Translations under genes and position numbers: made by a program
The notes under the pieces: model-generated
Told to the model about the DNA's origin: nothing
Databases searched by the model: none
Seen by the model: only the letters and a program-made list of their open reading frames with translations
Source: a virus
Length of the DNA: 26,573 bases
Virus record (IMG/VR): IMGVR_UViG_3300024980_000044
Coordinates: 1 to 26,573 of that record
Reading direction: 5' to 3' (one strand)
In this document: piece after piece, positions 1-26,573 of the stretch
How positions within the stretch are numbered: position 1 is the stretch's first letter
Layout: each line of letters begins with the position of its first letter

Positions 1-524
1 TCTACCTGGTTGTAGTCCTTTGCTATCCAGTCGTCTGGCGGTATGGGCTGGTTGACGATGTTGCAAAGTCGGCGCAGTTGGTCTTGTAGAATCCGCCGTA
101 CGTAAGCATTTTTCGTATTTACGATTTGTAAGGATATGCTGACGATCTGTTTTGATATGCTTATCTGTTCCTTGATGTCGACCGCGCCGAAGAAACCGGT
201 TCTGCGGATCTCGGGCAGCACGGTTTCGCAAACCCAGTTAGCGAACTCTTTGGCCTTGGGTTTATTAGAGCGAAAGATGAGGTGATAAAGGCCGGCTTCG
301 TTGATGAAATAGGCCTCTCTTTCGCCTTGAATGGTGATAAGTTTCATCACCATTAACCAGTTGTAAGGCATGTTTTCAAGCGTCGCACTTGACCAAGAAA
401 TGTCGAGTGCCGCACAAACATCTTTGGCACAGAACCAGACTTCGCTATTTTCATCAGTGGCGGTGCGGATGTCCAGATCGGCAAACTGGAACGGGTTGGC
501 CAGGGTTTTAAGTTGATGCTCCAT
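1..524 (-). CDS. BRO-N domain phage antirepressor (3' end outside window)
   Basis: The minus-strand frame starts at ATG 524 and stays open to the window edge (174 codons), so the C-terminus is missing. The N-terminal ~110 residues look like a BRO-N/Bro family domain. Its features are WFCAKDVCAALDIS near residues 35-48, then MKLITIQGEREAYFINEAGLY, then a FRSNKPKAKEFANWVCETVLPEIRRTG block, the usual signature of prophage antirepressors. Family knowledge: such proteins bind DNA or phage repressors and help induce the prophage. A strong Shine-Dalgarno (GGGAGG, minus strand, 6 nt before ATG) lies inside the preceding 47-codon ORF, and that ORF's TGA is one base from this ATG, so translation is probably coupled. 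The upstream leader has a C4-like RNA, as in the P1 ant operon. I cannot say which C-terminal domain (for example KilAC) it carries. Confidence 0.85.
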   Translation of the reverse strand, partial: MEHQLKTLANPFQFADLDIRTATDENSEVWFCAKDVCAALDISWSSATLENMPYNWLMVMKLITIQGEREAYFINEAGLYHLIFRSNKPKAKEFANWVCETVLPEIRRTGFFGAVDIKEQISISKQIVSISLQIVNTKNAYVRRILQDQLRRLCNIVNQPIPPDDWIAKDYNQV

Positions 525-525
525 G

Positions 526-669
526 TCACACCTCCCGGAACAGGGCAGGTTGCGACATAACCGCGCGCGTAACACGGACAGCGCGTTGATAACGGATTTG
601 AAACAGGCGGATTTGGATTTTATGGCGTGCCGGCGCTACGGACAGCAGCCAGGTTAATAGCTTGTTCAT
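526..669 (-). CDS. 47-aa icd-like leader ORF coupled to the antirepressor
   Basis: A short minus-strand ORF begins at ATG 669 (MNKLLTWLLSVAPARHK...) and ends at TGA 526-528, one base before the antirepressor ATG. It has a good Shine-Dalgarno (GAGGAG, 676-681). The product is basic, with many Arg residues, and has a short hydrophobic N-terminus; I do not recognise a domain. Its place matches icd in phage P1, a small cell-division-inhibitor ORF whose translation is needed for translation of ant and which is the direct target of C4 RNA. Here the RBS region likewise complements two boxes in the upstream C4-like RNA. The coding call rests on RBS, spacing and coupling, not on homology; it could be only a translated leader without a protein function. 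Confidence 0.6.
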   Translation of the reverse strand: MNKLLTWLLSVAPARHKIQIRLFQIRYQRAVRVTRAVMSQPALFREV

Positions 670-675
670 GGGTTA

Positions 676-702
676 CTCCTCTGTGATTAAAGAGACCGCC
701 AC
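676..702 (-). promoter_or_regulatory. RBS region with the two C4 target boxes
   Basis: The minus-strand segment upstream of ATG 669 holds GUGGCGG (696-702) and CACAGAG (679-685), the latter running into the GAGGAG Shine-Dalgarno. Each is a 7-nt perfect complement of a box in the C4-like RNA 45-70 nt upstream. Pairing would mask the ribosome binding site and, through coupling, silence the antirepressor. Confidence 0.65.
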
Positions 703-714
703 TTGCTTGGAAAG

Positions 715-800
715 ATTGGGTGGCGGACTGACTCAGGTTTCCAGTACCGCCACAGAGAGCGGCCCGCCCGAAGGCGGCCCAAGCCAGCCCACCATAATGC
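715..800 (-). ncRNA. c4: C4-like antisense RNA controlling the icd-like/antirepressor operon
   Basis: On the minus strand this leader segment folds into two hairpins. One has GGCC-GCC paired with GGC-GGCC around a UUCG tetraloop (761-780). The other has GUGGCGG (747-753) paired with CCGCCAC (720-726), extended by an inner ACUG/CAGU. Two boxes complement the mRNA just upstream of the 47-codon ORF: CUCUGUG (751-757) pairs with CACAGAG at 679-685, which overlaps the Shine-Dalgarno, and CCGCCAC (720-726) pairs with GUGGCGG at 696-702. The box order permits both pairings at once. This is the layout of C4 RNA in phages P1/P7 and of the related P4 CI RNA. One frame through it also reads like the Ash-type peptide (MVGWLGPPSGGPLSV), a sequence I associate with such loci. 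The ends are approximate. Confidence 0.75.
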
Positions 801-843
801 AAATGTTACCGAAACGGATTTCGGGCACATGAAAAACGATAGG

Positions 844-869
844 CAAAAAAATAGCGCATTCGATGCGCT
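844..869 (-). terminator. Intrinsic terminator/attenuator in antirepressor leader
   Basis: On the minus strand a perfect 7-bp hairpin (AGCGCAT, loop CGA, ATGCGCT; 853-869) is followed at once by A and seven Ts. This is a classic Rho-independent terminator lying between the leader promoter and the C4-like RNA. It would make antirepressor expression depend on readthrough, as leader termination does in P4 immunity. Confidence 0.6.
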
Positions 870-898
870 GGCATCTCTGTATTAAGCGGGCTGGAAAT

Positions 899-927
899 CC
901 CGACTCTCGTTTTTTGCGAGAGTGGGG
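899..927 (-). other. Inverted repeat at leader start (operator or 5' hairpin)
   Basis: Arms CCCGACTCTCG and CGAGAGTGGGG (plus strand) pair over 11 bp with one mismatch around a TTTTTTG spacer. It lies just downstream of the predicted minus-strand promoter, so it could be a repressor operator or a 5' RNA hairpin. There is no U-tract of the kind needed for a normal terminator. Confidence 0.4.
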
Positions 928-929
928 TT

Positions 930-958
930 AGATTAGAAGTAAATTTTTTATTTGTCAA
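930..958 (-). promoter_or_regulatory. Putative promoter of C4/icd-like/antirepressor leader
   Basis: On the minus strand a perfect -35 box TTGACA (953-958) is 17 bp from TAATCT (930-935), a weaker -10. Transcription would start near 923 and run left through the hairpins, the C4-like RNA and the antirepressor. The -35 box reaches the region just before the divergent abortive-infection gene, so the two transcription units share control DNA. Confidence 0.45.
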
Positions 959-970
959 ATGAAGGTAATT

Positions 971-2059
971 ATGAGCGTCCCATTCGCATGTTATGTTTTT
1001 GTTTTGATAGCTATTGCGAGCGTCATCGTTTTTTTTGCTAAAAAATCAGGCAACCTTAGCCAGAAAATTGAGTTGATTACTCCTACAAAATTAGCTGAAT
1101 ATTTTCTTTGGATGGCCCTTGTCATTTTTCTGATCATGGCAGGTGTATTGGGACGCTATTTAACGCACTTTAATGGTGGGCTTAGTGGAGGGGGAAAGGG
1201 TGATTGGGGGACATTTGGTGACTATCTTGGCGGGACTTTAAATCCAATCTTGAGCTTTTTAAGTCTTATAGCCTTGTTAACTACCATAGTTTTACAGAGC
1301 AAAGAGCTGGAGTTGACACGAAACGAGCTTCAATTAACGCGAGATGAACTTGAACGTAGCGCGTCTGCCCAGGTAGAAACAAAAGAAGTTCTTGATAAAC
1401 AATCAGCAACTTTAGCAAGGCAACAGTTCGAAAGCACTTTTTTCTCGCTGCTTGATCAGCACAATAAAGCGCTTGACCAAATTACAGATAATAATATTCT
1501 CGGACAGATAAACAGTGCAGACGAGGAGAGTGTGCTTCATGATGCAAAATATCCTCCTAACGCTCCAATAGCAGCCATTAAGTTTATTTATCTTTATGTA
1601 TTAGGAGACCACAGATATCGTTCGAAGAGTTTAGTGTCCGCAAAACGGATACTTGAATCGTACAATTCACATTGTGGCCATTACTTCAGAGTTCTTTACC
1701 AACTGTTAAAGTTCATAGCCATAAACGTCCCTGGAGGCACAATCGGCCCAGATTTTACGGCGAAAAAAATTCAAAATGAAAAACTGTCCGACGATGAAAA
1801 AATGTATACCAATATTGTTCGTTCATTTCTTGGTTATGAAATTACTCAATTATTGTCGATCAATTGTTATTGTACGGACGAGAATGATACGTATTGGAAA
1901 TATAGGCTCTTAATCGAAAGATATGCATTTCTTGAGCATATGCCTTTGGAGGTAAATGGTTTTGGAACTCACAAAGTTCTTGAGGAAGTAGCTGAACGTT
2001 ATAAAGGATCGGCATTTGGCAATAGTAACTTCACAAAAAAACAAGTAGGATTGGTCTGA
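971..2059 (+). CDS. putAbiC-type abortive infection membrane protein
   Basis: The 362-residue protein starts at ATG 971, chosen because GAAGG lies 5 nt upstream; an in-frame ATG at 959 has no RBS. Two N-terminal membrane segments (about 5-22 and 44-61) are followed by WGTFGDYLGGTLNP (79-92), a third hydrophobic stretch (94-108) and a long charged coiled coil (109-160) leading to RQQFESTFFSLLDQHN. That order is characteristic of the putative phage abortive infection family (Pfam putAbiC). The C-terminal ~200 residues are presumably cytosolic and of unknown activity. Family knowledge suggests phage exclusion by host dormancy or death; the mechanism is not known. It reads away from the antirepressor leader and precedes the kinase/nuclease block by 150 bp. 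Base composition is AT-rich compared with the phage late genes, in keeping with transfer. Confidence 0.85.
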   Translation: MSVPFACYVFVLIAIASVIVFFAKKSGNLSQKIELITPTKLAEYFLWMALVIFLIMAGVLGRYLTHFNGGLSGGGKGDWGTFGDYLGGTLNPILSFLSLIALLTTIVLQSKELELTRNELQLTRDELERSASAQVETKEVLDKQSATLARQQFESTFFSLLDQHNKALDQITDNNILGQINSADEESVLHDAKYPPNAPIAAIKFIYLYVLGDHRYRSKSLVSAKRILESYNSHCGHYFRVLYQLLKFIAINVPGGTIGPDFTAKKIQNEKLSDDEKMYTNIVRSFLGYEITQLLSINCYCTDENDTYWKYRLLIERYAFLEHMPLEVNGFGTHKVLEEVAERYKGSAFGNSNFTKKQVGLV

Positions 2060-2172
2060 GATACAAAGTCCAACCTATGCTAAATATTCTGGAAAAAAAG
2101 GTGTACGACTTGTGTATTTGGCTTTTCCATTTGGTTTAAGGATAATTTGTTCAATTATGAGTTTTTGAAGTG

Positions 2173-2191
2173 TTTCGTTTATAAAACGAAA
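2173..2191. promoter_or_regulatory. Perfect 8-bp palindrome upstream of nuclease/kinase operon (operator candidate)
   Basis: TTTCGTTT-ATA-AAACGAAA is a perfect inverted repeat with a 3-bp centre. It lies 20-75 bp before any possible start of the next gene, inside AT-rich promoter-like DNA. It is a plausible operator, perhaps for the winged-helix protein encoded next. The rest of 2060-2210 has no gene that I can see. Confidence 0.4.
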
Positions 2192-2210
2192 AATAATGTT
2201 GATTTAAATC

Positions 2211-2954
2211 TTGTTGTACGAGAGCAAAAATGTGTCAAATGTGATAATGATCAATGCCAATAAAGTAGATATTGGCTTAAAGAATAGGGCGACCCGTAAA
2301 GGTCCAGAGCTTGAAATGGTGTATCAGTTTATTGATATAACTACACAAGCGTTTAAACGGAAAAAAAACAAATTGGCTGTTTTTATTGAGCCAATGGTTG
2401 ATACAGCTTACCCAGATATTGTTTTTGCCGAATATGACCCTAGTTGTCTAGATAATTGGAATGATTTACGGAATCATATTGAAATTACGGATATGAAAAT
2501 ATTTGAAAATATAAGAGCTATGAAAGGCGAGAACGCATTATCAATAAGTGAAAGAACCCACTTTAGTTATAAAACGATTTTACAGTCTATAGAGCGACTG
2601 TGCGATGCAGGCCTGATTGAACGTAAAAATGGCAAATGGATATCTAAGCCTTTGAGAGAAATCTATAGCATTAAACGTCTCATATCTGTCGAAGCCAAAA
2701 TAGGGCAGTGGAATACCTTATTAAATCAGGCCGATGCAAATAAATGGTTCGCATCTGAATCATACGCTTTATCACCTGTCAAAAAGCCGAAGGAGGTTAC
2801 GATACAGCGCTTTAAAGATTTTGGTATAGGGCTATATAGTTTCAATGATGGCGAAGTAGTTGAGGTTAATAAGGCAGAAAAGCAAAAACTACCCACTAGT
2901 TATATGTCGTGGATGTTCAATGAGTGGGTTGGACGTTATGAAACTCAATATTAA
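2211..2954 (+). CDS. PD-(D/E)XK-like nuclease with inserted winged helix
   Basis: The protein has up to 247 residues. The start is uncertain: TTG 2211 is the longest, GTG 2232 has GAGAG 7 nt before it, and ATG 2247 has no clear RBS. Numbered from 2211, an acidic pattern E60...PDIVF with D69, then E161-A-K163 inside SVEAKIGQW, followed by a Gln-Ala helix and a SYAL strand, fits a PD-(D/E)XK nuclease core. Between these lies a winged-helix-like segment (about 93-150: ALSISERTHFSYKTILQSIERLCDAGLIERKNGKW). I infer a DNA-binding nuclease or nuclease-like sensor/effector; it could instead be a transcription regulator with a dead nuclease fold. The stop overlaps the strong Shine-Dalgarno of the kinase gene, so the two are co-transcribed. 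No named family comes to mind. Confidence 0.6.
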   Translation: MLYESKNVSNVIMINANKVDIGLKNRATRKGPELEMVYQFIDITTQAFKRKKNKLAVFIEPMVDTAYPDIVFAEYDPSCLDNWNDLRNHIEITDMKIFENIRAMKGENALSISERTHFSYKTILQSIERLCDAGLIERKNGKWISKPLREIYSIKRLISVEAKIGQWNTLLNQADANKWFASESYALSPVKKPKEVTIQRFKDFGIGLYSFNDGEVVEVNKAEKQKLPTSYMSWMFNEWVGRYETQY

Positions 2955-2963
2955 GGAGGCTGT

Positions 2964-3797
2964 TTGAATTTAGCATGTTTTGAACAATTAGGTCTAAGTG
3001 ATCTAGTTGAATTAAAATCCACAGGTCAAAAAACTGTTTACACTGGAATTTCTTCTGAATATGACAAAGTAGTACTTAAGATTGTAAAACCTGGACAAAA
3101 TATTGAGCGTATAAAACGCGAAATTGAAATTGTTAAAGAATGCCGAGGCTTTAATACTTCTATTATTCACGACAATAATGTCATTAGTCAGGATGGGCAA
3201 GAATATTTTTATATTATTGAGTCATTTATTGATGGAGTCACCCTAAAAGAGCATATGACTCAACATGGAAAACTGGATTATGATGAAGTATGTAAGTTTC
3301 TAAATGCAATGTTAAATATTCTTCAAATCTTAGAACAGCGACGTTTAGTACATAGAGATATAAAACCCGATAATATTATAAGAACTACAAATGGTGAATA
3401 TTTTCTTATTGATTTTGGTATTGCCAGAGATTTAACAAAAGAATCATTGACGGACACCAATAACCGTTTTGGTCCACATACAGTTGGGTATGCTCCAATT
3501 GAGCAAATAAACAATGAAAAAAAACATATTGATAGCCGAGTCGACATTTACTCAGTAGGTCTTATAGCTTATGAGATGCTTATGGGGTTCAATCCCTTTT
3601 TAGAGGGATGTGAACATATCGCTCAAGTGTTTAGGAAAGTTGAAAAGGGTTCTTATCCTCTTTTAGAAAATAACAAGAATTATGAAGAGGTTAATACATT
3701 TATATATGCTTGCATGAATAAGTTTAGAAGTAGAAGACCAGCAACAGCGCAAGAAGCATATAAATGGTTTGAAGAAATTTACAAGCAACTGATTTAA
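2964..3797 (+). CDS. Soluble eukaryotic-type Ser/Thr protein kinase
   Basis: The 277-residue protein is almost only a kinase domain, with no membrane segment or sensor domain. All the main motifs are present: the VAIK-type lysine in VVLKIV (K39), the helix-C glutamate (E53), the catalytic loop HRDIKPDN (130-137, D132), DFG (150-152), a TVGYAPIEQ activation-segment end, and DIYSVGLIAYEML. It should be active and phosphorylate Ser/Thr. The start is TTG 2964, set by AAGGAGG at 2953-2959, which overlaps the preceding stop. It sits between the nuclease-like gene and the TIM-barrel gene, with a PP2C phosphatase gene converging from the other side. That pairing suggests a reversible phosphorylation switch acting on the neighbours. 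The substrates are unknown. Confidence 0.9.
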   Translation: MNLACFEQLGLSDLVELKSTGQKTVYTGISSEYDKVVLKIVKPGQNIERIKREIEIVKECRGFNTSIIHDNNVISQDGQEYFYIIESFIDGVTLKEHMTQHGKLDYDEVCKFLNAMLNILQILEQRRLVHRDIKPDNIIRTTNGEYFLIDFGIARDLTKESLTDTNNRFGPHTVGYAPIEQINNEKKHIDSRVDIYSVGLIAYEMLMGFNPFLEGCEHIAQVFRKVEKGSYPLLENNKNYEEVNTFIYACMNKFRSRRPATAQEAYKWFEEIYKQLI

Positions 3798-3807
3798 GGG
3801 GTTAATC

Positions 3808-4989
3808 ATGGACTTATATTTACAATTTGGGCATGGAATGATGGAGCATTGTCGCCATCTTATTTCTAAATGGGGAGAGGGTACCGTTATATTAAGTCCC
3901 CGTGATTTAAAAAGTGAACAACTTGCATCATTTTCCAAAGAATTATTAAAGATAAATGGAAAAACTCTTTTTGATCCTCAGTATTACAATCCAAGAGCTG
4001 ATCATAAGAAGCTAACTGAGCATGAACATTGGTTTGATTCATTTGATACAACTGTGCTATCTGATATTAATCTGATTGTGAATAAATTCGAAGCTATTAA
4101 AGATGCAAACAATCATTCAAATACATATGCTTACATTATTCCCTCAATCATGTGTGATGTCGTCGATAAAATATGGATTGATATCCAAGAGGTTTTCTTG
4201 GAGGCCGCAGCTAGGGTATTTAACGATAAAGAAAAATATTTAACTATCGCTCTAACAAAAGAGTTTCTGTTAGATGATGTTAGTGTTGAAAAACTGGTCG
4301 AGGTTACTGCTGAGTGGGAGATTGATGGCTTTTATATTGTACCCGAGGGCGGGTATCTAATTGAAGAGGCAGATTGGTTAGCTAATTTAGCACTATTGGT
4401 TGCAGGTCTTAAGTTTCAAAATAGAAAGGTGATTGTTGGATACAGCAATCATCAGATGCTGTTTTTGGCTTGTGCAAAAGCCGATGCAATCGCTTCTGGT
4501 TCATTTTTAAATGTCCGTTGTTTTAATGCTGGAAAATTCAATAATGCTGCTGAAGACTCGATAAGTAGAAGATCAATTTGGTATTACTGCCCTCAGGCTC
4601 TCTCAGAATACAGACTTCGAGCTCTTGATGCTGCTAAGAAAGAAGGGGTATTAGATGATTTGAAACCATATGGACAGACAAATGAATATATAAAAGCGCT
4701 GTTTTCTACAGTAAAACCTTCGGTATCTGGTTTCAATGAAAGTCTGGCATTTCGACATTATCTAAGTGAGTTAAAACATCAATGTAACATATCAACGAAA
4801 AGCACTTTTCAAGATACAATCAATTTCCATCGAGAGCTTATAGACAATGGCCTTGAGTTTATCCGAATAATGAAAAATAACGGAGTGCGTGAGTCAGGAC
4901 GTAGTTTTGAAAGTATTGCTGATTATAACTATGATGCCTTGAGAACACTTGAGCGTGAGATTGGTGGCCTACTAAGAAGGAACTGGTAA
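3808..4989 (+). CDS. TIM-barrel-like protein of unknown function in kinase/phosphatase module
   Basis: The 393-residue protein starts at ATG 3808 with AAGGGG upstream, 10 bp after the kinase stop. It has no signal peptide or membrane segment. Alternating strand/helix blocks, with strands such as YLTIALTKEFLL, IDGFYIVPEGG, KVIVGYS and ADAIASGSFLNVR, suggest a (beta/alpha)8 barrel. Conserved-looking spots include FGHGMM and LSPRDL near the N-terminus, FDPQYYNPR (~56-64) and SIWYYCPQALSEYR. The fold reminded me of tRNA-guanine transglycosylase-like barrels, but I see no TGT catalytic or zinc motif, so I do not assign that activity. The genes around it suggest an effector or sensor controlled by phosphorylation. 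Its TAA is directly followed by the stop of the opposite-strand phosphatase gene. Confidence 0.55.
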   Translation: MDLYLQFGHGMMEHCRHLISKWGEGTVILSPRDLKSEQLASFSKELLKINGKTLFDPQYYNPRADHKKLTEHEHWFDSFDTTVLSDINLIVNKFEAIKDANNHSNTYAYIIPSIMCDVVDKIWIDIQEVFLEAAARVFNDKEKYLTIALTKEFLLDDVSVEKLVEVTAEWEIDGFYIVPEGGYLIEEADWLANLALLVAGLKFQNRKVIVGYSNHQMLFLACAKADAIASGSFLNVRCFNAGKFNNAAEDSISRRSIWYYCPQALSEYRLRALDAAKKEGVLDDLKPYGQTNEYIKALFSTVKPSVSGFNESLAFRHYLSELKHQCNISTKSTFQDTINFHRELIDNGLEFIRIMKNNGVRESGRSFESIADYNYDALRTLEREIGGLLRRNW

Positions 4990-5718
4990 TTACATATATC
5001 TGACAGCTAGAGCAGTTAAATCGTCGTTAGAGCCATTAATTATCGCCTTATTAATTAAAGCGTTAACGTTTTTCTCAATGTTGTCAGACTTCCTTAATAT
5101 TATTTCCATTTCTTCTTTTTTTAGATAATCGTGAATGCCGTCAGAAGTTAAAATTAATTTTTCACCAGGCTCAAATACATTTCTGTATGTATCAATATGA
5201 ATCTCATTTTTGCCACCTAGTGACTGCGTAATAATGTGCTTTTTTGGATGGCTGTATCTCATCGATTCTCCAATTGCGCCTGAATCAATAAGATTTTGGA
5301 CATAAGTATGGTCATTTGTAAGTTGCACAAAATTTCGTTTGGTTAGCTTATAGGCTCTGGTGTCACCTAAGTGATAGATTGTGATGAACTCATCATTTGA
5401 CATTACAATTGTGAATACAGTTAAAGCCTTGAACTCAAATTCTTTGCCTAAGTATGCATGTGCATTATTAATTATATTTAGTATAAGTGCATGTGTTAGC
5501 TGATTTTTATGTTTTGAAATTTGTTCTAATAGATATCTAGCTGCTAAGTCGCCGCTGGTAGCGCTTCCAAGACCATCTGCAACACCAATCACAAAAAACT
5601 TTTTATTAGACTGTGCCTTATATGAACCATTTTGAACTGTAAAGCCGTTTATTAGAAAGCAGTCATCGTTTTTTTGATTTTTTGTACCTTTTTTTGTTTG
5701 AGCATAAAAGTGATACAT
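4990..5718 (-). CDS. PP2C-family Ser/Thr protein phosphatase
   Basis: The 242-residue protein starts at ATG 5718, with GGGGA 8 nt upstream; an in-frame TTG at 5733 is less likely. The PP2C metal-site motifs are all there: KNDD (16-19), VADGLGS (46-52), GDTRAYKL, ITQSLGG, LTSDGIHDYL (D193) and SNDDLT (230-235). It should be an active Mn/Mg-dependent phosphatase. It converges on the TIM-barrel gene with no intergenic bases and is AT-rich like the three plus-strand genes, so I group it with them. The likely role is to undo the kinase's phosphorylation, keeping the module off or resetting it. Its promoter must lie in 5719-5944, a gap that also holds a hairpin repeat and the start region of the next plus-strand gene. 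Confidence 0.9.
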   Translation of the reverse strand: MYHFYAQTKKGTKNQKNDDCFLINGFTVQNGSYKAQSNKKFFVIGVADGLGSATSGDLAARYLLEQISKHKNQLTHALILNIINNAHAYLGKEFEFKALTVFTIVMSNDEFITIYHLGDTRAYKLTKRNFVQLTNDHTYVQNLIDSGAIGESMRYSHPKKHIITQSLGGKNEIHIDTYRNVFEPGEKLILTSDGIHDYLKKEEMEIILRKSDNIEKNVNALINKAIINGSNDDLTALAVRYM

Positions 5719-5856
5719 AGAGATGGTCCCCAAAATTGAACTGTGGTCTCATACGTCGATAACTCAGCTATTGTAATCTTATTCGAAAACAATATTGCTT
5801 TAAACTTATATCTGCTTAGATTTTTTTAACTCGTATGTCTGGCTAAGCCGTAGTGC

Positions 5857-5890
5857 GTAGGTTGGGCTGAGGTTCGAAGCCCAACACTAC
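5857..5890. repeat. Hairpin dispersed repeat, copy 1
   Basis: Arms GTTGGGCT (5861-5868) and AGCCCAAC (5878-5885) flank GAGGTTCGA. The same element, with a degenerate left arm, occurs at 7405-7434, so the two membrane-protein genes lie between two copies. This type of GTTGGGCT/AGCCCAAC hairpin occurs dispersed in many bacterial genomes. Confidence 0.7.
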
Positions 5891-5898
5891 AGATAATT

Positions 5899-5925
5899 TT
5901 GACATCACAACGTTAATTTTAAATT
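5899..5925 (+). promoter_or_regulatory. Possible promoter for the membrane-protein pair
   Basis: A perfect TTGACA (5899-5904) is followed 15 bp later by TAAATT (5920-5925). The spacing is short for sigma-70, so this is a weak call. It lies 20 bp before ATG 5945. Confidence 0.3.
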
Positions 5926-5944
5926 TTGTATCAGAGACAACACC

Positions 5945-6643
5945 ATGGATCTAGCTTTTCAGGTAAAGAATACGACGGAAGCAGTTCAGAATCTGCCTTC
6001 CTTGCTAAGAGCCATTTACGAGCTCGTTACCACCCCAGGCGGAGCGGTATTACTTGTTCTACTCTTCCTAGGGCTTCTGGCTAATAGAGGATTCTTTTCG
6101 CGAGTGTTTGATATGTTTGAACATAAGGAAAGGCGAAGGCTGGAACAAATCAATGAATACGTATTGTCACATGACGCCGCTGATCCGGAGACGATTAAAG
6201 TTGTTAAAGACTTGCGGGATGCCCACTATTTTAAGGTGGCCACGGGTATTTATGCCGAGAATCGTACTCGTAGTGCATTTATCAAGCTGCATCAAACCTC
6301 TTCCCACTGCATTGCCTGGAAGCATATTGAGAGGGCTCGACCTTATATGGAAATTGCTGAAGACCAAACTATTACAATTCGTGACTTTAATTTCATTGAA
6401 AAGCTTGGTTATTGGTACAACCTATGTGTTGCCATCCTAAGCTTACTTTTTGCCGTGCTCTTAATAGTCGCGTTTTTATTATCAGACACTAAAAACATAA
6501 CATCGCTGGAAAGTAGTTTTGGAAGCTCTCTTTTTCTTCTGGTATTAGCAGTTGTTATGTTCATTGAAAATCTGCCAGTTCATGCAGCTAAGCGAATTGC
6601 CAACGAGTTGCAACGCTTGCGTGATTGTAGTTCAGCCAAGTAG
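5945..6643 (+). CDS. Three-TM membrane protein, unknown
   Basis: The 232-residue protein starts at ATG 5945 with only a weak AGAGAC ahead of it. One hydrophobic segment lies near the N-terminus (about 34-52, VLLVLLFLGLLANRGFF), followed by a charged soluble region (~55-150) with KERRRLEQINEYVL and a basic/acidic helix pattern. Two more segments lie near the C-terminus (about 158-178 and 190-207). I do not recognise a family. It is followed after 36 bp by another membrane protein gene on the same strand, and both sit between two copies of the same hairpin repeat. The place beside putAbiC and the kinase module suggests an accessory or defence role, which is inference only. Confidence 0.65.
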   Translation: MDLAFQVKNTTEAVQNLPSLLRAIYELVTTPGGAVLLVLLFLGLLANRGFFSRVFDMFEHKERRRLEQINEYVLSHDAADPETIKVVKDLRDAHYFKVATGIYAENRTRSAFIKLHQTSSHCIAWKHIERARPYMEIAEDQTITIRDFNFIEKLGYWYNLCVAILSLLFAVLLIVAFLLSDTKNITSLESSFGSSLFLLVLAVVMFIENLPVHAAKRIANELQRLRDCSSAK

Positions 6644-6679
6644 GTACGCATCACCTACCATTTTTCTAGCAGGAATCCT

Positions 6680-7399
6680 ATGGAATATATACCAATATTC
6701 TTAGCCTTTGCGTCGAGTATTATCGCGATCAGAGGAGACACTTGGGATAAAACACAAATTGGCATACGAAAGCTTACGGGACCAGGACGGAATACCCTCG
6801 CCCTAGTTGTTTGTGTATTGATCTATTCAATTTTTTCGACTTATGAACAACGTGACCAAAAGCAAGCTGAAGAACTTGAGAAGAAGAACCTTGGAAAGAT
6901 TATTGCCGTTGAAGTTGATCGAAGCCTTAAAAGCCTATTGTCCCCCTTTAAGCTTCTTTATATGGAAAACAAGGGGGGTGACTATATCCCCGAAGAAAAG
7001 ATTACTTTCGACATGATGCTTGATGACAACATGCTTAAAGCGGCGCAAAGCACATGCCTTCAGTTGCCCCCAAAATCTTTCATTTCATATTCAGAAAAAG
7101 GGGCGACTTGGGGATATTTTTTCCATAAAGACATTACGGCAGGTCTAGCTCGTCTTGACCAATTGATTGATCGGTATGCCATTAAAATGAATGCAGATAT
7201 TCTCGACGCAATTCATGATCTTCAGGCGAATGGCTATTTCAGCAGTTATGCAAAATCTTATGTGCCATGGGATCCCACCAAAAAAAAGAGCACTTTGAAC
7301 CCCTGTATGTTTGGCCAAGTTATCGGCTCGCATAAGGAGTATCTCACTATGCTGAAAAGAATCGAGTCTCTTAATCAGCCAGAGAAGCTTATTCGCTAG
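6680..7399 (+). CDS. Membrane-anchored protein, unknown, partner of preceding gene
   Basis: The 239-residue protein starts at ATG 6680 with AGGA 6 nt upstream. Two hydrophobic segments (about 4-17 and 37-54) are followed by a charged helix (YEQRDQKQAEELEKKN) and a ~170-residue soluble domain ending in KLIR. Two cysteines (in STCLQLP and NPCMFG) may be structural. I recognise no domain. The tandem order and 36-bp spacing suggest an operon with the three-TM gene. The soluble part could face the cytosol if the two segments form a hairpin. Its function is unknown. Confidence 0.65.
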   Translation: MEYIPIFLAFASSIIAIRGDTWDKTQIGIRKLTGPGRNTLALVVCVLIYSIFSTYEQRDQKQAEELEKKNLGKIIAVEVDRSLKSLLSPFKLLYMENKGGDYIPEEKITFDMMLDDNMLKAAQSTCLQLPPKSFISYSEKGATWGYFFHKDITAGLARLDQLIDRYAIKMNADILDAIHDLQANGYFSSYAKSYVPWDPTKKKSTLNPCMFGQVIGSHKEYLTMLKRIESLNQPEKLIR

Positions 7400-7404
7400 T
7401 TGGT

Positions 7405-7434
7405 TAGGTTTGGATGAGGTACGAAGCCCAACAC
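7405..7434. repeat. Hairpin dispersed repeat, copy 2 (degenerate)
   Basis: GAGGTACGAAGCCCAACACT matches the right half of the element at 5857-5890 closely, while the left arm (GGTTTGGAT) is decayed. It begins 6 bp after the second membrane-protein stop. Confidence 0.6.
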
Positions 7435-7440
7435 TTTGCG

Positions 7441-7763
7441 GCACCGATGCTACACATTGATTGATAGGATGCTACCGGAATCAATACCTAGGAAGCCAAA
7501 ATGAAAAGGCAAATATCAGCCCCGGTAGCGTTTTAAATAATAGCAGAATATAGAAGATGTTAGTAATTACTCAAGGCAAGCCAGCGCCTGCCTTGTTTCA
7601 AAACCATCATCCCGTATGACGTTCGCGGAATACGGGATAATCCGAGTCCTAAAATCCTGGATTCCGTAAGCTCCATCCAGGCTACCGGCTACCCTACGGA
7701 AATGTTCAAGCAAATCGCCCGGATGAAGATTGCTTTTTGTATTTGCTTGGATACAATGACGCT
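7441..7763. other. Gene-free gap rich in inverted repeats
   Basis: I see no convincing gene here. It holds a series of perfect inverted repeats: GCTACCGG/CCGGTAGC (7471-7478/7522-7529), CAAGGCA/TGCCTTG (7572-7578/7589-7595), ATCCCGTAT/ATACGGGAT (7609-7617/7630-7638) and CCTGGAT/ATCCAGG (7656-7662/7675-7681). The last two resemble dispersed 'cccggattccg...atccggg' repeats of gammaproteobacterial genomes. The CAAGGCA hairpin could terminate the membrane-gene transcript. Confidence 0.5.
7730..7757 (+). promoter_or_regulatory. Putative toxin-antitoxin promoter
   Basis: TTGCTT (7730-7735) and TACAAT (7752-7757) are 16 bp apart. Transcription would start about 7 bp downstream of the -10, at or beside the toxin ATG 7764, implying a leaderless or nearly leaderless toxin mRNA. 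Confidence 0.35.
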
Positions 7764-8057
7764 ATGAACTACATCGTTGAACAAACCGAAGCTTTCGCCA
7801 AGTGGCATTCTGCCTTACGTGATTTACGTGCCAAAACCGCGATAGCACGGCGCATCGACCGCGCTGAGCACGGCAATCTGGGCGATGTTAAGCCGGTAGG
7901 CGGCGATGTATCCGAAATGCGCGTTGATGTCGGAGCGGGGTATCGGGTTTACTTTACATTGCGCGGCGGCGTGGTCGTGGTGTTGCTCGCCGGTGGCGAC
8001 AAATCCACACAACAAGCCGACATTAAACGTGCTGTTGAACTTGCTAAGGAGATTTAA
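7764..8057 (+). CDS. higB: RelE/HigB-type toxin (addiction module killer protein)
   Basis: The 97-residue protein starts at ATG 7764 (MNYIVEQTEAFAKWH), the usual start of this family; an in-frame ATG at 7737 lies upstream of the predicted -10 box. The motifs SALRDLRAKTAIARRIDR, GDVKPVGGDVSEMRVDVGAGYRVYF and VVLLAGGDKSTQQADIKRA are typical of the Gp49-like/HigB branch of RelE/ParE toxins, which cut mRNA at the ribosome. The antitoxin gene follows after 3 bp. Toxin-first order is the HigBA norm. The pair lies between the repeat-rich gap and the phage late operon, on the opposite strand to the latter, and probably stabilises the prophage. Confidence 0.9.
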   Translation: MNYIVEQTEAFAKWHSALRDLRAKTAIARRIDRAEHGNLGDVKPVGGDVSEMRVDVGAGYRVYFTLRGGVVVVLLAGGDKSTQQADIKRAVELAKEI

Positions 8058-8060
8058 ATC

Positions 8061-8345
8061 ATGAGCGTAAAACTATTACCGTTTGATATGGCCAGTCTGC
8101 TCGATAGCGACGAGGCTATCAGTGAATACCTGTCCCAAGTACTTGATGACGGCGACAGCGACGAACTGCTCCGCGCTTTGGGTTACATCGCTAAAGCTAA
8201 AGGCATGGCGATGATTGCCAATGAGTCCGGCCTTGGGCGCGAAAGCCTGTACAAGGCGCTTTCCCCTGGTTCCAAACCGCGCTTTGACACGATTTTAAAG
8301 GTGATCAAGGCGCTTGGAGTTAAGCTGCATGTCGAGCCGGTTTAG
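8061..8345 (+). CDS. higA: HigA-type antitoxin with HTH domain
   Basis: The 94-residue protein starts at ATG 8061, with AAGGAG (8046-8051) inside the toxin's 3' end. The C-terminal half has an Xre-like helix-turn-helix: GMAMIANESGLGRESLYKALSPGSKPRFDTILKVIKALG. This is the pattern of the 'addiction module antidote' family that pairs with Gp49-like toxins. The N-terminal acidic region (LLDSDEAISEYLSQVLDDGDSDEL) probably binds the toxin. It should neutralise HigB and repress the shared promoter. Confidence 0.92.
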   Translation: MSVKLLPFDMASLLDSDEAISEYLSQVLDDGDSDELLRALGYIAKAKGMAMIANESGLGRESLYKALSPGSKPRFDTILKVIKALGVKLHVEPV

Positions 8346-8350
8346 GCCAA

Positions 8351-8383
8351 TAGGCGGGCATACCCTATCAGCACGCCCGCCTA
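8351..8383. terminator. 9-bp hairpin between antitoxin and late operon end
   Basis: TAGGCGGGC (8351-8359) and GCCCGCCTA (8375-8383) are perfect inverted repeats around a 15-nt loop. They lie exactly between the convergent ends of the antitoxin and methyltransferase genes. The following tracts are only moderately T-rich, so it may act as a bidirectional or Rho-assisted terminator. Confidence 0.5.
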
Positions 8384-8387
8384 TCGC

Positions 8388-9320
8388 TTATTTCTTCAGC
8401 CGCTCCACCGCTCCCTCAAATTCATCCACCCCCATCTCACACCCCGCAAACCTTCGCCCCTGCTCCTTGCAGGCGATCGCCGTCGAGCCGCTGCCAACAA
8501 AGGTATCCAGCACTACATCGCCAGGCTTTGAGCTGGCTTCGATGATATGCCGCATCAGATCCAGTGGTTTTTCGCAGGGATGCTTGCCCGGGTACCATTG
8601 CACCGGCTTAAAGTCCCAGACGTTGGTATAGGGCACGTGTTTGGTCACGGCAAAGTGCCGGCGCTGCTCTTTGATGGCTTTGTATTCCGCTTTCAGTTCT
8701 TCATAGGGTTTTAGCGTGCCGCCGAACACGCTATCCATCGTTTGGTAATGCGCCTGGCTGGGAAAGCTCCATTGCGATCGGTCGAACCAGTGCCCGGACA
8801 TTTGGCAGCCGCAGGCCTGGTCGATGCGCTTGCGGGAAATGCCGGCAGCGGTTCTGGCATCGTCCAGGTAACTGCGGATCGGTTCAAAGGCGAACGGTAG
8901 CTTTTTGCGGCTTTCGGCAAATAGGATGTGTTCGGTTTGCGGAAAGTAGCGGCGTAGCGATTCCTTGTTGCAGCCGTTATGTCGGCCGCTGGGCTTGCGC
9001 CAGATGACGTGGTTCAGCAGATCAAAACGCCTGCAGACCGTAATCTCCACTTGCGTGGCCAGGTGGGGCCCTGCAAACAGATACAAGGAGCCGGCCGGTT
9101 TTAGAACCCGGTGATATTCGATCAGGATTTCATCCAGCCAGGCGAAAAAATCGGCTTTGCTTTGCCATTGGTTGTCCCACGCTTCGCCTTTGACTTTGTA
9201 ATAGGGCGGATCGGTGGCGATCAGGTCTATGCTGTTGTCCGGCAGTTGCGCCAGCAGGGTTAAACAGTCGGTGTTATGTACGGTAATGCCGTTGTTTTGG
9301 TAGGTTCTCACGAGTTTCAC
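8388..9320 (-). CDS. Phage DNA N4/N6 methyltransferase (DPPY type)
   Basis: The protein has 310 residues if started at GTG 9320. GTG 9311 is an alternative with AAGAG 8 nt upstream. DPPY (37-40) comes before the SAM-binding FVGSGST (274-280), the order of beta-class N6-adenine/N4-cytosine methyltransferases. The middle (~130-240) is probably target recognition. Between lie FAGPHLATQVE and WRKPSGRHNGCNKESLRRYF. No endonuclease gene is adjacent, so it is probably an orphan enzyme protecting phage DNA from restriction. Its start overlaps the end of a Com-like gene by about 45 bp, and a stem covers the possible start codon, so Com may control translation as in phage Mu com-mom. It is the last gene of the late operon. 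Confidence 0.9.
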   Translation of the reverse strand: MKLVRTYQNNGITVHNTDCLTLLAQLPDNSIDLIATDPPYYKVKGEAWDNQWQSKADFFAWLDEILIEYHRVLKPAGSLYLFAGPHLATQVEITVCRRFDLLNHVIWRKPSGRHNGCNKESLRRYFPQTEHILFAESRKKLPFAFEPIRSYLDDARTAAGISRKRIDQACGCQMSGHWFDRSQWSFPSQAHYQTMDSVFGGTLKPYEELKAEYKAIKEQRRHFAVTKHVPYTNVWDFKPVQWYPGKHPCEKPLDLMRHIIEASSKPGDVVLDTFVGSGSTAIACKEQGRRFAGCEMGVDEFEGAVERLKK

Positions 9321-9468
9321 TCTTGCAATGACACTCGTGGTGTTCTGGTTTGGGGCTCTCGGCCCTCAAAAAGTTCAGTGTGCGGCAGCGCGGGCATTTA
9401 ATCTGCAAAGTTTGATAAATGCCGTCGCCCAGCTTTTTGCCGCAGGCTCCGCAGCGGATCTCGTCCAT
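9274..9468 (-). CDS. com: Com-like zinc-finger translational activator
   Basis: The 64-residue protein has CGAC (C6, C9) and CPRC (C25, C28) in the spacing of Mu Com, followed by LNFLRAESPKP and a His/Cys-rich tail (HHECHC). Mu Com is a small zinc-finger RNA-binding protein that opens a stem over the mom translation start. Here the gene overlaps the start of a methyltransferase gene in the same way. There is no clear RBS; its ATG lies 5 nt after the spike gene's stop, so it is probably translated by reinitiation. Confidence 0.88.
   Translation of the reverse strand: MDEIRCGACGKKLGDGIYQTLQIKCPRCRTLNFLRAESPKPEHHECHCKSETRENLPKQRHYRT
9309..9339 (-). promoter_or_regulatory. Stem over the methyltransferase start (Com-responsive candidate)
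   Basis: On the minus strand CACGAGT (9333-9339) pairs perfectly with ACTCGTG (9309-9315). The second arm contains GTG 9311, and the loop holds AAGAG and GTG 9320. This matches the role of the translation-inhibitor stem of Mu mom, which Com destabilises. The link to Com is inferred from position. Confidence 0.5.
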
Positions 9469-9473
9469 TGTTA

Positions 9474-10364
9474 TTAATCCGGCGGCGTGGTTTCGGTAAT
9501 GCCATCCAGCCGCGTTTTAACCGCTCCGGTATCGGTCCCGATCTGGGCAACCTGGGCGCTTTGGCTACAGGCCCCTACCGATGGGTGCGTGTGGTTTTGC
9601 AAAATGTTGCACAGATTAATCATCAACTGCATCAGCTCGGATAATTGCTTCAGTACGTTTTCATTGCTCGATCCGACCCAGCTAAGCGGAGCGATCGACC
9701 GGAACTTGGTTTTGCTGGCGATATTCAGATCGCCCAGCGCCGACAGGTCGAAGCGTTGGCCGCTGGTCAGCTGCATGCCCATGTTGGCGATGATCTTTTT
9801 AATGCCGCCGATGGTTTCGGTGTCGCCAGCGTCCACGGTCTTGTCGCTCTTGCCGTAATTGGCGCTGCGCTCGGTCGCGGTGCTGGTCTTTTTCAGGCTG
9901 CTGTCGGTCATGTTGCCGTCAGTAACCCGGGCATGGTTGCCGTTTTTGTCGATAGTCTGGTAGCTTTCCGCCGACTGTTGCAGGCGCATTTCGCCGCGCT
10001 CGACCGGAAACTGGCTGCGGCCGTGGGGCAGGATGCAGCGGATAAACGGCTTGTTCGGGCTGCCGTAGGCAAAGCCGATCTCCACCCAAGCACCGTTCTC
10101 AGGGAAAGCCGCCATGCCCATTTCATGGCCGGATACCGGCATCGGCAAAGCCAGATCCTTCAGCACCGGAAAAGCCGAATCCGGCTCGCCGTACTCGTCC
10201 AGAATCTGCACATCGACCGCATAAACGGGCCGGAACTCGTCGCACACTTCGCCGCCTTTGGGCGTTTCGCGCGCGGTGACCACCTCGGCAAAGCGGGGCA
10301 GGTGATAGCCGCCGGCCAGCTCAGGGTATGACGATTGAATCATGCGTTTTATGGCTTTTTCCAC
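9474..10364 (-). CDS. V: Baseplate spike protein V-like (OB-fold)
   Basis: The 296-residue protein has an N-terminal region with RFAEVVTARETPKGG, VDVQILDEYG and GAWVEIGFAYGSPNKPFIRCILPHG, the pattern of gpV/gp45/gp5-like OB domains of the central spike. A repetitive Thr/Asp-rich part follows, then a helix (NVLKQLSELMQLMINLCNILQNHTH). The C-terminal His pair in NHTHPS recalls metal-bound spike tips of P2 V-like proteins, although here the tail continues about 40 residues. It overlaps the upstream hub gene by 16 bp. It acts at the tip of the baseplate to pierce the outer membrane. Confidence 0.8.
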   Translation of the reverse strand: MEKAIKRMIQSSYPELAGGYHLPRFAEVVTARETPKGGEVCDEFRPVYAVDVQILDEYGEPDSAFPVLKDLALPMPVSGHEMGMAAFPENGAWVEIGFAYGSPNKPFIRCILPHGRSQFPVERGEMRLQQSAESYQTIDKNGNHARVTDGNMTDSSLKKTSTATERSANYGKSDKTVDAGDTETIGGIKKIIANMGMQLTSGQRFDLSALGDLNIASKTKFRSIAPLSWVGSSNENVLKQLSELMQLMINLCNILQNHTHPSVGACSQSAQVAQIGTDTGAVKTRLDGITETTPPD

Positions 10365-11044
10365 GTTACCCCCATTTGGTTGCCGCTAAAATCCACTTTG
10401 GTGACGATGTTGCCGTTTAGCTTTACGCCAGGGCGCAGTGCCGGTACCGCCACCAGTTTGGCGCTGTTGTTGGCCAGATGCTCGGTGAACATTTCGCCGC
10501 CCAGCTCGATAGGTTTGTCCGCCCAGCGCGAATCTTGCCAGCTGCCTGCATAAATAACGCCGTGGCCTTGTTGCTGCCAGATATAGTCCTGAATGCCGAA
10601 CACCCGGGCCATTGACTGCATGGCCTGATAGCCGTTGCCCAGGTTATAAAAGTTCGCCACCTTAAGGCTGCTGTAAGCGCCTTCGCCGACGCTAAAGGTC
10701 AGACCGGTTTTGCTGTGGATATCGCCGATCACTTCCTGCATGGTTACATGGCGCAAATCCAGCCGCAGCGGAGCGTACAGCACCGCCGACAGTTCCCGGC
10801 AAAACAGTTTTTGCCGCCGGTCCATCGTGTTGACGGATTCGATAAAGCCCAAAAACACCCGCTGCATGGTGTCGTGCGCGGCGTAACCCAAGGTAAACGA
10901 AACCAACTGTTTGGCCTGCACCGGCTTGTCTCCGGCATCGATTAAAAACTGCGCCCGGCCCGGCGAATCCAGATCTAGCAGCACCCGGTCTTCAATGACG
11001 GGGTACGCGGTGTTATTGATGTTGAGTTGGCGGTCTAGTTTCAT
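10349..11044 (-). CDS. Baseplate hub protein, D-like
   Basis: The 231-residue protein starts with a beta-rich region (MKLDRQLNINNTAYPVIEDRVLLDLDSPGRAQFLID). It contains RLDLRHVTMQEVIGDIHSKTGLTF and YQAMQSMARVFGIQDYIWQQQG, patterns seen in gpD/gp27-like hub proteins, where a domain binds the sheath-end tube and the spike trimer. It is shorter than P2 D (~390 residues), so only the core may be present. Its ATG is adjacent to the stop of the preceding baseplate gene (shared base at 11044), and it overlaps the spike gene, the expected hub partner. Confidence 0.65.
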   Translation of the reverse strand: MKLDRQLNINNTAYPVIEDRVLLDLDSPGRAQFLIDAGDKPVQAKQLVSFTLGYAAHDTMQRVFLGFIESVNTMDRRQKLFCRELSAVLYAPLRLDLRHVTMQEVIGDIHSKTGLTFSVGEGAYSSLKVANFYNLGNGYQAMQSMARVFGIQDYIWQQQGHGVIYAGSWQDSRWADKPIELGGEMFTEHLANNSAKLVAVPALRPGVKLNGNIVTKVDFSGNQMGVTWKKP

Positions 11045-11595
11045 CAGCCACCCAAAAACGCATCCAAGCCTTTCAGCTTTTGTTCAAAAGGCGTCAGTTC
11101 TACCGCCTGTTCCGTTACCGTAGCAGGGGCCGCTGCCCCAGCCGCCTGGCTATTTACCGGCGTGCCTTTCGGGGCTTGTTCGGCGACTTTCTTTTCCGCT
11201 TTTCTGGACTCTTTTTTTTCCGGTACCGAGTGATGCTCGGATAGCGTAAAACTGATGCTCCAGTCCTCGGTCGAGTCGTTTTCCTTAACCGACAGCGTCT
11301 CGTCAAAAAAGCCCTGGCGCATATTCATGGCGTTGGCGGTGGGGTTGACGATGTGGTAAATCACCTGCTCACCGGCCGCGTTTTTGGCTTCGGCCAGATT
11401 GACCAGCAGGCTTAAATCGTCGGCGTCGATGAAGCGGATCGTGGTTTGCACCTTGAGGGTTTTGCCCTTGTCGCCCTTTTGCGCTTTGGCGGTCGAAGAG
11501 CTGTTGCCGGACATGTCCTCGCTGGCAAACTTCAAGTCGATCGACACTTTCTGGTTATGACCGGGAATCTTGGTGCCGTTTAAATGAATGCTCAC
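11044..11595 (-). CDS. Baseplate complex protein
   Basis: The 183-residue protein begins MSIHLNGTKIPGHNQKVSIDLKFASEDMSG... in two blocks: a folded N-terminal domain (~1-125) with TTIRFIDADDLSLLVNLAEAK and WSISFTLSEHHSVPEKKE, and a low-complexity Ala/Lys/Glu linker with a short C-terminal helix (ELTPFEQKLKGLDAFLGG). I have seen this first block in proteins annotated 'baseplate complex protein' in P2-like phages of other Proteobacteria. It overlaps its upstream neighbour by 4 bp and abuts the hub gene, fitting a structural baseplate role. The linker suggests a tether to another component. Confidence 0.6.
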   Translation of the reverse strand: MSIHLNGTKIPGHNQKVSIDLKFASEDMSGNSSSTAKAQKGDKGKTLKVQTTIRFIDADDLSLLVNLAEAKNAAGEQVIYHIVNPTANAMNMRQGFFDETLSVKENDSTEDWSISFTLSEHHSVPEKKESRKAEKKVAEQAPKGTPVNSQAAGAAAPATVTEQAVELTPFEQKLKGLDAFLGG

Positions 11596-12311
11596 GCGAT
11601 AATCTCCTTTAATAGCGCCAGATCAGCCACGGAACCGGTAAACAGCATGATCGCGGTCAGCGTGTAACGGTGATCCGGCGTGTTTTGCAGCAGGGCGTTG
11701 GCGATATCGGCGTCGGCATAAAACCGCCAGCCGGCGCCGCCTGAAAAATTAGCCTTGGCAGCTGCAAGCGCTGCGGAAATGGCCGCATCGGCAGCGGTCT
11801 TTTGTGCTTGGTAAAGATCAAGGTTGGCAAGCGGGCCGTTTGCAGCAAACGCCGTGGCTTCGGCTTGCGCCTGCTCCATCAGTGCCGCTTTCCGTAGATC
11901 GGCAATAGCGCCAAGTCCTGACAGGTCCATCGTTTGCGCGGCGATCGCACCGGCGGCTTGAGGAAGGTTGAATTTGGTCGTTTCCAGATTAACCAGCGCC
12001 GCAGCCTTTCGGCCCAGCGCTGCAAACTCGCGTACCGGAAACACCGCATTTAATGTGGCGATATCGCCTGCAAAATCGGTCAGGTTGGACGCCGCGATCG
12101 CAATGCCCAGCGCCGCCGGTTCATTGCTCAGGGTTTTGGCAAGGGCGCTGGCCGCATTGGGGAAGCTCAGATAACGGTAATGGCCGGAACCCTCGCCGAC
12201 GCCATGCAGCCACGGATGCACCAGGCGTTTGGTAATGCTGCCGCCGGATTGGCCGTCCAGCGAGGCGGCATTGCCTAAAGGCGCGGTTATGGATAAGGGC
12301 GTCCAGGTCAT
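11592..12311 (-). CDS. Phage structural-region protein, unknown
   Basis: The 239-residue protein is very Ala-rich with long helices (for example ALGRKAAALVNLETT, AALMEQAQAEATAFAAN). An N-terminal stretch (VHPWLHGVGEGSGHYRYLSFPNAA) is beta-rich. I see no catalytic motif, signal peptide or membrane segment. It lies between the fibre assembly chaperone and baseplate proteins, with a 1-bp overlap at 12311 and a 4-bp overlap at 11592-11595. A role in tail or baseplate assembly is likely but not shown by the sequence. Confidence 0.7.
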   Translation of the reverse strand: MTWTPLSITAPLGNAASLDGQSGGSITKRLVHPWLHGVGEGSGHYRYLSFPNAASALAKTLSNEPAALGIAIAASNLTDFAGDIATLNAVFPVREFAALGRKAAALVNLETTKFNLPQAAGAIAAQTMDLSGLGAIADLRKAALMEQAQAEATAFAANGPLANLDLYQAQKTAADAAISAALAAAKANFSGGAGWRFYADADIANALLQNTPDHRYTLTAIMLFTGSVADLALLKEIIA

Positions 12312-13108
12312 TACGCTTCTGTGTAATCGGCAGGCCAGCCGGTGCTGAAATCATAATTGGCAGGGTCTGCACTTAATTCCAGCGCCGCTTTATGGGCATC
12401 GGCGGCGGCATAGATCGCCGCTTGCTGCTCCATGGCGGCCGGCAGCAGTTGCAGCGCCAAGGTGCCAGTCATAGGAACCCGAACTTCAGGTAGGCCTGGC
12501 TTGGTCAAGGTTCTCCATGGGTCCGCCAACAGTGGAGCTGAAAGATCGCCGCCAGCCGCCTGCACCATCATTGCTGCCAGCACCATGCCTTGCTGTTGGG
12601 TCAGGCTGAAGCCGTCGGAATGGAACCATAGAGCGCCGACGGGATAGCCGCCGGCCTTGGTACGACGGTCACGTTCAGATTCGATGAGCTGCCATTTTTC
12701 ATCTTTTGCCTTGTGCATCTGAATTGACGTTTTTGACGGATCAATCACCCATTCAGATCCAGTCCATGTATGAGATGAGCTAGGCATTGCTTGATCTGTT
12801 GCCAATATATCAGCAGGAGAAATACCAATTTCTTCAATGTTGACGACACTGCCATCAGCGGTGCTAAATAGTGGCACGCCTCGCCAGTCGGATCTTACTT
12901 GCCACTGGCCATAACCCTCGTTAGCAGGGGCGTTACCATCAGCATCGAGATAAACGGCGACCTCATGGATGGCGGTCACCGGCGGTTTGGTAAGTGTGGC
13001 AAACGCAGGAACAAGAACAACGTCTGGCTCCAGCGGAGATACGTCTGCTTGAGCCGCACTGATGACCTCTCCAGTTTGCTGATGATAGTTATAGATTGTA
13101 TTACTCAT
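12311..13108 (-). CDS. Tail fibre assembly chaperone with DUF4376-like C-terminus
   Basis: The 265-residue protein begins with MSNTIYNYHQQTGEVISAAQ, typical of tail fibre assembly proteins. It has WTGSEWVIDP in the middle and a C-terminal domain (~140-250) with ERDRRTKAGGYPVGALWFHSD and VPMTGTLALQLLPAAMEQQ, a pattern I know as DUF4376. It directly follows the collar fibre gene by 12 bp, the normal place of the fibre chaperone (P2 G-like). It probably helps the fibre trimerise. Codon and base use in the middle (12700-12900) is more AT-rich than around it, in keeping with the mosaic nature of fibre loci. Confidence 0.85.
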   Translation of the reverse strand: MSNTIYNYHQQTGEVISAAQADVSPLEPDVVLVPAFATLTKPPVTAIHEVAVYLDADGNAPANEGYGQWQVRSDWRGVPLFSTADGSVVNIEEIGISPADILATDQAMPSSSHTWTGSEWVIDPSKTSIQMHKAKDEKWQLIESERDRRTKAGGYPVGALWFHSDGFSLTQQQGMVLAAMMVQAAGGDLSAPLLADPWRTLTKPGLPEVRVPMTGTLALQLLPAAMEQQAAIYAAADAHKAALELSADPANYDFSTGWPADYTEA

Positions 13109-13119
13109 AGTGCCCTCGA

Positions 13120-14748
13120 TTAGTATTTGATGCAGGCCAAAAGTGCGATGTTTCGCGGCCTAGTCTCGGTTCCGTAGTTAGCAGGGTTAGATCCCGAGTT
13201 AGAAATACCAGTCGTATTTTGCGCGGCTCCGGCCGAGCTAACGACATACTGTTGATTACCGCCAGCCATAGCACTCTGGGTCAGAATACCATGCGCGTGG
13301 TTGTGGTCTTGTAGCTGGTGACCTTGGCTAGTGCCCAATGCACGGCCGGTATCGACGCCGCGGGAGTCGTCCCAACCTCTCAGAAATTCCCCGCGAAGAT
13401 CAGGCAGATTAAACGTTGTTGATCCATTTCCAGCGCCGAACGTGGTTCCGATTGCGGCGAATAGCGCAGCGTATGTCGTGCGCGAAACGGCTGCACCGTT
13501 GGCCTTTAACCAACCTGATGGAGACGAAGCCATTGCAAAATGCGCAATAGCTCCTGAAGGCACGGGGATAACTCCAGTAGCCGGATTTAGTAGCACCCAT
13601 GCATTAAAAGTCGAGTTCCATTCAAACTGACACGGATACCCTGCACCAGAAATATCACCATCGACCAGCGCCTGGTTGGCCCCTTTGACGATCGTTTTTG
13701 CACCTGTGGCCGTGCTGCCAAGCGTAAGGTTTAAGGTTGGCGCCGATGTTAAATTTTTTCCTGCTGAAATACCTGTAAACTGCATTTTGTCAGCAAGCGC
13801 TGTAAGCGTACTGGGTATTGTCCCGGTCAACGCATCAACAGTACCGCCAGCCGTGAACGCTGTATAAGACTGGCTTTGTACTCCAACCTTTGTTGCATAC
13901 TGCGGGTGCGGATCGGCATCAGCCGATACCCTAACATCCGTCACGCTGCCATCGGCGGCAATATCGGCAATCTTAGTTACGTAATGCTTAAACCCATTGG
14001 CATCGGTGTAATCGGCATGCGCGACTGCATCAACAACAAAATCAGCCACTGCCGACACGTCGGAAATGTCGCCCTGCAGAGACACGTCCAGCCAGACCGA
14101 CTTAGGCGGCCCGGACACGGTCACTTGTTGGGTAATGGCGCTGGCAATGCGCACGCCGCCGACATAGCCGACGCCAGCCGCAACGTCGTAAGTCGTTGTC
14201 GCTCCCTGGCGAGTCACTTTCCAGCCATCGCCAAAAAAGCCTTCATGTCCGTAAATATCGTAATTGCTCAGGCGTTCGCGCTCGTCAATGCCCCATAGCC
14301 TGGCATTAAAATCGATCTGCCAGGTCTCTGCCGGCACGGCAATGGCCGTGGTCGCCAGAATGCCGGAAAAGGCGATCAGGAAGTTGCGCGTCAGGTTGTT
14401 GCCCGGTATTGCTCCCGTGGTTTTGCGTTTCTGGATCAGCGGCGTATAGGTGCAGGCAATCAGCACGCCGTCGGCGTCTTTCAGGCCGACCCAGTTAAAG
14501 TCGTAGTCTCCCAGCGATGAATCCATGACCAGGCTGTACACCACCTGGTTGCCGTTGACGTATCCGGATGAGGTGACCGGCAAGGTCGCCATGATGTTTC
14601 CAGCCGCCGGCATTGCTTCAATGCGGTTGACCGGTTCTGCACCCAGCCCGGCAATATTCGCCAGCACAAAATGGGTGATATCCAGAATTTGCGAAGCGCC
14701 TTGCTTGGCCGCTATCTGGTCTTCACCCTCAATGGTAATAAATGCCAT
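13120..14748 (-). CDS. H: Collar-domain tail fibre protein
   Basis: The 542-residue protein has an N-terminal tail-fibre domain of the DUF3751 type (~1-160: ILDITHFVLANIAGLG, YDFNWVGLKDADGVLIACTYTP, NNLTRNFLIAFSGI) that joins it to the baseplate, then a beta-rich shaft. A tail collar domain lies at 396-475 (VPSGAIAHFA...WLKANG...FNLPDLRGEFLRGWDDSRGVD). The C-terminal tip has DHNHAHGI and ends NIALLACIKY. This is the host-recognition fibre (P2 H-like). It is placed between tail protein I and the fibre assembly gene, as in P2. The shaft and tip are expected to be variable and to set host range. Confidence 0.9.
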   Translation of the reverse strand: MAFITIEGEDQIAAKQGASQILDITHFVLANIAGLGAEPVNRIEAMPAAGNIMATLPVTSSGYVNGNQVVYSLVMDSSLGDYDFNWVGLKDADGVLIACTYTPLIQKRKTTGAIPGNNLTRNFLIAFSGILATTAIAVPAETWQIDFNARLWGIDERERLSNYDIYGHEGFFGDGWKVTRQGATTTYDVAAGVGYVGGVRIASAITQQVTVSGPPKSVWLDVSLQGDISDVSAVADFVVDAVAHADYTDANGFKHYVTKIADIAADGSVTDVRVSADADPHPQYATKVGVQSQSYTAFTAGGTVDALTGTIPSTLTALADKMQFTGISAGKNLTSAPTLNLTLGSTATGAKTIVKGANQALVDGDISGAGYPCQFEWNSTFNAWVLLNPATGVIPVPSGAIAHFAMASSPSGWLKANGAAVSRTTYAALFAAIGTTFGAGNGSTTFNLPDLRGEFLRGWDDSRGVDTGRALGTSQGHQLQDHNHAHGILTQSAMAGGNQQYVVSSAGAAQNTTGISNSGSNPANYGTETRPRNIALLACIKY

Positions 14749-14760
14749 GTTTGCTCCTTG

Positions 14761-15366
14761 TTATAGTTTAGCGACAGCCAGATCCCAGCTGTTGCCGGTT
14801 GCCTTGTTGTCAATGGTTGCATCCGCCAGCCACGGCGATTCTGCTTGCAGGGCAGCATCAAACCACCAGGTATGGCCGGTTTCCCGCGCATCGATAGTGA
14901 CGATGATCGGCGTAATTACCTGCAGCTGGTAACGCCGGCAAGTGCGCCCGTATTTTTCGATAATCTTTTGCAGCAGCTCCATGTTCTCGGCCAGCTGCGA
15001 ATCACTTAGCCGAAGCAGCACCACATCCCAGTCCACCGGATCAACCCGTTCGTCGATTTCCAGATAGCCGATGCCAAGCCGTTCAAATATCCGGATAAAG
15101 CCGATCTTGCTGCCGGCGTCTTGGGCATTCACATAGGCAAATGCCACGCGCTTTCTGTACAGATCCAGCGGCTCGTCTTTAAAGCGCTGGATGTCGCGCT
15201 GATAGGACAGTAGGTTCAGCACGCCTTCGCTGCAGGTCAGTGCGTCGAACTGCGTCAACGGCCATTTCAGCCACGTTTCAATTTGTGCCCAGTAAGCCGT
15301 CGCCGCATCGCGCAGCTTGACCAGCTCGGTCCCTTCCAGCCAAAACGGCAGCTTGATCGGCTCCAT
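14761..15366 (-). CDS. I: Tail protein I
   Basis: The 201-residue protein has the pattern of P2 gpI: LPFWLEGTELVKLRDAATAYW near the N-terminus, EGVLNLLSYQRDI, then ALYRKRV-like LDLYRKRVAFAYVNAQDAGSK and FERLGIGYLEIDER. gpI joins the baseplate wedge to the tail fibres. Residues ~150-201 (HTWWFDAALQAESPWLADATIDNKATGNSWDL) form an extra C-terminal beta region. It lies between the J gene (with an intervening micro-ORF) and the fibre gene, the P2 order. Confidence 0.88.
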   Translation of the reverse strand: MEPIKLPFWLEGTELVKLRDAATAYWAQIETWLKWPLTQFDALTCSEGVLNLLSYQRDIQRFKDEPLDLYRKRVAFAYVNAQDAGSKIGFIRIFERLGIGYLEIDERVDPVDWDVVLLRLSDSQLAENMELLQKIIEKYGRTCRRYQLQVITPIIVTIDARETGHTWWFDAALQAESPWLADATIDNKATGNSWDLAVAKL

Positions 15367-15468
15367 TTAAAGTCTCCTCACCCAAACTCTCGGCAACTGC
15401 TCCTGTGTTGCTCTACCTCCTGCATCCATGCAGTCGTCCATCAGAGAGGGCTTTTTTTGCTGCGTCAT
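15367..15468 (-). CDS. 33-codon micro-ORF between J and I
   Basis: A minus-strand ORF (MTQQKKPSLMDDCMDAGGR...) starts with an ATG that overlaps the J stop (ATGA) and ends with a TAA directly before the ATG of gene I. It thus fills the 98-bp gap exactly. A GGAGG-like AGGAGG lies inside it, and GAGG lies before the I start. It may be a short translated linker that keeps J and I translation coupled, or a tiny protein. There is no homology to support it. Confidence 0.4.
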   Translation of the reverse strand: MTQQKKPSLMDDCMDAGGRATQEQLPRVWVRRL

Positions 15469-16640
15469 TCAGTCACCGCTATGTTGATGGTCAGCGATGA
15501 CAAAGTCGGCACGTTCAGCGCCGAAACGATGTCGGCCAAGTTAAAGTCCACGCTGTGAATGTCCGGAAACTGTTTGTGCAGTTCCTGACCCAACTTGGAA
15601 AAACTGAACCGGCTGTGCGGGTAGGTCAGGGTAGGGCTGTAGGCTTTGTTCTCGCGGAATGCCGCCCTGATGAACGTATCGACATCCGTTTGCAATTGGG
15701 TGATCTGCGCGGCGGTTAAAAACGGCTCATGCCACACGCTGACGATCAGCGCATGGTCGGTTTCCGGCATGGCGTACACCTGCAAATCATCGCCGTGGCC
15801 GTGATGGCCTTGGTCGGTAATGTAGGCATTGATGTTGGCCAGGTATTGAGCGGCCGGCGCATTAAAATCGAACAGCACAGAGGCATTGGCGGTGCCGGGG
15901 CCGCGCGGTGCATTATGCTCAAACCAGATCGCATCGATCGCCACGCCGGGGAATTCACTGATTAATGCGCGGTACACGCTGTCGGTGTGAAAGTCGGATG
16001 CAGTGCCGAACTGGTTGCGGACACGGTCGCGCAGGTCATTATCGATTTCGGTTTCCGTGCCAGGCGTCAGCAGCCAGCCGTCGCTATTGGTGACGCTGGT
16101 GATGCCGGCAATCGGCGCTTTTAAAATACTGTAATAGCCGACTGCAAGGTTATAAGCATCACCGACCGCAGCCGCCGTGCAGTTGACTTTGACGGTTGCC
16201 TGTCCCGGCACAAACGCGGTGGCGGTGTCGGTGACCATCTCGTACACAAAGCCGTTGATCGATGCGGTCTGGACCACCGTTCCCGCCGGTACGGTATAAG
16301 CCGCGCCGACATCGGCACGGGTAAAGGTAATTTGGCCTTTGGCCTTGCCTGCCGGTTTGCGTTCAATATTGACCGCCCAGGCCAGCAGCTCCAACCAAAC
16401 GCCGGTGGCGGATTTAACGAAACTGTTCGGCAGCACCGTTTCCGCCATAAACGTGACCAGCCACAGCACCGGTTTGGTGATTAATGCCGTCATTACCCGC
16501 CAGAACGGCGAATAGGCGTTGTCATTGCTGATGGTGCTGCCTTGCGCGGTAACCTCGTCTTTCCACGCGGTTTCCAGTTCCGCTTGCGTGGTCGGGATGC
16601 CGTTGTCGCTTAAAATCTTGGTGTAATCAACATCGCTCAT
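15465..16640 (-). CDS. J: Baseplate protein J
   Basis: The 391-residue protein matches the J-like baseplate family. The central part has GQITFTRADVGAAYTVPAGTVVQTA, AAVGDAYNLAVGYYSIL, GITSVTNSDGWLLTPGTETEIDNDLRDRVRNQF and a C-terminal FSKLGQELHKQFPDIHSVDF. Family knowledge: J forms the wedge (T4 gp6-like) that carries the sheath contraction signal. An N-terminal hydrophobic helix (ALITKPVLWLVTFMAETVL) is normal for this group. It overlaps the DUF2590-like gene by 4 bp, as expected for co-translated wedge genes. Confidence 0.93.
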   Translation of the reverse strand: MSDVDYTKILSDNGIPTTQAELETAWKDEVTAQGSTISNDNAYSPFWRVMTALITKPVLWLVTFMAETVLPNSFVKSATGVWLELLAWAVNIERKPAGKAKGQITFTRADVGAAYTVPAGTVVQTASINGFVYEMVTDTATAFVPGQATVKVNCTAAAVGDAYNLAVGYYSILKAPIAGITSVTNSDGWLLTPGTETEIDNDLRDRVRNQFGTASDFHTDSVYRALISEFPGVAIDAIWFEHNAPRGPGTANASVLFDFNAPAAQYLANINAYITDQGHHGHGDDLQVYAMPETDHALIVSVWHEPFLTAAQITQLQTDVDTFIRAAFRENKAYSPTLTYPHSRFSFSKLGQELHKQFPDIHSVDFNLADIVSALNVPTLSSLTINIAVTE

Positions 16641-16957
16641 GCGCTAACCTGAAAGCTGATTTTGCCGAACTTAACGGTGTCGGCGGTGATAAAAAATAAT
16701 TCCGTGTCCTGCCGGGTGATCTTGATCGTGCCAGGCACCAGGCGCAGGTCGTCTTCGATCTTGAGCGCCAACTGTTGCATCAGCAGCGCCACTTTGGCGT
16801 TGTCGCGCTCGCCGATGCAGGCCGATAGCAGGCCGCAGTCGCGGATTAAATGCTGGGTGTCCTGAACGATGCTGTCGCGGTCGCCGAGTAGGGCCGGTTC
16901 GTTGCCGGGTCCGGGGGTCAGGTCGTTATCGGTGATGCGTAGATCGATGTAGTCCAT
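16637..16957 (-). CDS. DUF2590-like baseplate wedge protein (gp25/W role)
   Basis: The 106-residue protein has RDSIVQDTQHLIRDCGLLSACIGERD and DDLRLVPGTIKITRQDTELFFITAD. The QD.xH.I...E pattern followed by a VPGT strand is what I associate with DUF2590 and gp25/W-like wedge proteins. It lies directly before J, the place of W in P2. It probably nucleates sheath-baseplate contact. It overlaps J by 4 bp and is 2 bp from the tape measure stop. Confidence 0.7.
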   Translation of the reverse strand: MDYIDLRITDNDLTPGPGNEPALLGDRDSIVQDTQHLIRDCGLLSACIGERDNAKVALLMQQLALKIEDDLRLVPGTIKITRQDTELFFITADTVKFGKISFQVSA

Positions 16958-16959
16958 GA

Positions 16960-19143
16960 TCAGCCTGCAGCCATTTGTAGTTCGTCAGCCAGTAACGGCC
17001 CAACAGGCTTTGACGGGTTATGGATGGTAATGCCGCCGACATCGACCACCTTGCTGTTATTGGCGTTGTTAATCTGGCTCATGATGCCGCCCTTGGGCAC
17101 ATTGGCCGTTTGGCTTTGGCTGAGCGCAGTCGGCGCCGCAGGGGCGGCCACCGGCTGAGGCGGGGTAAAGCCGCCGGTTAAAAGGCCGGGCGCCGGTTGT
17201 TGCAGCCATTGCGGTTGTGCCGTCAGTGCTGACAATGATGGTGAGGCAGTCTGTGGCCCTGCAAGTGCGGTTGGAGACGAGACCTTATCAAGCGCGGCCA
17301 TTGCGTCGGGCATTTTGATTCCGGTCAGCGACTGAATGCCGCGCATGACACTGTCAGCAGCGCTGCTGATTCCGGCAAACGGATTCAGCGTAGCCAGCCA
17401 GTTTTTGAATTCAGACCACCAGTTTTTAATTGCATCAAATCCGGCAATGAGCAAGCCTATGCCAACGCCGACCAGCGCGAATGGGTTCAATGTGGCAATC
17501 CAGCCTGTAAAGCCAGTCCACCATTGCGGGATGGCATCAAATCCGGCAATGAGCAAGCCTATGCCAGCGCCGACCAGGGCGAACGGGTTTAATGTGCCGA
17601 TCCATACGGCGAAACTTGACCACCATTGCGGGATTCGCTCAAAGAAGGCGACAACAGAATCTACCCAGGCGAACACGCCGGTCGATTCCAGCCAGGCGCT
17701 TGACCAGTTGATGACTGCTTGCGTCCAGGTATCCCAATAAATGACAGCGGCAGCAATCACGCCAATGAGCGCACCAATGCCCAGCACTATCCAGGTGACC
17801 GGATTGGCAAGCAGAGCCGCCGAAAAGCTCCAGATTGCGGGAATGACATTAAACAGCCCGCCTTTCAGCAACCACAACGCCCCTTTAAATACTGCGGCTC
17901 CGGCTCCCCAGCCGACCAACAGAAATTGGCTGATGCCCACCACAACAGACAGCGCCGACAGCGCGGCAATAATTCCGATGACGGCAAAAACCGCATAGCC
18001 GATGTAAGTGGTGATGTTCGGGAACAGGTCCATCCAGCGCATCAGTTTTTCGCTGACACTGACAATGCCGTTGAATACTGGCTTCAGCACTGGCAGCATC
18101 TTTTGCCCGAGCATAATCATCAGCGCATCGCCCGCGCTTTTAGCTTGCTCCCACGGCTGGACCATGGCGTTGGCCATGTCGATCGCGCCTTGCAGTCCGG
18201 TTTGCTTGCCGACCTCGTTAATGCTGCCGCTCAGTCCGTCGATATTGGTCGACAGCAACTTGACCAGCGCCGTGGCCTCTTGCGTGCCGAAGGCTTTTTT
18301 GAGCAAGTCGGATTTAGCGACGGTGTCGATATCGCCGTACTTGCCTTTAATCTTTTCCAGGATGTTGACCATCGGCAGCATCTTGCCTTGGCTATCGGTA
18401 AATTTAAGCCCGAGTTTATCCTGCGCATTGCCGACGCCGTCCAGGAACGCGCGGTACTTGGTACCAGCCTCGCTGCCCGACATCGTCGCCTGCAAGGTGC
18501 CCATCACCGCCATTTGTTCGGCCATGCCGACACCCATAGTTTGAGCGCCAGCGCCAAGAGTGGTGAAGGCCTCGGACATGCCTTGGCCGGTGGTTTTGAA
18601 GATATTGACGGCAACGGCGGTTTGCCCGGCCATCATGTTGATCCAGTTAGCCTTGCCCATGGCGTCGGCGTTTTTCTGGAAAATGCCATACATGGTGCCG
18701 ACATAATTGGTGATCGTGCCCATGTCGGCCTTGGTGCCTTTTGCCAGAACGGCCGAGGCATTGGTAAAGGCCGGCAGCTCGTTGCCGGACAATCCGGAAA
18801 TGGCGCCCTGAATGTCATACGCCGAGCGCACGAATTCCGCCGCCGATTCGCCATACTGCACACTGAATTTCAGTGCTGATATGTTCAGCTTGTCCAGCAC
18901 GTCTTTGCCGACATTCATAGACGAGATTTCACCTAACGCGGACTGCATTTCTTTGGCCGGCTGCAAGATGTGATCGAGAGAATACGCCGCACCAGCCAAC
19001 CCCGCCGCACCGTAGCCGATTTTATTAAATCCGCCCTGAATGTTGCTGGTGACCCTGTCCATGGTGGACATCATATTTCTGGCAGGCCCGGACATATTGT
19101 CCAGCAGCGAGACTCTAAATAGCAGATTATTGAGTGCAGTCAT
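16960..19143 (-). CDS. T: Tail tape measure protein
   Basis: The 727-residue protein starts MTALNNLLFRVSLLDNMSGP, an N-terminus usual in TP901/Mu-type tape measures. The region ~60-330 (FVRSAYDIQGAISGLSGNELPAF, AEQMAVMGTLQATMSGSEAGT, KSDLLKKAFGTQEATALVKLL) is the core of that family. Hydrophobic helices follow (~385-480). Near 500-600 a 34-residue unit (NPFALVGxGIGLLIAGFDAI) is repeated in tandem. The C-terminus is Pro/Ala/Gln-rich. It sets tail length and enters the host membrane. Its ATG shares a base with the stop of the frameshifted chaperone, as in other long-tailed phages. Confidence 0.93.
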   Translation of the reverse strand: MTALNNLLFRVSLLDNMSGPARNMMSTMDRVTSNIQGGFNKIGYGAAGLAGAAYSLDHILQPAKEMQSALGEISSMNVGKDVLDKLNISALKFSVQYGESAAEFVRSAYDIQGAISGLSGNELPAFTNASAVLAKGTKADMGTITNYVGTMYGIFQKNADAMGKANWINMMAGQTAVAVNIFKTTGQGMSEAFTTLGAGAQTMGVGMAEQMAVMGTLQATMSGSEAGTKYRAFLDGVGNAQDKLGLKFTDSQGKMLPMVNILEKIKGKYGDIDTVAKSDLLKKAFGTQEATALVKLLSTNIDGLSGSINEVGKQTGLQGAIDMANAMVQPWEQAKSAGDALMIMLGQKMLPVLKPVFNGIVSVSEKLMRWMDLFPNITTYIGYAVFAVIGIIAALSALSVVVGISQFLLVGWGAGAAVFKGALWLLKGGLFNVIPAIWSFSAALLANPVTWIVLGIGALIGVIAAAVIYWDTWTQAVINWSSAWLESTGVFAWVDSVVAFFERIPQWWSSFAVWIGTLNPFALVGAGIGLLIAGFDAIPQWWTGFTGWIATLNPFALVGVGIGLLIAGFDAIKNWWSEFKNWLATLNPFAGISSAADSVMRGIQSLTGIKMPDAMAALDKVSSPTALAGPQTASPSLSALTAQPQWLQQPAPGLLTGGFTPPQPVAAPAAPTALSQSQTANVPKGGIMSQINNANNSKVVDVGGITIHNPSKPVGPLLADELQMAAG

Positions 19144-19636
19144 TATCCGTTAAACGCCTTTGCTATGCCGTTGGCAATCGCGGCCGTGGTGTTGTTCCAA
19201 TGCCGCTGGTCCAGCCACAGCGCTTCCGCCATGGTTTGTTCAGTGACCGGCTGCCCAGGCAGCCAGTGTTTGGTCAGTGCTATCAGTTGGCTGTAGCCGT
19301 TCTCGCCGATGCTGTCGGCGAGCTGCTCTACTTTTTTACAGTAACGTCAATATCGGCGCCGAAATCCAGCGCTATGGCGCTGGCTATTTGCATAACGACA
19401 GCGCCGTTTGGGGCTTTGTTCCGCATGACGACTTGCTTGAAGCTGTCCTTATCCTCTTTAACGACGGTCCGTTGCAGAAAATTATAGGCAGGCGAAACCT
19501 TGTTTTGTGGCGTCTGCTCGTTAAGATATTGATTAAAATCGGCGGTGCTGACATCAAATCGCAGGTCGGTGCTGCCAATCGCGATAGTGACCAAATCGGT
19601 GTTTTCTGTCGATTCGTTTGTTTGTGCTGTGCTCAT
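19143..19636 (-). CDS. Frameshifted tail assembly chaperone (E+E'-like fusion, -1 PRF)
   Basis: The zero frame ends at TAG 19328. A -1 slip on A_AAA_AAG (19331-19337) lets translation continue through GTA GAG CAG CTC... for 62 more residues, to a TAA at 19143-19145 that overlaps the tape measure ATG. The result is a ~164-residue fusion. The extra part (VEQLADSIGENGYSQLIALTKHW...) is helical. Two-form tail chaperones made by frameshifting (lambda G/GT, P2 E/E+E') bind the tape measure during tail assembly. The open -1 frame fills the gap up to the tape measure gene exactly. Confidence 0.85.
19302..19337 (-). promoter_or_regulatory. -1 ribosomal frameshift signal
   Basis: The heptamer A_AAA_AAG (19331-19337, minus strand) is in the right phase (GTA AAA AAG TAG). 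Eight bases later comes a perfect 8-bp hairpin, CUCGCCGA (19315-19322), loop CAGCA, UCGGCGAG (19302-19309). This is a textbook slippery site plus stimulatory stem. Confidence 0.9.
19328..19636 (-). CDS. Tail assembly chaperone, short form (E/G-like)
   Basis: The 102-residue protein (MSTAQTNESTENTDLVTIAIG...) is the unshifted product. It is made of ITIGS.DLRFDVSTADFNQYLNE, NKVSPAYNFLQRTV and ASAIALDFGADIDVTVKK, a pattern seen in tail assembly chaperones directly upstream of tape measure genes. It starts at ATG 19636 with GAAGAGAG before it. The longer frameshifted form is a separate entry. It is the expected major product. Confidence 0.85.
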   Translation of the reverse strand: MSTAQTNESTENTDLVTIAIGSTDLRFDVSTADFNQYLNEQTPQNKVSPAYNFLQRTVVKEDKDSFKQVVMRNKAPNGAVVMQIASAIALDFGADIDVTVKK

Positions 19637-19666
19637 ACTCTCTTCCCCTTACTCAATTAAAAAAAT

Positions 19667-19724
19667 GTAGGGTACGCATTGCGTACCTTCTACGGGTTTA
19701 AAAGGTACGCAATGCGTACCCTAC
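19667..19724. repeat. Nested palindromic repeat between lysis-like and tail genes
   Basis: Two 23-bp arms (19667-19689 and 19702-19724) are perfect inverted repeats around a 12-bp centre. Each arm also contains its own palindrome GGTACGCA-T-TGCGTACC (or its reverse complement). It looks like a dispersed REP/MITE-type element inserted in the late operon. Transcribed, it forms a very strong hairpin. Confidence 0.8.
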
Positions 19725-19730
19725 GGAATC

Positions 19731-19946
19731 TCAGCCGAAAAACTTAATGACTGTTTCAACCAGGCCGACTTTATCCAGCATGTAAAAGCCGAAACCGCCG
19801 ATCAGGATGTATTTAATATCCCTGATGTCGCTCAGCGCTTTATCGGTTGCATCCTGTTTCTTGAACAGGAAGCCGATTTTTTCGGCATGTTGGTCTTGTA
19901 CAATTTCCAGCCTTTGTATCTTCAAATTACACGCTTCAGTCGGCAT
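19731..19946 (-). CDS. XhlA-like small membrane protein (holin-associated)
   Basis: The 71-residue protein starts at ATG 19946 with GGAGG 4 nt upstream. A charged N-terminal helix (ACNLKIQRLEIVQDQHAEKIGFL) is followed by one membrane segment (~45-60, YILIGGFGFYMLDKVG) and a short tail (VETVIKFFG). This layout resembles XhlA-type haemolysin/holin partner proteins. It follows a PLA2-like and a peptidase-like gene, so a part in lysis is likely. Confidence 0.65.
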   Translation of the reverse strand: MPTEACNLKIQRLEIVQDQHAEKIGFLFKKQDATDKALSDIRDIKYILIGGFGFYMLDKVGLVETVIKFFG

Positions 19947-19955
19947 AAAACCTCC

Positions 19956-20324
19956 CTATTTGCCTTTAAAAAACGCCTCATCGCCCAGCAGTTGCACGGC
20001 TTCGTAGTACTTCATCGCCCGCCACTGCCTGGGCAGCATCAGCCAGCCGCCTTGATGGTTGATCAGCGTCAGCAGGTTGTTCAACAAGTTGAGGTCGGCT
20101 CGGTCTTTGTCCGCCTGGCTCACGCCCACGTCATAATCGTAATCGTGGATGTTGAAGGCTTCCGTGCAATCCAGCCCATACATCGTGTTTGGAATAATGG
20201 AGCTGATCCATTTGCCGGCAGCGCCGGCGCCGTTGCAGATCCGCGCCTTTTCTTCCGGCGTTATGTTTTTGTAAGCCCAGCTGCTGATTAAGCCAGGGCC
20301 GCTTTTTCTTTGGTCGGCTGGCAT
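19956..20324 (-). CDS. PLA2-like phage protein (lysis cassette)
   Basis: The 122-residue protein starts at ATG 20324 with GAGG 7 nt upstream, inside the end of the preceding gene (37-bp overlap). The motif LDCTEAFNIHDYDYDVG (C53, H60, D61) resembles the Cys..His-Asp catalytic region of phospholipase A2-like folds, and an Asp-rich helix follows (ADKDRADLNLL). It lacks the paired CC typical of secreted PLA2. Proteins of this shape occur next to lysis genes in other phages. A membrane-attacking role is possible but unproven. Confidence 0.5.
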   Translation of the reverse strand: MPADQRKSGPGLISSWAYKNITPEEKARICNGAGAAGKWISSIIPNTMYGLDCTEAFNIHDYDYDVGVSQADKDRADLNLLNNLLTLINHQGGWLMLPRQWRAMKYYEAVQLLGDEAFFKGK

Positions 20325-20902
20325 ACATCGGCCTCATCCAGTAGCGTGTAACTAAATTTATTTCCGTATTTCGCTGCCGATCGTTGCGCCAGTTTCATCA
20401 CTGCATCAAAATCTTTGCTGTTAGCAAACACCTGGCAACCGGCGGAAACTTTGTCGGTTTTTAGGGTGAGCGCGTTTTGGCCTGCGCGGTGCAGATTGAT
20501 GCCGAAATAGCCGCTTTGCGCGTTTTTAAGATCCAGTTTCTTGTCTTTGTTGCGGTCGCGGTAGACGGTCATTTCGCCGCGCTGCACCAGTGCCAGGTAT
20601 TTGCCCTGGTGGGCTCCGATCTGCCAACAGCCTCGGTAATGGCCGGGCTTTAAAATGGCGGTGCCATCCACGTTAATCGGATGCTCACGGTAATAAACGC
20701 CGGGATCGGTGGTGATCGGGTACTGCTCGAGCACTTGTTTGCCGTCGGACTCGTACAGCACGCATAGCAGATCGTTGAAGGTGTTGGCGCTCAGGTCTTT
20801 CGCGCGGATGCCCACCAGCGTCAGATTCAATTCACCTTTAAATAGGGGCGCATCCTTGCGCGAGAGAGCGTCCTTTAACTTGGCAAACGTGACTTTTTCC
20901 AT
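20288..20902 (-). CDS. L,D-transpeptidase-like peptidoglycan-active protein
   Basis: The 204-residue protein has GINLHRAG (H138) and VSAGCQVF (S153...C156). This His...Ser-x-Gly-Cys layout is that of L,D-transpeptidase (YkuD)-type catalytic centres. Other conserved blocks are TFNDLLCVLYESDG, TDPGVYYREHPINVDGTAILKPGHYRGCWQIG and YRDRNKDKKLDL. I know similar proteins from phages, placed as endolysin-like genes. It has no signal peptide, so release would need a holin. Neighbours downstream are the PLA2-like and XhlA-like genes, fitting a lysis group placed inside the tail region. The reaction (transpeptidase or hydrolase) is inferred. Confidence 0.6.
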   Translation of the reverse strand: MEKVTFAKLKDALSRKDAPLFKGELNLTLVGIRAKDLSANTFNDLLCVLYESDGKQVLEQYPITTDPGVYYREHPINVDGTAILKPGHYRGCWQIGAHQGKYLALVQRGEMTVYRDRNKDKKLDLKNAQSGYFGINLHRAGQNALTLKTDKVSAGCQVFANSKDFDAVMKLAQRSAAKYGNKFSYTLLDEADVCQPTKEKAALA

Positions 20903-21357
20903 TACAGATCCCGTGTGTTGTTAGCCGATAGATACGGCACGCCATCCATGCGCACAAAGTCCGGGCTGGTCACTTCAAACTGTAATTTGTGCTTGTTCTT
21001 TTCGCCGCCTTTGCCGTCCAGGTTGAACAGGTCCGAGATTTTGAACAGGCAGCCGAACAGCTCGATCTTTTGCTGATGATCGATATTCTTGCCGATGCAC
21101 ACGATGTCGAATGGCGGCAGGTCCCTGAAACTGCCCGCGGCCCTGGCCACTTCGTTCAGCAGCGCCATGTTGACGCTGTCGATTTCAAGATCGCCGGAAC
21201 AGGCCACGTCGCCGTTGACGTAGCCATCGGGAATGCCGCGCGTTTGCACGGCTTTGCGGTTGTCGGTAATGCTGGCGCTCAGGTTTTCGACATGCACGAG
21301 CACGTCGCCGAGCATCACGTCGAAGTCCTGTCCGGATAAATGGTTTTTCTTGCTCAT
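20902..21357 (-). CDS. Tail tube protein (DUF2597-like)
   Basis: The 151-residue protein begins MSKKNHLSGQDFDVMLGD and has VLVHVENLSASITDNRKAVQTRGIPDGYV, LEIDSVNMALLNEVARAAGSFRDLPP and KHKLQFEVTSPDFVRMDGVPYL. The pattern matches DUF2597-type tail proteins that sit after the sheath. By place (sheath, then this gene) it fills the role of P2 FII. It overlaps the peptidase-like gene by one base. Confidence 0.78.
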   Translation of the reverse strand: MSKKNHLSGQDFDVMLGDVLVHVENLSASITDNRKAVQTRGIPDGYVNGDVACSGDLEIDSVNMALLNEVARAAGSFRDLPPFDIVCIGKNIDHQQKIELFGCLFKISDLFNLDGKGGEKNKHKLQFEVTSPDFVRMDGVPYLSANNTRDL

Positions 21358-21366
21358 GACGTGTCC

Positions 21367-22494
21367 TTAAACGGGTGCGGTTAAATCCAGAATGATATTG
21401 GCGGTCAGGTCTTTTGGGATCTCAAAAGGCCGGGCCTTGATAAAAATTTGCACCTGCGTGCGCGTGATCCAGGTGATGGCGATATCGCCGTCAACAGGCG
21501 ACTTCAATTCAGCCGGAAACGGGATGCCATGAAACACCGTTGACCGGCTCATTTCAAACAACGGCCGCATCAACTTGCTGATCGCCCATTCCGTGCCGAC
21601 AGTGGTTGAGTTAAAGCGCCGGTCGCCGACCAGACTGATCAGCACCAGGCGCACCGCACGCGCGGCTTTGTCGACCACGCGCAGGTTTTCAATCACCGTA
21701 TAGTCGCCGATAGCGGCATCCAGTGTCTGTCCGTCAGACCAGTACAGGCCTTCATAATCCGGATAGAACTGCGGCACGCTAAAGCGCTGATCGTTCAAAG
21801 CCTTGGCATGGGCGTTGTTGTAGATAATGCCGTCCTTGTCGGCAGGCAGCGTCGATTGGTCCTGACCGACCAGAGAGCCGGTATTGACGCGCATCGGCGT
21901 ATCGGCAACGCTGGTCTGGTCGTTGCATAATCGGCCTGCGTAGATGCCGACCGCATCATTAAAAATGTACGGAACAACGGACACGCGCATTGCGGCCAGT
22001 CCGGTTGTCAGCGCGGTCATGGCGGTCACATAGGCAGCCCAGGTTTGCCCGGTGACCGCCGTGGCATCGATTGCGTCGGCGGCGGCGATAAAAAACAGGC
22101 GGCGGCCATAGGTGGCGTTGGTCTCGATGGCTTTGGTGTGCATCGCGGTCAGGTCGGCCGCTACGGCAACCGGCGTGCAGATCACGCAGGCTTCCACTTT
22201 GACGTTTTGGTTCATGGCCATGTCGAACGCAGCCGCCCACAGCGCACCGTCGGCGACAGGAATTGCGCAACAGGCCCAGTTTTGCCCGGCGTTAACTTTT
22301 GCGGCCTTGATCTGGCGCTTGATTTCCGAATCCGCGGCGCCCAGTTCTACGTCCAGGTCGCTGTCGCCGTTTAAAAACAGCAGCGTGTCCGCGTTGGTTG
22401 CGCCCTGGCCGATAAATAAAAAATATTTCTCGACGGTTGGAAACGGCCCCTGATTTAAATTAAGGGCGTTGACTGTGATTTTACCTAGTGCCAT
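21367..22494 (-). CDS. Contractile tail sheath protein (DUF2586-like)
   Basis: The 375-residue protein begins MALGKITVNALNLNQGPFPTVEKYFLFIG, has LWAAAFDMAMNQNVKVEACVIC and VSVVPYIFNDAVGIYAGRLC, and ends with RFNSTTVGTEWAISKLMRPLFEMS and ARPFEIPKDLTANIILDL. The layout and C-terminal beta strand region fit tail sheath proteins of the DUF2586 type. It forms the contractile outer tail and is followed by the tube gene. It overlaps the end of the S-like gene by 14 bp. Confidence 0.85.
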   Translation of the reverse strand: MALGKITVNALNLNQGPFPTVEKYFLFIGQGATNADTLLFLNGDSDLDVELGAADSEIKRQIKAAKVNAGQNWACCAIPVADGALWAAAFDMAMNQNVKVEACVICTPVAVAADLTAMHTKAIETNATYGRRLFFIAAADAIDATAVTGQTWAAYVTAMTALTTGLAAMRVSVVPYIFNDAVGIYAGRLCNDQTSVADTPMRVNTGSLVGQDQSTLPADKDGIIYNNAHAKALNDQRFSVPQFYPDYEGLYWSDGQTLDAAIGDYTVIENLRVVDKAARAVRLVLISLVGDRRFNSTTVGTEWAISKLMRPLFEMSRSTVFHGIPFPAELKSPVDGDIAITWITRTQVQIFIKARPFEIPKDLTANIILDLTAPV

Positions 22495-23167
22495 GTCGTG
22501 TTAGCTCCTGTTCCATGTCGTCATAAATTTGTTCGATGTATTGCTGGATTTCCGCAGCGGTGGCGCCCAAAAAACTCCGAGCCGGCAATGTCGTTGTCCA
22601 GCTGGTTTTTGTCGCTTCACCGGCCCAGGCACGCAGCCGTTTTAATGCCGTACCTGCTTGGCCTTGGCTGTAGTTGTCGACGATGTACTTTATCGACGGA
22701 CTTTTGCGGGCTCTGCCGTTTATCCTCAACTTAAACCCGGCATCAATCAGCGCCTTGGCCTGTCTGCGCGTGGCCGGCTGGTTGTAACTGTCGGCACTGC
22801 GTCCGCCGAAACTCGCGGCGGATACCGTTGTTCTTTTTCCGTGTTGCTGGTCGGAGGCAATGCGACCGGCAACCGGGCTTCTAAATCCGGCGGTGGCGCT
22901 GTTGCTATCGGCCTGGATCACTTTCAATTCTTTTACCAACCGGCTGAGCATCTTGCGCCGGTTGCGGGTTCTCGGTCTGTGCCGGTCCGGATAGCGGGTG
23001 CCCTGCAAATCGATCTGGTTACGGACTCTTTTTTTGCTGTCCTGAGTCACTTTTTTGGCGACTCGTGCCACTAGACGACGGCGGCGATCCGGTCCCATTT
23101 GCAGCAGTTGCAGTTGCCGCCTTAATGGCAGCAATCCGACTACATCGACTCGGACGCTTTGGCTCAT
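22481..23167 (-). CDS. S: Phage virion morphogenesis protein (S-like)
   Basis: The 228-residue protein is very basic. It has RRRRLVARVAKKVTQDSKKRVRNQIDLQG, NRRKMLSRLVKELKV, and C-terminal PARSFLGATAAEIQQYIEQIYDDM. Together these are the pattern of the virion morphogenesis/tail completion family that includes P2 gpS. The middle segment (RKSPSIKYIVDNYSQGQAG...) may be an insertion compared with P2 S (150 residues). It is preceded by the R-like gene with a 4-bp overlap. Confidence 0.85.
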   Translation of the reverse strand: MSQSVRVDVVGLLPLRRQLQLLQMGPDRRRRLVARVAKKVTQDSKKRVRNQIDLQGTRYPDRHRPRTRNRRKMLSRLVKELKVIQADSNSATAGFRSPVAGRIASDQQHGKRTTVSAASFGGRSADSYNQPATRRQAKALIDAGFKLRINGRARKSPSIKYIVDNYSQGQAGTALKRLRAWAGEATKTSWTTTLPARSFLGATAAEIQQYIEQIYDDMEQELTRHGTR

Positions 23168-23634
23168 GTGGCTACATCGCCCGATAACACGTAGTCGATT
23201 TCAGGATCGGCGACCTTGTACTTTTTGCCTTTAATCAGGATCGTGCCGGTGTCGTCTTCAATGCCGCAAACGTCCTGCTCGAATTTAATCTGCACTTCAA
23301 TGTCTGCGGTGTCGTTGTCCAGCACGTCGACATTGGTTTCCGGTTGCGGTATTTGATCGGTGCCGTTGCCGTTTTCCAGCAAATAGCCGCAAATATGTCC
23401 GAACAATTCTTCCGGCGCATGTTTTTTAAACGGGAACTCATCGATGTTGAACACTGCCGTATAGGTTTGCCGGTACAACACGATGCCAGGCGCATTCAGC
23501 CCGGTATCAATCGTTATCTCTCTCCCGGATGGGATAATCTTCGGCTCATCGGCCACGCTGGACACCTTTCTGGGGTGGACGAAATCCAGCGCAACAATGA
23601 GATCGGTCAGCTCTTTTAGCTGTCTCATACTCAT
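23164..23634 (-). CDS. R: Tail completion protein R-like
   Basis: The 156-residue protein begins MSMRQLKELTDLIVALDF and has ITIDTGLNAPGIVLYRQTYTAVFNIDEFPFK, FGHICGYLLENG and ADIEVQIKFEQDVCGIEDD, which match P2 gpR-type tail completion proteins. R and S close the tail so that it joins the head. It overlaps the L-like gene by 4 bp and the S-like gene by 4 bp. Confidence 0.82.
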   Translation of the reverse strand: MSMRQLKELTDLIVALDFVHPRKVSSVADEPKIIPSGREITIDTGLNAPGIVLYRQTYTAVFNIDEFPFKKHAPEELFGHICGYLLENGNGTDQIPQPETNVDVLDNDTADIEVQIKFEQDVCGIEDDTGTILIKGKKYKVADPEIDYVLSGDVAT

Positions 23635-24131
23635 AGCAGCACCGCCAGCGTGTTGGCTTTATTCATCACCGGTTGATCCGGCAAGAACCGGCGGAAAAAC
23701 TCGGCGATTGCGCCTTGGCTTTCATCCAGCCAGTAGTCTTCCAGCTGTTCGCTGTGTTCTGCCTGGTTCTCCGCCTGCGGCTGCCGTTTGACTGCCGGAA
23801 ACTGCATCAGCAGACCTGCTTTGGCTCGGGCGTACACTGCGTGTTTATACAGCTCGTCCAATACCTGTTTGCCGTTGATGGCTTCCGGATGCACGGTGTT
23901 GTAAGCCAACAGGCTGGCATAGCCAGCCAATACCAGCTCGGCTTTAACAGCCGCCAGCTTTTGGTTGACGTTGATCAGCGCCATGGTTAACCCGGTCGTT
24001 ATCACGCCGCCTTCGTATTCGGCAGGGACGTGGTAGTTGTCCAGCAAATCGCCCGTTGTCACGTTCGGCCAGAATCCGTCATTGGTGATCGGTTCGGCCG
24101 CATTTAATTCGGGGTTGCCGGTGAAACTCAT
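23631..24131 (-). CDS. L: Head completion/stabilisation protein L
   Basis: The 166-residue protein has NDGFWPNVTTGDLLDNYHVPAEY near the N-terminus and GLTMALINVNQKLAAVKAELV, ELYKHAVYARAKAGLLMQFP and EDYWLDESQGAIAEF, the normal signature of P2 gpL. It seals the filled head at the neck. Its start shares a base with the stop of the lipoprotein gene at 24131. Confidence 0.88.
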   Translation of the reverse strand: MSFTGNPELNAAEPITNDGFWPNVTTGDLLDNYHVPAEYEGGVITTGLTMALINVNQKLAAVKAELVLAGYASLLAYNTVHPEAINGKQVLDELYKHAVYARAKAGLLMQFPAVKRQPQAENQAEHSEQLEDYWLDESQGAIAEFFRRFLPDQPVMNKANTLAVLL

Positions 24132-24397
24132 TAGCCGCAGATTCCGTTTTCTGGGATGAACGGGTATTTAAGCCTGATCAGCCGCAAGGCGGCATCCCGC
24201 GTGGAAGAATCCTGGACATTGCCGCAGTAGGTTTCGCGGGCCTGTTTGATTTTGTCCTCTTCGCGAATCACGATATGGGTGATGTCCCCGATCTGGTAGC
24301 CGTCGTCCAGCTCTGGCGTCGAACAGCCGGCCATCGGTAATGTCGCCGCCAATGCCAGACCTAGAATTAAGATTTTGCCGAGTCCTGTTTTTTTCAT
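24131..24397 (-). CDS. Small phage lipoprotein
   Basis: The 88-residue protein starts at ATG 24397 with AAGGG 7 nt upstream; a frame extending to 24472 has no clear RBS. The signal peptide (MKKTGLGKILILGLALAATL) ends in PMAGC (C25), a lipobox. The mature part has DDGYQIGDITHIVIREEDK and two later cysteines (YCGNV, NGICG). Mature length (~63) and lipoprotein nature would suit an outer-membrane spanin or a superinfection-exclusion protein, but I recognise no family. It sits between the terminase small subunit and the head completion genes. Confidence 0.75.
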   Translation of the reverse strand: MKKTGLGKILILGLALAATLPMAGCSTPELDDGYQIGDITHIVIREEDKIKQARETYCGNVQDSSTRDAALRLIRLKYPFIPENGICG

Positions 24398-24532
24398 GTT
24401 CGTACCCTTGGTTAATCCCTGCATTCGGCAGGTCGATCGTAAAATTAGTGCCTGGACAAACAACCGGCGCAAACATCGGCGAGAGAGCTGCGAGTTGCAC
24501 GGGTGGTTGCCAGCCAGGGCTTGAGGAGATCT
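24398..24532. other. 135-bp spacer between terminase small subunit and lipoprotein
   Basis: I see no gene here beyond an unsupported upstream extension of the lipoprotein frame. A minus-strand CCAAGGG ribosome site lies next to the lipoprotein start. It is the longest gap in the head genes. Confidence 0.4.
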
Positions 24533-25495
24533 TTATTCGGATTGCTCCGAGTCGGATTGTTCAGTACCAGGCGCTTCGTTTTTCGCGTCCTTGTCGCCGG
24601 TGCTTTCCGGATTGTCCTGTTTGGCTTTATCGGACTGTTCCGAGGCCGGTTTTAATTTCTCCAGCGCTGCCAGCGCCGCTTTTTTAATGCCCTTGACACC
24701 GGCGCCTTCAGGATTGACCTGTTCGGCCTTTTCGCACAGGGCAACGCAGTCCGCCCATTTGCCTTCGCGCTGTTTGTGCTTGGCCAGCATCGTGTACATT
24801 TTCGATTGCACAGGCGGGGCCAATGACCATTTGTCCTCGTCCATAACAGCAATGACTTGATCCAGATACGGGCTGGCCGACTGATCCTGTTTCAGCAGCG
24901 CGTTGGCATAGTCGTACATGGCATCGCAGACAAAGGTCTTTAAATCGCGGTCGAATTTCGGCGGCGTGACTTGGTTTTGCTTGATCAGTGCAAAGGCCAG
25001 AATTAACGCGTGCTCGATTTGCAAGATGTCGAACAGCCAGATGCAAACTCTAACGGCAATATCGTTCGGATAGTTGTCGCCATTTCTGAAGTAGTCGTTC
25101 ACAAACGGCAAATAGGTCTCCAGCATCTTCGCTTTGGCCTTGGCTTTTTCGATCACGTCTTTGATGGTCGATATCTTGGCCAAATCGGCAGACATGGCGG
25201 CTTGGTAGTGTTCAAGCTTGCCTAAATCTATTCTTACCGGACCGGTTATTGTTCTATCCGGGCCGAATGCAGAATCGCTACCCAGATGAAGGGGGTGATT
25301 ATCGGCTTGTTCGGACTCTGCCAGTTGCGCCTGCTTAATCTGGTCCAGCGGATTCAATAGCGCCCGATGATTAGAAATAACAGGCTTTTGCACCGGCTTA
25401 TCGCCGGTGCCGAACTGGTACGGATGCAAATTGCCGCTGTCTTTCGCCTCGGCGATTTGCTGGGCTTTGATCTGATCGAGTGGATTACTGGACAT
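24533..25495 (-). CDS. M: Terminase small subunit/endonuclease M
   Basis: The 320-residue protein has a core (~90-260) with YPNDIAVRVCIWLFDILQIEHALILAFALIKQ, FKRD-like PPKFDRDLKTFVCDAMYDYANALL and KWADCVALCEKAEQVNPEGAGVKG, characteristic of P2 gpM (terminase small/endonuclease subunit). Two extensions are unusual: a repeated NPLDQIK motif (residues 4 and ~45) at the N-terminus, and a long acidic, Ser/Glu/Asp-rich C-terminus. P2 M is about 250 residues, so this one is longer by roughly 70. It works with the large subunit in packaging. Confidence 0.88.
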   Translation of the reverse strand: MSSNPLDQIKAQQIAEAKDSGNLHPYQFGTGDKPVQKPVISNHRALLNPLDQIKQAQLAESEQADNHPLHLGSDSAFGPDRTITGPVRIDLGKLEHYQAAMSADLAKISTIKDVIEKAKAKAKMLETYLPFVNDYFRNGDNYPNDIAVRVCIWLFDILQIEHALILAFALIKQNQVTPPKFDRDLKTFVCDAMYDYANALLKQDQSASPYLDQVIAVMDEDKWSLAPPVQSKMYTMLAKHKQREGKWADCVALCEKAEQVNPEGAGVKGIKKAALAALEKLKPASEQSDKAKQDNPESTGDKDAKNEAPGTEQSDSEQSE

Positions 25496-25497
25496 AA

Positions 25498-26523
25498 TTA
25501 GGCGGTCGGTACATAGGTAATGTTTTCGATAAACGCGGATTTTTCTTCGACTTCGACAACATAACCTTCGTTACGGCTGTTGAAATCTTCGTACTGGTCG
25601 CGTTTCGGGTTATCGATTTGCTGGCGGCGCCATGAAGTTTCTTGCCAATAAATGGACAAGTTGTTCAGGCTGGTTACCAATATCGCGTTGCTCGGGAAGA
25701 AGGCCGGCGTTAATGCAGGCAATCCGCCGTAAGTCGTCATGGTACTTGCATCATTGACCTTGGCTTTTTCCGTCGGCGTATTGCCGTTGGCTGCGTAATA
25801 TTGATTTCTGGTGTACTGAATGACGTTTCTACCCACGAATACAACCAGATCGGGATCTTCTCTAAATTGCTCCGCCAACTTATCGATTGCGAGGCCGACC
25901 AATACGTCCAGATTTTTGAAGGTATTGCTGCCTAGTTGAACAGGTACGCCTGCAGTACCGATGGTGTACTGAGACCCGCCGTTGAATTCACGGATTATCT
26001 GCAGCCAACCTTTATTGACATCTTCCAGGTTTGGGTTGGCGACGGCATCGGTTGTTGCTGCTGCCGTTATGCCGTGAAAACCGATTCTGACCCGATCATT
26101 ACCAATGGCTTTTATAACTCTATTGGCATATCTTTTTGCAAAGTCGGGGAACTTAGCCCATGAATCGATTTGGCTATAGGTCAAACCGACGTCGGACTCG
26201 GTTTTGTATAGCTGATACTCTTTATTGGTAAGCGCCAATAGGCGTTTGGCGCTACGTTCGCCTGAACCCGATGTATCGGTACGACTAGTAACAGGCGAAG
26301 CCAAATCCATAAAGATCTTGTCGCCCTTTATTTCCGCCACCGGCGCAACATTAATTAATGGCAATAGCCAGTTGCCATCCAGGATGATTTTTTCATTCAA
26401 GGTTTGTGCGACCGCTGGAGTCGCGGTATAAGTCTTACCCGGTACTCCGCCGTAATGATCCGCAGTTAATTGGATCAGATTATCGATGCGTTCTTGGGCT
26501 TTTGCCGATAGTAATTGGCTCAT
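25498..26523 (-). CDS. N: Major capsid protein N
   Basis: The 341-residue protein matches P2 gpN in order and length (~355). It has LSAKAQERIDNLIQLTADHYG at the N-terminus, then GDKIFMDLASPVTSRTDTSG, GWLQIIREFNG, DLVVFVGRNVIQY and PAFFPSNAILVTSLNNLSIYWQETSWRRQ. An AAGGA ribosome site lies before ATG 26523, and the scaffold stop is 16 bp upstream. It forms the HK97-fold head shell, processed during maturation in P2. Confidence 0.93.
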   Translation of the reverse strand: MSQLLSAKAQERIDNLIQLTADHYGGVPGKTYTATPAVAQTLNEKIILDGNWLLPLINVAPVAEIKGDKIFMDLASPVTSRTDTSGSGERSAKRLLALTNKEYQLYKTESDVGLTYSQIDSWAKFPDFAKRYANRVIKAIGNDRVRIGFHGITAAATTDAVANPNLEDVNKGWLQIIREFNGGSQYTIGTAGVPVQLGSNTFKNLDVLVGLAIDKLAEQFREDPDLVVFVGRNVIQYTRNQYYAANGNTPTEKAKVNDASTMTTYGGLPALTPAFFPSNAILVTSLNNLSIYWQETSWRRQQIDNPKRDQYEDFNSRNEGYVVEVEEKSAFIENITYVPTA

Positions 26524-26539
26524 GGGTGTCTATCCTTGA

Positions 26540-26573
26540 TTAAACGATGTCTTGAGCATCGGGATTGTTAGCG
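26540..26573 (-). CDS. C-terminal end of capsid scaffold gene O (partial)
   Basis: Upstream of the capsid gene an open minus-strand frame from the window edge reads ANNPDAQDIV and stops at TAA 26540-26542. P2-type phages have the O scaffold/protease gene directly before N, so this is very probably its last ten residues. That is a deduction from place only. Confidence 0.5.
   Translation of the reverse strand, partial: ANNPDAQDIV

Follow-up and report, generated by a model that had tools for sequence, protein, structure and literature searches.

Antirepressor synthesis in phage P1 is repressed in trans by c4, which is processed to an RNA of ~77 nt. The P1 c4 RNA, which in P1 and P7 belongs to the c4-icd-ant (immI) arrangement, is described as trans-acting (PMC8546580). 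In Gifsy-1, where the antirepressor gene anrP lies in the isrK-orf45-anrP region, a helix is disturbed by either of two changes in IsrK (G28A, G31A) or two changes downstream (C162U, C159U) and is restored by the compensatory combinations G28A/C162U and G31A/C159U, and a processed RNA of ~80 nt has been reported (PMC4825925). IsrK supplied in trans raises anrP translation about 139-fold, an effect lost with either of the IsrK changes, and G28A in cis raises basal expression (93 vs 4) (PMC4825925). The same paper likens IsrK to seqA of phage P4, describes the transcription termination exerted through CI, seqA, and seqC in that phage, and does not contain the term 'phage P1' (PMC4825925). The only paper that we found to name both 'C4 RNA' and IsrK treats them separately. 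Here we analyze a viral locus in which counterparts of both RNAs precede a BRO-N gene, and we ask how it compares with P1, Gifsy-1, P4, and the C4 loci of bacterial genomes.

Results

The DNA analyzed, referred to as the window, is the 26,573-nt IMG/VR virus record IMGVR_UViG_3300024980_000044, and all elements of the operon described below are on its minus strand. The original prediction, made from the letters alone, was of a C4-type antisense RNA with two target boxes, followed by an icd-like ORF and then by a BRO-N antirepressor gene, with a search by the Rfam C4 model proposed as a check. That search, in which the whole window was compared with all of Rfam, bears the prediction out: the C4 model (RF01695) matches 716-799 over its full length (model positions 1-87 of 87) with 70.4 bits, above the gathering score of 45 (E = 4.6e-12), and the corresponding scores of P1 and Gifsy-1 are 68.8 and 69.0 bits. 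The minimum-energy fold of 716-800 consists of a closing stem around two hairpins, as the C4 family requires, and the C4 segment alone folds with -46.9 kcal/mol (z = -3.9), a value equaled by none of 200 shuffles. BLAST of the C4 segment against phage records gave weak, unrelated matches only. Judged by model score and predicted fold, the region is a C4-type antisense RNA and a new example of an already known RNA family.

An AUG is found at C4 position 5 in 125 of 144 loci, and the window copy is at 793-795. The reading frame that opens with it has at least 40 codons in 77 of 127 loci, and only 20 in the window; in Gifsy-1 it is the start of orf45.

The genes downstream are as first proposed. 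An icd-like leader ORF of 47 amino acids (526-669), which has neither a Pfam nor a PHROG match, begins at 669 and its stop ends one base before the ATG (524) of the next gene. That gene (3-524) encodes a protein of 174 amino acids, its 3' end cut by the window edge, with a Bro-N domain (PF02498, E = 2.3e-22, 79.8 bits against a cut-off of 25.6) and matches to PHROG anti-repressor families; its role as an antirepressor is predicted by homology. BRO-N indeed stands where P1 has Ant, which matches the ANT/KilAC domain instead. Among the cellular relatives that we found for the BRO-N protein, the nearest, at 79% identity, comes from a Methylobacter genome, and the host of the phage is probably a methane-eating bacterium. 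One phage record shares the BRO-N DNA at 71%, with no C4 or sRNA-Xcc1 match listed there, and a single scan of genome contigs gave only two BRO-N relatives.

Divergent from the C4 operon, the window carries a cargo-like block at 959-7396, possibly an anti-phage defense cluster, which encodes a putAbiC-domain protein, a Ser/Thr kinase resembling the PD-T4-6/mad6 models, a PP2C phosphatase, and unknown proteins. Two adjacent small genes at 7737-8345 match the PHROG 'toxin' phrog_3445 and 'transcriptional repressor' phrog_4268, and are likely to be a toxin-antitoxin pair.

Upstream of C4, a candidate sigma-70-type promoter was read by eye at 930-958 (TTGACA at 958-953, a 17-nt spacer, and TAATCT at 935-930). 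Its -10 box is weak and a strict promoter scan did not list it. The pattern TTGACN-N16-18-TANNNT precedes C4 in 84 of 144 loci, against about 1 in shuffles. The transcription start expected from this promoter, near 923, coincides with the 5' end of a match to the Rfam isrK model (RF01394) at 847-923, the equivalent of a1b1 in P1 and of seqA in P4. With 41.6 bits (E = 1.5e-7 in a 701-nt search) this match is under the gathering score of 50, and we call the leader IsrK-like rather than count it as an isrK member; its position, terminator, and b1/a1 boxes agree with isrK. The terminator is a predicted intrinsic-terminator-like hairpin at 845-869, AGCGCATCGAATGCGCT followed by ATTTTTTT; terminator scans give about one chance match per region, and this hairpin also aligns to the 3' hairpin and U-run of isrK. 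The separate Rfam family c4-a1b1 (RF03163) had no match at E up to 1 in positions 400-1100, where the a1 and b1 sequences themselves are present. A 9-bp match of CCAGCCCGC in the leader to GTGGGCTGG in the 5' strand of C4 was considered as a further pairing and rejected, there being no cognate excess across loci (5.54 vs 5.42).

Comparison with P1, in which the a boxes are GTTAGTG/CACTAAC/GTTAGTGA and the b boxes TTGACAG/CTGTCAA/TTGACAG, fixed the corresponding boxes in the window. Segment a' of C4 (TCTCTGTG, 751-758) occupies the loop and flank of the second hairpin, and pairs with a copy on either side of C4. Its target a2 (CACAGAG, 679-685) overlaps the Shine-Dalgarno that serves the icd-like ORF, its end lying 9 nt upstream of the ATG, and the a'/a2 match is 7 nt long (757-751/685-679); in most loci, as in the window, a2 is on the Shine-Dalgarno about 8-9 nt before the start codon. 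The leader copy a1 (ACAGAGA, 874-880) is a 7-nt complement of a' 758-752. Segment b' (CTGGAAA, 738-744), at the position homologous to P1 CTGTCAA, is complementary over 7 nt (744-738) to the leader copy b1 (TTTCCAG, 891-897) and over 6 nt to b2 (TTTCCA, 708-713); the latter match, 743-738/713-708, is the weakest single one in the window. Single boxes are short, and the window a' reaches a run of at least 7 with the targets of 6 of 143 other loci; b1 is matched as well by none of the 143 other C4s.

The four 7-mers named in the original prediction are where it had placed them on the minus strand: CTCTGTG at 757-751, CCGCCAC at 726-720, CACAGAG at 685-679, and GTGGCGG at 702-696. Its first pair, CUCUGUG with CACAGAG on the Shine-Dalgarno, is the a'/a2 complement, and covaries over 142 loci. 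Its second pair, CCGCCAC with GUGGCGG (726-720/702-696), does not correspond to the second box of the P1 layout, for which the P1-type b pairing is that of b' 744-738 with 713-708. The CCGCCAC segment (c', 720-726) forms the 3' side of the stem that closes C4, and it covaries with the target and not with the leader (4.86 vs 4.93). This pair is likewise short, a run of at least 7 being reached by a chance partner in 17 of 143 loci. The promoter, the IsrK-like leader, a1/b1, and b'/b2 had no place in that first account.

The GTGGCGG segment (c2, 696-702) is a downstream copy of the opposite strand of the closing stem, and could pair with c' in a hairpin, 726-696, whose loop contains b2 and which cannot coexist with the closing stem of C4. 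The suggestion that CCGCCAC has two possible partners, its own hairpin or the target, thus holds, the alternatives being the closing stem and c2. A c'/c2 hairpin of at least 6 bp, G-U pairs allowed, can form in 127 of 144 loci, and b2 comes before c2 in 117. In the best predicted fold of the whole leader region of the window, the leader pairs with C4, and c' with c2.

To place the locus among its relatives, 151 genomes were surveyed from the order of the Methylobacter genome that holds the nearest BRO-N relative. C4 exceeds its cut-off in 68 of these. There are 127 isrK matches at E up to 0.001, and for 105 of them a C4 on the same strand is listed 7-46 nt downstream; direct scanning adds 16, bringing the total to 121 of 127. 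No C4 was found downstream of the remaining 6, two of which (L191 and L198) lay outside the direct scan. In a phylum-wide draw, C4 lies directly downstream in 20 of 20 scanned isrK loci, each from another genome, and most of these loci also match c4-a1b1, which overlaps isrK at one register. The same succession of isrK and C4 was found by scanning P1, Gifsy-1, and P4.

As a measure of covariation over 142 non-redundant loci, we took the longest run of Watson-Crick pairs that a part of C4 can form with its own flanks or with those of other loci. For a', the mean run is 6.78 with the cognate leader and 5.24 with non-cognate leaders (permutation sd 0.08-0.09), and 7.42 versus 4.81 with the target. 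The values for b' are 7.21 versus 5.17 with the leader and 6.95 versus 4.88 with the target, and c' with the target gives 5.82 versus 4.93. Three controls, c' with the leader, the C4 5' strand, and hairpin 1, have no cognate excess in the 142 loci. Segment a is complementary to both leader and target in 102 of 144 loci, where permuted flanks predict 2.6, and uses 45 different 5-mers; for segment b the count is 128 of 144, with 4.2 expected and 44 different 5-mers. The strongest evidence for selection on both target sets to match C4 is this three-way complementarity of a and b. Related prophages contribute loci that are only partly independent of one another, a concern limited by the number of distinct box sequences. 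Two-strand co-folding separated cognate from non-cognate combinations poorly (p = 0.25 and 0.02), and nested folding cannot represent loop-loop contacts.

Among 121 ORFs that follow C4, the recognized domains include BRO-N (17), KilA-N (10), pRha (6), DUF7673 (6), P22_AR_N (5), RadC (4), ORF6N (3), and AntA (2). Since BRO-N is common in this position, the window is a further example of a known arrangement. In 103 loci C4 directly precedes an ORF of at least 80 amino acids, with no icd-type ORF in between. C4 is also seen before genes that do not encode antirepressors (RadC-like, DUF7673, AlpA, and DnaG-type zinc ribbon, among loci L022-L180). As a2 is often just before the start of such a gene, control by C4 may extend beyond antirepressors.

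The window shares with the c4-icd-ant region of P1 and P7 the C4 fold with its a' and b' segments, the a1/b1 sites upstream of C4 and the a2/b2 sites downstream of it, and a short icd-type ORF with a stop that meets the antirepressor start. P1 also carries an isrK-like leader (35.1 bits, below the cut-off) and the same three-way boxes. It differs in its ANT/KilAC antirepressor, in the sequences of the boxes, and in RF03163, which has no counterpart match in the window. With Gifsy-1 the window has in common a terminated IsrK leader, a C4 segment (69 bits in Gifsy-1), and an antirepressor gene. There, however, a2 is directly before anrP and orf45 starts inside C4, whereas the window has the 20-codon C4 frame and a separate icd-like ORF, and AnrP has an ORF6N domain instead of Bro-N. 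The four Gifsy-1 bases whose changes disturb the published helix map to b1 (TTGGCGT, nt 26-32) and b' (ACGCCAA, nt 158-164), which are perfect complements; the published b1-b' pairing is the counterpart of 897-891/744-738 in the window. Gifsy-1 G114 and C175 lie in the C4 closing stem. In P4, the region annotated as a protein repressor 'cI' (L220) matches C4 with 74.9 bits, with an isrK match of 60.8 bits upstream (matches at 1621-1708 and 1816-1893). In Rfam terms, the CI RNA of the P4 seqA-CI-seqC system is a member of the C4 family and the seqA side is a member of the isrK family, as in the window; the action described for P4 is termination of transcription of the replication genes, unlike the control of antirepressor translation proposed here.

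A second RNA occupies the place of C4 before related BRO-N genes. It is sRNA-Xcc1 (RF02221), found at L004:2870-2953, L011:2883-2964, L012:1186-1269, and L021:2875-2958, with 63.3 bits in L011 (cut-off 53) and 47.8 to 48.8 bits, below the cut-off, in the other three. Like C4 it has a closing stem, two hairpins, an a' segment in the second loop, and a b' segment before the 3' strand; it is nonetheless a separate Rfam family, and it was not found in the window. In 15 loci, a terminated upstream leader and target boxes at the ribosome-binding site covary with the RNA. The same held in 30 further loci from different genomes, in which the runs for a are 6.83 versus 5.10 with the leader and 6.50 versus 4.59 with the target, those for b are 8.60 versus 5.76 and 5.90 versus 4.92, and the controls have no excess; loci L221-L263 are among those used in this covariation analysis. 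Genes that follow sRNA-Xcc1 include BRO-N, pRha, and the SymE toxin. In the sRNA-Xcc1 literature we found no repression of the downstream gene and no validated target named. According to a 2025 paper, symE adjoins sRNA-Xcc1 in cassettes of integrons; the authors suggest that regulation there follows a divergent mechanism, which they leave unnamed (PMC12444791).

In the virus record IMGVR_UViG_3300004237_000003, sRNA-Xcc1 precedes one BRO-N gene (L011) and C4 precedes another (L018), and there is a second C4 at L018:1263-1345.

Discussion

How might this leader region control the genes behind it? What the analysis shows directly is the C4 family membership, the layout, and the way in which the a, b, and c pairings covary from locus to locus. 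Together with the parallels to P1 and Gifsy-1 they favor, with a probability of about 0.8, an immunity leader of an antirepressor operon, in which C4 silences the icd-like ORF and BRO-N and the IsrK-like leader relieves that silencing. The promoter would start a transcript that usually ends after about 77 nt as the IsrK-like RNA, and transcripts that read through would continue across C4 and the target site into the icd-like ORF and the BRO-N gene. Processing would release the ~84-nt C4 segment as an antisense RNA, whose a' and b' segments would pair with a2 and b2 and cover the Shine-Dalgarno of the icd-like ORF. Translation of that ORF would be blocked, and with it the coupled translation of BRO-N, so that the prophage would remain silent. 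The second copies of the sites in the leader, a1 and b1, would let the leader bind C4: as a free short RNA it could be a decoy that relieves repression, and within the same transcript it could impose an alternative fold in which the C4 3' strand is freed to pair with c2. The model takes from P1 and Gifsy-1 its termination and read-through, the processing of C4, the repression and coupling of translation, and the role of the leader as a decoy.

It could instead be that C4 acts as described for P4: its pairing with a1/b1 and a2/b2, while the transcript is still nascent, would then mainly cause premature transcription termination and not a block to ribosomes. The P4 CI and seqA regions being members of the same two RNA families (74.9 and 60.8 bits) speaks for this, as do the published termination by CI, seqA, and seqC (PMC4825925) and the terminator-like hairpin that ends the window leader. 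The position of a2 on the Shine-Dalgarno in the window and most loci is, however, what would be expected of a translational target, and we regard termination as the main mode of action to be unlikely, although it is the alternative that deserves the most weight. Blocked translation can itself expose RNA to termination, so the two effects can coexist.

We consider it still less probable that the leader and C4 work only in cis, as a riboregulator within one transcript like structures A and B of Gifsy-1, with free C4 not the main repressor. The best fold of the window matches the silent structure, and Gifsy-1 b1 mutants raise basal expression in cis (PMC4825925). Set against this are the ~80-nt processed RNA of Gifsy-1 (PMC4825925), the trans action ascribed to P1 c4 (PMC8546580), and the conservation, besides a1/b1, of a target a2/b2 that a leader-C4 helix alone does not require. 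A pure decoy, on the other hand, does not predict the rise in basal expression from 4 to 93, and a switch in cis therefore probably operates in addition to repression by C4. That the C4 region is an inherited, functionless remnant in this phage is very improbable: the b'/b2 match of only 6 nt, the weak -10 box, and the fragmentary record that cuts BRO-N at its end could be read in this way, but neither the boxes nor the fold nor the ORFs are damaged, and C4 scores as highly as its counterparts in P1 and Gifsy-1.

The comparison also bears on IsrK. From the pairing of the two families in genomes and phages, IsrK is the leader of C4, an under-recognized unification: isrK and C4, which have no common Rfam clan, form one covarying module. 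The C4 boxes, once named, explain the published Gifsy-1 mutations, and predict that IsrK works by titrating C4. The window adds a BRO-N operon to the C4 family, and the predicted target of sRNA-Xcc1 is the gene immediately downstream of it. The balance of evidence tilts slightly toward a wider generalization, that of an exchangeable three-part RNA circuit composed of a terminated decoy leader, an antisense RNA, and a target at the ribosome-binding site, in which IsrK would be the leader of C4 and not a stand-alone sRNA, and the antisense role before related BRO-N genes and before other genes (RadC-like after C4, SymE after sRNA-Xcc1) would be filled by no fewer than two Rfam families, those of C4 and sRNA-Xcc1. 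If this is true, the box sequences change together, so that immunity specificity can switch while the architecture stays.
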